Shown here: positions 1 through 64,000 of the stretch, one piece after another
Numbering within the stretch: position 1 is the first letter of the stretch
Layout of the letters: each line of letters starts with the position of its first letter
Source of the DNA: Methylococcus sp. EFPC2
GTDB lineage: Bacteria; Pseudomonadota; Gammaproteobacteria; Methylococcales; Methylococcaceae
Length of the DNA: 64,000 bases
Assembly (NCBI RefSeq): GCF_016925495.1
Contig: NZ_CP070491.1
Coordinates: forward strand, 2,108,001 to 2,172,000
Reading direction: 5' to 3'
Notes under the pieces: generated by a model
The model's input: only the letters and a program-made list of their open reading frames with translations
What the model was told of the DNA's origin: nothing
The model's database searches: none
Made by a program: the position numbers and the translations under genes

Positions 1-9
1 GGAGTCAAT

Positions 10-86
10 GTAGGCTGGAATGAGCGAGAGCGAATTCCGGCAAACAGGCCGGAAAGCTGGGATTCCCTGCGCTCATCCCAGCCTAC
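10..86. repeat. REP-like inverted repeat, type A
   Basis: A 17-base arm at 10-26 (GTAGGCTGGAATGAGCG) is matched by its near-perfect reverse complement at 70-86. About 43 bases of internal sequence, itself partly self-complementary, lie between them. This is the layout of a REP/BIME-type extragenic palindrome. A close relative of the left half lies inside the adenylation gene at 11315-11349. Confidence 0.7.
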
Positions 87-277
87 GAACGCTGACGCAT
101 CCTGGCCCGCCGAATGGCGCGACTGGTGCGGCCAGGCGCCGGTGCTGGCTGCCGTGCCCTTGCTGGAAGCCTTGAATACCCGGCGATCTTCGGAAATCCC
201 GCTGTCGGCGGCTTCGGGATGGACCGCCGCGCTGGATATTTAATCCGCCTGGTTATTAACCCGGTCCAGAGGTCATG

Positions 278-328
278 GTGGGAGCGGCCTTCAGGCCGTG
301 ATCTTCGCGGGCTAAAGCCCGCTCCCAC
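278..328. repeat. REP-like inverted repeat, type B
   Basis: The outer arms GTGGGAGC (278-285) and GCTCCCAC (321-328) enclose two small inner palindromes, GGCCTTCAGGCC (287-298) and GGGCTAAAGCCC (309-320). This is a familiar REP design in high-GC gammaproteobacteria. A related half-element forms the 3' end of bufC at 60139-60159. Confidence 0.75.
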
Positions 329-790
329 AAAAACCGACCAGGGTTCTCGGACCACCAGATTTAGGGATTCTTTATACACGGTCCGGCATATCTTCCCCGC
401 TGTCGTAAATTCAAGCTCTTTGCCCCAGCATGGATAAAAGGCGGCGAAATAGCCCCCTATGCGCGGCTCCCGAAATCTGTCGGGTTATCGGCCATAACGG
501 CCATTTTTTGTACCAGCCGCCCAATTCGACTCGAGCGACGAATTTATAGAATGGATGCCAACAGGTGAAATCGGCTTTTTTGGTCATCCATGCCTGACTG
601 CTTCGAGGCCATGGACCATCGATTCGGCAATGCCTCCGATGCGGTTCGCGGGAAAGAAGGCCGCATCAAACTCACCGTTTGGAAATGCCTTTGTTACTCT
701 TTCACAGAGCCCGCGCGGTCATCCCCATATTCCTACTCAGGTTCAAGTTCCAGATCTTGAGCAGGTCTTCGCCTTCTGACATCTGCCACA
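329..790. other. No gene recognised
   Basis: The stretch between the second palindrome and the CHAT gene holds only short open frames with implausible composition. I see no ribosome binding site, tRNA or clear promoter. It may contain the promoter of the gene at 791. Confidence 0.4.
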
Positions 791-2602
791 ATGCTCACCA
801 TACCGTGTTTTGAACATTCAGCCCTGGTTACAGACGACCCACTGTTGGCGGCTCGAGTTTCAGCGCTATTCCGGCGTCCAGGCCGATATCTGCCAGTCAT
901 GGACGGTCCACGTATAGCCCGACCGGACGCTGAAAATGAAGTAGTGCGCCGTCGTAATGCCGTGGTCATGACAGGTGCTCGGCAAGTATTGATTGGTGGC
1001 CTTCCTCTGTCGGCCGCCACTGCCATCCGCTCGGGGTGGAGAAATTGCACGGTCTCGGACAAGTACGAAGACCATGTTCAAACGCTGCGCGGCAGTGTTA
1101 AGCGCCCGAAGGGTGCTCTGCGATGGGGGCCCGATAACTTAGGCGTCGGCCTCTACCAGGCCCGCCTTGCACGCCTCGAGTTACAACCAGACTTGGACAC
1201 ATCACCCTCGCTGCACCTGGTCGAGGCGAAAACTCATCTTCTTGTCGCATGCGAGCGCGGCGACCTACTGGCTGAGGTAGTGGCGAGCAATTTGGCATTC
1301 GCTTGCGGAGCATCTTTCGCCGTGTTCACGGAACTGGCAGAAAGCGACCGGGAGAATTGGCTGGAGGAGATATATGCGCTGGGAGAAGGAGGCGACCTGA
1401 CCGGCCGGTTCAGCGGGCTCGCCCAGCGTGCACGGGCTCATCTAGGGCAGTTGGACTTCTCGCGGTTCAAGACTGTGCTCTTCGTGACTGCCGGCTTCCC
1501 ATGGGGCATCGCGGTACCCGAGGTGACGACCACCCACATGTACCGCTACCCGGACTTCGGGAGAGCGGTCATTGAAGGAATGTGGGCATCCCAAAAGACC
1601 GACCGCAGTGCGAGGACTGCCCTGCTCATCGATCCCCAAACCGTCGAAGGCTCGGAGATTCCAGCCATCAATCAAGCGCTGCTCAAGAACGGAACGCTGA
1701 CGCGCGTAGTTCGCGGCCCGGCTGCGACGCAAACACGGGTCCAGTTTCTCCTGGACCTATTGCCCCACGACGTCATCGTGCTCTCCACCCACGCAGGGGA
1801 CGCGCCTGGGGAACGCATCACGTATGAGTACCCGGACGCCGACGGTCGCCAGCGCAAACTCGTCGTCGACCGAGCGGTGGGCATTGGCTACGATGCGTCC
1901 GAAGACAAGTTCATGGTCATGGAGTACCACCGTTTCCACTCCCTCGACGGAGTCGACTGGCGTGACAAAGAGGGCAAAGCCGCGTTGCCCGTTGGAACAG
2001 CCATCAACACCTGGAGTGCGATGGGCGGACCGATTGACCGCAAAGACCACATCGTCGCGCAGCAGCGGATTCCCCGTGTCATCGGCTCGATGGCAATGCG
2101 ACTACACGACGGCATTTGGCTATACGCCTCACACGGTTTCGCTCCTGAGTCGGCGCCGCTGTTCGTGAACAACTCGTGCTGGTCGTGGCACGAACTCAGT
2201 CAGCGAACGACTTTTGCCGGCGCGCGTGGCTACCTTGGTAGCCTATTCCCCATCACCGACGCAGAGGCCCAGGAGATTGGTCGGGCCCTGTTTGACCAAT
2301 ACATTGGCCAGGACCTGCCTCGGGCCCTGTGGTTGGCTCAGCGAGATATCTATGGCTCGTCCGCACGGCGGCCCTACGTAATGGTCGGGCTTCCATTCAT
2401 CGCGATTCGCCCCAACATCAAGGATGCGGTGTCGCACATGAATAGAGCATACGTCGCTGGAATCGCGCATTGGACGGAGCGTGCGAGCAGTTCGCCACAC
2501 GAAGAGGTTCGTCGGAATGCCCAGCGCTTCTCAAGCTTTCTCATTGAGGACTTGCAGGAGTTCCGAAACAAGCTGCAGTTAGGCCGCCGACCTCTTCGAT
2601 AA
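791..2602 (+). CDS. CHAT-domain (caspase-like) protein
   Basis: This 603-residue protein has a C-terminal half that looks like a CHAT-fold cysteine peptidase. A beta-strand runs into Ser-Thr-His (His334, DNA 1790). About 130 residues later comes Asn-Asn-Ser-Cys (Cys463, DNA 2177), followed by a Gly-Ala-Arg-Gly...Gly-Ser-Leu-Phe-Pro-Ile-Thr-Asp block, the usual CHAT helix/strand after the Cys. The first ~100 residues are odd in composition, so the true start may lie downstream; 791 is simply the first in-frame ATG. The His-Cys distance exceeds that of small CHAT domains, which implies an insertion. No partner gene is adjacent. CHAT proteins often act as proteases in toxin, defence or signalling systems, but the substrate here is unknown. 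The gene looks less GC-rich than the core genes, which suggests transfer. Confidence 0.65.
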   Translation: MLTIPCFEHSALVTDDPLLAARVSALFRRPGRYLPVMDGPRIARPDAENEVVRRRNAVVMTGARQVLIGGLPLSAATAIRSGWRNCTVSDKYEDHVQTLRGSVKRPKGALRWGPDNLGVGLYQARLARLELQPDLDTSPSLHLVEAKTHLLVACERGDLLAEVVASNLAFACGASFAVFTELAESDRENWLEEIYALGEGGDLTGRFSGLAQRARAHLGQLDFSRFKTVLFVTAGFPWGIAVPEVTTTHMYRYPDFGRAVIEGMWASQKTDRSARTALLIDPQTVEGSEIPAINQALLKNGTLTRVVRGPAATQTRVQFLLDLLPHDVIVLSTHAGDAPGERITYEYPDADGRQRKLVVDRAVGIGYDASEDKFMVMEYHRFHSLDGVDWRDKEGKAALPVGTAINTWSAMGGPIDRKDHIVAQQRIPRVIGSMAMRLHDGIWLYASHGFAPESAPLFVNNSCWSWHELSQRTTFAGARGYLGSLFPITDAEAQEIGRALFDQYIGQDLPRALWLAQRDIYGSSARRPYVMVGLPFIAIRPNIKDAVSHMNRAYVAGIAHWTERASSSPHEEVRRNAQRFSSFLIEDLQEFRNKLQLGRRPLR

Positions 2603-3057
2603 GTCCCACTTGCCGTCATATCAGGCCGCGCGATAAGGGCGATGACTAGCGAGCGTTTAGAAAATCAGCGTCGGGTTAAGGCTATTCGAAATTGGCTCGG
2701 GAATGGCAGCTTTGGGTCGGAGCATTGATTCGTGGTACATGGAGGCTGTCATTCTCGAAAGTCAGTTTTCCGGAGTAGGTCAGTGTCTGCATTGGCCGAA
2801 TTTGAGGCATACACAGCAGCCCCAGGAACCTTGGCAACCCAGGGGTAGTAACTAACGTTCATCTCGGCGTTTTGGGAAGCAAGCGTATGGAAACGTGTCG
2901 CGGGCGGCGGTAAGCACACCGCGTCTTGGTATGAGTCATCGGCGACCCGCTCTTCCGTCTACAACCCGGCCCGAATAAACTGGTGCCGGCGTACACTCAC
3001 TCGCGATACAGGCCTTGCTCGGGGTCAAGCGAGACCGGATAAACGGGGGAAAGAACC
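2603..3057. other. Intergenic, nothing recognised
   Basis: This is 455 bases with no credible reading frame, RNA gene or repeat that I can identify. The last bases before 3058 (GGGGGAAAGAACC) supply the ribosome binding site of the next gene. Confidence 0.4.
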
Positions 3058-3309
3058 ATGTCGCGTACCTGTCCAAAATGCACCACTCAGCTCGACGAAC
3101 GTGCCGAGACCTGCCCGCATTGCGGCAGTTCAGTGCAGTCTGCGCCAAACGTGGAACAGGCGCCGATACGCCGCCTGAGTGGCAAGCTGCAAGCGATCGG
3201 TACGATCATGGTTGCCGTCAGCATCATTGCCGTGGTGACCGGAGCGTGGTGGGGAGCTGCCCTGCTTTTTCCCAGCGTGATCGTTTTTTTCATGGGGCTG
3301 CTGTTATAA
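3058..3309 (+). CDS. Small zinc-ribbon membrane protein
   Basis: An 83-residue protein opens with two CxxC pairs (Cys5-Pro-Lys-Cys8 and Cys19-Pro-His-Cys22), a classic four-Cys zinc ribbon. After a short polar linker it ends in two hydrophobic segments (about residues 45-61 and 65-83) that probably form a membrane hairpin. A GGGGGAAAG ribosome binding site precedes the ATG. Such ribbon-plus-membrane proteins are common and mostly uncharacterised. It stands alone between the CHAT gene and the broken patatin gene. Confidence 0.75.
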   Translation: MSRTCPKCTTQLDERAETCPHCGSSVQSAPNVEQAPIRRLSGKLQAIGTIMVAVSIIAVVTGAWWGAALLFPSVIVFFMGLLL

Positions 3310-3427
3310 ACGACCGCTGCCGGTATGTGCCGATCGTAAACCCAGGTAACTCCGCATGAAACATGGGGGCGGAGACGATAAAAATTTCTAACCTCGCTGT
3401 TTTTTCCAACCCGCGGGCGCAGCAGCG

Positions 3428-3482
3428 TACTCCCGTATTGCGCCGTAGGGTGAGCCGAATCATCCGGCGGAATACGGGAGTA
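3428..3482. repeat. Inverted repeat (hairpin)
   Basis: TACTCCCGTATT (3428-3439) and AATACGGGAGTA (3471-3482) are exact reverse complements around a 31-base spacer that contains a second small self-complementary block. It lies in the 358-base gap between the zinc-ribbon gene and the convergent patatin remnant, where I see no gene. It may be a REP-like element or act as a bidirectional transcript end. Confidence 0.6.
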
Positions 3483-3667
3483 CCCTATTCCGCCCTCAAG
3501 CTCTCCCGTCATCCGGCCCTTCGGGTCACCTACTCCTAGAGGGAAGGTCGCGGCTAAAGCGACGTGTTGCGATTGGAGAAGGTGACAAGGTGCGCCCTTA
3601 GGTCGCCGGCTCCTGGGTAGAGCGACACGCCGCACGCCGGGAATTTATTCAACGCGCGGCGCTCGGC

Positions 3668-5320
3668 TCACACCTTGGGCGTGATGCGTATTTCCGCGAA
3701 GGGATGCGGAGCGGAATCCCCGGCCAGGGTCTCCGGATGGTTTCGCAAAGACTTGGCCAATTCGACTAGATTTTTCAACGTTTCGTCGGCCAATTCCTTT
3801 TCTGCCTTATTTTTGAACTGGTACGGAGAGTTCTTTTCCATTTGGTCCAATAGGTCCTGCCAGTCTGCAAGAGTGCCGACATCGAGGTCATCCAGCTTTA
3901 TATCGAGCTGAGCCAGCAGACTGCGTAAGCGGGTTCTTTGGTGACCTTCCCAACCACCGCCGACCTGGAATTTTTCGATCAGCTTTTCCCCCGCATTTTG
4001 TCCGGCGTTGCCCAAGGCATCGATGGCGGCAGCCGGCATGTTGAGATTCAACCCGCCTTCGTCCGGTGCCTGGCTGATCTGGACGATACGGTCGCGATAA
4101 CCGGGATAGGGGAATTGGAGTTCATCCCGCCAGTTCTGCATGGTCGCGACGATGGACAATAAGAAATCCATCAGGCCACCCACGCTATCGGTTACCGGCG
4201 ACTTCCAAGTCCGATGTATTCCCCCGTTATTGTTTTTCGGCAGATAAACCCGCCAGTCTTCATACCCCGGCCTGGCGGAATTTTGCGCGGCAGAATTCCC
4301 TGCCAGCGGATGTTTGTCCGTCAGGTTGATCGCAAACGTAGGATGCTTAGGCAAAAACGCATCGAAGAAATGCAATGGCATATTGCTGGATATGCCGTCG
4401 TCGGAAAACCAGACCTTCTTCAGTCTTTCCGGCTGCGCAGGCTGGCCAGCTTTTAGATTCGGTTTCGGCAACCAGTGCTCTTCAGCCCTATCTCTCGCAT
4501 AGAGGGGTACGGCCGACAGCAGTATTGGAAACGACAGACTCATACGAACCGCAACGACGATAGGCCAGAATTCCGTGGGCGGTAAACGATATAACGCTCT
4601 ACTCGGATCGTCCGGGTGGCTTACGGTCTTATCAAGCCCTAGCGTACTCATCTCAACCAATACGGATGAGGGAAACAGCCGCGTCCATTCCTCCAGGTCG
4701 AAGTAGTAGGTTTTTTCGTCCCGAGTGAACGGAATGCGGTAAGGCATCTTGCGGCTGACCGCCGAGGTCATGGCCTCGAAATTGATGATGCGATGCTTGG
4801 CTTCTGGCAGCGGATCAGTGAGGTTTCTTGACCCACGCCAGAGGTCGCCGAAGCTCAAGGGGCGGTCGGTTGGATCGAGAGCCGCAAGCTGGTTGAAATA
4901 ACCGGTGAGCCAGTCGGTCAGAGCCTCCGGCCCGCCATCGTTGGTCAGGCCGTTGCAAAAGCCAAAGCCGTTATGGCCAAGTCCTTTCAACAAGGAGCGC
5001 GAGAACACGTAAAGGCTGGCTGCGAGTGCCAGCACGCCGGACAGTACTATCTCGGCTGTCAAGGCCAAAGTATCCAGAGCCAGCAACGCGACTCCGAGGG
5101 AACCGGCGTTGAATATCCAGGCCGTGATAAAGGTCAAAACCAACCCGGCGACGAACCAGATTATGACGGGGCGGAGTAGACCCGAGCTCGCCTCGATTTT
5201 CCCTTGAAAAAATAAGCGAACCGCCAGAGTAACGACGAGCCACTCAGCCAGAACCACAAACGCGCCCAGCAAGGCATTCGCTGCCGTACCGCTTAAGGCC
5301 AGAAAACTGGACCATGGCAA
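3668..5320 (-). CDS. Patatin-like phospholipase, 3' fragment
   Basis: A 550-residue open frame starts from a TTG only because the upstream part was displaced by the insertion. It begins with four or more hydrophobic segments (about residues 1-110). It continues with patatin-family core sequence, including Arg-Met-Ser-Leu-Ser-Phe-Pro and the Asp-Asp-Gly-Ile motif at residues 307-310 that carries the catalytic Asp. The C-terminal third is hydrophilic. It lacks the serine elbow, so it cannot be an active lipase alone. It is listed separately because automated annotation will probably show it as a gene. Confidence 0.7.
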   Translation of the reverse strand: MPWSSFLALSGTAANALLGAFVVLAEWLVVTLAVRLFFQGKIEASSGLLRPVIIWFVAGLVLTFITAWIFNAGSLGVALLALDTLALTAEIVLSGVLALAASLYVFSRSLLKGLGHNGFGFCNGLTNDGGPEALTDWLTGYFNQLAALDPTDRPLSFGDLWRGSRNLTDPLPEAKHRIINFEAMTSAVSRKMPYRIPFTRDEKTYYFDLEEWTRLFPSSVLVEMSTLGLDKTVSHPDDPSRALYRLPPTEFWPIVVAVRMSLSFPILLSAVPLYARDRAEEHWLPKPNLKAGQPAQPERLKKVWFSDDGISSNMPLHFFDAFLPKHPTFAINLTDKHPLAGNSAAQNSARPGYEDWRVYLPKNNNGGIHRTWKSPVTDSVGGLMDFLLSIVATMQNWRDELQFPYPGYRDRIVQISQAPDEGGLNLNMPAAAIDALGNAGQNAGEKLIEKFQVGGGWEGHQRTRLRSLLAQLDIKLDDLDVGTLADWQDLLDQMEKNSPYQFKNKAEKELADETLKNLVELAKSLRNHPETLAGDSAPHPFAEIRITPKV

Positions 5321-5329
5321 TAGCGCCGA
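5321..5329. repeat. Target-site duplication, left copy
   Basis: TAGCGCCGA directly abuts the left terminal repeat of the element. The identical nine bases lie immediately outside the right end at 6717-6725. Nine bases fits IS256-family insertions. Confidence 0.9.
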
Positions 5330-6716
5330 GAGTTATGCTCGAAAGTTGTGGATGAGGTGCTGAGGTAGGCGGCGTATTCTTGATGGTCTTCAAGGTCATC
5401 AATTCCTACGAGAGGAGCGAATACGCCATGGGTGACGATAAAGTCATTCGGTTAAAGAGTCCAGGTACGCCTGGTGCCGTCCACGATGTGCTGACGGAAG
5501 TATTACGAGAAGGTGCCCAGCGCTTGTTGGCATCGGCTATCGAAGCCGAGGTGGCAGCGTTTCTGGAGCGTTATCGGGACGAGAAAACCGCAGAAGGTCT
5601 GAACCGTATGGTTCGCAATGGGCGCCTGCCGGGCCGAACGATCCAGACCGGTATCGGTGATGTCGAAGTGTCGGTTCCACGCGTCCGGGATCGGGAAGGC
5701 AAAGTCCGTTTCAGTTCATCAATTTTGCCGCCGTACCTGCGGCGAACGAAAACGCTGGAGGAGTTACTGCCCTGGTTGTATCTGAAGGGCGTTTCCACGG
5801 GGGACTTTCAGGAAGCGCTGACCGTGTTGTTGGGCAACGAGGCACCGGGATTATCGGCCAGTACCATTAGCCGGTTGAAGGAGGGTTGGAAAGACGAACA
5901 CCAGCGCTGGTCGCGCCGTGATTTGTCGAACCGGCGGTATGTGTATTTGTGGGTAGGCGGTATCCATTTCGGCGTGCGACTGGAGGATGCGGCGCAATGC
6001 ATCCTGGTGGTCATGGGCGCCACCGCGGAAGGCAAGAAGGAACTCGTCGCGCTAGCCGATGGTTATCGGGAGAGCGAGCAATCCTGGCGGGAACTGCTGC
6101 TGGGGCTCAAGTCACGGGGATTAAAGGTTGATCCACAGGTGGCGGTCGGCGATGGCGCCCTGGGATTTTGGAAAGCCCTGCCGCAGGTGTTCGGCACGAC
6201 CCGGACGCAACGCTGCTGGGTTCACAAAACGGCCAACATTTTGAACAAGTTGCCCAAGAGCCAGCAACCGAAGGCGAAAGCGGCTCTGCACGAAATCTGG
6301 ATGGCGGCGACCCGAGAGGACGCTGAAAAGGCGTTCGAACACTTCCTGACCGTGTATCGACCCAAGTATCCCCAGGCGGCCCAATGCTTGGAAAAGGACC
6401 GGAACGAACTGCTCGCCTTCTACGACTTTCCGGCCGAGCACTGGATACACCTACGGACGACCAATCCCATCGAATCCACCTTCGCCACGGTGAGGCTCAG
6501 GACGGCCAAGACGCGCGGTTGTGTGTCTCGGGAGAGCATCCTAGCGATGGTGTTCATGCTGGTGAAAAGTGCCGAGCGACACTGGCGAAAACTGAATGGA
6601 ATTCCCCGTTTGGCTCAGGTCATCCAGGGAGTTGTTTTCAAGGATGGAGTACGGGAAGACGTCGAGAAAATCGCCGCCTGATCAAAATCTCCGTACACAA
6701 GATTTGACCATAACTC
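5330..6716 (+). mobile_element. IS256-family insertion sequence, 1,387 bp
   Basis: The ends are imperfect terminal inverted repeats of about 23 bases. The left end starts GAGTTATGCTC and the right end, reverse complemented, starts GAGTTATGGTC, with further matches to about base 23. It is flanked by exact 9-bp direct repeats and contains a single transposase gene. Length, target duplication and transposase type all agree with the IS256 family. It sits inside the patatin gene in the opposite orientation. Confidence 0.92.
5428..6681 (+). CDS. IS256-family transposase with altered first catalytic residue
   Basis: The start at 5428 is chosen over the upstream ATG at 5380 because GAGAGGAG lies about ten bases before it; the product is 417 residues. 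The fold is the mutator/IS256 DDE type. The second Asp is visible in Val-Gly-Asp-Gly-Ala-Leu-Gly, followed by the Cys-Trp-Val-His-Lys helix, and the Glu in Asn-Pro-Ile-Glu-Ser-Thr. At the first catalytic position the family normally reads Trp-Val-Asp-Gly-Ile-His-Phe, but here it reads Trp-Val-Gly-Gly-Ile-His-Phe (Gly177, codon GGC at 5956). A single A-to-G change in a GAC codon would cause this and should abolish catalysis. The rest is full length and uninterrupted. Confidence 0.9.
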   Translation: MGDDKVIRLKSPGTPGAVHDVLTEVLREGAQRLLASAIEAEVAAFLERYRDEKTAEGLNRMVRNGRLPGRTIQTGIGDVEVSVPRVRDREGKVRFSSSILPPYLRRTKTLEELLPWLYLKGVSTGDFQEALTVLLGNEAPGLSASTISRLKEGWKDEHQRWSRRDLSNRRYVYLWVGGIHFGVRLEDAAQCILVVMGATAEGKKELVALADGYRESEQSWRELLLGLKSRGLKVDPQVAVGDGALGFWKALPQVFGTTRTQRCWVHKTANILNKLPKSQQPKAKAALHEIWMAATREDAEKAFEHFLTVYRPKYPQAAQCLEKDRNELLAFYDFPAEHWIHLRTTNPIESTFATVRLRTAKTRGCVSRESILAMVFMLVKSAERHWRKLNGIPRLAQVIQGVVFKDGVREDVEKIAA

Positions 6717-7175
6717 TAGCGCCGACAAAACCAGTGCGACCACGGCGGGCAGGGGAAAACGCCGCAGAACCTGAAACGCGATTTCCAAGACTGCTAGCAG
6801 CGGCACCTTGACGTTCAAGGCGTTAAGCAAGATTTCAAAGTGAGACTTCAACTGCGGTATGGGCTGGAAAAACGTCAATAAGCGAGAGCGGTTTCCATCC
6901 TTCGTTGTGACCGAGTTGCCCAGTATGCCCGGCAGTTGGTTAAGAGCCGCGAACCCGTCTGTCGTGTTTTTGGTATGCCGATGAAACTCCGCTGCCGCCG
7001 CTGCGGCTGCGGCAATCGCTCCGGCGGAGGTGCCGCCGATATTCTTGAGTCGATACGTTTCCGACAGCTTTCCGATCAACTTCGGATAGATCACACCGCT
7101 GGTGATTCCTCCTTTCATGATCACATCACAAACGGTGGGCGGGCTATTTTTCTGTTTGGCGTCGGTCTCGGTCAT
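6615..7175 (-). CDS. Patatin-like phospholipase, 5' fragment
   Basis: The first 153 codons are genuine patatin sequence, with Gly-Gly-Thr-Ser-Ala-Gly at residues 47-52 containing nucleophile Ser50. The remaining ~33 codons run into the inserted element and end at a chance stop inside it. It would produce a truncated protein with the nucleophile but no catalytic Asp. ATG at 7175 is the first in-frame start before the conserved core. The 5' half is rich in alanine after the elbow, as often seen in the helix behind the patatin nucleophile. Confidence 0.7.
   Translation of the reverse strand: MTETDAKQKNSPPTVCDVIMKGGITSGVIYPKLIGKLSETYRLKNIGGTSAGAIAAAAAAAAEFHRHTKNTTDGFAALNQLPGILGNSVTTKDGNRSRLLTFFQPIPQLKSHFEILLNALNVKVPLLAVLEIAFQVLRRFPLPAVVALVLSALELWSNLVYGDFDQAAIFSTSSRTPSLKTTPWMT
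6717..6725. repeat. Target-site duplication, right copy
   Basis: TAGCGCCGA is identical to 5321-5329. In the patatin frame it encodes Ser-Ala-Leu, the last three codons before the insertion point. Confidence 0.9.
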
Positions 7176-7654
7176 CGCGGGCTCCCTCTATAGCATTGAG
7201 ACATGGGTTCGTGCAGAGCAGGCTTTGCCATCTTGTCACAGCCGCTCTAGCGATAGCCAGAACGTTTTTCAGAGAAACCGGCGGCCGCCTGTATACCGAT
7301 GAAGCACGGTGACCTCGACTGAATGGGCACGTTCGTACGGGCGTCATGCTGTCGAAGACGATCATCTCTCATTGTGTTAGCCCTAAACTCGTCTTGGTTC
7401 ACCGCGCTCACCACTCACACAATCAATCGGTTGCCGTTCGTCCTCCCCAAAGGCGAGCTTTTTCACGGCGTCATTTATAGAAGTTCCCTTGGGCTTCTTT
7501 ATAATCATCCGCCACGCCGAAGAAGCACATTAAACCGGTGAAACTGCCGATGTGCATGACCGCTCTGCTCGAAAGGCACTCATAAGGATGTGCCGCTGCG
7601 GAATTCCAACTTCATAAACCGTCTCGACCGCGACACTTCAAATACCCCATCCCT
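7176..7654. other. Divergent intergenic region, no gene
   Basis: This 479-base gap lies between the patatin 5' end and the halogenase-like gene, which are transcribed away from each other, so it must hold both promoters. I see no convincing -35/-10 pair, no RNA gene and no long repeat. No strong ribosome binding site precedes the ATG at 7655. Confidence 0.4.
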
Positions 7655-8872
7655 ATGTCCACGACAACACGAAAGACCTTCGATTACGATGTAGTGGTCG
7701 CCGGCGGCGGACCTGCCGGGTCGACGGCGGCCACCTTGCTGGCTCAGCATGGTCACAAGGTGCTGCTGCTGGAAAAGGACAGCCATCCGCGCTTCCACAT
7801 CGGCGAGTCGCAACTGCCGTTCAGCGAACCGGTGGTGGAGCGGCTGGGCATAGACTGGAGCGCGAACAACCAGTTCAAGAACGGCGCGGTGTTCATCGAC
7901 GAGAAGACCGGCCAGCGCATGCATTTTCCCCTGAGTGCGCAACGCCGCACCTTCCAGATCGAACGCGGGCCGTTCGACCAGCTGCTGTTTGAAAACGCCG
8001 CGGCCCATGGCGCCGAAACCCGCCAGCGGGAGAAAGTGCTGGAGGTCGAGTACACGGAAGCAGCCGTCGATGTCGTCACCGACCAGGCCCGCATCCGCAG
8101 CCGCTACTTCGTCGACGCGACCGGCCGCAGCGCCTTGCTCGGCCGCAAGCGACGCAGCATCTCTCGCATCGAAAACCTCGGGCGATTCGCGGTCTACTGC
8201 CACTACGAGCACATTGCGCAAAACGAAGAGGCGGACGAACTGTTCCGCACCGGCAACATCTACATCCCGGTGGTGGACATCGGCTGGTTCTGGATCATCC
8301 CCCTGTCGGGCCGCCGGTTAAGCGTCGGCTTGGTCGTGCAGAAGGAGAAACCCGCCGGCATGGCCGTCGAGACCTTGTTTCAAAATTACGTCGAACAATC
8401 GCCCATCCTGGGCCGGCTGCTCGACGGCGCGCGAGCCTATGCGCCCATACGCACCGAGGCGGATTTCAGCTATACCAACCAGCAGCGCTACGGCGTGCGC
8501 TATGCCTGCTGCGGCGATGCGGCCGGATTCCTCGACCCGGTGTTTTCTTCCGGCGTGTTTCTCGCCTTCACCAGCGCCGCCCGCATCGCCGACCGGGTGG
8601 ATGTTGCCTTGAAGGAAGGCAATGAAGCCGACCCGCATCTGCACGCGGACGACGACAGCGAATATCGGCTCGGCTTCGACACCATGCGCGCCTTCGTCGA
8701 GCGCTTTTATCAGTCCGACATGGTGCACAACATGTTTTTCGAGGCAGACAAGCACCCCCACACTCAGGAGGAAATCTCGCGCCTTCTGGCCGGCGACTTG
8801 TGGAGCGGCGACAATCAGCTGCAGAACAGCCTGTTGTCCCGGCGCAGGGTGCTTGCCGGCAACCGCCCGTGA
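7655..8872 (+). CDS. FAD-dependent halogenase-like oxidoreductase
   Basis: The 405-residue flavoprotein has an N-terminal dinucleotide-binding Gly-Gly-Gly-Pro-Ala-Gly (residues 17-22). It also has a halogenase-style His-Ile-Gly-Glu-Ser-Gln-Leu-Pro segment and Trp-Phe-Trp-Ile-Ile-Pro (residues 211-216), which fits the WxWxIP signature of flavin halogenases. A second FAD block, Cys-Gly-Asp-Ala-Ala-Gly-Phe-Leu-Asp-Pro, follows. Enzymes of this branch, such as PltA, chlorinate substrates held on carrier proteins using reduced FAD, halide and oxygen. It is first in a six-gene operon that also encodes a carrier protein. A flavin reductase is not nearby. It could instead be a non-halogenating monooxygenase of the same fold. 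Confidence 0.75.
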   Translation: MSTTTRKTFDYDVVVAGGGPAGSTAATLLAQHGHKVLLLEKDSHPRFHIGESQLPFSEPVVERLGIDWSANNQFKNGAVFIDEKTGQRMHFPLSAQRRTFQIERGPFDQLLFENAAAHGAETRQREKVLEVEYTEAAVDVVTDQARIRSRYFVDATGRSALLGRKRRSISRIENLGRFAVYCHYEHIAQNEEADELFRTGNIYIPVVDIGWFWIIPLSGRRLSVGLVVQKEKPAGMAVETLFQNYVEQSPILGRLLDGARAYAPIRTEADFSYTNQQRYGVRYACCGDAAGFLDPVFSSGVFLAFTSAARIADRVDVALKEGNEADPHLHADDDSEYRLGFDTMRAFVERFYQSDMVHNMFFEADKHPHTQEEISRLLAGDLWSGDNQLQNSLLSRRRVLAGNRP

Positions 8873-9417
8873 ACCCCTCCGCACGTCATGGCATAGTGCT
8901 GGCGTTCAAGACTCTGATCTTCACCGCCCTGGTACCGGGCACGGTGACGGTCTACCTGCCGGCCTGGCTGCTGAGCCGCCAAGCGCCCGTGCGACTGGCC
9001 CACGATGTCTGGCTATCTCTACCGGCTGGGCTCCTGATGCTGGCCGGCGTTTTGGGCTATGCGCTCTGCGCCTGGGATTTCGTAGTCCGGGGACAGGGCA
9101 CCCCCGCACCGCTCGACGCACCGAAAGCTCTCGTGCTGAGCGGGCTGTACCGATGGACGCGCAACCCGATGTTTCTCAGCGTATTGCTGGTCCTGCTGGC
9201 GGAAGCGCTGTATTTTCGCAGCGGTATTTTATTCGCTTACACGGCAGCCGCCGCGCTCGCTTTGCACGGCCTGGTCGTGCGCTACGAAGAACCCCGCCTG
9301 CGCGAACGCTACGGCCCGGCTTACACCGACTACTGCCGCACCGTGCCGCGTTGGGGCTGGCAACGCCTATTACCCGTGAGACTCAGGGCGACCACCTTGG
9401 GTGAGCCTCCGCAATGA
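8869..9417 (+). CDS. Isoprenylcysteine/phospholipid methyltransferase-like membrane protein
   Basis: GTG at 8869 overlaps the halogenase stop (GTGA) and gives 182 residues; an in-frame ATG at 8800 would lie inside the previous gene. Hydrophobic segments fall near residues 10-30, 40-62 and 95-130. The C-terminal part has the family pattern Tyr-Arg-Trp-Thr-Arg-Asn-Pro-Met and then Glu-Glu-Pro-Arg-Leu-Arg-Glu-Arg-Tyr-Gly-Pro-Ala-Tyr, as in ICMT/PEMT-type S-adenosylmethionine methyltransferases. Its operon position suggests it methylates the pathway product, possibly a carboxyl or hydroxyl group in the membrane. That is inference. Confidence 0.75.
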   Translation: MNPSARHGIVLAFKTLIFTALVPGTVTVYLPAWLLSRQAPVRLAHDVWLSLPAGLLMLAGVLGYALCAWDFVVRGQGTPAPLDAPKALVLSGLYRWTRNPMFLSVLLVLLAEALYFRSGILFAYTAAAALALHGLVVRYEEPRLRERYGPAYTDYCRTVPRWGWQRLLPVRLRATTLGEPPQ

Positions 9418-9659
9418 CCATGAAAGAAAAACTCAAAGACTTCATCTTTTCCGAACTGATCTACCACGAAAACCCCGCCACCTTCGGCGACGACGACGAT
9501 TTGCTGGAGGCCGGGCTGGACAGCATGGGGCTGATGCGGCTCATCATGTTTGCCGAAAAGGAATTCGGCGTGATCCTGCCGGATTCCGATGTGGAACCCG
9601 CCAACGTGCGCAGCCTCAATGCCCTGGAACGATGGATAAGCTCGGCGCGCCGGACCTGA
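9414..9659 (+). CDS. Stand-alone acyl/peptidyl carrier protein
   Basis: The 81-residue protein has the carrier motif Gly-Leu-Asp-Ser-Met-Gly. Ser37 is the expected 4'-phosphopantetheine site, and acidic helices flank it. Its ATG overlaps the preceding stop (ATGA), so translation is probably coupled. Size and context match PltL/PigG-type prolyl carrier proteins, which hold proline while it is oxidised to pyrrole. Which amino acid is loaded here depends on the adenylating enzyme at 10947. Confidence 0.88.
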   Translation: MTMKEKLKDFIFSELIYHENPATFGDDDDLLEAGLDSMGLMRLIMFAEKEFGVILPDSDVEPANVRSLNALERWISSARRT

Positions 9660-10942
9660 ACGAACGGACGGCGGAATTCCCGTTCAACCCCGCCGATTAT
9701 TTCACCTACGTATTCGACCGGGAGATCCGCGCGGCCGGCATGCCGGGCGGCTATTGCGGCTTCGCCCTGGGGCTGGCGGCCGAACCCGACCTCGTCCGCC
9801 TGCAACAGCGGCTCGACGAGCTGGTCGCCCGATTTCCCCAGGCCGCGGGGCGAATCGAACGGCGCGGCAAGCGTTGTTTGTGGATCGCCACCGGCCGCCG
9901 CCTGGAACTCGAACGGCATCCCTGCCCGGGCGACGGCACGGAAACGGTAAGCGCACTGCTCGGCCGGCCGTCCGATCCCGAAACCGATCCACCGATGAGC
10001 TTGCACTGGCTGGCCCACGAGACCGGCGGCACCTTGCTGCTGCGCTGGATCCATCCCTTGCTGGACGCCCGTGGCGTCAAGCTGGTGCTGGATTTTCTCG
10101 GCGCGGACGACACGGCGAAATTTCGCGACTCGCCGCCGCTGATTTCGCAAAAACTCGCCGAATGGAGTGTGTGGCAGAAAATCCGCCTGACCCTCAAGGC
10201 CAAGCGCCACAACGACCGCTGCAACCGCCTGGACAGCAGCCTGCCCACCGTGGCCGACACCGGTCCGCAAGCATTACGCCTGAAAATACGCCGCTACGGC
10301 GAGGAAGAGTCGGCGCACATTTCCCGTCTGGCCCAAAGCTACATGGGCTTGGCCGGCAAGACGCTCTATACCCTGGGCTGTTTCATGCGTGCCATGGAAT
10401 TGGCCGGTCCGGCCGTGGCCAAAGCCGGCTACTGCATCCCCTATGCCTACAACCTGCGCCGCCAGAACGCCCCCACCCCGGTGTTCGGCAACCAGGTCGG
10501 CTGCCTGTTCGCCCAGGCCACGCGCGAGCAGGTCCGCGACCGCGACGGCCTGATGCGCCATCTGCTGATCCAATACCGCCAGACGGTCGCCGAGCAACTG
10601 GATCTGGCCTATCTGCCGCTGATGTGGCTGGGGCAGTATCTGTCCCCGCCACGTTATGCCCGGCTGCTGCGCACGCAACGCAGCGGCGGGGAGCTGAGCT
10701 CCTGCTGGTTTTCCGACGTCGGCGACATGCGTTTCGGAAACTCCGGTTTTCTCGGCGCGCCCGTCGAACACATGTACCACCTGACCTGGATGACCCTGCC
10801 GCCCGGTCTGGCCCTGTTGGCCGGCCAGATGAACGGGCGGATCACCCTGTCGTACAACTATCTGCATCCGGCGGTCGATGAAGCCTGGCTGGACCGGGTG
10901 ATACCCTTGATGGACGCCGAGCTGCTGGGCAAGGGGTATTGA
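9632..10942 (+). CDS. Stand-alone condensation-fold acyltransferase
   Basis: ATG at 9632 lies inside the end of the carrier gene; upstream in-frame sequence is only a shadow of it. The 436-residue protein has Trp-Ile-His-Pro-Leu-Leu-Asp-Ala-Arg-Gly with His141 and Asp145. This matches the HxxxD core of the condensation/chloramphenicol acetyltransferase superfamily, with the first His of the classic HH replaced by Ile. Other hallmarks are weak. In this operon it is the natural candidate to move the carrier-bound acyl group onto an amine or alcohol acceptor. It has no adenylation or carrier domain of its own. Confidence 0.65.
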   Translation: MDKLGAPDLNERTAEFPFNPADYFTYVFDREIRAAGMPGGYCGFALGLAAEPDLVRLQQRLDELVARFPQAAGRIERRGKRCLWIATGRRLELERHPCPGDGTETVSALLGRPSDPETDPPMSLHWLAHETGGTLLLRWIHPLLDARGVKLVLDFLGADDTAKFRDSPPLISQKLAEWSVWQKIRLTLKAKRHNDRCNRLDSSLPTVADTGPQALRLKIRRYGEEESAHISRLAQSYMGLAGKTLYTLGCFMRAMELAGPAVAKAGYCIPYAYNLRRQNAPTPVFGNQVGCLFAQATREQVRDRDGLMRHLLIQYRQTVAEQLDLAYLPLMWLGQYLSPPRYARLLRTQRSGGELSSCWFSDVGDMRFGNSGFLGAPVEHMYHLTWMTLPPGLALLAGQMNGRITLSYNYLHPAVDEAWLDRVIPLMDAELLGKGY

Positions 10943-10946
10943 TTCC

Positions 10947-12410
10947 ATGCTGTGCGAACGCTTGCTCCGACAGGCCCGGCAACGCCCCGACGCCCTTGCG
11001 CTCGTCGAAGGTGAACGGCAACTGAGTTACGGCATGCTGCTGGAACGCGCGCTCGCCGTCACCGGCAACTTGCAGGACATAGGGATAGGCGCCGGAGACC
11101 GGGTGGCCATTCATCTGGAGCGCGGCATCGACGCCGTGATCGCCGTATTCGGCGTGCTGCTGACCGGCGCCTGCTACGTGCCGCTGGACATCAAGAATCC
11201 ACCGAGCCGGCGCGATTTCATCCTGAGCGATGCGGCGGTTTCCGCGGTGATCAGGCAGAACGCCGGGGCCTCTCCCGTCATCGACACCGTCCCCCCGGCA
11301 CAGGAACCTCGTCGCGTAGACTGGAATGAGCGGCAGCAAATTCCAGCCCATGGGCCAGCAGGCAAGGTCGACGCAAGCGATCCGGCGGCGATCCTGTATA
11401 CCTCCGGTTCGACCGGCCGGCCCAAGGGCGTGGCGCTCAGCCACGGCGCCATCGCCGCATTCGCGGACTGGGCGGCCGAACGGATGGAGCTGAAGCCGGA
11501 TGACCGCATCGCCAGCAGCGCCCCTTTGTTTTTCGACCTGTCCACCTTCGACCTCTACGCGGTCTTGGCAAAGGGGGCCAGCCTGCACTTTGTCCCGGGC
11601 CCGCTGTTCCTGGCTCCCGCCCGCCTGGCCGCCTGGCTCTCGGAACACCGCATCAGCGGCTGGTATACCGTCCCTGCCCTGCTGGCCTTTCTCGCCTACA
11701 AAGGCAATCTCGGGTCGAGCCCGCCGGCCTCGCTGCGGTTTCTGATTTTCGCTGGTGAGGCTTTTCCCCCGACCGCCTTGAAGTCGCTGGCGGAAGCCTT
11801 GCCCGACACCGATCTCTACAACTTCTACGGCCCCACCGAAACCAATGTCTGCTGTCATTGGCCGGTCGAGCGCGACCGGCTGGACGGAGTCACGCCCATC
11901 CCCATAGGGCTGCCGGCCGCCGGCGGCGAATTGGCCATAGAGCCTGAAAGCGGCGAGCTCAGAGTACGCGGCCCCACGCTGCTGAGCGGCTACTGGAGCG
12001 CAGGCCGGCTCCATCCGGCGCTGGACGACGAAGGTTGGTACCGGACCGCCGACCGGGTCAGCCTGAGCGTAGCCGGCGAATATTTGTTCCATGGGCGGCT
12101 CGGCCGCATGCTCAAGTGCTCGGGTTACCGAGTGGAACCGGCGGAAATCGAAACCGCTCTGCTCACCATCCCCGGCGTCGCCGAGTGCGCCGTAGCGGGC
12201 ATCGCCGATCCCGCCGCCGGCCAGCGCCCTGCTGCGGCGCTCGTACTGCAACCGCCGCTGACGATAGGCGAAGTGCAGCAAGCCTTGCGGGCGAAACTGC
12301 CGGCCTACATGCAGCCGGCCCGTTTCCGGCTGCTGGACGCCCTGCCGCGCTTGGCCAACGGCAAGCTCGACCGCCTCGCTCTGCAAGACCTGATGGAAGT
12401 GAACCGATGA
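10947..12410 (+). CDS. Amino acid adenylating enzyme (PltF/PigI-like)
   Basis: The 487-residue adenylation enzyme has the core motifs in order: Tyr-Thr-Ser-Gly-Ser-Thr-Gly-Arg-Pro-Lys-Gly (A3), Phe-Phe-Asp-Leu-Ser (A4), Phe-Tyr-Gly-Pro-Thr-Glu-Thr-Asn (A5), Tyr-Arg-Thr-Ala-Asp (A7) and Asn-Gly-Lys-Leu-Asp-Arg (A10). It would activate an acid as an acyl-AMP and load it on the carrier at 9414. Free-standing size and gene partners resemble L-prolyl-AMP ligases of pyrrole pathways; proline specificity is inferred. The loop before A3 contains about 12 residues encoded by a REP-like element (11315-11349). It starts five bases after the previous stop. Confidence 0.85.
   Translation: MLCERLLRQARQRPDALALVEGERQLSYGMLLERALAVTGNLQDIGIGAGDRVAIHLERGIDAVIAVFGVLLTGACYVPLDIKNPPSRRDFILSDAAVSAVIRQNAGASPVIDTVPPAQEPRRVDWNERQQIPAHGPAGKVDASDPAAILYTSGSTGRPKGVALSHGAIAAFADWAAERMELKPDDRIASSAPLFFDLSTFDLYAVLAKGASLHFVPGPLFLAPARLAAWLSEHRISGWYTVPALLAFLAYKGNLGSSPPASLRFLIFAGEAFPPTALKSLAEALPDTDLYNFYGPTETNVCCHWPVERDRLDGVTPIPIGLPAAGGELAIEPESGELRVRGPTLLSGYWSAGRLHPALDDEGWYRTADRVSLSVAGEYLFHGRLGRMLKCSGYRVEPAEIETALLTIPGVAECAVAGIADPAAGQRPAAALVLQPPLTIGEVQQALRAKLPAYMQPARFRLLDALPRLANGKLDRLALQDLMEVNR
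11315..11349 (+). repeat. REP-like half element inside the adenylation gene
   Basis: Of 32 bases compared, about 27 match the left part of the palindrome at 10-41, including an unbroken CTGGAATGAGCG. It is read as Arg-Val-Asp-Trp-Asn-Glu-Arg-Gln-Gln-Ile in the enzyme, in the variable loop between motifs A2 and A3, and the frame is kept. Confidence 0.65.
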
Positions 12411-13495
12411 CGGACGCGCTGTCTCTCCCTCCGTATACCGGCCCCGCCAGCCTACGCGAACGCTTCCGCCGGGTCGCCGCGAACGGTTTGCTGAGCCATG
12501 CGCTGCCGGCCGAATTCGGCGGGCGCGGCGACGACTACCTGGCGCTGTGCCAAACCCACCGCAAGCTGGGAAAAATCAGCCGCGATCCCGGCCTGGTGCT
12601 CATGGTCAACGCGCATCTCTGGGGTGCCGTATTTCCCCTGCTACGCCACGGCGACGAGAAGCAGCGCAAGCGTTTTCTGCCGCCGTTGATCCGCGGCGAC
12701 TGGCTGGCCGGCCATGCCATCACCGAACCGGGTTGTGGAACCGATGTGCAAGCGATGACTGCCCGGGCAAAAATCGACGGCGACGGCTACCGTTTGCACG
12801 GTGAAAAGCGCTATATCACCAACGCGCCGCTGGCCGACTGGCTGATCGTCTATGCCAGGCTCGACGGCCCGATTTCCGCTTTCCTGGTGCACCGCGACGA
12901 CCCGGGCTGCCGGTTCACCGACGAGCACGCCTTGCAAGCCTGCCGCGGCAGCACTACCGGCGGCGTCTGGCTGAACGACTGCCGCATCGGCGCCGATCGA
13001 TTGCTCGGCAAGCCCGGCGCCGGCGAGCGCATCCTGCAACAAGCGCTGGAGTACGAACGGGCCTTCATCTTCGCCGGTATCACCGGGGTGATGGACTGGC
13101 AGTTGGAGCAAGTCGTAGCCCGCAGCCGGCAAAGGCTGTCCGGCAACGGTCATCTGGGCCGCCATCAGGCCATCGCGCACCGCATCGCCGACATGACGCT
13201 GCGCCTGAACACGCTGAACCTCTGGCTCCAGGAATGCGCCAGGCTCGCCGACACCGGCCAGCGCCTCACGCTGGCCGCCGCCCAAACCAAGCTTTATGCC
13301 GCCGAAGCCTTCCTGCAATCCAGCCTGGACGCCGTCCATCTATTCGGCGCCTTGGGCCTGGAAGCCGAATCGGGCCTCGTCGAGCTGGTCCAGGACGCCC
13401 TCGCCGGCCGATTGTTTTCCGGCAGTTCCGAGGCGTTGAAAAATCTGATCGCCGCCTTATCCGGCACGGGAGAGGGATATCGGGCGAGGCGCTAA
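12407..13495 (+). CDS. Acyl-CoA dehydrogenase-like flavoenzyme (PltE/PigA-like)
   Basis: ATG at 12407 overlaps the preceding stop (ATGA). The 362-residue protein has standard acyl-CoA dehydrogenase features. These include Ala-Ile-Thr-Glu-Pro-Gly-Cys-Gly-Thr-Asp near residue 104, Gly-Glu-Lys-Arg-Tyr-Ile-Thr-Asn-Ala, and a C-terminal helical domain with Gln-Ser-Ser-Leu-Asp-Ala and Leu-Phe-Gly-Ala-Leu-Gly. Beside a carrier protein and a stand-alone adenylating enzyme, the best-known role is four-electron oxidation of prolyl-S-carrier to pyrrolyl-2-carboxyl-S-carrier. It is the last gene of the operon. Ordinary fatty acid oxidation is less likely given the neighbours. Confidence 0.8.
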   Translation: MTDALSLPPYTGPASLRERFRRVAANGLLSHALPAEFGGRGDDYLALCQTHRKLGKISRDPGLVLMVNAHLWGAVFPLLRHGDEKQRKRFLPPLIRGDWLAGHAITEPGCGTDVQAMTARAKIDGDGYRLHGEKRYITNAPLADWLIVYARLDGPISAFLVHRDDPGCRFTDEHALQACRGSTTGGVWLNDCRIGADRLLGKPGAGERILQQALEYERAFIFAGITGVMDWQLEQVVARSRQRLSGNGHLGRHQAIAHRIADMTLRLNTLNLWLQECARLADTGQRLTLAAAQTKLYAAEAFLQSSLDAVHLFGALGLEAESGLVELVQDALAGRLFSGSSEALKNLIAALSGTGEGYRARR

Positions 13496-13655
13496 GCGGG
13501 AGAGCCGGCCGGAGACTCCCTCCAACTCTGACTTCGCACGCTGTACTGACTTCATCCGGCGGTTACCAGGGGCACCGCGACAATACCCGCGCTTGGTCTC
13601 GGGAAAATGAGGCGGTAGAATCGCGACTCCCCCATTGCCCGAAGCCGGAGATTTC

Positions 13656-14066
13656 ATGCTTGGATACATCATCCTGGCACTCGCCGCCGCATTGGCGCTG
13701 GCCATCATGCGCTACTTCATCCGCAAACGAGAACCGCCGCGGGCCACGAAGTCCGGCGCTAGGCCTTCCTACCGCTGCGTGACGATCCGCTTCGACCAAG
13801 CGACCTGCTGCGACGCAGTCAAACGACTGACCGGCCTGCGAGTGATCTGCCACCTGGCCCCTTTATTGCCGCTGGCCGATTGCGACAGGAAGGACTGCCG
13901 ATGCTGGTACGAGCACTACGATGACCGCCGGCAGGAACATCGGCGCGACGAATATTCCCGAGTCTCACTGGATTACCCCGGGCCCGAAAAGAGGGCCCGA
14001 CAGGGCGACCGGCGCCAGAAGTTCGACCCCAACGATCACGTAAAACCCACTTTCCTCTCCTTCTGA
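13656..14066 (+). CDS. Unknown small membrane-anchored protein
   Basis: The 136-residue product starts at 13656, where GGAG lies about eight bases upstream; an earlier in-frame start (13635) lacks this. One N-terminal hydrophobic segment (residues 2-20) is followed by Arg-Lys-Arg. The soluble part has six cysteines, including adjacent Cys-Cys and a Cys-Asp-x-Lys-Asp-Cys-x-Cys cluster, and ends in a highly charged Arg/Asp/Glu tail. The Cys spacing hints at metal binding or disulfides. I do not recognise the family. It lies between the biosynthetic operon and flhA. Confidence 0.6.
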   Translation: MLGYIILALAAALALAIMRYFIRKREPPRATKSGARPSYRCVTIRFDQATCCDAVKRLTGLRVICHLAPLLPLADCDRKDCRCWYEHYDDRRQEHRRDEYSRVSLDYPGPEKRARQGDRRQKFDPNDHVKPTFLSF

Positions 14067-14185
14067 GTCATCGTTGACGCCAGGGCGGGCTCAGACCCGC
14101 CTTCGGCCACCGATCCGGACCATCTCGGGCCTGGATATTGCAGCTACCCCTGCAACATCCACTCTCCGCCGGATTTCCGACGATC

Positions 14186-16285
14186 ATGACCGACGCACTC
14201 ACCTTGTTCATGGGCCGGCTCAAGCTGGCCGGCGCCCTGGGATTAGGGCCGCCCCTGGTCGTACTGCTGATGATGGCCATGCTGGTGCTGCCGCTGCCGG
14301 CCATGCTGCTCGACCTGTTTTTCACCTTCAACATCGCGCTGTCGCTGTTGATCCTCCTGGTGGTCATCTACACGTTGCGGCCGCTGGACTTCGCCGTGTT
14401 TCCGACGGTGCTGCTGGTGGCGACCCTGTTGCGGCTCAGCCTCAACGTGGCCTCGGCCCGCGTGGTGCTGCTGGAAGGTCATAACGGCCCCGATGCCGCC
14501 GGCAAGGTCATCGAAGCCTTCGGCGAATTCGTGATCGGCGGCAACTACGCCGTGGGCATCGTGGTTTTCATCATCCTGGTGGTGATCAACTTCGTGGTCG
14601 TCACCAAGGGCGCCGGGCGCGTGTCGGAAGTAAGCGCCCGCTTCACCCTGGACGCCATGCCCGGCAAACAAATGGCCATAGACGCGGATCTGAACGCCGG
14701 CCTGATCAACCAGGACGCGGCGCGCGCGCGGCGCGCGGAAGTCACCGCGGAAGCCGATTTCTACGGTTCCATGGACGGTGCCAGCAAATTCGTGCGCGGC
14801 GACGCGGTGGCGGGCATTCTTATTCTGTTCATCAACGTCATCGGCGGCCTCATCGTCGGCATGGCCCAGCATGGCCTGCCCTTCGCCGAAGCCCTGCACA
14901 ATTACACCCTCCTGACCATAGGCGACGGTCTGGTGGCGCAGATTCCGTCGCTGCTGCTGTCGGTCGGGTCGGCCATCATCGTCACCCGGGTTTCGGTGAG
15001 CAACGAGAACATCGGCCAGCAGTTCAGCAAACAGTTCTTCCAAGATCCCAAGCCGCTGGGCTTGAGCGCCGGCGTCATCGGGCTGATGGGCATGATACCC
15101 GGCATGCCCAACATGGCTTTTCTCTCGCTGGCCGCCCTGCTCGGCGGCGCCGCCTTCGCCATCGCGAAACGCCAGCAGGATCTCGCCCGCGTGGTGGCCG
15201 AGGACGCCATGACGCCCCGCCTCGCCCCGCCCGAAGTGAAGGAACTGGGCTGGGACGACGTGCAGCCGGTCGACCTGATAGGCCTGGAAGTCGGCTATCG
15301 CCTGATACCCCTGGTGGACAAAAACCAGGGCGGACAGCTCATGGCCAAGATCAAGGGGGTACGCAAGAAACTCTCGCAGGACTTGGGCTTTCTGATACCC
15401 AGCGTGCATATCCGCGACAACCTCGATCTGAGCCCCACGGCTTACCGGCTCACCCTGCTGGGCGTGACCGTAGGCGAGGCCGAGATACTGCCGGACCGCC
15501 TGATGGCGATCAATCCGGGGCGGGTGTACGGCACGCTCCGTGGCATAGAGGGCAAGGATCCGGCCTTCGGCCTGGAAGCCATCTGGATAGAACCGGAGCA
15601 GCGCGACCATGCCCAGACCCTGGGCTACACGGTGGTGGATCCCGGCACCGTGCTGGCCACGCACCTCAGCCACATCCTGCAATCGAACGCGCATCAACTG
15701 TTCGGCCACGAAGAAGCCCAGCAATTGCTGGATGGCCTGGCCCGCACGGCGCCCAAACTGGTCGAAGACCTGACGCCCAAGACCCTGCCGCTGGGCATCA
15801 TCGTCAAGGTCATGCAAGGCCTGTTGCAGGAGGGCGTACCGCTGCGCGACGTCCGCACCATCGCCGAAACTTTGGCGGAATTCGGCGGCCGGAGCCAAGA
15901 TCCCGGCGTTCTGGTGGCCGTGGTGCGCGCCGCCCTAGGCAGGCTGATCGTCCAGAAAATCAGCGGCATAGAGAAAGAAATCCCGGTCGTCACCCTCGAT
16001 CCGGAACTGGAACAGTTGTTGCAAAAAATACTGCAAACCGCCGGACAGGATGCCGCCGGCATCGAACCGGGCCTGGCCGAGCAGATGCTCAAGGCGCTGG
16101 AAGAGAAGACCCAGAAACTGGAGCTGGAAGGTTATCCCGCCATCCTGCTGGTGTCTTCCGCCATAAGGCCCTGGCTGGCGCGCTTCGTCAAACACGCGAT
16201 CGCGGGCCTGAACGTGCTGGCATACAACGAGATTCCCGAGGACAGGCAGGTCAAGGTGGTCGCCACGGTGGGTCAGCGCGGCTGA
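14186..16285 (+). CDS. flhA: Flagellar export gate protein FlhA
   Basis: The 699-residue protein has about eight hydrophobic segments in its first 330 residues. The highly conserved FHIPEP-type cytoplasmic loop follows the fourth to fifth segments (Arg-Phe-Thr-Leu-Asp-Ala-Met-Pro-Gly-Lys-Gln-Met-Ala-Ile-Asp). The C-terminal half is the soluble cytosolic domain that forms the nonameric ring under the export pore and receives substrate-chaperone complexes. The start at 14186 is preferred to a TTG at 14138 because it matches the usual family N terminus. flhB is not immediately upstream; the biosynthetic operon and an unknown gene lie there instead. Confidence 0.95.
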   Translation: MTDALTLFMGRLKLAGALGLGPPLVVLLMMAMLVLPLPAMLLDLFFTFNIALSLLILLVVIYTLRPLDFAVFPTVLLVATLLRLSLNVASARVVLLEGHNGPDAAGKVIEAFGEFVIGGNYAVGIVVFIILVVINFVVVTKGAGRVSEVSARFTLDAMPGKQMAIDADLNAGLINQDAARARRAEVTAEADFYGSMDGASKFVRGDAVAGILILFINVIGGLIVGMAQHGLPFAEALHNYTLLTIGDGLVAQIPSLLLSVGSAIIVTRVSVSNENIGQQFSKQFFQDPKPLGLSAGVIGLMGMIPGMPNMAFLSLAALLGGAAFAIAKRQQDLARVVAEDAMTPRLAPPEVKELGWDDVQPVDLIGLEVGYRLIPLVDKNQGGQLMAKIKGVRKKLSQDLGFLIPSVHIRDNLDLSPTAYRLTLLGVTVGEAEILPDRLMAINPGRVYGTLRGIEGKDPAFGLEAIWIEPEQRDHAQTLGYTVVDPGTVLATHLSHILQSNAHQLFGHEEAQQLLDGLARTAPKLVEDLTPKTLPLGIIVKVMQGLLQEGVPLRDVRTIAETLAEFGGRSQDPGVLVAVVRAALGRLIVQKISGIEKEIPVVTLDPELEQLLQKILQTAGQDAAGIEPGLAEQMLKALEEKTQKLELEGYPAILLVSSAIRPWLARFVKHAIAGLNVLAYNEIPEDRQVKVVATVGQRG

Positions 16286-16404
16286 TCTGCGACAGGGAGC
16301 GAACCGTACCGTCCTCCCTTTGCCGGATCCGGAAATTTTTGGCCGGATAAGGAAGCGGGGCGGAAAAATTAGGTGTCAAGCGGCTATTGACTAAGGTGGG
16401 ATTT

Positions 16405-17841
16405 ATGAAAATCAAACGATATTTCGCTCCGGACATACGCCAGGCCATGCGCATGGTGCGGGAGGAACAAGGCCCCGATGCCGTGATACTGTCCAACCGT
16501 TCGGTGGACGGCGGTGTGGAAATCGTTGCGGCAAGGGATTTCGACGAACAAGCCATGATGGAGGACATGCGCCCTCCGGCCGCGCCCGAGCGCAGCTCCC
16601 TCAGCGAATCCCAGCGCCGCGCCGAGGAAGTGTTCCGCGAGGCCCTGGAAAGCAGCGGCCGCCCCCCCAGGGCGGCTCCCCGTGAAGCGGACGCCCCGAG
16701 AGAGCCCACCCCGTCCCCGGCGCGTAAACCCGCTGCCGCGAAGACCAGCGAGACCATCGGAGCGGCCCGGCATGAGCCGCGTTATGCGGGCCCCTCCGAT
16801 TACAGCCGGCAGGAGCGCCCCGCGTTCGCCCGCGAGGAAAAACCCGCCCCTAAGACCACTCCGCGCGCACCGGCCGTGGCGGCGGAAACGGGCATCATCC
16901 CCGCCCATGCCTTGCAGGATCTGCAAAAAGAAATGCAGCGCATGCGCCGCGCCCTGGACGGCCATTTCGCCGAAACCGCCTGGGACAGCCTGACGCGTAC
17001 GGCACCGGCCCGCCTGGACCTGCTGCGCCGCCTCAACCTGCTCGGCTTCACCCGCTCGATCAGCCTGCAACTCGCCGACCGCATGGGCGGCGCCGAGGAT
17101 TTCGAACTCGCCTGGCAGGGCTGCCGCGATCTGCTCGCGGGACAACTGCCCGTGGTCGAAGACAATCTGCTGGACTATGGCGGCATCGTGGCGCTGGTCG
17201 GCCCGACCGGGGTCGGCAAGACCACCACGCTGGCCAAGATCGCCGCGCGTTTCCGACTCAAACACGGACCCCGCCAATTAGCGCTCATCACGGCGGACAG
17301 TTACCGCATCGCCGCCCACGATCAGCTCACCACTTACGGCCGTCTGCTCGACGTTCCGGTGCGGGCCGTTTCCAACGCGGAGGAACTGCGTCACACCCTG
17401 AACGGCTTTTACGACAAGCGCCTGATACTCATCGACACGGCGGGAATGGCCCCGCGCGATGCCCGGCTGGCCGAACAATTCGCCACCCTGCGCCAGGACG
17501 ATATGCCCATCCGGTCCTATCTGGTCCTGTCCGCTGCCAGCCAGGCCAGGGCCATGCGGGATGCCGTGGAAGCCTACGCCGGTTTCGCTCCCAAGGCCTG
17601 CATACTGACCAAGCTGGACGAAACCGACAACCTGGGGGCTGCGTTCTCCACCTTGATTGAGCGACAATTGCCCGTCAGCATGTATACCGATGGACAGCAG
17701 GTACCGGAAGATCTGCATCAGGCCCGAACTCATTTATTATTGGAACGCTGTTTCTCGGCCATGGACGAAGATATGGACGACGAGTCGGCAATGAGCGGGC
17801 CTTATGGCTATGAAGAATGGGTGTCCCGTGCGAATGTTTAA
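16405..17841 (+). CDS. flhF: Flagellar placement GTPase FlhF
   Basis: ATG at 16405 follows AAGGTGGG. The 478-residue protein has the N-terminal B domain (Met-Lys-Ile-Lys-Arg-Tyr-Phe), a proline/alanine-rich linker (about 65-165) and an SRP54-type G domain. That domain shows Gly-Pro-Thr-Gly-Val-Gly-Lys-Thr-Thr-Thr (about 267-276), Asp-Thr-Ala-Gly and Thr-Lys-Leu-Asp. FlhF marks the pole or site where the flagellum is built. A 119-base gap separates it from flhA. Its 3' end overlaps flhG by eight bases, as expected for a protein regulated by FlhG. Confidence 0.95.
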   Translation: MKIKRYFAPDIRQAMRMVREEQGPDAVILSNRSVDGGVEIVAARDFDEQAMMEDMRPPAAPERSSLSESQRRAEEVFREALESSGRPPRAAPREADAPREPTPSPARKPAAAKTSETIGAARHEPRYAGPSDYSRQERPAFAREEKPAPKTTPRAPAVAAETGIIPAHALQDLQKEMQRMRRALDGHFAETAWDSLTRTAPARLDLLRRLNLLGFTRSISLQLADRMGGAEDFELAWQGCRDLLAGQLPVVEDNLLDYGGIVALVGPTGVGKTTTLAKIAARFRLKHGPRQLALITADSYRIAAHDQLTTYGRLLDVPVRAVSNAEELRHTLNGFYDKRLILIDTAGMAPRDARLAEQFATLRQDDMPIRSYLVLSAASQARAMRDAVEAYAGFAPKACILTKLDETDNLGAAFSTLIERQLPVSMYTDGQQVPEDLHQARTHLLLERCFSAMDEDMDDESAMSGPYGYEEWVSRANV

Positions 17842-18700
17842 CGCCGACCAGGCAGAAGGAATCAGAAAAATGACCCAGCCCAGCCCCGTTCGCGTGCTGG
17901 CCGTGTCCAGCGGAAAAGGCGGTGTCGGCAAGACCAATGTCGCCGTCAACCTCGGTATCGGCCTGACCGAACTCGGGCGCCGCGTGGCGATACTGGACGC
18001 CGACATGGGCCTGGCCAACATCGACGTCCTGCTCGGCCTGCAGCCCAAATACAATCTTTCCCACGTGTTGAAAGGCGAACGGACGCTGGCGGAAATCGTG
18101 CTGGAAGGTCCCTCGGGGCTGCGCATCGTCCCGGCCGCCTCCGGCATCCAGCGCATGTCCGAACTGCCGGTCGCCGAACAGGCCGGCCTGATCCGGGCCT
18201 TTAGCGAAATCGGGGCGGACCTCGACGTGCTGATCGTCGACACGGCCGCAGGCATCTCCAGCGGCGTGGTCAATTTCGTGCGCGCCTGCCAGGACATCAT
18301 CGTGGTGGTCTGCGACGAACCCACGTCCCTGACCGATGCCTACGCCTTCATCAAACTCATGAATCGGGATCACGGCATCCATCGCTTCCATATCCTGACC
18401 AACATGGTGCAGGACGCGAAACAGGGACAAGCCTTGTTCGACAAGCTCGTCCGCGTCACCGACCAATATCTCGACGTGACCCTGGACCTGCTGGGCGCCA
18501 TACCCCGCGACGACCTGCTCCGCAAGGCCGTGCAAAGGCAGCAGCCGGTCAGCTTGCTGTTTCCGCAAAGCAAGGCGGCGGAAGCCTTCCGTGCCGCCGC
18601 CCGGCAGACCGACCGCCTGCCCTATCCGGGCGGTTCGAACGGCGGGCTGGAGTTCTTCGTCGAACGCTTGATCGACTACCGCGGACCGGCGCACGCATGA
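17834..18700 (+). CDS. flhG: Flagellar number regulator FlhG (FleN)
   Basis: The start at 17834 gives 288 residues. The N-terminal Ala-Asp-Gln-Ala-Glu-Gly-Ile-Arg is the DQAxxLR-like helix with which FlhG stimulates the FlhF GTPase. A MinD/ParA-type deviant Walker A follows (Gly-Lys-Gly-Gly-Val-Gly-Lys-Thr), then Asp-Ala-Asp-Met-Gly-Leu-Ala-Asn and Val-Asp-Thr-Ala-Ala-Gly. The family limits flagellar number and, in polar flagellates, restrains the master regulator. Overlap with flhF and with fliA (ATGA) indicates one transcript. Confidence 0.94.
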   Translation: MFNADQAEGIRKMTQPSPVRVLAVSSGKGGVGKTNVAVNLGIGLTELGRRVAILDADMGLANIDVLLGLQPKYNLSHVLKGERTLAEIVLEGPSGLRIVPAASGIQRMSELPVAEQAGLIRAFSEIGADLDVLIVDTAAGISSGVVNFVRACQDIIVVVCDEPTSLTDAYAFIKLMNRDHGIHRFHILTNMVQDAKQGQALFDKLVRVTDQYLDVTLDLLGAIPRDDLLRKAVQRQQPVSLLFPQSKAAEAFRAAARQTDRLPYPGGSNGGLEFFVERLIDYRGPAHA

Positions 18701-19470
18701 GCGGGATCGCGATGTACGCAGCGGTGCAAGCCCCGGACCTGGACTCCCTGGTTCGGGACCATGCGCCCTTGGTCAAGCGCATCGCCTACCACCTGCTCAG
18801 CCGCCTCCCGGCCAGCGTGCAACTGGACGACCTCGTCCAGGCCGGCATGATAGGCCTGCTGGAATCGGCCCAACATTACGACGCCAGCCAGGGCGCCGCT
18901 TTCGAGACCTATGCCGGCATCCGCATCCGCGGCGCCATGCTGGACGAACTGCGGCGCTACGATTGGACGCCCCGCTCGGTGCATCGCAAGGCGCGCGAAG
19001 TGGCGGATGCGATCCGCGTCATCGAAGCCAAGGCCGGGCGCGACGCTCGCGATGCCGAGGTGGCGGAATACCTGGGCATGCCCTTGTCGGAATATCATCA
19101 AGCCCTGCAAGACTCGGTGAACTGCAGGGTCTTCAGTATCGAGGAATTGCTGGAAGACGGCGACGCGGTGCTGGAAGAATGCGCCGACACCCGTTCCACG
19201 CCCGTCGACCGGCTGACCCGCGCCGGCTTTTCGGCGGCGCTCGCCGACGCCATATCCAGTCTGCCGGAACGCGAGCGCATGGTCATCTCCCTGTATTATG
19301 ACGACGAATTGAACCTGCGCGAGATCGGCGTGGTGCTGGGCGTCAGCGAATCCCGTGTCTGCCAGATCCAGAGCCAGGCGATGTTGCGCCTGCGCGCCCG
19401 ACTGCATGACTGGCTGGACGAAAACACGGGCGTCAAGCACCGTGGCCGAAGACGCAGCGACCGGGTGTAG
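18697..19470 (+). CDS. fliA: Flagellar sigma factor FliA (sigma-28)
   Basis: The 257-residue sigma-70-family protein has region 2 (Asp-Asp-Leu-Val-Gln-Ala-Gly-Met-Ile-Gly-Leu), then Arg-Ile-Arg-Gly-Ala-Met-Leu-Asp-Glu-Leu-Arg typical of FliA. Region 4 carries a helix-turn-helix (Leu-Arg-Glu-Ile-Gly-Val-Val-Leu-Gly-Val-Ser-Glu-Ser-Arg-Val). It directs late flagellar and chemotaxis promoters and is held in check by FlgM, which is not in this window. ATG overlaps the flhG stop. Confidence 0.95.
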   Translation: MSGIAMYAAVQAPDLDSLVRDHAPLVKRIAYHLLSRLPASVQLDDLVQAGMIGLLESAQHYDASQGAAFETYAGIRIRGAMLDELRRYDWTPRSVHRKAREVADAIRVIEAKAGRDARDAEVAEYLGMPLSEYHQALQDSVNCRVFSIEELLEDGDAVLEECADTRSTPVDRLTRAGFSAALADAISSLPERERMVISLYYDDELNLREIGVVLGVSESRVCQIQSQAMLRLRARLHDWLDENTGVKHRGRRRSDRV

Positions 19471-19472
19471 AG

Positions 19473-19565
19473 AGTTGAGGTGTTAGGGGGCAGGTGTGAG
19501 GCCGTATTTTCACCCTGGGTATCGATCAGGGACCACAAAACATTTTTACTCCTAACGCCTAACTC
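19473..19565. repeat. Inverted repeat between fliA and motC
   Basis: GAGTTGAGGTGTTAGG at 19473-19488 is answered by CCTAACGCCTAACTC at 19551-19565, a 15-16 base imperfect inverted repeat around a 62-base spacer. It fills most of the 144-base gap. It may be a small mobile repeat or a transcript-stability element separating the flhA-fliA and motCD units. Confidence 0.55.
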
Positions 19566-19614
19566 CTCCCTCCTCTCCCGAAAACCCAAACGAACCGACC
19601 GCTAACACCATCTC

Positions 19615-20376
19615 ATGGATCCCCTGAGCATCATAGGCATCATCCTGGCGTTCGGCGCCATACTGGGCGGCAACCTGCTGGAAGGCGGCCACCTTGGCTC
19701 GCTGGTGAACGGGCCCGCGATCGTGATCGTACTCGGCGGCACACTGGGTGCCGTTCTGCTGCAAACCTCGCCGAAATCGTTCGTGCACGCCTTAAGATTG
19801 CTGAAATGGGTCTTCGTCCCCCCGGTCACCGACGACACGGTGCAGATCAAGAAAATCACGGGCTGGAGCACACTGGCCCGACGCGAGGGCCTGTTGGGGC
19901 TGGAAAACATGATCACCGGCGAAAGCGACTTCTTTTCCCGCAAAGGGCTGCAGTTGCTGGTGGACGGCAATGAACCCAATGTCATACGCGAAAGCCTGGA
20001 AGTGGAGATGAATACCCGGCTGGAGCGCGACCTCCGCGCCAGCAAGGTTTTCGAGAGCATGGGCGGATTTTCGCCCACCATAGGCATCATCGGCGCGGTC
20101 ATGGGCTTGATCCACGTCATGCAAAACCTGACCGACCCCAGCAAGCTCGGAAGCGGTATCGCCACCGCCTTCGTCGCGACCATATACGGCGTCGGTCTGG
20201 CCAACCTGCTGTTCCTGCCGATCGCGGCGAAGCTGAAGAATATCGCCATGAACACTCACACGGGGCGCGAACTGGTGCTGGACGGCATCATTTCGATCGC
20301 CGAAGGGGAAAACCCCCGCAACATCGAATTGAAGCTGTCCGGCTACACCGACGACCCCGAGAGCATCGTCAAATGA
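19615..20376 (+). CDS. motC: Flagellar stator protein MotC (MotA/PomA family)
   Basis: The 253-residue integral membrane protein has four hydrophobic segments (about 3-21, 32-50, 152-172, 184-204). The MotA-family core after segment three is clear (Gly-Gly-Phe-Ser-Pro-Thr-Ile-Gly-Ile-Ile-Gly-Ala-Val-Met-Gly-Leu). The cytoplasmic loop holds charged residues that contact the rotor. Its length equals the short MotC/PomA class rather than enteric MotA. It pairs with the gene at 20373, with an ATGA overlap. Confidence 0.9.
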   Translation: MDPLSIIGIILAFGAILGGNLLEGGHLGSLVNGPAIVIVLGGTLGAVLLQTSPKSFVHALRLLKWVFVPPVTDDTVQIKKITGWSTLARREGLLGLENMITGESDFFSRKGLQLLVDGNEPNVIRESLEVEMNTRLERDLRASKVFESMGGFSPTIGIIGAVMGLIHVMQNLTDPSKLGSGIATAFVATIYGVGLANLLFLPIAAKLKNIAMNTHTGRELVLDGIISIAEGENPRNIELKLSGYTDDPESIVK

Positions 20377-21266
20377 ACCGGCGCAGGCGGCATGACGAAG
20401 AACATACCAGCCATGAGCGGTGGCTGGTCTCCTACGCCGACTTCATCACCCTGTTGTTCGCCTTTTTCGTGGTGATGTACTCCATCTCGTCCATCAACGA
20501 AGGCAAGTACCGGGTGCTTTCGGAAAGCCTGAACGAGATATTTTCCGACCCCAAGGGCCATCCGGTTCCGCAGCGCGCGGCGGAGCCCATCCAGATCGGC
20601 GAAATCAAGCGCTCTCCCGACATTCATGAGGAAATGCCGCCGGCGAGTCCCGATGTCGTCGACCTGAAGAACGGCCAGTTGCGCGATGAACAAACCCAAT
20701 TGGCGAATGCGGCGGAACAGATCGAACGGGTCCTGGCGCCCTACATCCAGGAAGATCTGATCGCGGTCAAAAAAGAAGGCAATTGGATCGAAGTGGAGAT
20801 GAAGAGCGGACTCCTGTTCGGCAGCGGCAGCGCCGACCTTGCGCCGGCCGCCATCCCTATCATCGAGAAGCTGGCCGACATCTTCGCTCCGCTGGAAAGC
20901 CTGATCAACGTCGAAGGGCACACCGACGACAAACCCATCAACACGGCGCAGTTTCCCTCCAACTGGGAGCTGTCGTCCGCCCGCGCCGCCAGCGTGGTGC
21001 ACCAATTGATGAGAAGCGGGCTGGACCCCGTGCGCATGGCGGCGATCGGCTATGGCGAATATCACCCGGTTACCGACAACCTCACCGAGGAGGGGCGTTA
21101 CAAGAACCGGCGGGTCGTGTTGATCCTGCAAGCCAAAGCCTTTTCGCGCTTTCAGTCTCACGATGAGACGAGGCCCCTGGCGAGCGCCACGGCCTCGGCC
21201 GGCGAAAAGCCGACGCAGCCGCAGGCGCCCCTGCCACCCCCCAACCCCCTGCCGCCGGGGCGTTAA
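20373..21266 (+). CDS. motD: Flagellar stator protein MotD (MotB family)
   Basis: The 297-residue protein has one transmembrane helix preceded by Trp-Leu-Val-Ser-Tyr-Ala-Asp-Phe-Ile-Thr-Leu-Leu-Phe. Its Asp (about residue 23) is the ion-binding carboxylate. The periplasmic part is an OmpA/MotB peptidoglycan-binding domain (Val-Glu-Gly-His-Thr-Asp-Asp, then Ser-x-x-Arg-Ala). The C terminus is a proline-rich tail. With MotC it forms the stator that couples ion flow to rotation; the ion (H+ or Na+) cannot be read from the sequence with certainty. Confidence 0.93.
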   Translation: MNRRRRHDEEHTSHERWLVSYADFITLLFAFFVVMYSISSINEGKYRVLSESLNEIFSDPKGHPVPQRAAEPIQIGEIKRSPDIHEEMPPASPDVVDLKNGQLRDEQTQLANAAEQIERVLAPYIQEDLIAVKKEGNWIEVEMKSGLLFGSGSADLAPAAIPIIEKLADIFAPLESLINVEGHTDDKPINTAQFPSNWELSSARAASVVHQLMRSGLDPVRMAAIGYGEYHPVTDNLTEEGRYKNRRVVLILQAKAFSRFQSHDETRPLASATASAGEKPTQPQAPLPPPNPLPPGR

Positions 21267-21273
21267 TCCCGAC

Positions 21274-21438
21274 ATGGCCGAAATCACGCCGGTACGCCAC
21301 TCGCCGCCCCTGCCCCACATCGAACCGATCAAGCCGGACAAGGAAAAACCGCGCGAGCAGCCTCGCCCCAAACCCCAACACGAAGACAAGGAGCCACCGG
21401 ATCCCGACGCTCCACCCCACATCGACGAATACGCCTGA
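21274..21438 (+). CDS. Short proline-rich protein beside motD
   Basis: The 54-residue product starts at ATG 21274, seven bases after motD, and its stop overlaps the next start (TGATG). It is rich in Pro, Lys, Glu, Asp and His, with no hydrophobic segment, so it is probably unstructured and cytoplasmic. The tight packing supports a real coding sequence. I do not recognise it; a role with the motor or chemotaxis proteins is only suggested by position. Confidence 0.55.
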   Translation: MAEITPVRHSPPLPHIEPIKPDKEKPREQPRPKPQHEDKEPPDPDAPPHIDEYA

Positions 21439-21845
21439 TGCTTGCCTGGATATTTGCTTTTGCCCTGACCGGCCTGTTGCTGACCGTTCTGACGATGTTG
21501 CACCGAATCAACGCCCTGCGGGGACAGATCGGCGAGCTGAAGGCGGAATGCGCCCGATTGCGCGCGCAGCAATTCGACCAGGGGGAGGACTTACAGGGGC
21601 TTAGCGCCGCCGGCCTGCAGCAGGACCTGCGGATCATGGGACACGACGCGCAGCTGCGCGAGTTGATTGAAGTGCTCGACACGCTGCGCAGCGAAAACAG
21701 CGTCAACCAGCCTTACCACGCCGCAATCGAGCGCGCCCGGCGCGGTGCCGGGGCGGAAGAACTGGTCGCCGAATTCGGCTTATCGCTTTCGGAAGCGGAC
21801 TTGCTCGCCAGGCTGCACGGAGGAGCCGCGCACTCCGGCCCCTGA
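21438..21845 (+). CDS. DUF2802 family protein
   Basis: The 135-residue protein has an N-terminal membrane anchor (residues 2-20), a coiled-coil-like stretch (about 24-50) and a C-terminal block. That block (Tyr-His-Ala-Ala-Ile-Glu-Arg-Ala-Arg-Arg-Gly-Ala...Glu-Phe-Gly-Leu-Ser...Glu-Ala-Asp-Leu-Leu-Ala-Arg-Leu-His) matches DUF2802. The family is usually found at the end of the motCD-parA-cheW region in polar flagellates, and here it follows motD after one small gene. Its molecular role is not known. Confidence 0.75.
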   Translation: MLAWIFAFALTGLLLTVLTMLHRINALRGQIGELKAECARLRAQQFDQGEDLQGLSAAGLQQDLRIMGHDAQLRELIEVLDTLRSENSVNQPYHAAIERARRGAGAEELVAEFGLSLSEADLLARLHGGAAHSGP

Positions 21846-21852
21846 CGACGGA

Positions 21853-22656
21853 TCAATCGCCTTTGCGCCGTTCGATGGTCGCATAAGCCGAATGATTGTG
21901 GATGGACTCGAAGTTTTCCGTTTCCAGCTTGTAATAGACGATACGGGCATCGCGGTTGAGATCATTGGCGATGTCCCGCACGATGTCTTCGACGAATTTC
22001 GGGTTGTTGTAGGCGCGCTCGGTCACGTATTTTTCGTCGGCCCGCTTCAGCAAACCGAAGATCTCGCACGACGCCTCCCTTTCGATCAGGTCGATCAAAT
22101 CCTCCAGCCACACCGGCTCCCGCGTCTGCACGGTCAAGGTGACATGGGAGCGCTGGTTGTGTGCCCCATAATCGGAAATTTTCTTGGAACACGGACATAA
22201 ACTCGTGACGGGTACCACCAGCTTCAGCAATAGCGACGAAGCCTCGGCTGCCCATTCGCCGATCAGGCTCACCTCGTAATCCAGGTAGCTGGCGGCCCCG
22301 GTTACCGGCGCCCGCTTGCGGATGAAGTACGGAAAACTGGCATTGAGATAACCGCGGCTGGCCTCCAGGCGCCGCGTCATCTCCGCGACCACGCGCAGGA
22401 ATTCATGGGTATCCAGCGTTTCTACCGATTCGTTCAGCAGCTCGACGAAACGCGACATGTGCGTGCCTTTCTGGTCGTGCGGCAGATTCACATACATGTC
22501 GAAAGTCGCCACGGTCGGGACCGTCTGGCCCTGCCGACCGATCACGCTGACAGGATGGCGTATCCCCTTGATGCCTACCCTATCGATGGCGATGCGCCGC
22601 GTGTCTTCACTGTTTTGAACATCTTCGATGCTGCTCTTGGGGCTGTTCTCGGCCAT
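21853..22656 (-). CDS. folE2: GTP cyclohydrolase FolE2 (type IB)
   Basis: The 267-residue protein converts GTP to 7,8-dihydroneopterin triphosphate, the first step towards folate and queuosine. The family signature is clear: Thr-Ser-Leu-Cys-Pro-Cys-Ser-Lys (active-site Cys), Asn-Gln-Arg-Ser-His-Val, and a C-terminal [12 protein letters not shown]. FolE2 enzymes accept metals other than zinc and are often zinc-starvation genes, but I see no Zur-type palindrome upstream. It is transcribed convergently with the flagellar genes; the gap to DUF2802 is only seven bases. Confidence 0.95.
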
Positions 22657-22779
22657 GCGGTAATATGAAAAAAAGCGAGTAAATTGCTTGGGATACTAAG
22701 CGATACCCCCCCGACTGACAACCGCAGGCCCGGATTTGTTGTGTTCACGCCGGTTAACTGTTGTAAATCACGCACAATT

Positions 22780-22810
22780 TTGTCTTGCCGCCCACTCTCT
22801 ATGCTATAGT
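22780..22810 (+). promoter_or_regulatory. Candidate extended -10 promoter of the MlaC-like gene
   Basis: TGCTATAGT at 22802-22810 fits an extended -10 element (TG-n-TATAAT). A weak -35 (TTGTCT, 22780-22785) lies 19 bases before it. It is 30 bases upstream of the ATG at 22840. Confidence 0.45.
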
Positions 22811-22839
22811 CGCGCGTAATTTGCACTGTGGGGTAAAGC

Positions 22840-23451
22840 ATGTTTTTCCAAGTGATCGCAACCATCCTGCTACTGGTCCTGGCGCCGTTATCCTACGCCG
22901 AAGACGCCGCATCGTCCGCGAAAACAACGGTGGACAAACTCAACGTCGTCATGATCGAGGTCATGAAAAGCGCCAAGCAATTGGGCTATGAAGGTCGCTA
23001 CAAGAAATTCGAGCCCATCGTGAAAGAGACGCACGATTTCGATGCCATCGCCCAGCTCGCATTGGGCGCTCATTGGAAAAATCTCGACGACAAGCAGAAG
23101 CAGGCGTTTATCAACAAGTTGACCGACCTCAGTGTCGCCACCTACGCGGCACAATTCAACGGTTACTCCGGCGAGGAGTTCAAGTACGAGTCCTCGCAAA
23201 GCCTAAAATCCAACCGACTCGCGCTGCGCTATGTGTTGTCGGCTCCGAAAGAAAAACCGGTCAACTTCGAATACTTCCTGACCCAACGCGAAGGGCACTG
23301 GAACATCATCAACATCGTGGTCGACGGTATCAGTGACATCGCTTTGAAAAAAGCGCAGTACACCAGCATCATCGACCGCGAAGGCTTCGACAGCCTGATG
23401 AACAAGCTGACGCAAAGAATCGTCGATTACGCCAGCAACGACGCCAGTTAG
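22840..23451 (+). CDS. MlaC/HpnM-family periplasmic lipid-binding protein
   Basis: The 203-residue protein has a signal peptide (residues 1-20, ending Ser-Tyr-Ala). It contains the MlaC/toluene-tolerance fold signature, including Phe-Asp-Ala-Ile-Ala-Gln-Leu-Ala-Leu-Gly-x-x-Trp, Phe-Ile-Asn-Lys-Leu and Gly-His-Trp-Asn-Ile-Ile-Asn-Ile-Val-Val-Asp-Gly-Ile-Ser. Family members carry phospholipids or hopanoids across the periplasm. It is a single gene with its own promoter and terminator, without mlaA, B, D, E or F neighbours, so it may work with proteins encoded elsewhere or be the hopanoid-linked HpnM type. Confidence 0.8.
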   Translation: MFFQVIATILLLVLAPLSYAEDAASSAKTTVDKLNVVMIEVMKSAKQLGYEGRYKKFEPIVKETHDFDAIAQLALGAHWKNLDDKQKQAFINKLTDLSVATYAAQFNGYSGEEFKYESSQSLKSNRLALRYVLSAPKEKPVNFEYFLTQREGHWNIINIVVDGISDIALKKAQYTSIIDREGFDSLMNKLTQRIVDYASNDAS

Positions 23452-23479
23452 AAGCGTGGCGAGCGAATTCTAAGCATTA

Positions 23480-23504
23480 AAGGCATCCCCGGGATGCCTT
23501 TTTT
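23480..23504 (+). terminator. Rho-independent terminator
   Basis: The arms AAGGCATCC and GGATGCCTT form a nine-base stem with a three-base loop followed by a run of Ts, 29 bases after the MlaC-like stop codon. Confidence 0.9.
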
Positions 23505-23524
23505 GTGGCGATCCGCCTGAAACC

Positions 23525-24880
23525 ATGGTGACCGACGCGAAGGCCGGCCGGCACCGGCACCCGCTGCCCGGATGGGCGGGGAGCATCATCCTCGTTTCGG
23601 CGCTCGGCGCAACTCACCCTGCCCTGCCGGCCGAATTCCGGGCCGGTCCGGATGATTTCCAGCAGGCGGTCGACCGCCTCAAACCGGGAGACACCCTGTT
23701 CCTGGAGCCGGGTCAATATCTGCGCCGACTGGACATCGATGGCCTCACCGGAACCCCGGGTAAACTCATCACCATCGAAGGCGCAGGCGGACGCCCGGTT
23801 TTCTTGGCCAATCCGGACAACGATACTATCGTGATCCGCGACGCCGGCTACATCACCCTGCGTAATCTGGAGATCGACGGCCGGGGCATGATGGTCAACG
23901 GCGTCCGATCGACCGGGCGTTTCGCCCACCATATCGTGCTGGACGACCTGTATATCCACGACCTCGGCCGATATCAGCAGATCGTCGGGATTTCTTCCAA
24001 ATGTCCGGCCTGGGACTGGCGCGTCAGCCGCAACGTCATCATCCGGGCCGGAACCGGCATGTATTTCGGCAACTCGAACGGCGACCACCCCTTCTGGGGC
24101 GGTGTCATCGAAAACAATTTGGTGAGCGAGACCCTGGGCTACAATCTGCAGATCAAGCACCAGAACCCCAGGCCTGCGCTACCCGGCATGCCGACCGGTC
24201 CCCGGAAAACCATCATCCGCCGCAACGTGTTCTCCAAGGCGGCAGGCAGCGCGGCGGGCAACGAAGCGCGCCCCAACGTATTGGTCGGCCACTGGCCGCT
24301 AAATGGGCCGGGCAAGGACGACGAATACCTGATCTACGGCAATTTCTTCTATCAAAATCCGAGCGAAGCCTTGTTTCAGGGCGAAGGCAAGATCGCGCTC
24401 TACAACAACCTTTTCTACAACTCGCAGGACAACGAGTATCCCGCCGTCGCCATACAGCCGCACAACGACATACCCCGAAAAGTGCGCATCTTCTTCAATA
24501 CCGTCCTGCATCGCTGGAAAGGCATACGGGTCACTCAGAAAGAAGGCGTCGAAGAGCACGAGCTACGCATTATCGGCAACGCGGTTTTTTCGGATGCGCC
24601 CCTGCAAGGAGGGCAATCGAGCGAAAACCTCGTGGCGCCCTATGCGGATGTGCCCGATTACTTCCAGCACCCTGCAGCCCCCATCGGAACCCTGAGCCTG
24701 TTTCCCAAACCCGGAAAACTGCAGGGGCGCCCCATCAACCTGGGAACGTTCGCCGACTATTTGGAATCCGACCGGGATTTCAACGGCCAGAAACGGGACG
24801 GCCGCTTCCGCGGCGCCTACTCCGCCGCCGGACGCAATCCGGGCTGGAAGCTGTCGCTGGCCCGCCCGCCTTCCCGCTGA
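23525..24880 (+). CDS. Secreted right-handed beta-helix protein
   Basis: The 451-residue protein has an N-terminal hydrophobic export segment (about 17-35) after a basic start. It then has repeated short strands typical of a parallel beta-helix, such as Pro-Gly-Asp-Thr-Leu-Phe-Leu-Glu-Pro-Gly-Gln-Tyr, Ile-Thr-Leu-Arg-Asn-Leu-Glu-Ile-Asp-Gly, and several Asn-Asn/Asn-Val turns. The opening resembles polysaccharide lyase family 6-type folds, but I cannot point to catalytic residues. It likely binds or cuts a polysaccharide outside the cytoplasm. It stands alone after a strong terminator. Confidence 0.7.
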   Translation: MVTDAKAGRHRHPLPGWAGSIILVSALGATHPALPAEFRAGPDDFQQAVDRLKPGDTLFLEPGQYLRRLDIDGLTGTPGKLITIEGAGGRPVFLANPDNDTIVIRDAGYITLRNLEIDGRGMMVNGVRSTGRFAHHIVLDDLYIHDLGRYQQIVGISSKCPAWDWRVSRNVIIRAGTGMYFGNSNGDHPFWGGVIENNLVSETLGYNLQIKHQNPRPALPGMPTGPRKTIIRRNVFSKAAGSAAGNEARPNVLVGHWPLNGPGKDDEYLIYGNFFYQNPSEALFQGEGKIALYNNLFYNSQDNEYPAVAIQPHNDIPRKVRIFFNTVLHRWKGIRVTQKEGVEEHELRIIGNAVFSDAPLQGGQSSENLVAPYADVPDYFQHPAAPIGTLSLFPKPGKLQGRPINLGTFADYLESDRDFNGQKRDGRFRGAYSAAGRNPGWKLSLARPPSR

Positions 24881-25128
24881 TCGGCTCGTCGGCGCGCCGA
24901 GTAGCGCGCGAAAAAAACCAGCCCTGGTTGTAGACAACCTTGCTCCGACCGCCTTTTTCGTCCGCGACATCGGCGCAAACCGCGGAAACAGCGAGGCCTG
25001 CCCGACTACAGTGAACATGGCATGTGCAGTGCTAGCGGTCATGTATCGCCGTGATTTTACCGATTTCGACGTCAGCGATACGCGGATGCTTACATGCCCA
25101 TGATTTATGACCGCCCTACGAGGCCATT

Positions 25129-25845
25129 ATGAAAACCAAGTTAAGACTTGCCGGGCTAGCCCTCGCCAGCCTAGTGCCGGGAGTTGATCTGGCTGCGGCG
25201 TCCGAAGATCTGCTCCAGGATGCGGGCAGTTGGCTGCAGGTCGTCGGCGAAGGGAGTTTGCAGGCGATCGACCCCAGCTTGGAAAAAAGCCGGATATGGC
25301 TGGAGGGCCAGTCCCGCTGGGATGGCGACTGGAACCACTGGTACCAGGGCATGGCGCGCGTGGCGCTCGGTTATTCCCTGAGCGATCGCGCGACGATTTG
25401 GGCGGGCTATACCTGGCTGCCGACGCAAAACATCGGCAAAGCCTCGTCGTCGCAGCAGGATGTCTGGCCGGGTTTTCGCTATGTATGGCCGACCGAATTC
25501 GGCACATTGACTTTCCGCACCCTGGTCGAAAGCAATTTCCTGCCCCGCAACGGCGACGAGGTAAGGATCCGGCCTCGCCAGATGATACGTTTCATGCATC
25601 CGCTGGGATTCGAACCACGCCTGAGCCTGATCGCCTGGGATGAGGTGTTCGTCCGGGTCAACTCCACGCCGGCAGGCGGCCAGTCCGGCTTCGACCAGAA
25701 CCGGGCATTCGCCGGGCTGGGCTGGACATTCAACCCAAATTTCCGTACCGAACTGGGTTATCTCAACCAGTATCTCGACGATGCCACCCATACCGACAAC
25801 ACATTGCATCACTTGATCATGGGTTCGGTGTTCATCAATTTTTAG
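25129..25845 (+). CDS. DUF2490 outer membrane beta-barrel protein
   Basis: The 238-residue protein has a signal peptide (residues 1-24, ending Leu-Ala-Ala-Ala). Alternating strands follow, with the DUF2490 pattern Trp-Ala-Gly-Tyr-Thr-Trp, Phe-Arg-Tyr-Val-Trp, Leu-x-x-Arg-Thr-Leu-Val-Glu-Ser-Asn-Phe, Asp-Glu-Val-Phe-Val, Gln-Asn-Arg-Ala-Phe-Ala-Gly-Leu-Gly-Trp, and a terminal Phe. The last residue Phe and the aromatic girdles support an outer membrane barrel. GAGG lies just upstream of the ATG. Function unknown. Confidence 0.75.
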   Translation: MKTKLRLAGLALASLVPGVDLAAASEDLLQDAGSWLQVVGEGSLQAIDPSLEKSRIWLEGQSRWDGDWNHWYQGMARVALGYSLSDRATIWAGYTWLPTQNIGKASSSQQDVWPGFRYVWPTEFGTLTFRTLVESNFLPRNGDEVRIRPRQMIRFMHPLGFEPRLSLIAWDEVFVRVNSTPAGGQSGFDQNRAFAGLGWTFNPNFRTELGYLNQYLDDATHTDNTLHHLIMGSVFINF

Positions 25846-25894
25846 GCGAGCCCATTCAAACCCGTATTGCCTCCCGCGAAATCCCGGATACTGC

Positions 25895-26212
25895 ATGCAA
25901 TCCTTACGCAGCGAATTATTGGTCCGCATCTTTACCGTGTCCTCGTCCATGGTGGGCGTGTGCATGGGCGGCATCGGCCTTTTCCATATCATACGTTCCA
26001 TCGGCAAGGTGAATTATGTCAGCGACGAACTGCTGGCGGCGGATTCCCTGTTGTTCCTGCTGGCCTGTTTCACCTCGTTTTGGGCTTTGCGCACCCACCA
26101 CCTGAGTTTTGCGATCACCCTGGAAAAAGTGGCGGACGGGCTTTTTCTCCTCGCCTTGAGTCTGATGGTGGGAGTCTGCATACTTCTGGTCTACGCGGTT
26201 TCCCACCCCTGA
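25895..26212 (+). CDS. Small three-helix membrane protein
   Basis: The 105-residue protein has three hydrophobic segments (about 11-31, 46-64, 79-100) with short polar connections. I do not recognise a family. It ends 18 bases before mprF and is probably co-transcribed with it, which suggests but does not show a link to envelope lipid modification. Confidence 0.6.
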   Translation: MQSLRSELLVRIFTVSSSMVGVCMGGIGLFHIIRSIGKVNYVSDELLAADSLLFLLACFTSFWALRTHHLSFAITLEKVADGLFLLALSLMVGVCILLVYAVSHP

Positions 26213-26230
26213 GCCATCGCTGCCCGCACC

Positions 26231-28786
26231 GTGACCTTAAGCCCACCGATCCTGCGTCGCCTCATAGGCCCCGCCATCACGGTCGCGGTGTTTTTCCTGG
26301 CGATGGCCGCCTTGCATCATCTGCTCGCGGACATCTCCTACCGGCAGTTATCCGCCGAACTCGGTGCCATGCCGTCACGCCGGCTCTTGCTGGCCGGGCT
26401 GGCGACTTTGGTCAGCTTTGTCGCGATGACCGGCTACGACTGGAGCGGCCTGGCCTATCTCGGTAAACGGCTGCCCTATCGACTCGTAGCCCTGGGCGCA
26501 TTTTGCGGTTATGCCATCGGCAACACCCTGGGTTTCAGCCTGGTATCCGGCGCCACCGTGCGCTACCGGGTCTATGCGGGCGCAGGGCTGGATGGCGCGG
26601 ATGTAGCCCGGCTTACCGCATTCTGTGCGCTGTCTTTCGGCATCGGCATCCACGTCATCGGCGCTTCGGCCTTGCTAGCACATCCGGAAATTCTCAGCGA
26701 CATCGTCCAGGTATCCCTCGGAAGGCTGAGGGCCACCGGCGCCGCGGTACTGGCGGTGTTGGCGGGCCTGTTTCTGGCTTCGCTCAGGCCGGGTGCGGAG
26801 CTTCGGATCGGGCGCTGGCGCATACCCTTGCCGTCCTGGCGCCTCGGCTTGAGCCAACTGCTCATCGCTGTAGTGGACATATTGGGCGCGGCCGCCTGCC
26901 TGTACGTGCTGTTGCCGGAAGGCGCCCCGCCGTTTTTCGCCTTTCTGCTGATCTTCGCCGTCGCCAGCGTCGCCGGCGTTGCCAGCCACGTACCCGGCGG
27001 ACTCGGCGTGTTCGAGAGCGTCATCCTGCTGGGGCTCAAGGATCACCTGCCGGCGGCCGCCGTCACCGCGGCCCTGCTGGGATATCGGGCGATCTATTAC
27101 CTGCTCCCCCTGGCGGCTGCCACCCTCACCTTGACCGGCCTGGAATTGGCAGAACGGGTCGGCTGGACCTGGCTGGCGAAACTGAACCGCTGGGGCGGAC
27201 GCATGGTACCCGCGCTTTCGGCCGGTTTCGCGGTCCTCAGCGGGCTGGTGCTGCTGTGGTCCTCCGCCACGCCGGCGGCCCCCGAACGCCTGAGCCTGCT
27301 GGAAGACCTGCTGCCGCTGGTGGTGGTCGAGGTGTCTCACATCCTGTCGGCGCTTGTCGGGCTCGCCTTGCTGATCGTGGCGCGTGGACTCGCCCATAGA
27401 CTGAACGGCGCGTATGTGGCGACCCTGATTTTTTGCGCCGCCGGCATCGTGCTTTCCCTGGCCAAAGGTATCGACTACGAGGAAGCCGTGGTGCTCGCCC
27501 TGCTGGCCCTCGCCCTCTGGCTTGCGCGGAGCGAATTTTACCGCCGCACGGCGCTCGTGGACGAGCCCTATACCTTCGGCTGGCTGCTGGCCCTGGCCGC
27601 CGCTTTGGGCGGCATGGTGTGGGTCACCCTGTTCTCCTTCAAGCATGTGGAATATTCCCATCTGCTCTGGTGGCAATTCGAATACGACGCGGAAGCCCCG
27701 CGTGCGATGCGCGCCGGAGTGACCGTCGCCGTGGCGATCAGCCTGTTCGCCTTGCGTGCCCTGTTAAACCCGCCCGGCCCCGCCATGGCCCTGCCGGAGC
27801 CCGCCGACCTGGAACGGGCGGAAACGATCGTGCAAGGCCAGGACTTCACCCAGGCGCACTTGGCATTGATGGGCGACAAGCGGCTCCTGTTCGACGAAAG
27901 CGCGCGCGCTTTCATCATGTACGGCATACAGGGACATAGCTGGATCGCCTTGGGCGACCCGGTGGGGCCACCGCAACTCGCGGAAGAACTGGCTTGGCAT
28001 TTCCGGGAACGCGTGGACAGGGAAAACGGCCGCATCGCCTTCTATCAGGTACGGCCGTCGCTGCTGCCGATCTATCTGGACATGAATCTGACCCCGGTCA
28101 AAATCGGCGAGGAAGCCGTCATACCGCTCGACCGCTTCACCGTCGAAGGCAGCCACGGCGCGGATTTCCGCTACGTCCTCAAGCGCGCCGAACGCGACGG
28201 GCTGTCCCTGGAAATTCTGCGGCGCGAGGATTTCTCCGCGCGGCTGGCCGAACTGCGGGCGATTTCCGACGACTGGCTCGCGAACAAGCAAAGCCGGGAG
28301 AAAGGCTTTTCCCTCGGCGCCTTCCTGCCGCACTATCTGGGCCGCAGCGATATCGCCCTGATCCGTCACGGTGGACGGACCGTAGCCTTCGCCAACCTGC
28401 TGACCACGGCCACCCGGACAGAAGCTTCCGTCGACCTCATGCGCCACACCCGCGACGCGCCCAAGTCCACCATGGAATATCTGTTCGTGGCCCTGTTGTG
28501 CCATTTCAAGATCGCAGGTTACGCCTCTTTCAACTTAGGCATGGCGCCCTTCTCCGGCCTGGAGGATCATCCCCTCGCCCCGATTTGGCAACGATTCGGC
28601 GCACTCCTGTATAACCGTGGCGTACCCTATTACAACTTCCAGGGACTGCGCCGTTTCAAGGAAAAATTTCAACCGGTGTGGGAACCACGCTACCTGGCCT
28701 GCCCCGGCGGCTTGAATCCGGCCTTGGTCATGACCGATGCCGCGGTGCTCATCGCCGGCGGATATCGCGGCGTTTTCACCAAATAA
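26231..28786 (+). CDS. mprF: Lysyl-phosphatidylglycerol synthase/flippase MprF
   Basis: The 851-residue protein starts with GTG. The first ~540 residues are a polytopic flippase domain, including His-Val-Pro-Gly-Gly-Leu-Gly-Val-Phe-Glu. The C-terminal ~300 residues are the DUF2156/GNAT-like synthase, with Gly-Asp-Pro-Val-Gly-Pro, Lys-Gly-Phe-Ser-Leu-Gly, Glu-Ala-Ser-Val-Asp-Leu-Met-Arg and Phe-Asn-Leu-Gly-Met-Ala-Pro. It transfers an amino acid, usually Lys, from aminoacyl-tRNA to phosphatidylglycerol and flips it to the outer leaflet, giving resistance to cationic peptides. The next gene, 12 bases away, encodes the matching hydrolase. Confidence 0.93.
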   Translation: MTLSPPILRRLIGPAITVAVFFLAMAALHHLLADISYRQLSAELGAMPSRRLLLAGLATLVSFVAMTGYDWSGLAYLGKRLPYRLVALGAFCGYAIGNTLGFSLVSGATVRYRVYAGAGLDGADVARLTAFCALSFGIGIHVIGASALLAHPEILSDIVQVSLGRLRATGAAVLAVLAGLFLASLRPGAELRIGRWRIPLPSWRLGLSQLLIAVVDILGAAACLYVLLPEGAPPFFAFLLIFAVASVAGVASHVPGGLGVFESVILLGLKDHLPAAAVTAALLGYRAIYYLLPLAAATLTLTGLELAERVGWTWLAKLNRWGGRMVPALSAGFAVLSGLVLLWSSATPAAPERLSLLEDLLPLVVVEVSHILSALVGLALLIVARGLAHRLNGAYVATLIFCAAGIVLSLAKGIDYEEAVVLALLALALWLARSEFYRRTALVDEPYTFGWLLALAAALGGMVWVTLFSFKHVEYSHLLWWQFEYDAEAPRAMRAGVTVAVAISLFALRALLNPPGPAMALPEPADLERAETIVQGQDFTQAHLALMGDKRLLFDESARAFIMYGIQGHSWIALGDPVGPPQLAEELAWHFRERVDRENGRIAFYQVRPSLLPIYLDMNLTPVKIGEEAVIPLDRFTVEGSHGADFRYVLKRAERDGLSLEILRREDFSARLAELRAISDDWLANKQSREKGFSLGAFLPHYLGRSDIALIRHGGRTVAFANLLTTATRTEASVDLMRHTRDAPKSTMEYLFVALLCHFKIAGYASFNLGMAPFSGLEDHPLAPIWQRFGALLYNRGVPYYNFQGLRRFKEKFQPVWEPRYLACPGGLNPALVMTDAAVLIAGGYRGVFTK

Positions 28787-28798
28787 GGAGGACACGGC

Positions 28799-30187
28799 AT
28801 GCTCTACTTGGCTTTGGCCGGGCTGTTATACGGAGCCTGGGCCTGCGCCTCTCCGGCCGTCGAAAACCTGCAAAGCGGAGAATGGGGCCAATATGCATTC
28901 CACCATCCGGACGGCGCTTTTCGGGGGCTGGTTTTTCTGTTTTCGCCCGAGCAAGGCATACAGGTTGACGACCAGACCGCGGCGCGCGAGTTGGCCAGCC
29001 GCGGCTGGGCGGTTGCGCTGGTCGACAGCGGCATTTATCTCCGTAGAACCCGGCAGGCGAATTCGGCGGGATCCACCGCCTGCCTCTATCTGCCGGGCGC
29101 GGTCGAATGGACCAGCCAATTTTTGCAACAACGGCTGGCGGTGGAAACCTATCGCCCGCCCGTCCTTGCCGGACGCGAACAGGGCGGAACACTGGTCTAC
29201 GCCTTATTGTCCCAAAGCCATCCCGGCAGTTTCGCCGCCGGGCTGAGCCTGGATTTTTCGCCGCGCCTCGCCCTCACTGGCCGCTTGTGCGAGCGCCCCC
29301 CGGCCGGGCTTTCCCAAAACGAGCAAACCCTGGAATCCGGTATGCCGATGGGTGCGCCATGGCGTCTGGCGGCCTCGGGTACTTTGCCAGCGGACCTCTC
29401 GGATTTTGCGGCCAAGGCCGCCCGAGCCAATCCCGATCGCGTGCGGCTGGTCGAGCACGTCACTGACTATGCGGGCGCGGTGACGGCCGCGTCGCCGGCG
29501 GCGCCAGACCCCAAGCTCGACCGCATTCCCCTGATCGAAGTGTCGAACCGTAACACACAGGGCGTGCTGGCGGTCATCTACAGCGGCGACGGCGGTTGGC
29601 GCGACATCGACAAGACGCTGGGCGACTATCTGTCCAAACAGGATGTGGCCGTGCTGGGAGTCGACGCCTTGCGTTACTTTTGGCAAAAACAGACGCCGGA
29701 TCGCGTCGGCAAAGATTTGAGCTGGGTTCTCGATCATTATCTCGACGCCTGGAAACTGCGCGAGGTCTGGCTGATCGGCTATTCCTTCGGCGCCGACATA
29801 CTCCCCTTCGCCTATAACCGGCTGCCCGAGGCCCTGCGATCGAGAGTCGTGCTGCTCAGCCTGCTGTCTCCCGGATTGAGCACTGACTTCGAGGTCCACG
29901 TGAGCGGCTGGTTCAACGGGGAGCCCGGTTCCGAAGCGCTGCCGACCGCAGCGGAATACTCCCGCATCCCGGGCGGCAAGCTGCAGTGCGTGTACGGCGA
30001 GGAAGAAACCGCGGAGTCGCTTTGCGCACTCAGCATCCTCCCGGACGTGGAAACCGTGAAACTCACGGGTGGTCATCATTTCGACGGCGACTACGCGGCG
30101 CTCGGCCAGCGCTTGGTCGGCGGCCTGCGACGTCGCCTCGCGCCGGCGGGAACGGGAAAGCCCGGGTCCGAAACGCCATCGCCTTAG
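28799..30187 (+). CDS. acvB: AcvB/VirJ-family lysyl-phosphatidylglycerol hydrolase
   Basis: The 462-residue exported protein has a short signal peptide (about 1-18) and two alpha/beta-hydrolase-like halves. The second half has Tyr-Ser-Gly-Asp-Gly-Gly-Trp-Arg-Asp, the nucleophile elbow Gly-Tyr-Ser-Phe-Gly-Ala-Asp (Ser near 328) and Gly-Gly-His-His-Phe-Asp-Gly-Asp-Tyr, all typical of AcvB/VirJ. In alphaproteobacteria AcvB removes the amino acid from aminoacyl-phosphatidylglycerol made by LpiA/MprF. A GGAGG site precedes the ATG. Its stop overlaps that of the convergent RND gene by three bases. Confidence 0.88.
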   Translation: MLYLALAGLLYGAWACASPAVENLQSGEWGQYAFHHPDGAFRGLVFLFSPEQGIQVDDQTAARELASRGWAVALVDSGIYLRRTRQANSAGSTACLYLPGAVEWTSQFLQQRLAVETYRPPVLAGREQGGTLVYALLSQSHPGSFAAGLSLDFSPRLALTGRLCERPPAGLSQNEQTLESGMPMGAPWRLAASGTLPADLSDFAAKAARANPDRVRLVEHVTDYAGAVTAASPAAPDPKLDRIPLIEVSNRNTQGVLAVIYSGDGGWRDIDKTLGDYLSKQDVAVLGVDALRYFWQKQTPDRVGKDLSWVLDHYLDAWKLREVWLIGYSFGADILPFAYNRLPEALRSRVVLLSLLSPGLSTDFEVHVSGWFNGEPGSEALPTAAEYSRIPGGKLQCVYGEEETAESLCALSILPDVETVKLTGGHHFDGDYAALGQRLVGGLRRRLAPAGTGKPGSETPSP

Positions 30188-33100
30188 GTCCGATCGTCCA
30201 CCGCGCGGCTGGATATCACCCGGGAGGACGGCCGGTCGTGCCATTGCCCCAGCAGGGCGTAACAGGCGGGCGTGAGTATCAGGCTGGCGGCCATGCCGAT
30301 GAGTAGGCCGGCTGAGAGCGACAGGGTCATCGGGATGAGGAATTGCGCCTGCTCGCTGGTTTCCAGCAGGGTGGGCAGGAAACCGGCGAAGTTGGTGAGA
30401 AAGGCCAGCAGGATAGGACGAAAACGGGAGGTACAGGCCTCCAGTATCAGGTTTGCAGCGGCGGGCCCCGGGCCGGCGACCGTGTCGTCTACTCCTACCC
30501 CCTTCTCCTTGATGTAATCCAGCAGCACCAGGCTGTCGTTCACCACCACCCCGCTGGCGGCGATCATCCCGACCAGGGACTCCATGGAGAGCGGCAGCCC
30601 GGCCAGCCAGTGGGCCAGCACCGCCCCGCTCCAGGCCACGGGCGCAGCGAGCAGGAAAATCAGGGGCTTGGTGTAGGAGCGGAAAGGTATGGCGATGAGC
30701 GCATAGATCACCGCCAGGGAAATCAAGGTGTTGAAAGCCAGGGCGTGCGTGGCTTCTTCCTGCTCCTGCCGCTCCTCGCCGATGTTCACCGCCAGGCCCG
30801 GAAATTTTTGTTTCAGCTGAGGGATCACGCCGGCCTCCAGGTCGGAATAGACCGCATTGAGATCCGCCCGGTTGGGATCGACCCGCGCCTGCACCTTGAG
30901 TATGCGCTGCCTGTCCTGCCGTACCAGTTTGGCGTAGCCGGGCGTCAAATCGACTTGGGCCAGGGCACTCAACGGCGCCTGCGCGCCGTTGGGCAGGCGC
31001 ACCGGCAGGTCTTCCAGCTTATCCAACGATCGCCGTTCGCTCCAGGGCAGGCGCACCATGACCTTGACCTCGTTGCGCCCGCGCTGGAAGCGATGCACCT
31101 CGTCGCCGTAATAGGCTTGGCGCACCTGTTCGGCCAGTTCTTCCAGGCGCAGCCCCAGCCGCTCGGCCTCGGGTTTCAGGCGCAGGTGAACCTCCGGCTT
31201 GCCGGGTTCCGCGGAGTCGACCACGTCGAACACACCGGGGTAAGCGGCCAGCTTGCGCTTCAGTTCCTCGGCGGCCGGCATCAGGATCGACGGATCCGAC
31301 GCTCCCAGGTCGAACTCGAGGTCGTAGGGCACGTCGCCTTCCTTGTACAGAAAGTCGATCTTGGCGCGACCGACATCGCCGATGCGCTCGCGCCAGGCGC
31401 GGATGAAGTCCTCCACCTTGATGGTTTGCCGCCCTTGTGGGGAGAGTTCGGTCCAAAAACCCGCGCCGTTTTCCCAGACAATGGTTTCCAGGCCGACGAT
31501 GACGGAGGTGCCGGACCGTACCTTAGGGCGCGGAGCCGGGGCAAGCTCGCCCGTTTCCGCCCGCGCGTCTAGGATCGGCAGCCCAACGCCCTTGGGCTCC
31601 TGGTCCATTTCGTCCCTCAATTCCAGCAGGGCCTTCTCGACCTTTTCCGCGATCCGGCGGGTTTCGCTGAAAGGAGCGTCCTGGGGCAGCGTGAGATTGA
31701 CCCAAAAACTGTCCTTGGTCACATCGGCCTGCAGCGACAGCCGGACATGACCGCCCGCGACCAAGGCCACACTGAGCATCAGCAGGACCGCAAAGGCCGA
31801 GACGGTCAGATGACGCCAAGCCAGGGCACTTTCCAAGAACGGGCGGTAAATCCGCCGGACGAATTCGTCCAAACCCTGGTTGAGCCGCAGGCGCAGTCGC
31901 GCCAGACGCGAGGGAATCGGCGTCGCCCGGGGCGGGGCGGCCAGATGCGCCGGCAGGATCAACAAGGCCTCGATCAGGGAGAACGCCAGCGTCAGTATCA
32001 TCACCAGACAAATCGGCCGCATCATCTGCCCCGACCAGCCGGGCAGGAACAATCCCGGCAGAAAGGCCACCAAGGCCACCAGCACGGCGAGTGTCACCGG
32101 CAGGGCGACGCTTTTCGCGCCACGGATCGCGGCCTCTACCGCGCCTCTCCCCCGTTCCTTGCCTTCGTGTTCCTTGTGCACCGCCTCCCCGATGATGATG
32201 GCATCGTCCACCAGTATGCCCATGGCCAGCAGGAAGCCGAACAGGGACAGCATGTTAAGCGACACGCCGAAGGCCGGCATCAGCCAGAACGCGCCGAAGA
32301 CCGAGGTGAGTATGCCCGCGTCGGCCCACAGCGCCACCCGCAGGCGCAGGAACAGGGTCAGCACCAGGCACACCAGGACGAAGCCGCTCAAACCGTCCTC
32401 GATCAAGGTCCGGGTGCGCTCTTCATACGCCTGGGAATCGTCCCACCAGGTATAGAGGGACAAGCCTTCCGGCAGATGCGCCCGGGTTTCGTCCACATAG
32501 GCCTTGACCCGCCTGGCCACCGCGACCGTGTCGTGCTCCGCGTGGACCTCCCAGCCTTGCGCCGTCTCGCCGTCGTGGTGCCATTCCGCCAGGCGTTCTT
32601 CCAGGCCGTCCTTGATGACGGAAACATCGCGCAGCAGCACCCGGCTGCCGTCGGGGTTGGTTCGCAAGACCAGATTGCCGACCGACTCGCCGCTTTGCGC
32701 CTTGCCCTGCACGCGCAGCAGCAACTCCCCGGCCTTGCTTTTCACCAGCCCGCCGGGCAGGTCCACCGAAGCCCGCCGGACCGCTTCGGTGACCTCGTGC
32801 AGGGAGATGCGGTATTGGTGCAGTTTTTCCGCAGAGACCTCGATGGCGATCTCGTAGGACACGTCGAAATAATTGTAAGCGCGGGTCACGCCGGGGATGC
32901 GGGCCAGATCGGCCTGGATGCGGTCGCCCAGCGATTTGATGGTCAGCGGATCGGTGGGGCCATGCAGCGCCACCCAGATGACCCCGTCGTCGCCGTTGCG
33001 GGTGGCCGGTTGTACATCGATCTTCTCCAGCGCCTTCGGTAGCCGCTGGATGGCCTGGACCCGTCCGCGCACGGCATTAAGCACCTGGTCCTTGTCATGG

Positions 33101-33429
33101 TCCGGCAGGACCTCGACCCTGACGTTGCATTCGCCCTGGGTGATCTCCGACTTCAGCCGCTTGATGCCGGGCAAATCGTATATCGCCTCTTCGATACGGA
33201 CACAAACCGACTCCTCGATCTCCAACGGCCCTGCGCCGGGATAATACGCGCTGATTTGGATCTGGTGCGGGAGAAAGTGGGGAAAGACTTCCTTGTCCAT
33301 AAAAATCAGGCTGCCGGCCCCGCCGAACAGGATCAGCAGCATCAACAGATTCGCCGCGACCGGATTGGCGGCAAACCAAGCGATGAGACCCGAAACGCTG
33401 GAATCTCGGCTATCGGGGTTCTGGGGCAT
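30184..33429 (-). CDS. RND-family efflux/transport permease
   Basis: This permease is about 1,081 residues long from ATG 33429; a GTG at 33465 would add 12. It has the RND layout: helix 1 followed by a large periplasmic loop, a helix cluster, a second periplasmic loop, then helices 7-12. Pro-Ala-Phe-Gly-Val-Ser-Leu-Asn-Met-Leu-Ser-Leu-Phe-Gly and Gly-Ile-Leu-Val-Asp-Asp-Ala-Ile-Ile-Ile-Gly-Glu-Ala (helix 4 Asp-Asp) give the proton relay. It resembles AcrB/HAE1-like and uncharacterised branches more than heavy-metal CzcA. No membrane fusion protein is adjacent, which is unusual; one must come from elsewhere. Confidence 0.88.
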   Translation of the reverse strand: MPQNPDSRDSSVSGLIAWFAANPVAANLLMLLILFGGAGSLIFMDKEVFPHFLPHQIQISAYYPGAGPLEIEESVCVRIEEAIYDLPGIKRLKSEITQGECNVRVEVLPDHDKDQVLNAVRGRVQAIQRLPKALEKIDVQPATRNGDDGVIWVALHGPTDPLTIKSLGDRIQADLARIPGVTRAYNYFDVSYEIAIEVSAEKLHQYRISLHEVTEAVRRASVDLPGGLVKSKAGELLLRVQGKAQSGESVGNLVLRTNPDGSRVLLRDVSVIKDGLEERLAEWHHDGETAQGWEVHAEHDTVAVARRVKAYVDETRAHLPEGLSLYTWWDDSQAYEERTRTLIEDGLSGFVLVCLVLTLFLRLRVALWADAGILTSVFGAFWLMPAFGVSLNMLSLFGFLLAMGILVDDAIIIGEAVHKEHEGKERGRGAVEAAIRGAKSVALPVTLAVLVALVAFLPGLFLPGWSGQMMRPICLVMILTLAFSLIEALLILPAHLAAPPRATPIPSRLARLRLRLNQGLDEFVRRIYRPFLESALAWRHLTVSAFAVLLMLSVALVAGGHVRLSLQADVTKDSFWVNLTLPQDAPFSETRRIAEKVEKALLELRDEMDQEPKGVGLPILDARAETGELAPAPRPKVRSGTSVIVGLETIVWENGAGFWTELSPQGRQTIKVEDFIRAWRERIGDVGRAKIDFLYKEGDVPYDLEFDLGASDPSILMPAAEELKRKLAAYPGVFDVVDSAEPGKPEVHLRLKPEAERLGLRLEELAEQVRQAYYGDEVHRFQRGRNEVKVMVRLPWSERRSLDKLEDLPVRLPNGAQAPLSALAQVDLTPGYAKLVRQDRQRILKVQARVDPNRADLNAVYSDLEAGVIPQLKQKFPGLAVNIGEERQEQEEATHALAFNTLISLAVIYALIAIPFRSYTKPLIFLLAAPVAWSGAVLAHWLAGLPLSMESLVGMIAASGVVVNDSLVLLDYIKEKGVGVDDTVAGPGPAAANLILEACTSRFRPILLAFLTNFAGFLPTLLETSEQAQFLIPMTLSLSAGLLIGMAASLILTPACYALLGQWHDRPSSRVISSRAVDDRT

Positions 33430-33543
33430 GGCGTGCTTCGGTCGGATCGACAGGTTGGCGGACACGGGGCCACGGCCAGGATGTCACGGCCGCTCATCGA
33501 TATAAGACGTTTGAGCGAGCGCAATCCCCCAGCTTATTAATCA

Positions 33544-33606
33544 GGCCCAAAAATACCCTCCTGGTATTTCGGGCCAAGGCCAAGGCCGGTACACGCCCGG
33601 CCTTGG
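33544..33606. repeat. Two hairpins upstream of the RND gene
   Basis: Arms at 33544-33557 and 33563-33575 (GGCCC...AAATACC / GGTATTT...GGGCC) form one hairpin. CCAAGGCCGG (33580-33589) and CCGGCCTTGG (33597-33606) form a second. With the palindrome at 33649 they occupy much of the 350-base gap between the RND and TonB genes. No gene is visible there. Confidence 0.6.
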
Positions 33607-33648
33607 CTCACGCGGCCTGTCGCCGCGCCAGGGCATCCCTGCCCCGGA

Positions 33649-33678
33649 TTAACCCGGCCCATAAATGGGCCGGGTTAA
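33649..33678. repeat. Perfect 14-base palindrome
   Basis: TTAACCCGGCCCAT (33649-33662) is followed after two bases by its exact reverse complement (33665-33678). It lies downstream of the TonB gene on the minus strand. Without a T-run it is not a classic terminator, but it could still end or stabilise that transcript. Confidence 0.65.
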
Positions 33679-33779
33679 TAACGAAGAAATTCGCCCGAAT
33701 TTGCAGCGCTCGGCGTATAGCAAGAAAGCCTCCGAGCGGGTCCCTGGGTGGTTGGGCCGGTTCGGGTGCGACGAGTGGT

Positions 33780-34529
33780 TCAAGAGTCCAGCTTGAAACC
33801 AATGGGCACGGTGACCCAACTCGCAACCGCAGCCCCGCCCAGCTTGGCCGGCACGAAACGCCAGTTCTTCACGGCATTCAGGGCCGCTTGATCCAATACC
33901 TCGTGGCCGCTGGATGCGTGTATCGCCAGTTCGCCGCAGCGGCCGTCTTCCAAGACCAGGACTTTCAGCAGCACCTCCCCTTCCCAGCGCCGGCTTCGGG
34001 CGATGCCGGGATATTCGGGACTGGGATTGCGCAGATAGTCGGCGTTGGCGGAGGCGGGCGTTAACTCCTCCGGCGGAGGAGGCTCCACCTTTTCCTGCAT
34101 GGGTATCGGCGACAATGCCGGAGCCGCTGTCGGGGGCGGCTCGCGCCTATCCTTGGCGGGATAGGTTTGCTGGGCGGCGGTTTTCTTCACCGGCACGGTG
34201 CTTCTGGCCTTTTTTGGCGAGACCCAATCGGATTTGGGCGCGGGCGCGGGCCGCTCCACGGGCTGCACGTACGGTGTCACCGTCCGGCCGGCCGGCGCGG
34301 CGAAAGCGATGTCGATGGTGGGCAGCGGCATGGCTTTCTTCAGCGGCGGCGGAGCCGGCTTCAGCCAATAGCCGTAGAGCAGCCAGGCGTGGCTCGCGCC
34401 GACCAGAACCAGCGTGCCTATCAGCGCCAGAGGGTGGCGCCGGAACAAGGCCGTATCGGCGGATTGCCCACGAACCGGGTGCCGGATGAACAAGCTCTTG
34501 GCGGCGAGGAAAGAAGGACTGAGCATCAT
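33780..34529 (-). CDS. TonB-family energy transducer
   Basis: The start at 34529 gives 249 residues; longer in-frame versions (to 34694) add poorly conserved sequence. A single transmembrane segment (about 33-50) is followed by a long proline/lysine-rich spacer. The C-terminal TonB domain has Asn-Pro-Ser-Pro-Glu-Tyr-Pro-Gly-Ile-Ala, Gly-Glu-Val-Leu-Leu-Lys-Val-Leu-Val, Ser-Ser-Gly-His-x-x-Leu-Asp-x-Ala-Ala and Trp-Arg-Phe-Val-Pro-Ala. It passes inner membrane energy to outer membrane receptors. No exbB, exbD or receptor gene is adjacent, so the partner receptor is unknown. Confidence 0.88.
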   Translation of the reverse strand: MMLSPSFLAAKSLFIRHPVRGQSADTALFRRHPLALIGTLVLVGASHAWLLYGYWLKPAPPPLKKAMPLPTIDIAFAAPAGRTVTPYVQPVERPAPAPKSDWVSPKKARSTVPVKKTAAQQTYPAKDRREPPPTAAPALSPIPMQEKVEPPPPEELTPASANADYLRNPSPEYPGIARSRRWEGEVLLKVLVLEDGRCGELAIHASSGHEVLDQAALNAVKNWRFVPAKLGGAAVASWVTVPIGFKLDS

Positions 34530-34651
34530 GGCGTTCGACCGGCTGTGCGATAAAGTCCGCATTCCGCATGCAGACCCGCGACGGCGGAACCTGTTTTCGG
34601 GAGAATGACATGCCAGGAAAAAATTCAGCGTGCGCGGTATGCCTCCCTGAA

Positions 34652-34683
34652 GGGGAAAAGCCGGGCTTAATCGGCTTTTCCCC
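34652..34683 (-). terminator. Strong hairpin between the aldo/keto reductase and TonB genes
   Basis: GGGGAAAAGCCG (34652-34663) pairs with CGGCTTTTCCCC (34672-34683) around an eight-base loop. It is the main feature of the 390-base gap and sits downstream of the minus-strand reductase and upstream of tonB. There is no long T-run after the stem, so termination is likely but not certain. Confidence 0.5.
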
Positions 34684-34919
34684 AGAGACCGCACCCCGTC
34701 ATCCTTGTCGAACGGCGTCCTGCCAATTCCCTCGGTGCACCGCGATCACTAAGCTCGATGCGTGCCAACGCATGGCGTCCTTAATAAACAGTGCCTTAGC
34801 GTATGCCCCGATGGCCGGTGAAACGGCGTCGTGCGTCAGATGGCGCAGTTGTGCGTGATATGACTTAGCGCTTGCGCGCTCCAAAGTGCGGAAGTTTCGC
34901 TCAGCGGCTCAGCGCGCGA

Positions 34920-35945
34920 CTATACCGGCGCAGGATTGCGTTCGGAGAAACCGCTCTGGTGCCAGTAGGGGTACACGGGGGTGACGACGCTTGCGGCATC
35001 GAGCCTGGCTACCTGGTCGGCGGTGAGATTCCAGCCCACCGCGCCGAGATTCTGCCGCAACTGTCCCTCGTCGCGCGCGCCGATGATCACGGTGGCAACC
35101 GTCGGCCGCTGAAGCAGCCAATTGATCGCGACCTGGGGTATGGTCCTGCCCGTTTCCTGGGCGATCTCGTCCAAGGCATCCAGCACCCGGAAGAGGTACT
35201 CGTCGGCCACGGGCGGCCCGATGTCGGCCGTTTTGTGCAGCCGGCTGATCTGCGGCAGCGGCTGACCGCGGCGGAGTTTGCCCGTCAACCGGCCCCAGCC
35301 CAGCGGGCTCCAGACCACGGCGCCCACGCCCTGGTCGAGGCCGAGCGGCATCAGCTCCCACTCGTAATCGCGCCCGATCAAGGAATAGTAGGTCTGGTTG
35401 GCGACATAACGCGCATAGCCGTAGCGATCGGACACGGCCAAGGCTTTCATCAGATGCCAGCCAGAGAAATTGGAAACCCCGATATAACGGATCTTGCCCG
35501 CGCGCACCAAATCATCGAGCGTCGACAGCACCTCTTCAGCCGGCGTCAGGGCGTCGAAACCGTGCAACTGGAAAAGATCGATATAGTCCGTGCCGAGCCG
35601 CTTCAGCGCCGCCTCGCACGCCGCGATCAGGTGATAGCGGGAAGAACCCACGTCGTTCGGCGACTCGCCGGAGCGAAAAGTCGCTTTGGTGGAAATGATG
35701 ATGCGATCGCGCCGGCCCTTGATCGCCTCGCCCAATATCGATTCGGCAAGTCCGCCGGAATAAATGTCCGCGCTGTCGAACATGGACACGCCCGCTTCCA
35801 GGCAAATGTCGACCAGCCGCCTGGCCTCGTTAACGTCCGTGCTGCCCCAGGCCTTGAACAACTCGCCCTGGCCTCCGAAGGTGCCGGTGCCGAAGCTCAA
35901 GACGGGAACCGTGAAGCCAGAATGGCCGAGACGTCGATATTCCAT
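34920..35945 (-). CDS. Aldo/keto reductase
   Basis: The 341-residue NADPH-dependent oxidoreductase is preceded by a very strong ribosome binding site (AGGAGGAG, eight bases before the ATG). The TIM-barrel signatures are present: Phe-Asp-Ser-Ala-Asp-Ile-Tyr (catalytic Asp and Tyr), Ile-Ile-Ser-Thr-Lys (catalytic Lys), Leu-His-Gly-Phe-Asp, Ile-Gly-Val-Ser-Asn-Phe-Ser, and a C-terminal Ile-Ile-Gly-Ala-Arg-Asp cofactor loop. The substrate is not deducible. It is monocistronic, with a hairpin downstream. Confidence 0.92.
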   Translation of the reverse strand: MEYRRLGHSGFTVPVLSFGTGTFGGQGELFKAWGSTDVNEARRLVDICLEAGVSMFDSADIYSGGLAESILGEAIKGRRDRIIISTKATFRSGESPNDVGSSRYHLIAACEAALKRLGTDYIDLFQLHGFDALTPAEEVLSTLDDLVRAGKIRYIGVSNFSGWHLMKALAVSDRYGYARYVANQTYYSLIGRDYEWELMPLGLDQGVGAVVWSPLGWGRLTGKLRRGQPLPQISRLHKTADIGPPVADEYLFRVLDALDEIAQETGRTIPQVAINWLLQRPTVATVIIGARDEGQLRQNLGAVGWNLTADQVARLDAASVVTPVYPYWHQSGFSERNPAPV

Positions 35946-36206
35946 AGCTACTCCTCCTGAAAACCAAAAACAGCCCAGTGTGCACGGCCGGCCGTACGCC
36001 AGCCGGCCGCGGATTGATCAAAACCCTTGCATTCGATAGTGAACCACAATGGCGAGTAAACGTCGCGCCCACGGCGGAGGACGATCAAACTCACACGTTT
36101 TCGGCCTACTGGGGAAGCTTGAGCCGATGTTCATCCCTACCCAGCGATCCGGTAGCCGGATGATTTTGCGCTTGGCAGCCTATCATCGGCGAGGACGAAG
36201 CGGCAT

Positions 36207-36947
36207 TTACGGCTGCCAGGCCAAGCCCAGCAGGGCGCCGTAGTCATTGGGGCTGTTGATCGCCGGTATCTGGGCGCCGACATCCAGGCGCCACTGCCGG
36301 GCGAATCGCCACAGCAACTGGATCGCTCCGGCGCCCAATGCGTTGTTGCCGGAGATGTAATCCAGGGAGAGCACCCAGCGCGGGTCCGGGAGGGGGATTT
36401 GCGCACCGACGATATAGCCCGCTCGGTCCCCCGGTCCGGTCATGAGTCCGCTGGCGACATAGCCACCGAGGTGTAGCTGTACCCCCGCTGCGCCGACAGT
36501 GAACTGGTTGTCGAGATAGGAGTAGCTTTCCACGCCGGAAGACCGATGGGCATCCCAGAATGCGGCACCGTTCTGCGTACCCAGCACCAGCGACCACGAC
36601 GGCGTCAGCGGTGTCGATTTTTCCACATTGAGCAATACGTCGGGATCCCACAGCGCTGCGGAGGTTTCCTCGTATAGCCCGACGTTGAGCAGACTTAGTC
36701 CGATGTTCCAGCCGTCTGCATGACCGTAATCCAGCGTGGTGTTGGCCAATACGCTGCCGGCGAATACGTTGAGTTCCTCGATGAAGTGCCAGGCGTTCTT
36801 CGGAGTCATCGAGATTGCGGGAATGTTCTTGAACCTGTGTTCCCTCGCCCGTTCGGCCTTCGCCAGGACATCCGCCGGCTGCGCCAGACAGAGTACGGAG
36901 GCGTAGGTCCAAACGCACCGCCGCCACGCCGGGCTGCGCGACCGCAT
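36207..36947 (-). CDS. Unknown exported protein, probable outer membrane
   Basis: The 246-residue protein has a signal-peptide-like start (basic Arg-Ser-Arg, then hydrophobic residues to about 28). The rest alternates glycine/aromatic-rich strands (for example Trp-Asn-Ile-Gly-Leu-Ser-Leu-Leu-Asn-Val-Gly-Leu-Tyr and Tyr-Ile-Val-Gly-Ala-Gln-Ile-Pro-Leu), suggesting a beta-barrel. It starts two bases after the stop of the lipoprotein gene, so the two are coupled. I do not recognise the family. Confidence 0.65.
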   Translation of the reverse strand: MRSRSPAWRRCVWTYASVLCLAQPADVLAKAERAREHRFKNIPAISMTPKNAWHFIEELNVFAGSVLANTTLDYGHADGWNIGLSLLNVGLYEETSAALWDPDVLLNVEKSTPLTPSWSLVLGTQNGAAFWDAHRSSGVESYSYLDNQFTVGAAGVQLHLGGYVASGLMTGPGDRAGYIVGAQIPLPDPRWVLSLDYISGNNALGAGAIQLLWRFARQWRLDVGAQIPAINSPNDYGALLGLAWQP

Positions 36948-36949
36948 CG

Positions 36950-37636
36950 CTAGCGCCCGGCGTCGGCCTCCAGCGCGCGCAGCTTCTGCCGGGCACGTTC
37001 GACGCTATCGGCGTCCGCGTTCAGGGCGATCACGCGGCTCAGGTAGTCGCGGGCGCCGGTGGCATTGTCATAGCGCGCTTCCAGCGCGGCGACCGCCTCG
37101 TAGAACGAGGCCTGATCCGCCGGCGCATAGCTCTGCGGCTTGGCTTCGAGTCGCTGCTGCAGCCGGTCGCGCGCCTGGTAAGCCCGATGCCGGGTGCCGA
37201 ACACCGACACCTCGGTATCGGTATAGATCTGCGCCAAGGCTACCGACAGATTGTCCCCGGCATGGTGTCCTGCCCGCTCGAGCTCCGTCAGGCAACTCCA
37301 CAGCAGCACGACCTTGTCCAGGCCCAGCATCCAGGGACCCCGCCGCTCCGCCAGCTTGCACCGATTGGCTGCATGCCAGGCCTTGGCCTCGAGATTATTG
37401 GGCTGCTCGTGCACGAGTGGGGTCAATAATCGGTCCGCTTCGTCTATTCCGTTATGCAGAAACTCCAGGCGCCCCAGTTCCAGGCGGCTGGCGAAGTCGG
37501 TTTTTTCCTGCAACGCCAGGCGACGCCCGTCGTCGGCCGGCATCCACGGAATCGGCGGAAACTCCCGCGAACAGCCCGACAACAGGATTAACAGCAAGCC
37601 GAGATAAGCGAGTTTGTGTGCCATAGGGAAGCTCAT
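36950..37636 (-). CDS. Lipoprotein with TPR-like helices
   Basis: The 228-residue protein has a lipoprotein signal with lipobox Leu-Leu-Ser-Gly-Cys (Cys22 from ATG 37636; a second ATG at 37624 is possible). The mature part is helical, with Leu-Glu-Leu-Gly-Arg-Leu-Glu-Phe, repeated alanine/leucine pairs and Ala-Arg-Asp-Tyr-Leu-Ser-Arg-Val-Ile-Ala-Leu-Asn-Ala-Asp, consistent with tetratricopeptide-like repeats. It is first in a two-gene operon with the barrel-like protein. An outer membrane complex is plausible; the function is unknown. Confidence 0.7.
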   Translation of the reverse strand: MSFPMAHKLAYLGLLLILLSGCSREFPPIPWMPADDGRRLALQEKTDFASRLELGRLEFLHNGIDEADRLLTPLVHEQPNNLEAKAWHAANRCKLAERRGPWMLGLDKVVLLWSCLTELERAGHHAGDNLSVALAQIYTDTEVSVFGTRHRAYQARDRLQQRLEAKPQSYAPADQASFYEAVAALEARYDNATGARDYLSRVIALNADADSVERARQKLRALEADAGR

Positions 37637-37890
37637 GGATTGCGATTCGGAATATGCCGGGCCGCCCTAACTCCTAGTGTGCTAAAGCAGGCGGCGAACG
37701 TCTCGGTGGCACGGCTTAGGCACGCGCCAGCCGCGTAAGGTTAACAGGGTCTCGACGACAAGTCCGCCCGTCGTCATGCCCCGGCCGGCCCCGGGAGGGA
37801 CGACTGAAAAAACCATCGTTACGCAGGAATTTCTATTTTGCCCAAGGTCTATGGCACGATGCCGGCCTAGCTACCCGACAGGCGGCCCCC

Positions 37891-40755
37891 ATGAACGAAA
37901 CCGCGGTTAAAGGACCCGAACGCGACGCTGCCGAACATCTTCTGGCGGTGCTGGACGAACTTGTCCACGAGCTCCATCCGGGCCGGGGGCCACTCCCGAT
38001 TTTCGACCTGGATTCCAGCCTGGACACCGACCTCGGGCTGGACAGCTTGAGCCGGGTGGAACTGCTGAGCCGCATCGAGCGGCGTTTCGAAGCGGTCTTG
38101 CCCGAGCGGCTGTTCGCGGAGGCCGAAACCCCACGTGATCTGCTGCGCGCGCTGCTGCGGGCGGTGCCGTCGGAGGCCGGGAGCGCGATTGCGGACATCT
38201 CCAAGCTGACACTGGGTGCAGCCGAACCCACCCCGGCGACGGCCACGACGCTCATCCAGACGCTGAACTGGCATGTCGCCCGGCACCCCGACCGGCTTCA
38301 CATCCGTTTCTACCAGGACGATAGCGAAGGCGAGACGCTTTCCTACCGCCAGCTCAAGGCGGGTGCTATGGCGGTGGCCATAGGCCTGCAAGCGCAGGGC
38401 TTGCAGCCCGCCCAGGCGGTGGCCATCATGCTGCCCACGGGCGCCGACTATTTTTTCGCTTTCTTCGGCGCGCTGCTGGCCGGCGGCATCCCCGTTCCCA
38501 TTTATCCGCCGACCCGCCTGTCCCAACTGGAAGAACATCTCATCCGCCATATCGCCATCCTGGCCAACTGCGCGGCCCCCTTGTTCATCACCGTTCCCGA
38601 GGTCCAGGCGCTTGCCGGCATGCTGCAGGACAGGCTGGTCTCCCTGCAGGCGGTGACCTCGGTGGCGGACTTGTCGGCCAGCTCCGGCGAGCTGGTGGAG
38701 CCCCAGGTCAACGCCCGCGACACCGCCCTTCTGCAATACACCTCCGGCAGCACGGGTAAGCCCAAGGGCGTGGTGCTGAGCCATGCCAACCTGATCGCCA
38801 ACATCCGCGCCATGGGGGCGGCGGTCAACTCCACGCCCGACGATGTCTTTGTGAGCTGGCTCCCGCTCTACCACGATATGGGTCTGATCGGCGCCTGGCT
38901 GGGCAGTCTTTATTTCGCCTTTCCCCTGGTGATCATGCCGCCGATGAGCTTCCTGTCGCGCCCCCAGCGCTGGCTCCGGGCCATACACCGCTACCGCGGC
39001 ACCTTGTCGTCCGCACCCAACTTCGGCTACGAGCTGTGCCGGCGCCGACTCGAACCGCGCGACCTCGAAGGACTGGACCTGTCATCCTGGCGCTGCGCCT
39101 TCAATGGCGCCGAAACCGTGAGCCCCGAAACCATCGACGGCTTCATCGAGCGCTTTCGTCCATTCGGCTTCCAAGCCCAGGCCATGTGGCCGGTCTACGG
39201 ATTGGCCGAATCCTCGGTCGGCCTGGCTTTTCCGCCGGCCGGCCGGGGTCCTTTGATCGACCGCGTACGGCGCGAACCGTTCGCTCGCTTAGGGCGGGCC
39301 ATCCCCGCCGGAGAGTCCGACCCGAATCCGCTCCGCTTCGTGGCCTGCGGCGCGCCGCTGCCGGGCCACCAGATACGCGTGGTGGACGACCGGGACCGCG
39401 AACTTCCCGACCGGCAACAAGGGAACATCCAATTCCTGGGGCCCTCCGCCACCAGCGGCTATTTTCGCGACAGCGAACATACCCGCTCGCTGTTCCACGG
39501 CGGCTGGCTGGACACGGGCGATCTAGGCTACGTGGTGGACGGCGAGCTGTATGTCACCGGCCGGATCAAGGACCTCATCATCCGCGCCGGCCGCAACATC
39601 CACCCCCAGGAGATCGAACAGGCGGTGGGCGGTATCGAAGGAGTGCGTCAGGGAAGCGCCGCCGCGGTCGGTGTGCGCAATCCGGAAGCCGGCACCGAAC
39701 GGCTGGTGGTGATCGCCGAGACCCGGCTGCACGACCCTCTTCAGCGTGAGGACTTGCGCGCCCGCATCAATACCGCCGTGAGCGAACTGATCGGCGAACC
39801 CGCTGACGAAGTCGTCCTGGCGCCGCCGGGGGCGGTGCTGAAAACCTCCAGCGGCAAGGTGCGGCGCGCCGCCATCCGCGCGCTCTACGAAAATGGCGTG
39901 ATCGGCCGGCCGCGCGGGCGTTTGTGGACGGAGCGCATCCGACTGAGGCTTGCGGGCCTCGCCGCACGGGGACGCCGGCTGCGCGGCCGGCTGTTCGAAC
40001 TCGGCTTCGCGGCTTACGGATGGGCGATCTTCGGACTACTGGCGCCGCTGGTGTGGTCGGCCGTGATGCTGCTGCCGACCCTGGACGCGCGCTGGCGCGT
40101 CATGCGTGCCGCGATCCGCCTGCTGCGCGCGCTGACCCGCACGCCCCTGCGGGTAGTCGGCTTGGAAAACCTGCCGAAGCCGGGAGAGGCCTTCGTCCTG
40201 GTGTCCAATCATGCGAGTTATCTCGACGCCTATGTCCTGATAGCCGCCATTCCCAGGACGATGGGCTTCGTCGCCAAGGCCGAACTGGGGCGGGACAAGA
40301 GACTGGGCCTGGCGCTGACTCGCATCGGCGCGGAATTCGTGGAGCGGTTCGAAGCGGAAAAAGGCGCCGACGATGCCCGACGCCTGGCCGGCATCTTGCG
40401 GCGCGGACGGACTTTGGCCTATTTCGCCGAGGGTACCTTCACCCGCATGCCGGGACTGCGCCCTTTCCATCTGGGTGCCTTCACCGCGGCCGTGGAAACC
40501 GGCGTTCCGGTGATACCGGTGGCCTTGCGCGGCACCCGCGCCATGCTGCGCGGAGACACTTGGTTTCCCCGCCCGGGGGCGATAGCCGTAACCCTAGGCA
40601 AACCCATCGATACCACGGCGCTATGCGCGTCGGCGGGCGATCCTTGGCAGGCATCCCTGCTGCTGCGGGACGCGGCCCGCGCGCGCATACTGCGTCACTG
40701 CGGCGAACCCGATCTGGAGCGTGCGCGTCCGTCGTCGCCAGGAATCGCGGAATAG
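37891..40755 (+). CDS. ACP - fatty-acyl-AMP ligase - PlsC acyltransferase fusion
   Basis: The 954-residue protein has three enzymes in line. Residues ~10-92 are a carrier domain with Gly-Leu-Asp-Ser-Leu-Ser (Ser52). Residues ~125-675 are an AMP-forming ligase with Tyr-Thr-Ser-Gly-Ser-Thr-Gly-Lys-Pro-Lys-Gly, Tyr-Gly-Leu-Ala-Glu-Ser-Ser and Asp-Thr-Gly-Asp-Leu-Gly. The last ~230 residues, after a hydrophobic segment, are a PlsC-type acyltransferase with Asn-His-Ala-Ser-Tyr-Leu-Asp (about 772) and Phe-Ala-Glu-Gly-Thr-Phe-Thr. The order suggests that a fatty acid is adenylated, loaded on the built-in carrier and transferred to a lysolipid or other acceptor at the membrane. AGGCGG precedes the ATG. 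Confidence 0.85.
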   Translation: MNETAVKGPERDAAEHLLAVLDELVHELHPGRGPLPIFDLDSSLDTDLGLDSLSRVELLSRIERRFEAVLPERLFAEAETPRDLLRALLRAVPSEAGSAIADISKLTLGAAEPTPATATTLIQTLNWHVARHPDRLHIRFYQDDSEGETLSYRQLKAGAMAVAIGLQAQGLQPAQAVAIMLPTGADYFFAFFGALLAGGIPVPIYPPTRLSQLEEHLIRHIAILANCAAPLFITVPEVQALAGMLQDRLVSLQAVTSVADLSASSGELVEPQVNARDTALLQYTSGSTGKPKGVVLSHANLIANIRAMGAAVNSTPDDVFVSWLPLYHDMGLIGAWLGSLYFAFPLVIMPPMSFLSRPQRWLRAIHRYRGTLSSAPNFGYELCRRRLEPRDLEGLDLSSWRCAFNGAETVSPETIDGFIERFRPFGFQAQAMWPVYGLAESSVGLAFPPAGRGPLIDRVRREPFARLGRAIPAGESDPNPLRFVACGAPLPGHQIRVVDDRDRELPDRQQGNIQFLGPSATSGYFRDSEHTRSLFHGGWLDTGDLGYVVDGELYVTGRIKDLIIRAGRNIHPQEIEQAVGGIEGVRQGSAAAVGVRNPEAGTERLVVIAETRLHDPLQREDLRARINTAVSELIGEPADEVVLAPPGAVLKTSSGKVRRAAIRALYENGVIGRPRGRLWTERIRLRLAGLAARGRRLRGRLFELGFAAYGWAIFGLLAPLVWSAVMLLPTLDARWRVMRAAIRLLRALTRTPLRVVGLENLPKPGEAFVLVSNHASYLDAYVLIAAIPRTMGFVAKAELGRDKRLGLALTRIGAEFVERFEAEKGADDARRLAGILRRGRTLAYFAEGTFTRMPGLRPFHLGAFTAAVETGVPVIPVALRGTRAMLRGDTWFPRPGAIAVTLGKPIDTTALCASAGDPWQASLLLRDAARARILRHCGEPDLERARPSSPGIAE

Positions 40756-40793
40756 AATCTGCGCCCGCGACGACTAAGCGCGCATCCATGCGC

Positions 40794-43700
40794 TCATTCG
40801 GTTGCTCCCAGCTCCAGTCGGGTGGGCACATTCCGCGCCTTGTCGGCGGACGCGGATTCGATCCGGCCCGTCGCGATCCGCGACCGATCCGGCCCCTTCG
40901 GTCCGGACAACTCCTGCACGATGGCCTGTCCGCGTAGCCGGGCCAGGTTTTCGAGTTCCCCCGGGGGCAAGGCTTCCGATTCCGCCAACTGTTGGAACAC
41001 CCTTTCGTAGTAATCCTGGTCCTCGCTCGCCATCCCCAGGAGCGCGCTCAGAAAACCGACCTTCGCCAGCTTGCGGCCCTTGGCCTTTTCGATGTCGGCC
41101 TGCAGCTTGTCCAGGGCATTGCGCCCTCCCCGCGCGACCGCCAACGCTTCCAAAGCCGCTTGGGTCTTGGCGTTGGTAAACGACAAGGGCCCCGGATCGG
41201 CCCCGGCGTCCACCGTCTGGCCAAGCTGGCGGGCCACCGCCTGGCGCACATGCAGCGCTTTCAAGGCCTTGCCGTCTTCATCGGCGTCGTAGCCGCCGTA
41301 GATGCTCAACTTCACCGTGGGCTTCTGCGCCAGAACCCGGGCGACCTGCTGCAGTTTTTCCCGCTCGGGAGGCGGGATCTGGGCGCTCCCCGGCGCGAAG
41401 GCAACGGCCCGCAAGGACGCCTCTTCCTCCCCTTCGAAGACCGAGCCCAGGGCGCGGAACGGCGCGGTCACGGCTTTTTCAAGCAGGGTGGTGAAAGCGT
41501 TCCAGAGCAGCTTGCCGTAGCCGAACTCGGGGCTGTCCACATCGCCTTCGATCGGCACCGTGGCGTCGATCTTGCCTTCGCTGTCGGTCAGCAAAGCGAC
41601 GGCCAAATCCAGAGGCAGATCGGCCGCATTGGGATTTTCCACCCGTTCGCCCAGGGTGAAGTGGTCGAGCACGATCTTGTTTTCGCTCTTGAGCCGGCTG
41701 TTCTCGATCTTGTAGAGCAGATCGAGGTTCAGCTTGCCGGCCTGGATCTTGCGCCCCGCGAACGTGGCACTGTAGGGTGACAGCGAGGCCATTTCGACAT
41801 TGCGGAAAATCACCTTGATATCGGCAAGCGACTTGATTGCCGCGGGCCTGAGACTACCCTCCACCCGCGCCTCGCCGAATTCGCCCACCCGCCCCCACAA
41901 GGCGAGATGGGTGAGCCCTTCGGGCAGGCTGGAAATGTCGGTCACCGTGCCGTCGAAATCGTGGATTTGCGTCGCGAACGGGATCACCAGGCTGAGATCG
42001 CTGAAATCGACGATGCCGTCGTCGATCCGGACCCGTTCCACCGTCACCGGGAAGGGCTTTTCCGCAGCCGGCGCGGTTTTCTTCGCCGTCTTGACCGGGG
42101 ATTTCGGGGCGGGTTTGGCGGCACCGGTTTTTAGTACCGTTTGCAGATTGGTCGTTTTGTCCTTGGCGATCGCGATCCGGGCGCCCGGCTCGACGATGCG
42201 AACCTCGCGGATGGACAGGCGGTCCGGCGACAGGCTGAAATCCACACCGTCGGCCGTGAGCCGTTTCCAGGACAGGAAACGCTGGCCGTCTTTCTCATCG
42301 CTCAACAGCAGATCGCCGATTCCCGCCGTTCCCGTCGTCTTGACCACCGGCCCCCGCTCGCCCCGACGATAAGCGAGACTGAGGTCGCCGGACAAATCGC
42401 CTTTGCCCAGCTTGAGTACGGTCAGCCGGTTTACCAATGGATGCAGGGGCCCGAGATTGAGGCGCTCCGCGTGCACCTTGGCCTCCACGCGCCCGCCGCC
42501 CTCGAAGATGGAACCGGCCCCACGGAAGTTTCCGCCCTGCTTGAGTTTGAATCCCGCCTCGAAGGCGATGGGCTGTTTTTCGTCCAGGCTGACGCCGCTC
42601 AGCTTGATATCGGTGTCCTGAACGTCGTAGGCGACGGCCGGGCTGTAGCTTTCGTCGCTCAACGCCAACACCGTGCCGCGCCAGGCCAGTTCGTGGAGAA
42701 CGAAACTCCAGCCGGGAGTAGGATTTTCGTGCGCGTCGGGCTGCGTCGGTACCGGGGGCGTCTTGGCCGCGAATAGATCCGCCAGAGGGAAGGATCCATC
42801 CCGGTCGCGCACGATTTGCGCGCCACCTCCCGCGAGCGCCAGCCGCCCCATCTCCGCTTCCCGCTTTTCGAGATCCAGTCTGCCGCCGGCGAGATCCAGG
42901 GCATCCAGGCTGAACAGCGAAACCGGATTACGGCTTTCCTTCAGTGCGAGATCCTTGAGCCCGGCCGTGAATCCATCGACCCGGACTTTCGGCGCCACAC
43001 CGCCGATTTCGGCTTCGGCCGACAGTTCCAGCCCCAGGCGGCCGACGCTGGCGACGTAGTGGCGCCGGCGGCTGGCATCGGAGTAGCGCAGGGCCAGGTC
43101 GTTCAGCTTGAAGGCGTCGAGCTTCAAGCGCCAGGGGGCTTCCTGCCCGGTATCGGGTGCGGCAGTCGCGGAGGAACTCGCCTCACCCGCTTCGTCCTTC
43201 CAGAGGGTTTGCCAGTCCAGGCTTCCCTTCGCGTCGACGTCCGCCGCGACTTGCCCGCCTGTGACGACGAGCGCCGGGAGGCTGAGGGTTCGGCCGGCCA
43301 GATCGAAGCTCGCGCGCTCGAGCTTGAGCGAATCCAGGGTGAGCAGGGGATCGTTTGCATTGGCCAGGGCCAAGCGCAGCTTGCTCAATTCCAGGCCTAG
43401 ATCCTCGATGCGCAGACCGGGTGCATCCTGGGTCTGGGCGTAGGCGTAACGGGCGGACAGGGTCAGGGTCCCTTCCGGTTCGGCGAGATTCAAGCGGGTG
43501 CGCAGGAATTTCCACGGTATGGCGAGACCGAGGTCGGTCAGCCGCAATTCGCCCCCGCTGCGCAGCGGCTCCAGGTGCAGATCGCCGTGCCCTTCCAGGC
43601 GCCCGCCTTCGGCCGCCATCAGCGCGAAACGATAGGACGCCACATGATCCGGCAAATTCGAGAGGCCACCCAGTTCCACCTCGATGGCGCTGACGGTCTG

Positions 43701-44207
43701 GGAGTATCCGGCGGAAGAAGATTCTTGGTAAGTCAGCGAGCCGCCGGCCAGGACCAGGTGTTTCAGAAGAAAGTGCGTCGGCGCCGCTGCGGGCGGAGAG
43801 GCTTCTTTCGGCACCAAAGGCTCCAGGATCCTGCCGAGGTTGGACTGCCCGTCGGGATCGACCTGCAGATTCAGCTCCGGCCCGTCCAGGCGCAAAGCAC
43901 CCAGGGTCCAGGCCCCGCGGAACAGGCTTTCCAGTTCGAAATCCAGCGACAAACGCCGCAGCCTGAATACCGGCGTGCCGTCCTGTTCCGCCAAGACCAC
44001 GCTACCGGCGTCCAGGGTGAACAAAAACGGGTTGAACCCGAATTCGGCGATGGAAACCGGCCGATGCAGGATCTCGGCGCACAGCTTGGGAACGTAATGT
44101 CGGGCCAACGCGGGAAGGAGCAGGAAACCGACGAGAGCGTAGGCCGCCAGGGCCGCCGGAATTGCCCATAGCCATGGCGTGTTGAGGCGCTGGACGAACC
44201 TGTTCAT
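40794..44207 (-). CDS. AsmA-like DUF748 protein
   Basis: The 1,137-residue protein has a single N-terminal membrane helix (about 12-33) and a long periplasmic region of repeated beta-strands (Leu-Asp-Leu-Ala-Gly-Gly-Arg, Leu-Gly-Leu-Glu-Leu). A Lys/Pro-rich insert follows near 700. A C-terminal part of DUF748 type contains Pro-Tyr-Ser-Ala-Thr-Phe-Ala-Gly-Arg and an OmpA-like Leu-Ser-Ile-Tyr-Gly-Gly-Tyr-Asp-Ala-Asp-Glu-Asp. AsmA-like proteins are thought to bridge the membranes and carry lipids. It is convergent with the ACP-ligase-PlsC gene (38 bases between stops). Confidence 0.85.
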   Translation of the reverse strand: MNRFVQRLNTPWLWAIPAALAAYALVGFLLLPALARHYVPKLCAEILHRPVSIAEFGFNPFLFTLDAGSVVLAEQDGTPVFRLRRLSLDFELESLFRGAWTLGALRLDGPELNLQVDPDGQSNLGRILEPLVPKEASPPAAAPTHFLLKHLVLAGGSLTYQESSSAGYSQTVSAIEVELGGLSNLPDHVASYRFALMAAEGGRLEGHGDLHLEPLRSGGELRLTDLGLAIPWKFLRTRLNLAEPEGTLTLSARYAYAQTQDAPGLRIEDLGLELSKLRLALANANDPLLTLDSLKLERASFDLAGRTLSLPALVVTGGQVAADVDAKGSLDWQTLWKDEAGEASSSATAAPDTGQEAPWRLKLDAFKLNDLALRYSDASRRRHYVASVGRLGLELSAEAEIGGVAPKVRVDGFTAGLKDLALKESRNPVSLFSLDALDLAGGRLDLEKREAEMGRLALAGGGAQIVRDRDGSFPLADLFAAKTPPVPTQPDAHENPTPGWSFVLHELAWRGTVLALSDESYSPAVAYDVQDTDIKLSGVSLDEKQPIAFEAGFKLKQGGNFRGAGSIFEGGGRVEAKVHAERLNLGPLHPLVNRLTVLKLGKGDLSGDLSLAYRRGERGPVVKTTGTAGIGDLLLSDEKDGQRFLSWKRLTADGVDFSLSPDRLSIREVRIVEPGARIAIAKDKTTNLQTVLKTGAAKPAPKSPVKTAKKTAPAAEKPFPVTVERVRIDDGIVDFSDLSLVIPFATQIHDFDGTVTDISSLPEGLTHLALWGRVGEFGEARVEGSLRPAAIKSLADIKVIFRNVEMASLSPYSATFAGRKIQAGKLNLDLLYKIENSRLKSENKIVLDHFTLGERVENPNAADLPLDLAVALLTDSEGKIDATVPIEGDVDSPEFGYGKLLWNAFTTLLEKAVTAPFRALGSVFEGEEEASLRAVAFAPGSAQIPPPEREKLQQVARVLAQKPTVKLSIYGGYDADEDGKALKALHVRQAVARQLGQTVDAGADPGPLSFTNAKTQAALEALAVARGGRNALDKLQADIEKAKGRKLAKVGFLSALLGMASEDQDYYERVFQQLAESEALPPGELENLARLRGQAIVQELSGPKGPDRSRIATGRIESASADKARNVPTRLELGATE

Positions 44208-44288
44208 GGCTGCGCAGATCTCCTGAATGCGATACGCGAGTTCGGAACACGGGGAGCGGCGAGCGGTTCGCCTCCCCCGTAGCCTAGT

Positions 44289-45365
44289 CTATATCGCCAG
44301 GGCGCCGAATGCGTCGTGATCCGTCACCGCCGCGGTCGCCCGGCGGATCAGGCCGAGATTGCTGTCGAGATCCATCAAGCCGCCTATCGCCAGCGTCAGC
44401 AGCATAGCCTCGAACGGATAAGCGAGATGCGCGCGATAACGCAGCCGGGCCTGGACCTCGTCCAGTTCGGCGACGCCGTGCCTTTCGAGGGCGCACAAAT
44501 AGAGATCCAGCAGCGCTTCTTCGTGCGCCCTGCGGCATTCCGGCTCCAGCGAGGTGGCCAGGAAATAGGCGACATCGCCCATGCCCTCCCCCATCCGCAC
44601 CAATTGCCAGTCCAGTAACCCCGGCTGGCCCTGGGAAGTCCAGAACAGGTTGCCCGGATGGCAATCGTGGTGGACCAGCGTTTTGGGACCCAGCGCCAGC
44701 CGCCGCATGACTTCGCGGCGACGGCGGGCATATCGCAGTGCAGGCGCGTGAAACCCGGCCGGGACCAGATCGCCCGCGAGCGACAATCCCCGCTTCATCA
44801 GCGGCACGGCCATGACGGTTCCCAGAACGTCTTCCGCAGACACCGAACCGGATAACCAGCGATGCCGGTGAACGAGTGCCGGCTTGTTCCAGAATTGGGC
44901 GTGGAATTGCGCGAGGTGCTCGACCACCTGAGAGGCCTGCCGGAAGGACAATGCATCAGATGGATTACCCGGCACGCCGCCGAACTCCGTCACGTCGGAC
45001 AATACCAGGGTGGCTCCCCGACCGAACCGGCTCTGAGCCGCCAGGCTCGGGGCCAGCTTGACCGGCACGGAATGCGACACGTCCCTATAGAATCGCACTT
45101 CCTTATGCATGAAGCGCGGCAAGCCGGTGACGACGCGGGATTTCAGCGTCGTCGACGGCACCTTGACGAACCAGCGCGTGGGCAGGCGGTCGGGCGCATC
45201 GTGCTCGACCACCACGCGAAACCGGGTAGTGGTGCCGACGTCGACGGACTGAAGTTGTACGTCCGACACCCGGGCATCCGCCGCATGGTGACTGACGATA
45301 CGCTGGGCCCAAGGCACGCTCAAATCACTGGGCCCGTGCACGAGTATATTCTGCTTGGAGTTCAT
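44289..45365 (-). CDS. Aminoglycoside/ecdysteroid kinase-like phosphotransferase
   Basis: The 358-residue kinase-fold protein has the catalytic loop Leu-Val-His-His-Asp-Cys-His-Pro-Gly-Asn-Leu-Phe-Trp (HxDxxxxN) and the metal-binding Leu-Leu-Asp-Trp-Gln (DFG equivalent). An N-terminal Lys in Trp-Phe-Val-Lys-Val serves ATP binding. Similar proteins phosphorylate sugars, choline, antibiotics or sterol-like molecules; the length and Trp-Phe-Val-Lys-Val style point to the EcKL/CHK-like branch. It lies 81 bases from the AsmA gene on the same strand, and might share a transcript with it. Confidence 0.75.
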   Translation of the reverse strand: MNSKQNILVHGPSDLSVPWAQRIVSHHAADARVSDVQLQSVDVGTTTRFRVVVEHDAPDRLPTRWFVKVPSTTLKSRVVTGLPRFMHKEVRFYRDVSHSVPVKLAPSLAAQSRFGRGATLVLSDVTEFGGVPGNPSDALSFRQASQVVEHLAQFHAQFWNKPALVHRHRWLSGSVSAEDVLGTVMAVPLMKRGLSLAGDLVPAGFHAPALRYARRRREVMRRLALGPKTLVHHDCHPGNLFWTSQGQPGLLDWQLVRMGEGMGDVAYFLATSLEPECRRAHEEALLDLYLCALERHGVAELDEVQARLRYRAHLAYPFEAMLLTLAIGGLMDLDSNLGLIRRATAAVTDHDAFGALAI

Positions 45366-45581
45366 CCGGCTCGCTTATCCGCTCGCTCAAATTTCGAGTA
45401 TGGAACCTAAGAACCGCAGCCGGACGCGCCCTATTGCGCGGTAAACGGGGCGTCTGATCTGCCGGGGCATGATGGAGTCCCATAGTCTAAATGATGTTAC
45501 GGAATCGCGAGCAGGCGCGTGCCCGTCATGGGGGAAAAATGTCCGCCGGGGCGCCGCGTTCGGTCCGTCCCGGACTTTGCC

Positions 45582-46598
45582 TCAACTCCAGGGCGACCGG
45601 TCGGCCTCGGGCAATTGCTCCTGCCGGTCCCAATGGCTCTTGACGGCCAGCACCTTGGGCAAGAGGCCCCTGAATGCATCCACCAGGCGGCTTTCCAGAT
45701 GTACCCCGGAGGCCTGGTCCAGCGTCGCCAAGGCGCGTTCCAGCGGCCAGGCATCCTTATACGGCCGTTTCATGGTCAGCGCGTCGAATACGTCCGCCAC
45801 AGCGACGATGCGCCCGCTCTCGGGAATGTCGGTGCCGGCGAGGCCCTGGGGATAGCCGCTGCCGTCCCATTTTTCGTGATGATGCAAGGCCACCTCGGCC
45901 GCGAGCTGGAAAACCGGGGCATCGCTCTTGCGGAGGATCTCGTGGCCGATCCGGGGATGGGTTTTCATGATGGCCCATTCGTCGGGCTCGAGCTTGGCCG
46001 GCTTTTTCAATACCGCGTCCGGAATGCCGATCTTGCCGGTATCGTGCATCGGCGCGGCCAGTTCGAGCAGGCTGGCCTTCTCCTCGTCCCAGCCGACCGC
46101 CTCGGCCAGTAATCGGCTATAGGCTGCCATGCGCCAGATATGCACGCCGGTGTCGGTATCGTTGTAATGGCCGGCTTCGCCCAGCATATGAATGGCCGCG
46201 CGATGACTGGCTTCCAGCGACGCGGCACGCACCAGGGACAGATGGGTGCGCACGCGGGAGCGAACGACGGCCGGTGAAATCGGCTTGGTGATGTAATCCA
46301 CGCCGCCGGCATCGAAACCCGCCTGCTCGTCGACCTCGTCGGACAGGCCGGTCACGAAGATGACGGGGATATCCTCGGTCCGCGATTCGCTCTTCAACCG
46401 GCGGCAGACCTCATATCCGTTGATGTCCGGCATCTGGACGTCCAGCAGGATCAAGGCCGGATTATGCTTGGCCACCGCTTGCAGGGCTTCGACACCGCTG
46501 CGCGCAAACACCAGCCGATAATGATGCTGCAGAACCTGGCGCATGAGCGCCAAGTTATTGGGCTCGTCGTCGACACATAAGATGGAAACCTGGGGCAT
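45582..46598 (-). CDS. Response regulator with HD-GYP domain
   Basis: The 338-residue protein has an N-terminal receiver (Cys-Val-Asp-Asp-Glu, phospho-acceptor Asp in Leu-Leu-Asp-Val-Gln-Met-Pro, Lys in Thr-Lys-Pro). It is followed by an intact HD-GYP domain (His-Asp-Thr-Gly-Lys-Ile-Gly and His-His-Glu-Lys-Trp-Asp-Gly-Ser-Gly-Tyr-Pro), which hydrolyses cyclic di-GMP. No DNA-binding domain is present. It lies 66 bases downstream of the giant hybrid kinase on the same strand and is its probable partner, linking the sensed signal to cyclic di-GMP levels. Confidence 0.93.
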   Translation of the reverse strand: MPQVSILCVDDEPNNLALMRQVLQHHYRLVFARSGVEALQAVAKHNPALILLDVQMPDINGYEVCRRLKSESRTEDIPVIFVTGLSDEVDEQAGFDAGGVDYITKPISPAVVRSRVRTHLSLVRAASLEASHRAAIHMLGEAGHYNDTDTGVHIWRMAAYSRLLAEAVGWDEEKASLLELAAPMHDTGKIGIPDAVLKKPAKLEPDEWAIMKTHPRIGHEILRKSDAPVFQLAAEVALHHHEKWDGSGYPQGLAGTDIPESGRIVAVADVFDALTMKRPYKDAWPLERALATLDQASGVHLESRLVDAFRGLLPKVLAVKSHWDRQEQLPEADRSPWS

Positions 46599-46664
46599 CC
46601 TCTGACTCCTGTCGTTAAAAAACCCAGCGTCAATCCGCCCCGAGGGACTCGGAGCATCCCGTAA

Positions 46665-49600
46665 TCATCGAGCCGTAAGGCCCGATTCCGTATCTCGTGG
46701 ACTGTCCAGCGCCGCGAGCAGCGTTCGGGTCAACGCCTCGGCGCCGCGGAAATCGAAGGCATCGATCAACTCCCTCAACTGGCCGACCTGCCCGGCGGAC
46801 AGAACGACGGCCAGCTCCGACAGCAGCGGCTCGACCTCGCCGGGGTCGTCCCTGTCGAGCAAGCTTAAGAAACGCCCGAGCAACTCCCGGCTGTCGGCAT
46901 TCGCCGGCGCGATTGCCGGCTGGGCACTGTCCTCGGCGGCGTATTCGGCGATCGCGCGACGCGTTTCGTCCAGCGCGAGGTGGAGGGCCTCGGCCAGACT
47001 GGACGCTTCGCCGCCTTCGCGCAGCGTCTGTTCGATGGCGCCGGCCATGCCGGCGGCCCGGGACAAGGCCAGCGAGCCGGCGGCCCCACGCAGTTTGTGC
47101 GCAATCGCCGCGGCCGCATCGCGCTCGGAATTCTTCAATGCTTCGGCGATGGCGTGGCCGTCGCCGCAGTGGCTGTGGGCGAAGGTCCGCAGGTATTTCC
47201 GATAGACCGCCGCATCGCCCCAGAGATTCAGGCCCTGATCGACCGCCATCAGAGGAAGCAGGGCCGCGTCGGACGCCGGCTCTGCGGGCGGCGCAGACGG
47301 CGCCGAAGGACGGTCGTGCGAACCGCGCGTCAGATTCCGCAGCAACGCAACCAAGTCCTCGACGACGAAAGGCTTGGCGATGAAGCCATCCATGCCGGAG
47401 GCGAGCGCGGCGTCGTGCTGGTTGCGGAAGGCGCCCGCGGTCAAAGCCACGACCGGAAGCTGGGCCAGCGCCGGCGTCTGGCGTATTTCCCGCGTCGCTT
47501 CGTAACCGTCCATGACGGGCATCTGCACGTCCATCAAAACGATGTCGAAACCTTGGGGATCGGCCGACAACTGCGTCAGCGCGTCCCGGCCGTCCACGGC
47601 GAGTTCGACCTTCGCGCCCTCGCCCTCCAGGATGCGGCAGGCCACCTCGCGGTTGATCTCGCTGTCGTCCACCACCAGCACGTGCAGACCGGCGAGACGC
47701 TGCACGGCAGCGGTCTCGACAGCCTGCCCCAGATCGCCCCGGCGACTTTTCGCTTCCAGCACGGCGTTGTACAAGCAGGAACTGGTGACCGGCTTGGTCA
47801 GGATGACGTCCACCAACTCGCTGCCGGGCTGGGCCATCAATTGCTCGCGATCGTGAGCCGTCACCATGACGATGATGGGTCGCTGTTCGTCCCCCAGCAT
47901 GTCCCTGATCGAGGCGGCGGCGGCCAGACCGTCCACCTCGGGCATGCGCCAGTCGAGCAGCAATACGTCGAACGGCTTGTCGGATGTGCGGCTGTCCTCG
48001 ACGGATGCGATGGCGGCACGGCCCGAATCGACCGCTTCCGCGTTCCAGCCGAGACTGTTCGCCCGCTCGGTCAGCATATTGCGCGCCAGCGCGTGGTCAT
48101 CGGCGATCAACACGCGCTGCAAGGCCATGGAAGGCGTCGCGCAACCGTTCGCATCGATCTTTTCGAAGGAAATCTCGAAGGAAAACTCGCTGCCCACGCC
48201 GGGCGTACTCGCGACGCGGAGTTCGCCGCCCATCAACTCCACCAGACGACGGCTGATGGCCAAACCCAGGCCAGTGCCGCCGAAACGGCGGGTGGTGGAC
48301 GTGTCTCCCTGCGCGAAGGGAGAAAAAATTTCCTTCTGCTTGTCGAGCGGAATGCCGATGCCGGTGTCGCGCACGGCGAAGCTCAAGCGGACCCTATCGC
48401 CACCGTTGTCGACGCGAGTGATGGCGACGACCACTTCGCCCTGCTCGGTGAACTTGATGGCATTGCTGGTCAGATTGATCAATACCTGGCCCAGCCGCAA
48501 GGGGTCGCCCTTCAGCGCGTCGCAACCGGCCGGGGCGGACCCTACGACCACCTCGATGCCCTTGGCGCCGACGGCCGAGGACATGATGGTGGCCACATTG
48601 TCCAGCACCTCGCCGAGGCCGAAGGGCACTTCCTCGATTTTCAGGCGCTGGGCTTCGATCTTGGAAAAGTCCAGGATGTCGTTGATCAGCCCGAGCAAGG
48701 AACGGCCGGCATGGTGGATCTTTTGCACCATATCCCGCACCGGCGGCGACAGTTCGCTTTTGCCCAGGAGATAGGCCAGACCCAGGATGGCATTCATGGG
48801 CGTACGGATTTCATGGCTCATATTGGCCAGGAAATCGGATTTGACCTGCGCCATGTGTTCCGCTTGAGCCCTGGCATCCATCAGCTCGGCATTCGCTTTT
48901 TCCAGTTGCTGCGTGCCGTCCCTGAGGGCCTCCTGGGCAGCCACGTCCGCGCTGATGTCTTCGTTCGTGCCGACCATGCGGGTGGCCCGGCCGGATTCGT
49001 CGTGATGCACCCGGGCCAGAGCGCGGATCACGCGCACCTCGCCGTCGCCGCGGCGGATGCGAAAACGGGTGTCGAACGGCCGGCCGCGCTCTATCGAATC
49101 CTGCAGCGCGGCTTCCGCGGCAGGCCGATCCTCGGGCAACACGCTGTCGCGCCAGGTTGCGTAGGCGTTGGCCAAGGTGGCTCTATCCTTGCCGTAGATC
49201 GCGATCATGGAGTCGTCCCAGGACAGCTGTCCTGTCGTCAAATCGTATTCCCACACCCCGACGCCGGCGGCTTCGGTCGCCAGTTGCAGACGCTCCGCGT
49301 TCTTCCTCTGCAGCGCCTCCTGTTCGGCGAGCAGGGATTCGCTGCGTTTGCGCTCGGTCAGGTCCACCGCAATGCCGAGATATCCCATGATGGGCCCGCC
49401 ATCCTCCCGCAGCGTGCTGACGGTCAACAGGACCGGCAGGCGCCGGCCATCCTTGCGGATGTAGGTCCACTCGCTGACATTGCCCCCCTCCTGCCGCGCC
49501 GCGGCGGCGAAAACCTCGAAACCCGGGGGTATCGGCCTGCCCAAGGCTCGCGTGAGGGCCGCCGCCTTGCCCGCCACCTCTTGCCGGTCGTGAAAAATCT

Positions 49601-51566
49601 CCGGCGTGGTCCGGTCTATCACGTCGTCGGCGCGATAGCCCAACATGGCCTCGGCGGCGGGGTTGAACACCGTGATCGTGCCGCGTGTGTCGGTCGCGAT
49701 CACGGCGTTGCCGGCGTTGGCCAATATGGCGTGCTGCAGGGCCGCATAAGCCTGCAGTTGAGCAGTGCGCTCGACGACCTGCTGTTCCAGCGTGGCGTTG
49801 AGGGCGAGTATCCGCTCCTGAGCCTGCTTGCGCGCGGTGATGTCGATGATCGATGCCAGGGTGTACAAGTCGTCAAGCATGTCGACGGGATTGAGGCCGA
49901 TCTCGATGGGAACCTCGGTTCCATCCTTGCGGACCCCGTACAGCTCGCGGCCAGCGCCCATAGCCCTAGCCTTGGGCGAGCGGAAATAGCTGTCGACCTG
50001 AGCCGGATGATGATTGCGAAAATTCGCGGGGACCAGGATTTCGACGGTTTCTCCCACCAACTCCTCACGCGTATAACCGAACATCTCCTCTATCCCGCGG
50101 TTGACCAGCGTGATCCTGCGCATGCGATCGACCATCAGCAGGGCGTTGGGCGCCGCTTCGAACACTCGCCGGAAACGCTCTTCCGCACGTTTGCTGTCGG
50201 TGATATCGCGCACCGTTTTGGCCGCGCCCACGACACGCCCATCGGACCGCACGATGGGGGCCACCGCGACCGACACGTCGATGAGCCGGCCGTCGCGATG
50301 CCGGCGCACACTGGTGAAATGAGCCACGCATTCACCCTGTGCGATGTGGGCCAGGAGCTCCGCTTCCTCGGCCAGCCGGTCCGGCGGCACGATCAGATCG
50401 GTCAGGAGCCTGCCCACGGCCTCCTGTTCGGTGTATCCGAACAGCGCTTCGGCGCCCTTGTTCCAACTGGTCACGCGGCCGTCCAGCGATTTGCCGATGA
50501 TGGCGTCTATCGTGCTGTCGACGATCGCCGCCAGTTGCGACCGCGCGATGCTGGCATGCAGCCGCCGCCTTATGCTGCGCAGATAGACATAGAGCAGGAG
50601 GGCCAGCAAGGCGGCCAGCAACGCGATGAAGCTGGTCGCGGCCGCCGGGCTGAACAGGTTCAGGCGGGTCAGGAACACCGGCAGCGCCTTGACCTCGACC
50701 TGCCATTGGCGGCCGAAGACCGCGATCGGTATCCGTTTGACCAGGCCGTCGACCTCCGCCCGCTCGTTTCCCGGAGAGCGGAAGAAGGACTCCGGCGCTT
50801 CGCTGTCGGTGACATCGGTCAAAGCGAGGGTGAACTCCTGTTCGTGAAAATCGAAGTCCGCCAGGATCTCGTCGATGACCAGCGGCGCGTACACCCAACC
50901 CAAGGTCGCGGCCATGCGCTGGCCCGGAGTCACCGGCGTTTCGCCCAGACGATAGACCGGCAACAGCAACAGGAAGCCCCGGTTGGCCCGGCCGGGCGCT
51001 TGCACCAGCGTGACGCTCCCGGTCAGCGTGGGCTTGCCGCTGAGCATCGCCGAGATAGCCGCGTCGCGCCGGGTCGATTCCGAGGCGATGTCCAGACCGA
51101 TGGACTCGCGGTTGGCGTCCTCCGGTTCGATGTACTGGATGACGAAAAGGTCGCCCGCATGGGGTTCCAGCTGTTGGATCGCGAAACCGGGGGCGCCGTC
51201 GTCGCGCGCCGAGGACACGAAGTCGTCCTTTTGCTCGGGCGCCACGCGACGGATGAAGCCATAACCCCGGGCGCCGGGAAATTCGCGGGCCAGCTCGCGG
51301 GAATCGCTGTATAGACGAAAGCGCTGGCGGGTGATCGTCGTGCCGCCGGCGCCGATGACGGCCCCTCGTGTGCCCCGCAGGCCGTATTCGTAGGTCTGCA
51401 GGCGCGCCGTCAACTGGCCTGCGACGCGATCCGCCAGAACGTCGAAGCGCGTCTGTGCCAAAGCGGCATTGTCCGCGTGCAGACGGAAAGCCTCGGTGCC
51501 GGCGATCACCAAGCCGACCACGAACAGGGCCAGCGGAATCAGGGTCGGGTTGGTGAATATCCTCAT
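46665..51566 (-). CDS. Hybrid sensor histidine kinase (CHASE, PAS x4, HK, REC x2, Hpt)
   Basis: The product is 1,633 residues from ATG 51566, chosen because AAGG lies six bases upstream; ATG 51599 would add 11. In order: a membrane helix, a periplasmic CHASE-like domain (about 55-280), a second helix (about 310-330), then four PAS-type domains with PAC linkers (about 345-890). The HisKA (Met-Ser-His-Glu-Ile-Arg-Thr-Pro) lies near 916. The ATPase domain shows Asn-Ala-Ile-Lys-Phe and Gly-Thr-Gly-Leu-Gly-Leu. Two receivers (Asp near 1203 and 1344) and a C-terminal Hpt (Ala-His-Lys-Leu-Arg-Gly-Ala-Ala-Gly-Ser, near 1490) complete the phosphorelay. The ligand is unknown. Confidence 0.93.
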   Translation of the reverse strand: MRIFTNPTLIPLALFVVGLVIAGTEAFRLHADNAALAQTRFDVLADRVAGQLTARLQTYEYGLRGTRGAVIGAGGTTITRQRFRLYSDSRELAREFPGARGYGFIRRVAPEQKDDFVSSARDDGAPGFAIQQLEPHAGDLFVIQYIEPEDANRESIGLDIASESTRRDAAISAMLSGKPTLTGSVTLVQAPGRANRGFLLLLPVYRLGETPVTPGQRMAATLGWVYAPLVIDEILADFDFHEQEFTLALTDVTDSEAPESFFRSPGNERAEVDGLVKRIPIAVFGRQWQVEVKALPVFLTRLNLFSPAAATSFIALLAALLALLLYVYLRSIRRRLHASIARSQLAAIVDSTIDAIIGKSLDGRVTSWNKGAEALFGYTEQEAVGRLLTDLIVPPDRLAEEAELLAHIAQGECVAHFTSVRRHRDGRLIDVSVAVAPIVRSDGRVVGAAKTVRDITDSKRAEERFRRVFEAAPNALLMVDRMRRITLVNRGIEEMFGYTREELVGETVEILVPANFRNHHPAQVDSYFRSPKARAMGAGRELYGVRKDGTEVPIEIGLNPVDMLDDLYTLASIIDITARKQAQERILALNATLEQQVVERTAQLQAYAALQHAILANAGNAVIATDTRGTITVFNPAAEAMLGYRADDVIDRTTPEIFHDRQEVAGKAAALTRALGRPIPPGFEVFAAAARQEGGNVSEWTYIRKDGRRLPVLLTVSTLREDGGPIMGYLGIAVDLTERKRSESLLAEQEALQRKNAERLQLATEAAGVGVWEYDLTTGQLSWDDSMIAIYGKDRATLANAYATWRDSVLPEDRPAAEAALQDSIERGRPFDTRFRIRRGDGEVRVIRALARVHHDESGRATRMVGTNEDISADVAAQEALRDGTQQLEKANAELMDARAQAEHMAQVKSDFLANMSHEIRTPMNAILGLAYLLGKSELSPPVRDMVQKIHHAGRSLLGLINDILDFSKIEAQRLKIEEVPFGLGEVLDNVATIMSSAVGAKGIEVVVGSAPAGCDALKGDPLRLGQVLINLTSNAIKFTEQGEVVVAITRVDNGGDRVRLSFAVRDTGIGIPLDKQKEIFSPFAQGDTSTTRRFGGTGLGLAISRRLVELMGGELRVASTPGVGSEFSFEISFEKIDANGCATPSMALQRVLIADDHALARNMLTERANSLGWNAEAVDSGRAAIASVEDSRTSDKPFDVLLLDWRMPEVDGLAAAASIRDMLGDEQRPIIVMVTAHDREQLMAQPGSELVDVILTKPVTSSCLYNAVLEAKSRRGDLGQAVETAAVQRLAGLHVLVVDDSEINREVACRILEGEGAKVELAVDGRDALTQLSADPQGFDIVLMDVQMPVMDGYEATREIRQTPALAQLPVVALTAGAFRNQHDAALASGMDGFIAKPFVVEDLVALLRNLTRGSHDRPSAPSAPPAEPASDAALLPLMAVDQGLNLWGDAAVYRKYLRTFAHSHCGDGHAIAEALKNSERDAAAAIAHKLRGAAGSLALSRAAGMAGAIEQTLREGGEASSLAEALHLALDETRRAIAEYAAEDSAQPAIAPANADSRELLGRFLSLLDRDDPGEVEPLLSELAVVLSAGQVGQLRELIDAFDFRGAEALTRTLLAALDSPRDTESGLTAR

Positions 51567-52151
51567 GACACGCCTTGTGATCACTCTATCCTTAACCATC
51601 GTGTTTATTCGTACTCACCGGGTAGGCGGGGCCTATCTCCCCCAGGCCCGTATCGAGCGGGAATAAATTCCCGTAGGGATAGCGAACACGGCTAAGCTGA
51701 TCGACCGCTTCGTCGACGACAGACCGGCTTCCACCGGCCCGGGTTCTCGACGAACCGTTGACCGTGGACGCAACGAGAAAGCGGTAATCCGTAGTGATCC
51801 CGGGCTGCAATTTCATCCTACGGCCCGCGCTACTCCAACAAAGCCTTGCATGGCTCATGGCTACTCCCACGCACTGATCGATACCGACGCAACGTGTCCG
51901 GCGACGGGACGAGGAACCCGAACCCGGTCACTCATTTCTTAGCTCGCCATACAGCGTCCAAATGCCGTACAGGGAACACCAGCGGCCAACCAGCAAAACG
52001 CGAGTGATGCAATATCACGGTCCGTTCGGCTTGGCAACGAAACTCCGTGTCAATACGACAATTTCTACTGCCTTAACGATCCGTGTCCGGGGCCCGGCTG
52101 GTCCCTACGCCCATCTGACCGATGGCCAAATTTCCGCGGGCCCCAAAAAGA
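51567..52151. other. Intergenic, no gene seen
   Basis: The 585 bases upstream of the hybrid kinase contain a short palindrome (GGGAATAAATTCCC, 51659-51672) and no reading frame I trust. The kinase promoter should lie near 51600-51700 on the minus strand. No tRNA or RNA gene was recognised. Confidence 0.4.
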
Positions 52152-52178
52152 AAAATCCCGGCGCATGACCGGGATTTT
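52152..52178 (-). terminator. Rho-independent terminator of the small membrane gene
   Basis: AAAATCCCGG (52152-52161) pairs with CCGGGATTTT (52169-52178) around a seven-base loop. Read on the minus strand the stem is followed by a T-rich run (TTTTTCTTTTT). It lies 26 bases after the stop at 52204. Confidence 0.85.
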
Positions 52179-52203
52179 CAAAGGGAAAGCCTTGCGACGA
52201 GGC

Positions 52204-52404
52204 TTAGATTTCGTTTTCGCATGGAATACCCGGCTTGCTGATTTTCCGAGACAAGAAACGGTTCAGCAAACCGATGCCGAATCCGAGCGGTATGATCCAG
52301 GGGAACTCCAGCACGGCCGAAACGGCGAGGATCAAGACCACCAAGCCGAAGACCGCGAGCAAGACCCCGAAAGGCGAAAGCAATATCAGCAACAAAAAGT
52401 GCAT
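52204..52404 (-). CDS. Small two-helix membrane protein
   Basis: The 66-residue product has two hydrophobic segments (about 2-30 and 33-47) with a short Arg/Lys tail. GGAGGTAGT precedes the ATG, and a clear terminator follows, so this is a complete small transcription unit. I do not recognise a family. Confidence 0.65.
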   Translation of the reverse strand: MHFLLLILLSPFGVLLAVFGLVVLILAVSAVLEFPWIIPLGFGIGLLNRFLSRKISKPGIPCENEI

Positions 52405-52536
52405 AACTACCTCCAGAATTTATGCTTCGGAAACAATCATACCGAATTCCTGGAGATTTAGTCTGAAATGCATTGTTTGCATACAGGAAACTTATACGTT
52501 CCCAAAAGCGTAACTATTTCTGATCCAGACGATAAA

Positions 52537-53811
52537 TCAAAGCTTATGTTTGGCCGGATCGCCAGCCTCCGCGAGATGTCCGGCCAGCGGGCGCCGGTTG
52601 GCCCGCACGATGTCCCGAATCAAGGCCTCCGCGCCCTCCAGCTGACGGCTGTAAACCTCCGTTCGGTAGGCATCCGCCGGCAAGGGGGTCAGCGGTTCCA
52701 GCACCGGGCGACCGGGCGATCCGGTATCGATGCGCGCAAGCGCAGACAAGCCGGGACGCAAAGGATGGGCCTTGAGCTCTTCGGCCCGCAATCCGATGCG
52801 CACCGGAACCCGCTCGCGGATATGGATGTAGTTGCCGGTGGCGTTGTCCGGCGGCAGCAGGCCGAACACGCTGCCCGTGCCGGGCGCCAGCCCCAGCACC
52901 TCGCCGTGGTAGACGACGCCGGAGCCGTACAGGTCGACCGTGATCTCCACCGGCTGGCCGGGCCTGACGTGGGTCAACTCGTCCTCGAGGAAATTGGCGT
53001 CGATCCACAAATAATCCAGCGGCACGATGGCCAGCAGCGGCGTCTCCGGCTTTACCTGGTCGCCCGGCAGGATGGCGCGCTTGGCCACATAGCCCGAGGC
53101 CGGGGCGACGATGTCCTGGCGGACGCGGCTCAAGTACGCCTGCTTGAGCGCAGCCGCGGCCTGCCGGACTTTCGGGTTGTCCTCCGGTGTGGTGGCCTGC
53201 ACCCGCGCATCGGCGCCGGCCAATTCGGCGCGCGCCTGGCGAACGTCCGCTTCGAGTTCGCGGAAATGGTATTCGGTATCTTCGACCTGCTGTCCCGACA
53301 CCGCGCCCTCGCCGGCCACGCTGCGGTAACGGGATAGATCGCGGCGCACGCGGTTCAGCATTGCTTCCTTGGCGGCGAGTTTCTCACGCAATTCCTCGCT
53401 CCGGCTAAACAGGGTTTCGACCTCGCGCACGGCATCCGCCAGATCGGCCTCGGCCTGCTCCAAGGCGACCTGAGCCTGCAATCCGTCCAGGCGCACCAGC
53501 ACATTGCCCTGCCGGACGTACTGGGTGTCGTCGGCGCGGACATCGACGACCGTACCGCTGGTCTGCGCCTTGAGGGGGACCAAATTGCCCGCGACATAGG
53601 CGTCGTTGGTGACGACGTAGCGGCTGGCGCAGACCCGCCAGTAAAGCGCGTAGCCTAGCCCCGTGACCAGCACGAGAACGGAAATCACGGCCAGCCGGTG
53701 GGTACGCCGATCCAGCCGCTCGCGGTAGCGCAGGCTGCGGACCGTGTGTTTTTTCACCAGTCGCCTGATCGCTTTGATTCCAGTGGGCTTGCCTTCGTGT
53801 CGTTTGCTCAT
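52537..53811 (-). CDS. EmrA/HlyD-family membrane fusion protein
   Basis: The 424-residue adaptor starts at 53811, overlapping the outer membrane factor stop (ATGA); an upstream extension of the frame is only a shadow. A basic N terminus precedes one membrane helix (about 41-60). Then come a biotinyl-lipoyl half (Val-Pro-Leu-Lys-Ala-Gln-Thr-Ser-Gly-Thr-Val), a long coiled coil (about 115-235), the second half (Ile-Val-Ala-Pro-Ala-Ser-Gly-Tyr-Val) and a beta-barrel (Pro-Gly-Gln-Pro-Val-Glu-Ile-Thr-Val-Asp). It links the MFS pump at 55277 to the outer membrane channel at 53808. Confidence 0.92.
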   Translation of the reverse strand: MSKRHEGKPTGIKAIRRLVKKHTVRSLRYRERLDRRTHRLAVISVLVLVTGLGYALYWRVCASRYVVTNDAYVAGNLVPLKAQTSGTVVDVRADDTQYVRQGNVLVRLDGLQAQVALEQAEADLADAVREVETLFSRSEELREKLAAKEAMLNRVRRDLSRYRSVAGEGAVSGQQVEDTEYHFRELEADVRQARAELAGADARVQATTPEDNPKVRQAAAALKQAYLSRVRQDIVAPASGYVAKRAILPGDQVKPETPLLAIVPLDYLWIDANFLEDELTHVRPGQPVEITVDLYGSGVVYHGEVLGLAPGTGSVFGLLPPDNATGNYIHIRERVPVRIGLRAEELKAHPLRPGLSALARIDTGSPGRPVLEPLTPLPADAYRTEVYSRQLEGAEALIRDIVRANRRPLAGHLAEAGDPAKHKL

Positions 53812-55280
53812 GGTTGCGTGCCGGATGCCGGCTGGGTCTGGGGATTTTCGTAGCCGCCGCCCAGGGCGGCGATCAGGCCGACGGCGGCTTGCAGATGCTC
53901 GGATCGAAGTTCGCTGGCTTTCAGGCGCTGTTCGATCAGCCTGGTTGCCGCGTCTATCTCGCCGTCGCGGGTGCTCAAGCCCGCCTGGAATCGGCGCTCG
54001 GCCAACTCGGCTTCCGCCTCCGCGGCCGCCAGCGCCCGCTCCTGGGTGGCGTCGTGATCCAGGGTTTCCCGCCAATGGGCCAATGCATCGGCGACTTGCT
54101 GCACCGCGGCCAGCAAGGCCGCGTTGTAGCCCTCCACCGCACCGGCGTGGGCCGCCTGCGCGTGCTTCAGCTCGGCCTCCAGGCGGCCGCCTTCGAAGAT
54201 CGGCAGGGTCACGGTCGGCCCTATCGAATAGGCGACACTGGCTCCGTGGGACAGAAACAAGTCCTTGAGATTGAGGCTGCGCAGCCCGGCGAAACCCACC
54301 AGATCGACGTCCGGATAGAAGTTGGTCTCGGCCACTTTCACCAAACGAGCCGCCGCCTCCGCGCGCCAGAGCGCCGCTGCCACGTCGGGCCGGTGAGCCA
54401 GCAACCCCAGGGGTAGCCTTTCGGGCAGGGGGAAGCGTTCCGCATAGGCGCCGGCGGAAATGCGGATTTCCCGTCCCCAGTCGGGCCCTCGTCCGGCGAG
54501 GGCGGCGAGCCGGTTGCGCAGCGTTTGCGCTTCGGCATGCAAATGGCTTTCCCGTTGATGGGCATCTTGCAGCTTTTGCTCGTCTTCGTGCACCGGATCC
54601 TGTGCTTCCAAGCCGCGCTCCCAACGCAAACGGGCGAGACGCAGCTTTTCCGCGGATTTTTCCACCCGGGCGTGCGCCCAGGCGATGGCCTCCTCGGTCG
54701 AACCGAGCAGGAAATATGCGCGCGCCACCGCCGTGCTCAGCAGCAGGCGCGCCGCGGCGAGCTCCGAGGCTTCCGCCTTTTCCTGGCCCAGCGCCGCCTC
54801 CAGATTCGCCTTGTCCTTGCCCCAGAGATCCAGGTGGTAATTGAAAACCGCGGGATCGAGGTAGGCACCGGTGTAGGTGTGGCCGCCGGCGGGCCCGTAA
54901 AAATCGGTGGAGGAAAACCGGCGCCGGTGCAGATCGGCGCGGGCCCCCACGCTGGGCAACAGGTCCGCCGCCCGGTAATCGGCCGCGGCTTCGGCCTGGC
55001 TCAGGCGCGCGACCGCGACCTTGAGCGTCGGGCTGCCGGCCAGCGCCGCTTCGATGACCCGGTTGAGCTCGGCATTGTGAAAATCGACCCACCATTTTTC
55101 CCGGGGCCAGCGCTTCACGATGCGCTCGGCAGCCGGATCCGCGCTCAAAGTCCGCGATTCGCCGGACAAATCCATGAGCCTGGCCTGCACGCCGCCGCCG
55201 GGCAACGGCATGCAGGCGGTGAGCAGCGCGGACAGGCCGAGCAGGGTGAATGCCGGACCGACGGTTCGACGGAGACTCAT
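53808..55280 (-). CDS. NodT/TolC-family outer membrane factor lipoprotein
   Basis: The 490-residue protein has a lipoprotein signal with lipobox Leu-Leu-Thr-Ala-Cys (Cys23). Two TolC-type repeats follow, each with a long helical hairpin; Leu-Pro-Ser-Val-Gly-Ala and Tyr-Pro-Asp-Val-Asp-Leu are the conserved strand entries. It forms the exit duct of the tripartite pump. Its ATG overlaps the stop of the MFS gene and its stop overlaps the adaptor start, so all three are translationally coupled. Confidence 0.93.
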   Translation of the reverse strand: MSLRRTVGPAFTLLGLSALLTACMPLPGGGVQARLMDLSGESRTLSADPAAERIVKRWPREKWWVDFHNAELNRVIEAALAGSPTLKVAVARLSQAEAAADYRAADLLPSVGARADLHRRRFSSTDFYGPAGGHTYTGAYLDPAVFNYHLDLWGKDKANLEAALGQEKAEASELAAARLLLSTAVARAYFLLGSTEEAIAWAHARVEKSAEKLRLARLRWERGLEAQDPVHEDEQKLQDAHQRESHLHAEAQTLRNRLAALAGRGPDWGREIRISAGAYAERFPLPERLPLGLLAHRPDVAAALWRAEAAARLVKVAETNFYPDVDLVGFAGLRSLNLKDLFLSHGASVAYSIGPTVTLPIFEGGRLEAELKHAQAAHAGAVEGYNAALLAAVQQVADALAHWRETLDHDATQERALAAAEAEAELAERRFQAGLSTRDGEIDAATRLIEQRLKASELRSEHLQAAVGLIAALGGGYENPQTQPASGTQP

Positions 55281-57001
55281 GGCGCCTCCATCCGTGAGCT
55301 TAAAGCGTTTCCGCGTGTGGCTTCCCCGCGCTTGACCCGCCTTGGACGACCCACCGGCTCGGCCAGCCAGACCAGGGCCGCCAGGGCGATAAAGGCCCAG
55401 GCACAAAAGCGAAACGTGTCGTCCAGCCCGAGGATCGCGGCGTGCCGGCCCGCCACGCCGGCGAGACCCGCCACGGCTTGCGCATCTTGCAGGCCGGCGG
55501 AGTGCAGCGTGGAGATCATTGCGCCGGACAGCGGATCGTAGGCGGTCAGGCCTTCGGCCAGGCGGCTCTGGTGGAACGCGGCGCGCCGCTCCCACAACAC
55601 GCCCAGCAGCGGCGACGCCACGCTGCCGCCCAGCACGCGCAACATGCCGCCCAGTTCCACCGCCTGTATCTGCCTGCGCGGCGTCAGGCCGGAAAGAAAC
55701 AGCGTGGTCAGCGGCACGAACAAGCCGCCCAGGCAGAAGCCCTCCAAGACCTGCGACCACAAGACGTTGGTAAACAGGCTGCTGCGCCCGAAAAAATCGT
55801 AGCGGCTGGTCCAGTAGCAATAAGCCGCGAACGCCAGCAGGTTGAGGCTGGCCAACAGGCGCGCGTCGCGGCCTTGCGCATAACGGTGGAAAAATGCCGC
55901 CATGGGTTTGGCAAAAAATATCAAGGGCAGAAGCACCGAACCGGCCAGCAGCGAGGAATAGCCGGACACCGCCTGCAGGCGCACCAGCAGGACGGAAAGC
56001 AGGCCATACATGAACAGGAAACCCAGGCTCAGCACGAGGGTGGCCACGGCGAAATTGCGCCGGGCGAACAGCCTCAGGTCCAGCAAGGGGGTCCTGGCGC
56101 CCAGCTCCCAGGCGATGAAGCCGGCCAGCGCCGTGATGCCCAGACAGGCCAGCGCTACGAGCGGCGCCGAGTTGTACCAGTCTTCGTCCTGCCCGCGGTT
56201 CAATACCGTCTGCAAACAGCCCAGCGCCAAGACCAGCAGAACAAAGCCGACGCGATCGAAAGGAGGCGAGCGGCGCTCCGCCGTGCGCTCGATCAGCAAG
56301 GCCCAGCCCAGTCCGGCCGAGACCAGCAGCAGCGGAATGCTCAGATGAAACAGCCAGCGCCACCCCCACTGATCGGCGATCCAGCCTCCTGCGTAGGGCC
56401 CCAGGGTGAATGGGCTCAGGGCCGCGAGGCTCCATAAGGCCACGGCGTAAGCCTTCTGCGACTCGGGGTATTCCCGCATCAACAGGGTCTGCGACAAAGG
56501 CAGCGTGAGTCCGCCGAAAAATCCCTGCAACACCCGGCCCAGCACGAACGCGCTCAAATCTCCGGTGCTAGCGCAGATCAGCGAGCCGAGCGCGATGACG
56601 AGCAGGGAAAACAGGTAGAGGCGGACTTCGCCGTAGCGTGCGGCCAGCCAGGCGCTGATGGGCAGGGAGATCGCCAGGCTGACGAAGTAGTAGCTCTGCA
56701 GCCAGGACGCGTGGCTGGGGCTGACACCCAGATCGCCCGTGGCGTGCAGGCTGATGGAAGCGAAAGCGCCGGTGTTGAAAAGGACCAGCAGATTGCCCAA
56801 CAGCAAGCCGAAATTGAGCAGGAAGAATTGCACGCCGGTCAGGGCACTGGCGCCGTTCCGGGCTTTGTTCAGGCTGTCGTGGGTGAGCGGTGCCCAGGCG
56901 GCGCGGGCGTTCTTGTCGGCGGATGTCATGCGTCGGAGCGATAAGGAATGGAGGCTGGATGGCCCAGTCCATTGCAGCTCCCGTGCCGGGCGCGCGGACA
57001 T
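55277..57001 (-). CDS. EmrB/QacA-type MFS drug transporter (DHA2)
   Basis: The product is 574 residues from ATG 57001; an internal ATG at 56929 would drop 24. It has about fourteen hydrophobic segments, motif A (Ala-Ala-Arg-Tyr-Gly-Glu-Val-Arg) and motif C-like Leu-Gly-Pro-Tyr-Ala-Gly-Gly-Trp-Ile-Ala. These are typical of 14-helix proton antiporters of the EmrB class. With the adaptor and outer membrane factor it should expel hydrophobic toxic compounds across both membranes. It is first in the operon. No regulator is adjacent. Confidence 0.92.
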   Translation of the reverse strand: MSARPARELQWTGPSSLHSLSLRRMTSADKNARAAWAPLTHDSLNKARNGASALTGVQFFLLNFGLLLGNLLVLFNTGAFASISLHATGDLGVSPSHASWLQSYYFVSLAISLPISAWLAARYGEVRLYLFSLLVIALGSLICASTGDLSAFVLGRVLQGFFGGLTLPLSQTLLMREYPESQKAYAVALWSLAALSPFTLGPYAGGWIADQWGWRWLFHLSIPLLLVSAGLGWALLIERTAERRSPPFDRVGFVLLVLALGCLQTVLNRGQDEDWYNSAPLVALACLGITALAGFIAWELGARTPLLDLRLFARRNFAVATLVLSLGFLFMYGLLSVLLVRLQAVSGYSSLLAGSVLLPLIFFAKPMAAFFHRYAQGRDARLLASLNLLAFAAYCYWTSRYDFFGRSSLFTNVLWSQVLEGFCLGGLFVPLTTLFLSGLTPRRQIQAVELGGMLRVLGGSVASPLLGVLWERRAAFHQSRLAEGLTAYDPLSGAMISTLHSAGLQDAQAVAGLAGVAGRHAAILGLDDTFRFCAWAFIALAALVWLAEPVGRPRRVKRGEATRGNALSSRMEAP

Positions 57002-57139
57002 CGCTTTACTTCATGAATTTCAAATACTTAAGGGCATGAACCCCGTGTCGGGGCCAGGGATCGAGGCGGGAACCATCACCAAATATCATGACTTCGCGAT
57101 ATTTCGTGACAGTGTCGCCGCCCGCCTAGCCCGTTGCGA

Positions 57140-57391
57140 TCAATGCCGTCCATCCCGCAAAGCCCGGGCGATCCGCGTCCGCGCGGGCTCGCTCAGTTTC
57201 AAGGAAGCATTCCCGAGTATCCGGGTTTCCAGTTCCGCCGTGGCCCGGTGCAGCCAGCGCATCTGCGCGGCGAAACTCCGGCAGCCGTCGCACATCATCA
57301 GATGCAGGCGCAAGGCGATCCGCTCCCGCAACGACAAGGGGGTGTCCAGCCTCCGCGACAGCAGCAGGCTGGTTTCACGACAATTCATCAT
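57140..57391 (-). CDS. Zinc-finger anti-sigma factor
   Basis: The 83-residue soluble protein has the anti-sigma zinc motif His30-x3-Cys34-x2-Cys37 plus Cys4. Its start overlaps the end of the sigma gene (ATGA). It should bind and silence the ECF sigma factor encoded just upstream until a metal or redox signal releases it. It has no membrane segment, so the signal is probably sensed in the cytoplasm. Confidence 0.82.
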   Translation of the reverse strand: MMNCRETSLLLSRRLDTPLSLRERIALRLHLMMCDGCRSFAAQMRWLHRATAELETRILGNASLKLSEPARTRIARALRDGRH

Positions 57392-58011
57392 CGATCGAGC
57401 TCCCGTTCGTTCGGTTCGCCGAAGCCGTTATGTTCCAGGCACAGCCTCAGGCTCATGCGCGCCCGATAAAGCACCACACCCGCGTTAGTCGCCGAAATAC
57501 CCAACGCCTTACAAATCTCCTCATTGCTGTCGCCGTTCAACTCCCGCAGCACGAACAACTGGCGCTGTCTGGGTACCAGACGCTCGACACAGCGCTGCAA
57601 AACCTCCCAGAATCGGGCATTTTCCAGGGACTTGGCCGGGTCGCTCCAGGCGGCCGGCTTGCTCACCCAGTGCCCTTCGGCGGCGAAAAAATCCCCTGCC
57701 CCGGAGTCTTCGTCGGCCGGATCGCCATCTGCGGCGTCGGAGTAAGGTATTTCCCGGTATTGGCGGCGCAGCTGATCGAACAGCTTGTGCTTGAGTATGC
57801 CGGTCAGCCAGGTGCGCTCCGAGGCGCGGCCGTCGTAACCCTCCCGGCCCTTGAGCGCCGCCAGCAGGGTTTCCTGCACCAGGTCCTCGGCCAGGGCAAC
57901 GTCCTGCACCCGCACCAGGGCATAGCGGTAGAGATAATCGCCGTAGGCGTCCAGCCAGGTCTCGGGGGCGGTGCTTACTCGGTCGTCCGGCGGTATGGCG
58001 GAGGGTGGCAT
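57388..58011 (-). CDS. ECF RNA polymerase sigma factor
   Basis: ATG 58011 gives 207 residues; a TTG at 58080 would extend it but lacks a convincing site. Region 2 has Ala-Glu-Asp-Leu-Val-Gln-Glu-Thr-Leu-Leu-Ala-Ala-Leu, then Thr-Trp-Leu-Thr-Gly-Ile-Leu-Lys-His-Lys. Region 4 has Leu-Arg-Glu-Leu-Asn-Gly-Asp-Ser-Asn-Glu-Glu-Ile-Cys and Leu-Gly-Ile-Ser-Ala-Thr-Asn-Ala-Gly-Val. The Gly-His-Trp...Pro-Ala-Ala-Trp linker is typical of ECF factors next to bufferin genes. It is divergent from bufA and probably drives it. Confidence 0.9.
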   Translation of the reverse strand: MPPSAIPPDDRVSTAPETWLDAYGDYLYRYALVRVQDVALAEDLVQETLLAALKGREGYDGRASERTWLTGILKHKLFDQLRRQYREIPYSDAADGDPADEDSGAGDFFAAEGHWVSKPAAWSDPAKSLENARFWEVLQRCVERLVPRQRQLFVLRELNGDSNEEICKALGISATNAGVVLYRARMSLRLCLEHNGFGEPNERELDR

Positions 58012-58053
58012 GCGGAATCTCGGGTAAATTGACGGGGCTGAGGGAAGAGCCTT

Positions 58054-58078
58054 GTAAGAAAGACCTCCGCTGTGCGAC
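58054..58078 (+). promoter_or_regulatory. Possible ECF promoter for the buf operon
   Basis: GTAAGA and CGAC lie 15 bases apart, about 80 bases upstream of bufA. This loosely resembles the GTAAC/CGAA pattern of ECF-dependent bufferin promoters. It is a guess from pattern and position. Confidence 0.3.
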
Positions 58079-58160
58079 AAAGCGAGGAGTCCTAGGGCTC
58101 GGGCCGGCGAGGCCGGTTCATCTACGGCTATATCATAACCACTTAGAGAGGTAGTTCATC

Positions 58161-58430
58161 ATGAAGCAAGCTCCTTACCGCTCCGGCCTGTTGCTGGCCA
58201 CCGCCGCCGCCGCCCTGTTCGCCAACGGCACGACGCTGGCCGCGGAAAAAGACGGAGCCCAGGAAGCCAAGGTCCAATGCGCCGGCATCAATGCCTGCAA
58301 GGGCCAGTCGGCTTGCAGCACCGCCAGCAATGCCTGTTCCGGACAAAACGCCTGCAAGGGCCAGGGCTGGCTGTACGCCGCCAACAAGGCCGAATGCGAG
58401 GCCAAGGGCGGCAAGGTCATCTCCAAGTAA
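58161..58430 (+). CDS. bufA: Bufferin precursor peptide, BufA2-like
   Basis: The 89-residue precursor has a Sec signal (residues 1-29, ending Thr-Leu-Ala-Ala). The Cys-rich core has six cysteines in a repeated pattern: Asn-Ala-Cys-Lys-Gly-Gln, Ser-Ala-Cys, Asn-Ala-Cys-Ser-Gly-Gln, Asn-Ala-Cys-Lys-Gly-Gln, then Glu-Cys-Glu. This is the bufferin type, ribosomally made and modified by a DUF692 enzyme, that buffers copper in the periplasm. The next two genes are the enzyme and its partner. A GAGAGG ribosome binding site precedes the ATG. Confidence 0.88.
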
Positions 58431-58438
58431 GCTCCAGC

Positions 58439-58464
58439 GCGGAGCCGGCAAACGCCGGCTCCGC
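58439..58464 (+). promoter_or_regulatory. GC-rich hairpin between bufA and bufB
   Basis: GCGGAGCCGGC (58439-58449) and GCCGGCTCCGC (58454-58464) form a perfect 11-base stem with loop AAAC, nine bases after the bufA stop. There is no T-run, so it probably stabilises bufA mRNA or partly attenuates read-through, giving more precursor than enzyme. Confidence 0.7.
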
Positions 58465-58485
58465 CATCCCACGAAGAATTCATCC

Positions 58486-59373
58486 ATGCTGCAACACCGC
58501 GAGCGTCCTTACCTGGGCTACGGCTTGGGGCTGCGCAAAGAACATTACGAAACCATATTGGCGGAAAAACCGCCTCTGGAGTGGTTCGAGATCATCACCG
58601 AAAACTATCTGGTGGATGGCGGCAAGCCGCTGCATTACCTGGAGCGCATCCGCGCGCACTACCCCATCGTCATGCACGGGGTCTCATTGTCCATCGGCGG
58701 TACGGACCCGTTGGACTTCGGCTACCTGGCCAAGGTCAAAGCCCTGGCGAAAGACATCGAAGCGGCCTGGATCTCCGACCATGTGTGCTGGACCGGCGTG
58801 AACGGCATCAACCTGCACGACCTGCTCCCGCTGCCTTATACCGAGGAAACGCTGCGCCACGTCTGCGAGCGCATCGCCCGAGTCCAGGATTTCCTCGGCC
58901 GGCGCATCCTCATGGAAAATCCGTCCAGCTATCTGAGCTTCGGCCACTCGGAAATGAGCGAATGGGAATTCATCGCCGCCATGGCGGAACGCGCCGATTG
59001 CCTGCTGCTGCTGGACGTCAACAATATCTACGTCAGCGCCCGCAATCACGGCTTCGATGCCGGGCAATACCTTGCCCGGATACCCGCCGAACGCGTCTGG
59101 CAAATCCATCTGGCCGGCCATTCCGACTACGGCGATCTGGTCATCGACACCCACGACCATCCGGTGGCGGACCCGGTGTGGGCCTTGTACGAGGAAGCGA
59201 TACGCCATTGCGGACCGGTTTCCACCATGATAGAGCGCGACGACGCCATCCCGCCCCTGGCGGACTTGCTGGACGAACTGCAACTGGCGCGCGACGCCGC
59301 CGGTCGGGCATTGCAGGATCGCGGCCGCAAACACGCCGAAACGCTCGGGACCCCGGAAGACTTATGGGCTTGA
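58486..59373 (+). CDS. bufB: Multinuclear iron oxidase BufB (DUF692)
   Basis: ATG 58486 gives 295 residues; the longer frame is bufA shadow. The TIM-barrel DUF692 enzyme shows the metal ligands expected of MNIO proteins. These are the His of Met-His-Gly-Val-Ser-Leu, Ser-Asp-His-Val-Cys-Trp, Met-Glu-Asn-Pro, Leu-Asp-Val-Asn-Asn, His-Leu-Ala-Gly-His and Asp-Thr-His-Asp-His-Pro. It would use iron and oxygen to convert Cys residues of BufA into metal-binding heterocycles. It overlaps bufC by ten bases. Confidence 0.92.
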
Positions 59374-60170
59374 AAAACGAAGTACCCTTGGCCGAACTGC
59401 AGCGGCGCTTCCAGGCCGCCGTCCTGAGCGGCGAGCCGGGCGCACCCGGCTTCGTGGCCGCCGAGACGCCCGAGGCGGCGGAGCAGCGTTTTCGCGTTTA
59501 TCACGACGCCTACCGGCTCCGCCTGGCCGAAGCCCTGGGCGCGGACTACCCGGCCCTTCGCGCCGTCATGGGTGCCGGGGCTTTCGCCGAGCTGGCTTAC
59601 GCCTACGCGGAAACCGTGCCGTCGAGGCATTATTCCATCCGCTGGGCGGGGGCGAGCCTCGCCGAACGGCTGTCCGGTCATCCGGGCCTGGCCGACCTGG
59701 CGCGCTTCGAATGGGCACTGAGCCTGGCTTTCGACGCGGCCGACGCGAGCCCGCTGGAGGTGGCCGCGCTCAGCGCCGTCCCACTGGAGCACTGGCCCGA
59801 CTTGCGGCTGCACTTTCATGCGTCCCTGCAAATTTTTGAATTGCGCCACGACGTGGCGCCGCTGTGGCGGGCCGCCACGGACGACGCAGCCCTGCCCGAA
59901 ATGCCGGCCGAAGAAAATCCGCGCCCCTGGCTGGTATGGCGCCGGGGGCTGAGCGTTTATTACCGTGTCCTGGACGACAACGAAGGCTGGGCATTGCAAA
60001 CCGCCAGCAAGGGCGCGAGTTTCGCCGACTGGTGCGAAGAACTGAGCCTGCGCCTGGACGGCGGCGCCGACGCCGCCACCGTGGCCGCAAGCCTGCTTCG
60101 ACGCTGGGTGGACGACGAATTGGTCGTCGCTTACGAGTGTGGGAGCGGGTTTTCAGCCGCGCCGGATTGA
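59364..60170 (+). CDS. bufC: BufC partner protein (DUF2063)
   Basis: The 268-residue protein has an N-terminal DUF2063 domain ([13 protein letters not shown], then Ala-Leu-Gly-Ala-Asp-Tyr-Pro-Ala-Leu) that recognises the precursor and presents it to BufB. A winged C-terminal half follows, ending in [10 protein letters not shown]. The last ~10 residues are encoded by a REP-like sequence (60139-60159) and are likely a later addition. It is the last gene of the buf operon, convergent with the ABC gene. Confidence 0.88.
60139..60159 (+). repeat. REP-like half element at the bufC 3' end
   Basis: GTGGGAGCGG followed by TTCAG matches the left arm of the palindrome at 278. It encodes part of the final residues of BufC, so the stop codon lies beyond the element. 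Confidence 0.6.
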
Positions 60171-60177
60171 ACAAGCG

Positions 60178-61992
60178 CTAGCCGACTTCTTCCGGAAGAA
60201 AGCCGCCGGCCTGCATGGTCCACAAACGATGATAATGCCCTTTGCGGGCCAGCAGCGCGTCATGGCCGCCGTCCTCCACGATGCGTCCGCCGTCGAATAC
60301 CAGGATGCGATCCAGGTGCGCGATGGTGGACAGGCGGTGGGCGATGGCGATGACGGTTTTCTTGCCCATGGCCAGCTCCAGGTTTTCCTGTATGGTTTTT
60401 TCGGTCAGCGAATCCAGGCTGGACGTCGCCTCGTCCAGGATCAGGATGGGCGCGTCCTTGAGCATCACCCGGGCGATGGCGATGCGCTGGCGCTGTCCGC
60501 CGGAAAGTTTCACGCCGCGCTCGCCGACCAGGGCGGCATACCCTTCGGGCATGGCCTGTATGAAGTCGTCGGCATGCGCGAGACGGGCGGCCGCGCGGAT
60601 TTCCTCCTGACTTGCTCCCCGCTTGCCATAGCCGATGTTTTCGCCCAGGCTGCGGTGGAACAGGCTGGGATCCTGAGGAATCAGGCTGACCTGTTCGTGC
60701 AGGGAATCCTGCGTGACGCTCGCGATGTCGGTTCCATCGATCAGGATTTCGCCGCCCTGCGGCTCGATGTTGCGCAATAGCAGGCTGACGAAAGTGGATT
60801 TGCCCGACCCGGAATAACCGACCAGACCGACGCGCTGACCGGGCTCGATGATCGCGTTCAAGCCGTCGAACACCGGGTGGTCGGAATCGTAGCCGAAGCG
60901 CACCTCGCGGAATTCGATGCGCCCCTGCTTCACGGCCAGTTCGCCGGCGCCCGGCGCATCGACGATCTCGTGCGGCCGGACGATGGTGTCCACGCCGTTG
61001 GCGACGTTGCCCAGATATTCGAAGAACTCCAGGAAACGGCGGGAGAGATTGCGCGCATCGCCGATGATGAGCAGGGCGATGCCGACGCTCATGGTGAAAT
61101 CGCCCACGCCGATCAGGCCCTGGTCCCACAGGGTCAAGGCGTAATAAACGGTGCCCACTTTCAGCGTGGCCGCGGCGATGAACTGGAACCAGCGCACCCG
61201 CTCCATGTACCAGAACGTTCGGCGCCCGGCTTGGACCTCGGCATCGAGAAACTCGTCCAGGTATTCCCGCTCGTAGCCCAGCCGGGCGAACAGCTTGGCG
61301 TTGAGGATGTTGGTCACGGCATCGACGATCTTGCCGTTCACCTGGCTGCGCACCGCCGCAAAATTCTGGGCATAGGGCTGACAACGGGTGGCGAGCCAGT
61401 AGGACAAGGCCACGTAAACCGCGATCCAGCCGGCCACGAATCCGCCCAGCCCCTGATGCACGCCGAACAGCAGGGCGATGGAGACCCCGAAAACCACCGC
61501 GATGGGCCAGAAATCGAACATCAGGGTCCAAATCGTGTGATTGACGCTCATGGCCGTTTCGCTGATGCGATGCGCCAGTGCGCCGGCGAAGTGATCGCCG
61601 AAATAGCGGGGAGAATGGAACTGCAGATAGCTATAAAGCGCCCGGGTCGTGCGCATGCGCAGGCGCGGCCCGACCAGGATCAGTACCGCGCCGCTGCTCC
61701 GGCTGAACAGGATTTCCGCCAGATTGAGCCCGGCCAGCAGCAGCAGCGGCCCTCCCAGGAGATTCAGCACCTCGCCGCCTTTCAATCCGCGCTCGACCGC
61801 GTCCATGACGGTCTTGATGGCATAAGGCGCCAGGATGTTGCTCGCCGCCTGCCCCGTTTCCAGGATCAACATCAGCACGATCCAGCCGCGAAACCGGGCC
61901 ATGCAGTAGCGGATGAAGCGGAAGGTGCCGGTCGGCAGCGAAGGCGCTTCGGCCGCACGACGGAATGCGAGTAGATCGGGCGAGTTGGGCAT
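60178..61992 (-). CDS. ABC exporter, fused permease and ATPase
   Basis: The 604-residue half-transporter has six hydrophobic segments (about 35-325) and a C-terminal ATPase. The ATPase has Walker A Gly-Tyr-Ser-Gly-Ser-Gly-Lys-Ser-Thr (near 392), signature Leu-Ser-Gly-Gly-Gln-Arg-Gln-Arg, Walker B Ile-Leu-Ile-Leu-Asp-Glu-Ala-Thr-Ser-Ser-Leu-Asp (near 515) and switch His-Arg-Leu-Ser-Thr. It works as a homodimer or with another half. The substrate is not predictable, although lipid or peptide export is typical. The stop lies eight bases from the bufC stop. Confidence 0.92.
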   Translation of the reverse strand: MPNSPDLLAFRRAAEAPSLPTGTFRFIRYCMARFRGWIVLMLILETGQAASNILAPYAIKTVMDAVERGLKGGEVLNLLGGPLLLLAGLNLAEILFSRSSGAVLILVGPRLRMRTTRALYSYLQFHSPRYFGDHFAGALAHRISETAMSVNHTIWTLMFDFWPIAVVFGVSIALLFGVHQGLGGFVAGWIAVYVALSYWLATRCQPYAQNFAAVRSQVNGKIVDAVTNILNAKLFARLGYEREYLDEFLDAEVQAGRRTFWYMERVRWFQFIAAATLKVGTVYYALTLWDQGLIGVGDFTMSVGIALLIIGDARNLSRRFLEFFEYLGNVANGVDTIVRPHEIVDAPGAGELAVKQGRIEFREVRFGYDSDHPVFDGLNAIIEPGQRVGLVGYSGSGKSTFVSLLLRNIEPQGGEILIDGTDIASVTQDSLHEQVSLIPQDPSLFHRSLGENIGYGKRGASQEEIRAAARLAHADDFIQAMPEGYAALVGERGVKLSGGQRQRIAIARVMLKDAPILILDEATSSLDSLTEKTIQENLELAMGKKTVIAIAHRLSTIAHLDRILVFDGGRIVEDGGHDALLARKGHYHRLWTMQAGGFLPEEVG

Positions 61993-62090
61993 GAGACGTG
62001 GATTGGACCATGGAGGCGAGCGGGCATTATCCCCGAAGCGGCACGCCGGTGTTCATATGAAGCGAGCCTAAGGCCTCGCACTGCGTAATA

Positions 62091-63089
62091 ATGACGATCC
62101 GGCCTTCGGAGTTTCAGTCCTTGCGTATCTACCTCGCCCCCATGGAGGGCCTGCTCGACCACATCCTGCGCGACGTGTTGACCCGCCTCGGCGGCGTCGA
62201 CATCTGCGTGACGGAGTTCCTGCGCGTGTCGGGCAGCCTGCAACCGCCGCGCAGCTTCCTGCGCATTGCGCCCGAGCTGGAAAACGGCAGCCTGACGCAC
62301 AGCGGAGTCCCGGTGCGGGTGCAACTGCTCGGCTCGGATCCGCATTTCATGGCCCAGAACGCGGCCCGGCTGGCGACGCTGAAGCCGACCGGCATCGATC
62401 TGAATTTCGGCTGCCCGGCGAAAACGGTGAACCGGCACCAGGGCGGCGCCATCCTCCTGCGCGAACCCGAGCGGCTCTACGCCGTGGTTTCCGCCGTCCG
62501 CGCCGCCATCCCGCCGGATATGCTGCTCAGCGCCAAGATGCGCCTGGGCTACGACGATCCGCATCGGGCCGTGGACTGCGCCCGGGCCATCAGGGCCGGC
62601 GGAGCGGGAGAACTGGTGGTGCATGCACGCACCAAGGAAGACGGTTATCGTCCGCCGGCTTACTGGGAGCGGATCGCGCCGATCAAGGCGGCGGTCAACA
62701 TCCCGGTCGTCGCCAACGGCGAGATCTGGACCGCCGAGGATTATCAGCGCTGCCGGGACATTTCGGGCGTGGACGATGCGATGCTGGGCCGGGGTGCGGT
62801 GGCCAACCCCGGATTGGCCCGGACGATCAAGCACGGCCAGGATGCCAGGGTGTCCTGGTCGGAACTGCAACCGCTGCTGCTGGAGTTTTGGCGTCTGGTT
62901 GGCCGGCATGTGCAAGTCAAATACCGTTGCGGGCGCATGAAGCAATGGTTGAATTATCTGCGCCGCACCTATCCCGAAGCGGAGCGTGCCTATCAAAACC
63001 TGCGCACGGTGGTCGATCCGCTCGACCTGGAGCGCAAGCTGTTCGGCGCCTGCCTTCCGCGCTTGGAAATAGCGGTCGACCCCGTTTGA
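62091..63089 (+). CDS. dusC: tRNA-dihydrouridine synthase DusC-like
   Basis: The 332-residue FMN-dependent TIM-barrel enzyme reduces a specific uridine of tRNA (U16 in the DusC class) to dihydrouridine. It has Leu-Ala-Pro-Met-Glu-Gly (FMN site), Asn-Phe-Gly-Cys-Pro-Ala-Lys-Thr-Val-Asn (catalytic Cys108), Val-His-Ala-Arg-Thr-Lys and Asn-Gly-Glu-Ile-Trp. The Met-Glu-Gly and Cys-Pro-Ala-Lys-Thr-Val-Asn-Arg-His wording is typical of DusC rather than DusA/B. It is divergent from the ABC exporter. Confidence 0.92.
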   Translation: MTIRPSEFQSLRIYLAPMEGLLDHILRDVLTRLGGVDICVTEFLRVSGSLQPPRSFLRIAPELENGSLTHSGVPVRVQLLGSDPHFMAQNAARLATLKPTGIDLNFGCPAKTVNRHQGGAILLREPERLYAVVSAVRAAIPPDMLLSAKMRLGYDDPHRAVDCARAIRAGGAGELVVHARTKEDGYRPPAYWERIAPIKAAVNIPVVANGEIWTAEDYQRCRDISGVDDAMLGRGAVANPGLARTIKHGQDARVSWSELQPLLLEFWRLVGRHVQVKYRCGRMKQWLNYLRRTYPEAERAYQNLRTVVDPLDLERKLFGACLPRLEIAVDPV

Positions 63090-63096
63090 GCTCCCG

Positions 63097-64000
63097 ATGG
63101 AAAGACTGACTCGAGACAGCCTCGCCGAGCATCTGCTGCAACACATGCCGGTTGCCGCCTTCGTGCTGGATGCCCGGCATCGCGTGGTGATCTGGAACAA
63201 AGCCTGCGAACAACTGACGGGCATCGCGGCCGCGGAAATGTTGGGCACGAATGGCCACTGGCGGGGCTTTTACACCGAGGAGCGGCCTTGCCTCGCCGAT
63301 CTCTTGCTCGACGACAGCCTGGGGGACGCCGCCGGCCTCTATGAATTGAGCCGGGATGGCATCGCCGGCAGCGCCACCCGTCACACGGAAAACTGGTGCC
63401 TGATGCCCGACGGGCGCAAGCTTTATCTGGTTATCGACGCCGGCGCCATCACCGACGAGCGGGGCGAAATCATCGCGGTCGTGGAGACCCAGCGCGACCG
63501 GACGGAACAAAGACTGGCGATGCAGGCCTTGAGCGACAGCGAGCGGCGCATCTCCTCCATCCTGGATTCCGCGATGGATGCCATCGTGACCATAGACCGG
63601 GATCATAAAATCACCCTGTTCAATGCCGCCGCAGCCCGCATATTCCGCTGTGCGGCCGATTTCGCCCTCGGCCAGCCCATAGATCGCTTCATCGCCGCGC
63701 ACTGCCGCGCGCTGTTCGAACAGTTCGTCGACTTCGACACCTCGTCACGCAAATCCTGGGCCCCCGAAGGACTCACCGCGCGCCGCGCCGACGGGGAGGA
63801 ATTCCCCATCGAGGCGACTTTTTCGCCGCTGGAAGCGGGGGGGCAAAAACTCTACACCCTCATCCTGCGCGACGTGAACGACCGACGGCTGGCCGAGGAA
63901 AGACTGGACAAGCTACAGCGGGAAAAAGGCTATCTGCAGGAAGTGCTCAACGACGAGCACAATCCGGACGATTTCGTCAGCGGTTCCCGGGAGATGCGGG
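63097..64000 (+). CDS. PAS-domain regulator, 5' part (probable sigma-54 activator)
   Basis: The first 301 codons are present and open to the window end. Two PAS domains (about 10-130 and 145-260) precede a linker coiled coil. The last visible residues, Glu-Val-Leu-Asn-Asp-Glu-His...Phe-Val-Ser-Gly-Ser-Arg-Glu-Met-Arg, match the lead-in to a sigma-54-interaction AAA+ domain. The complete protein is therefore probably an NtrC-family activator without a receiver domain. A PAS histidine kinase is less likely. It starts seven bases after dusC and may be co-transcribed. Confidence 0.78.
   Translation, partial: MERLTRDSLAEHLLQHMPVAAFVLDARHRVVIWNKACEQLTGIAAAEMLGTNGHWRGFYTEERPCLADLLLDDSLGDAAGLYELSRDGIAGSATRHTENWCLMPDGRKLYLVIDAGAITDERGEIIAVVETQRDRTEQRLAMQALSDSERRISSILDSAMDAIVTIDRDHKITLFNAAAARIFRCAADFALGQPIDRFIAAHCRALFEQFVDFDTSSRKSWAPEGLTARRADGEEFPIEATFSPLEAGGQKLYTLILRDVNDRRLAEERLDKLQREKGYLQEVLNDEHNPDDFVSGSREMR

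Follow-up and report, generated by a model that had tools for sequence, protein, structure and literature searches.

The Buf2-type bufferin operon of Methylococcus sp. EFPC2 is probably controlled by a dedicated ECF sigma factor, itself kept in check by an anti-sigma factor of the cytoplasmic zinc-cysteine kind. Gene content and promoter motifs point to a regulon that would comprise bufABC, arsS, and the anti-sigma gene. The Buf2 type thereby gains a concrete candidate regulator, together with a candidate promoter defined to the base; the main bufferin survey does not report sigma genes for this type.

A Buf2 operon divergent from a sigma/anti-sigma pair

The locus lies within the 64,000-nucleotide stretch analyzed here (the window). 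The original prediction described bufA-bufB-bufC as divergent from a gene for an ECF sigma factor, with a zinc-type anti-sigma gene overlapping it. Its gene coordinates are correct, and all five genes score above their family cut-offs; the Buf2 type, the arsS targets, and the motif within the sigma gene go beyond that prediction. The features are as follows.

57140..57391, (-): soluble zinc-type (ZAS) anti-sigma factor, 83 aa; NF052368, 69.5 bits (cut-off 50), and zf-HC2 PF13490 over cut-off
57388..58011, (-): ECF sigma factor, 207 aa from ATG 58011; TIGR02943, 181 bits (cut-off 162)
57485..57513, (-): putative promoter for this sigma factor, lying in region 4 of the sigma gene itself (codons CKALGISATN) and reading towards the anti-sigma gene; 2 mismatches
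58053..58081, (+): predicted sigma-dependent promoter of bufA2BC, TGTAAGAAA-N13-CGACAAA; 0 mismatches
58161..58430, (+): bufA2; NF050166 (BufA2), 88 bits (cut-off 60) by profile search
58486..59373, (+): bufB, MNIO bufferin maturase; NF050167, 395 bits (cut-off 310), and PF05114, 384 bits
59364..60170, (+): bufC, DUF2063 partner protein; PF09836, 66 bits (cut-off 27)

The gene order bufA-bufB(MNIO)-bufC(DUF2063) is that of Buf2 clusters, and the start of bufC overlaps the end of bufB by 10 nt. Against the HvfC model, bufC scored just 17 bits (cut-off 142). The BufA2 precursor contains six cysteines, and its N-terminus has a hydrophobic segment from residue 10 that would fit a Sec signal. The profile search found no DUF2282 (Buf1) match in this precursor, and the locus is not of the Buf1/SigF-NrsF type. 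The genome's one DUF2282 match sits elsewhere, away from the bufA2 locus. Thiooxazole modification of cysteine and copper binding have been reported for bufferins.

The sigma gene overlaps the start of the anti-sigma gene by 4 nt, the latter lying directly downstream; an anti-sigma gene is found within 200 bp downstream in 85 of 87 sigma genes. The sigma open frame extends up to TTG 58080, a start that we rejected: it would overlap the bufA promoter, and the homologues in genomes G009 and G020 fit ATG 58011. By sequence comparison, the window's sigma factor is sister to that of G020 and adjoins the sigma factors of oxazolin-type operons. A scan of the contigs of the genome collection with the sigma protein returned three distant loci.

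The 83-aa anti-sigma factor has the hallmark of the ECF-ZAS class: an HxxxCxxC motif plus a cysteine near the N-terminus, without a membrane segment. The mean of its most hydrophobic 19-residue stretch is 0.66, and a membrane helix is therefore not expected. This agrees with the cytoplasmic HxxxCxxC regulator originally described, a small cysteine-based protein distinct from the multi-span NrsF and from RsqA, which is predicted to be membrane-bound. The putative ligands Cys4, His30, Cys34, and Cys37 occupy the positions reported for MseR of Neisseria, and are unchanged in 88/88 aligned anti-sigma factors (window included). Among solved structures, the anti-sigma factor had a single match, at E=1.

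The type of sigma/anti-sigma pair is not new: such pairs share an operon with oxazolin-type clusters in five of the sampled genomes, four of which belong to the same family, and the anti-sigma ligands are those of MseR. Novelty of a soluble HxxxCxxC anti-sigma factor beside such a cluster is not supported, soluble zinc-type anti-sigma factors being established with MseR and HrsE. We take the Neisseria operon NMB2140-2145 to hold an MNIO peptide cluster (gonophorin), and the Neisseria and Haemophilus sigma regulons presumably both contain such a cluster. In the sections of the regulon accounts available, only a DoxX gene is named. RpoE-MseR (operon NMB2140-2145) likewise pairs an ECF sigma factor with a small soluble ZAS anti-sigma factor with ligands Cys4/His30/Cys34/Cys37, and its promoter (-35 GTMAGBWTT, -10 CGTCTAAH) may be of related form. 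Unlike here, a single operon and rpoE autoregulation are reported, and the text available does not describe a promoter within the sigma gene. Haemophilus influenzae RpoE2-HrsE similarly includes a soluble ZAS anti-sigma factor, only slight self-activation of the sigma promoter, and a regulon operon with a DoxX-like protein; unlike the present pair, RpoE2 controls msrAB and responds to HOCl, and Buf2 is not mentioned in its account. Both comparisons concern anti-sigma, promoter, and regulon features.

Two further systems resemble the locus in arrangement. In Caulobacter (sigF-nrsF and bufA1, CC3254-3257), a bufferin operon adjoins a sigma operon and metals elicit a response, whereas the bufferin is Buf1 (DUF2282), NrsF is a six-helix membrane anti-sigma factor, the promoter is GTAACC-N16-CGAA, and the sigF promoter is itself sigma-dependent. 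In Cupriavidus metallidurans, the copper- and gold-induced bufferin operon gigPABT is divergent from rpoQ-rsqA, but RsqA is predicted to be membrane-bound and control of gigPABT by RpoQ has not been demonstrated. The locus itself suggests that one soluble zinc sigma switch may serve different cluster types from genome to genome, whether Buf1, Buf2, or oxazolin-type.

A promoter motif aimed at bufA

We find the motif TGTAAGRAA-N13-CGACNAA, derived from three genomes, in the divergent gap and aimed at bufA. In G009 and G020 it stands at the corresponding place in equal orientation. The site at 58053..58081 is the genome's sole match at ≤1 mismatch to the pattern of that scan. With a matrix made without the site itself, it is the second-best match of the window (21.4 bits; the next is 10.0 bits), and one of six shuffled windows reached 19.8 bits in the matrix scan. 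Counted by eye against the published Neisseria consensus, 6/9 letters of the -35 and 5/7 letters of the -10 element agree. A sigma-70-type promoter of the sigma gene was not found, and counts of sigma-70 promoters and terminators did not exceed those of shuffles.

The motif recurs before buf genes elsewhere. At ≤2 mismatches it is present in 7/113 buf-precursor stretches (window included), and outside the genomes that defined it, it precedes buf precursors in G040, G077, G275 (Buf1), G253, G156, and G055. It precedes the Buf2 gene in 4/17 genomes with the sigma factor and in 1/68 without (Fisher p=0.005, window genome excluded). A stricter version, with sigma matches below 140 bits removed, gives 4/11 versus 1/68 (p=0.001); we rely on the wider one. 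These counts were compiled by hand at thresholds of E 1e-20 and 1e-15. At ≤2 mismatches, the motif is absent before bufA2 in 13 of the 17 sigma-bearing Buf2 genomes, and G040 has the motif while the sigma factor was not found in its genome. A thioredoxin-like gene bears the motif in G009.

Promoter evidence of this kind supports the proposal that the bufferin operon has its own sigma/anti-sigma switch. The pair could instead adjoin the operon by chance, with another copper regulator driving bufABC and the sigma factor controlling, for example, arsS. Such a coincidence would account for the rarity of the ECF/ZAS pair, found in only 4/111 Buf2 stretches (two of the 111 below the family cut-off; flanks of ~1.5 to 5 kb or to the contig end), a fifth stretch having another ECF type. 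It would also account for the nearest sigma homologues, in G009 and G020, where buf genes are absent within the 12-13 kb examined. We nevertheless consider it very improbable: the match aimed at bufA is full, the window's one further strong site is inside the sigma gene, and the motif precedes bufA2 also in genomes whose sigma gene is far off. Two candidates were set aside during this survey, namely the G275 cluster L101 as a Buf2 locus (its precursor resembles Buf1 by eye and is missing from the BufA2 list) and G240 as a ZAS case (judged by eye, its sigma match falls in two frames, and the frame after it is longer and includes a hydrophobic stretch).

Within its own genome, the motif also forms a divergent pair, with 1 mismatch each, 39 and 41 nt before arsS (arsenosugar-type; TIGR04167, 455 bits, cut-off 300) and a VTT/FAD fusion gene. 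Genome-wide matches at ≤2 mismatches are mostly chance, at 21 versus 17 in the control. Another genome match with 1 mismatch precedes an unrelated-looking gene. A literature search combining arsenosugar with sigma factor found nothing relevant.

The motif embedded in the sigma gene

The top match of the window (23.9 bits with a matrix from other genomes) is not intergenic but lies at 57485..57513, within the sigma gene. By itself this site is weak, with 2 mismatches where 3.8 would be expected (p=0.05); in the test that gave this value 34/70 sigma genes are listed, the others misfitting the peptide expression or having no usable stretch. The case for a predicted promoter comes from comparison across sigma genes. 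Among 87 of them, 50 carry the embedded motif at ≤2 mismatches and 37 lack it, and none has an upstream match aimed at the sigma gene (duplicates and loci without exactly one sigma match removed; window included; one gene without upstream sequence).

Synonymous positions within the motif are constrained. After removal of genes shorter than 480 nt and near-duplicates, 65 genes made up the discovery set, of which 35 encode the C[KNQ]...T peptide; third-base G was found in 33/33 (8.8 expected), which ranked first of 177 columns. The held-out set consisted of the 29 best-scoring loci of 90 genomes with a match, mostly of one family and all but one with the peptide. There, cysteine was TGT in 28/28 (13 expected), AAG was used in 19/20, and the key third base was G in 27/27 (7 expected). 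Codon usage in these tests was taken from few matched genes per locus. Limited to one gene per genus, with genera assigned by hand, the results were p=6e-5 (11/11) and p=4e-6 (10/10).

The motif could be a mere coding coincidence of region 4 from which no transcript is made, as its overlap with the conserved residues C-K...T-N and the marginal window site (p=0.05) would allow. Columns outside the motif are third-base biased too (L59, z 8.1; G44, z 6.2). We think such a coincidence unlikely, given that the bias falls on synonymous positions, agrees with the intergenic motif, and is repeated in held-out genes. Moreover, the same di- and tripeptides elsewhere in long frames are less often encoded with TGT (1/8 in the window, 6/20 in held-out loci, 12/28 in discovery loci) or third-base G (3/8, 2/9, and 5/28, respectively). 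A Halomonas plasmid homologue has one 2-mismatch site within the sigma match, without the CG of the -10 element.

An internal promoter of this type has a parallel in Corynebacterium glutamicum SigH-RshA. In that system, the anti-sigma gene alone is transcribed from a sigma-dependent promoter located in the coding sequence for the sigma factor, with starts 62 and 66 nt upstream, and quick shutdown is proposed; the text available does not mention conservation of the embedded site. Unlike our case, the host is of another phylum, the promoter consensus is different, and a RiPP is absent. If the embedded promoter is real, inhibitor feedback would prove to be deeply conserved in a second sigma family.

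A proposed circuit and its signal

In unstressed cells, the sigma factor would be bound by the anti-sigma factor. A thiol-reactive signal, which may be an oxidant or else a thiophilic metal or metalloid (for example Cu(I) or As(III)), would disturb the zinc site Cys4/His30/Cys34/Cys37 and free the sigma factor, which would then fire bufA2-bufB-bufC. After cytoplasmic modification, the BufA2 peptide would leave through Sec and trap copper in the periplasm. Zinc binding, anti-sigma action, maturation, export, and copper binding are here attributed to the products by family membership. The free sigma factor would also fire the divergent arsS/VTT-FAD-oxidoreductase locus elsewhere in the genome, as well as the anti-sigma gene, from the promoter hidden in region-4 codons. 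With a predicted promoter before the inhibitor and none seen before the sigma gene, a self-limiting pulse is expected. Autoregulation has been reported for the related rpoE operon of Neisseria, which counts against the proposed circuit.

We lean slightly towards a broader view, in which a proteobacterial ECF sigma family is doubly coded: region 4 would specify the helix that reads promoters and, at the same time, a promoter for the inhibitor that the sigma factor itself recognizes. Inhibitor feedback would replace the usual self-activation, and bufferin (copper) and arsS would be joined in one thiophilic-element response, here via Buf2 and elsewhere via Buf1 or oxazolin-type clusters.

An intracellular metal or oxidant, as originally suggested, is plausible as the signal, and a thiophilic metal or oxidant as inducer is our guess. 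The primary signal may be oxidative (hypochlorite, peroxide) rather than metallic, with the bufferin belonging to an envelope response to oxidative damage, like that of Haemophilus RpoE2; we regard this as a serious but less probable alternative. HOCl and H2O2 raise rpoE2 expression, RpoE2 controls msrAB, and RsrA, which shares the cysteine positions, is oxidant-responsive; the motif at the thioredoxin-like gene of G009 points the same way. Against it, MseR is reported to have been unresponsive in meningococci to the oxidants tested, and the genes predicted as targets here are of copper and arsenic type. The genome also has two pMMO/AMO-family genes, an enzyme family that is copper-dependent. 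In this likely methanotroph with a copper-dependent methane monooxygenase, the proposed switch would link copper buffering with arsenic-type genes.

Organization of the bufferin locus

The locus comprises three buf genes divergent from an ECF sigma gene and a soluble zinc-type anti-sigma gene (an ECF/ZAS pair), the last two overlapping by 4 nt on the minus strand.

Genes of the locus
57140-57391, minus strand: anti-sigma gene, 83 aa (NCBIfam NF052368, 69.5 bits, cut-off 50)
57388-58011, minus strand: ECF sigma gene (NCBIfam TIGR02943, 181 bits, cut-off 162)
58161-58430, plus strand: bufA, BufA2 (NCBIfam NF050166, 88 bits, cut-off 60)
58486-59373, plus strand: bufB (NCBIfam NF050167, 395 bits, cut-off 310)
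59364-60170, plus strand: bufC, DUF2063 (PF09836, 66 bits, cut-off 27)

Family searches and the coordinates of all five genes agree to the base with the gene identities and layout of the original prediction, and we regard the sigma/anti-sigma pair as a real switch. The sigma factor, anti-sigma, BufA2 and BufB pass their NCBIfam cut-offs; bufC is the exception, with 17 bits against the HvfC model (cut-off 142). From its family matches, the window's precursor is assigned to the BufA2 type (Buf2), unlike the DUF2282 type (Buf1) of Caulobacter. The anti-sigma ligand residues are Cys4, His30, Cys34 and Cys37, unchanged in 88/88 aligned anti-sigmas and equal to the ligand positions given for MseR in PMC2893595. 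This anti-sigma is expected to lack a membrane helix.

In the window's BufA2 (58161-58430), Ser follows the third and fourth Cys. Among 126 aligned precursors, Lys is the most frequent residue after the third (60) and fourth (82) Cys and is almost always found after the second (110) and fifth (106). The window's BufA2 may carry a smaller number of modified Cys.

The host genome (4.56 Mb, listed as 100% complete) has two pMMO/AMO family genes (PF02461), and is thus most likely that of a methanotroph. It has three genes of the BufB-type maturase family (MNIO): one at the window's Buf2 locus, a second behind a Buf1 precursor, and a third (C1:2834830; L146, L147) behind a KCG-repeat precursor, oxazolin-like by eye. 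The 10 kb read around this third gene contained neither sigma genes nor the sigma motif described below at <=3 mismatches.

A sigma motif before bufA and within the sigma gene

We derived the motif TGTAAGRAA-N13-CGACNAA by eye, comparing regions upstream of the sigma gene in the window and in two other genomes, G009 and G020. In all three, it is oriented away from sigma.

Motif sites in the window
58053-58081, plus strand: predicted bufA promoter, 79 nt before bufA
57513 to 57485, minus strand: embedded site, the window's best match, encoding CKALGISATN in sigma region 4

The pattern TGTAAGNAA-N13-CGACNAA at <=1 mismatch has the predicted bufA promoter as its sole match in the host genome, and its reversed control has none there; G009 has 8 matches (control 1) and G020 has 3 (control 1). 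With a matrix built from 16 sites, all from other genomes, the embedded site scores 23.9, the predicted bufA promoter 21.4 and the next match in the window 10.0, while shuffled windows reached 19.8 at most over 6 trials.

We looked for the motif in as much as 400 bp of sequence before the precursor and found it at <=2 mismatches in 7/113 stretches (111 Buf2, 2 Buf1): in the host, G040, G077, G253, G156 and G055 before Buf2, and in G275 before Buf1. Three of these genomes (G077, G156 and G055) have their sigma gene at another place than the buf genes, an argument for action at a distance. With the window excluded, the motif precedes a Buf2 gene in 4/17 sigma-bearing genomes versus 1/68 others (p=0.005). 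However, 13 of these 17 genomes lack it there, and G040 has a full match upstream of bufA2 (L106, L006) with no sigma homologue at E<=1e-15 in a 94% complete genome.

The embedded site is directed at the anti-sigma gene and ends 93 nt before its start. Taken alone, it has p 0.05. We looked at third bases in 65 sigma genes, 35 of them with the peptide C[KNQ]...T, against the codon usage of each locus's matched genes. The strongest of 177 columns across the 35 peptide genes is the codon before ACN, with third-base G in 33/33 (expected 8.8, z 9.6); the Cys codon is TGT in 33/35 (expected 14.1, z 6.9) and the codon after it ends in G in 27/35 (expected 15.2, z 4.6), although these z-values are inflated, since columns outside the motif also stand out (L59 z 8.1, G44 6.2, G10 5.2).

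The bias recurs in a retest on genomes drawn from the phylum. Among the best 29 new loci of 90 genomes with a match (28 with the peptide, mostly from one family), TGT occurs in 28/28 (expected 13.2), AAG in 19/20 (expected 6.7) and third-base G in 27/27 (expected 7.1), with 2.1 mean mismatches against 3.9 expected. Reducing the set to a single gene from each genus leaves 11/11 and 10/10 (probabilities 6e-5 and 4e-6). Where these short peptides occur in other long frames, TGT is used in 1/8, 6/20 and 12/28.

Across 87 sigma genes at <=2 mismatches, the motif is embedded in 50, upstream and aimed away from sigma in 4, and upstream and aimed at sigma in none. The motif and the anti-sigma match are 70-107 nt apart, which is no independent evidence since gene geometry fixes this distance. 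No sigma-70-type site was found before the window's sigma gene.

Sigma switches in Neisseria and Haemophilus are probably tied to MNIO peptide clusters. According to PMC2893595, the meningococcal rpoE operon is autoregulated, an observation at odds with a general rule; the Haemophilus rpoE2 promoter is described in PMC7907618 as responding only slightly to RpoE2. The principle of a sigma-internal promoter for an anti-sigma is already known from Corynebacterium glutamicum, where sigH itself contains a SigH-dependent promoter from which only rshA is transcribed. Transcription from it begins 62 and 66 nt upstream; a role in quick shutdown was proposed (PMC3489674). Our literature search, covering few subscription papers, found no report that the embedded promoter is conserved among these sigma genes, nor any that a ZAS pair controls Buf2.

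Origin and frequency of the sigma pair

The window's regulator is of the oxazolin-operon kind, here beside a Buf2 operon. The original prediction had treated a soluble anti-sigma with such clusters as a novelty; this does not hold, as an ECF/ZAS pair shares one operon with a KCG-repeat precursor and MNIO in five sampled genomes, four from the host's family (G023, G029, G031, G006) and one from its class (G203). DUF2063 is also present wherever the contig extends that far. In G015, the pair lies downstream of such a cluster. In the tree, the window and G020 sigmas are sisters (support 0.994), and together they group with the family's four oxazolin-operon sigmas (0.984). Operon context and tree placement together therefore point to this origin. 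The host genome has no close sigma homologue, its two other matches being at 31-32% identity.

The combination of Buf2 with an ECF/ZAS pair is rare yet recurrent, and is not described in the main bufferin survey. It occurs in 4/111 Buf2 stretches from 86 genomes: the window, G380, G253 (convergent) and G332. A fifth, in G240, has an ECF gene of another type. The Cupriavidus gig cluster is, we presume, of the DUF2282 type. Its neighbourhood matches the window's but has a predicted membrane anti-sigma (PMC10304878), and gig operons have been named bufferin clusters (PMC12452194); Caulobacter sigF likewise shares the neighbourhood but with a DUF2282-type cluster and a membrane anti-sigma (PMC3511200).

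In G009, the closest relative, the sigma gene is split across two overlapping frames (L095 5703-6256), reflecting a pseudogene, a frameshift or a sequencing error. The genome retains motif matches despite this.

Other candidate targets and a proposed mechanism

The original prediction missed the Buf2 type, the embedded promoter motif and a link to arsS. A divergent motif pair in the host genome, 1 mismatch each (C1:3243880 and 3243940; C1:3243880-3243968, L306 7881-7969), lies 41 nt before a VTT/FAD-oxidoreductase fusion frame and 39 nt before an arsS frame (TIGR04167, 455 bits, cut-off 300). About 4 kb away is a frame resembling, by eye, an arsenosugar-type glycosyltransferase. The host's remaining 1-mismatch site (C1:1128800, L286) precedes a small coiled-coil-like frame without obvious metal link, and is due to chance or marks an unknown target. 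At <=2 mismatches, the host genome has 21 matches versus 17 in the control, and thus no wider regulon can be claimed.

In other genomes, the motif precedes a TIGR04282 arsenosugar-type glycosyltransferase (G020), an FAD oxidoreductase (G325) and a DUF547 protein (G072). G009 has it before a peroxidase-like protein of the CMD family and, with the targets judged by eye, before a thioredoxin-like protein, a Cys-rich lipoprotein and a cluster resembling Buf1; some other matches there have no clear target.

We propose that the zinc-bound anti-sigma would hold sigma, as in its family, until a thiol-reactive signal releases it. Candidates for this signal, guessed from the targets and from RsrA, include Cu(I), As(III) and oxidants. 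Released sigma would, on the promoter evidence, turn on its anti-sigma gene together with bufABC and the arsS pair. BufA2, matured by BufB/BufC and exported, would buffer copper, as its family suggests (PMC12452194). The motif positions suggest that anti-sigma would rise without sigma, ending the pulse.

A multidrug-type efflux set (52537-57001, minus strand) begins 138 bp 3' of the anti-sigma gene on the same strand, and a terminator scan of this gap found no terminator-like site. It includes an MFS protein (55277-57001, Pfam) and, further along, outer-membrane-factor-like and membrane-fusion-like frames, judged by eye. Its co-transcription with the sigma switch is possible.
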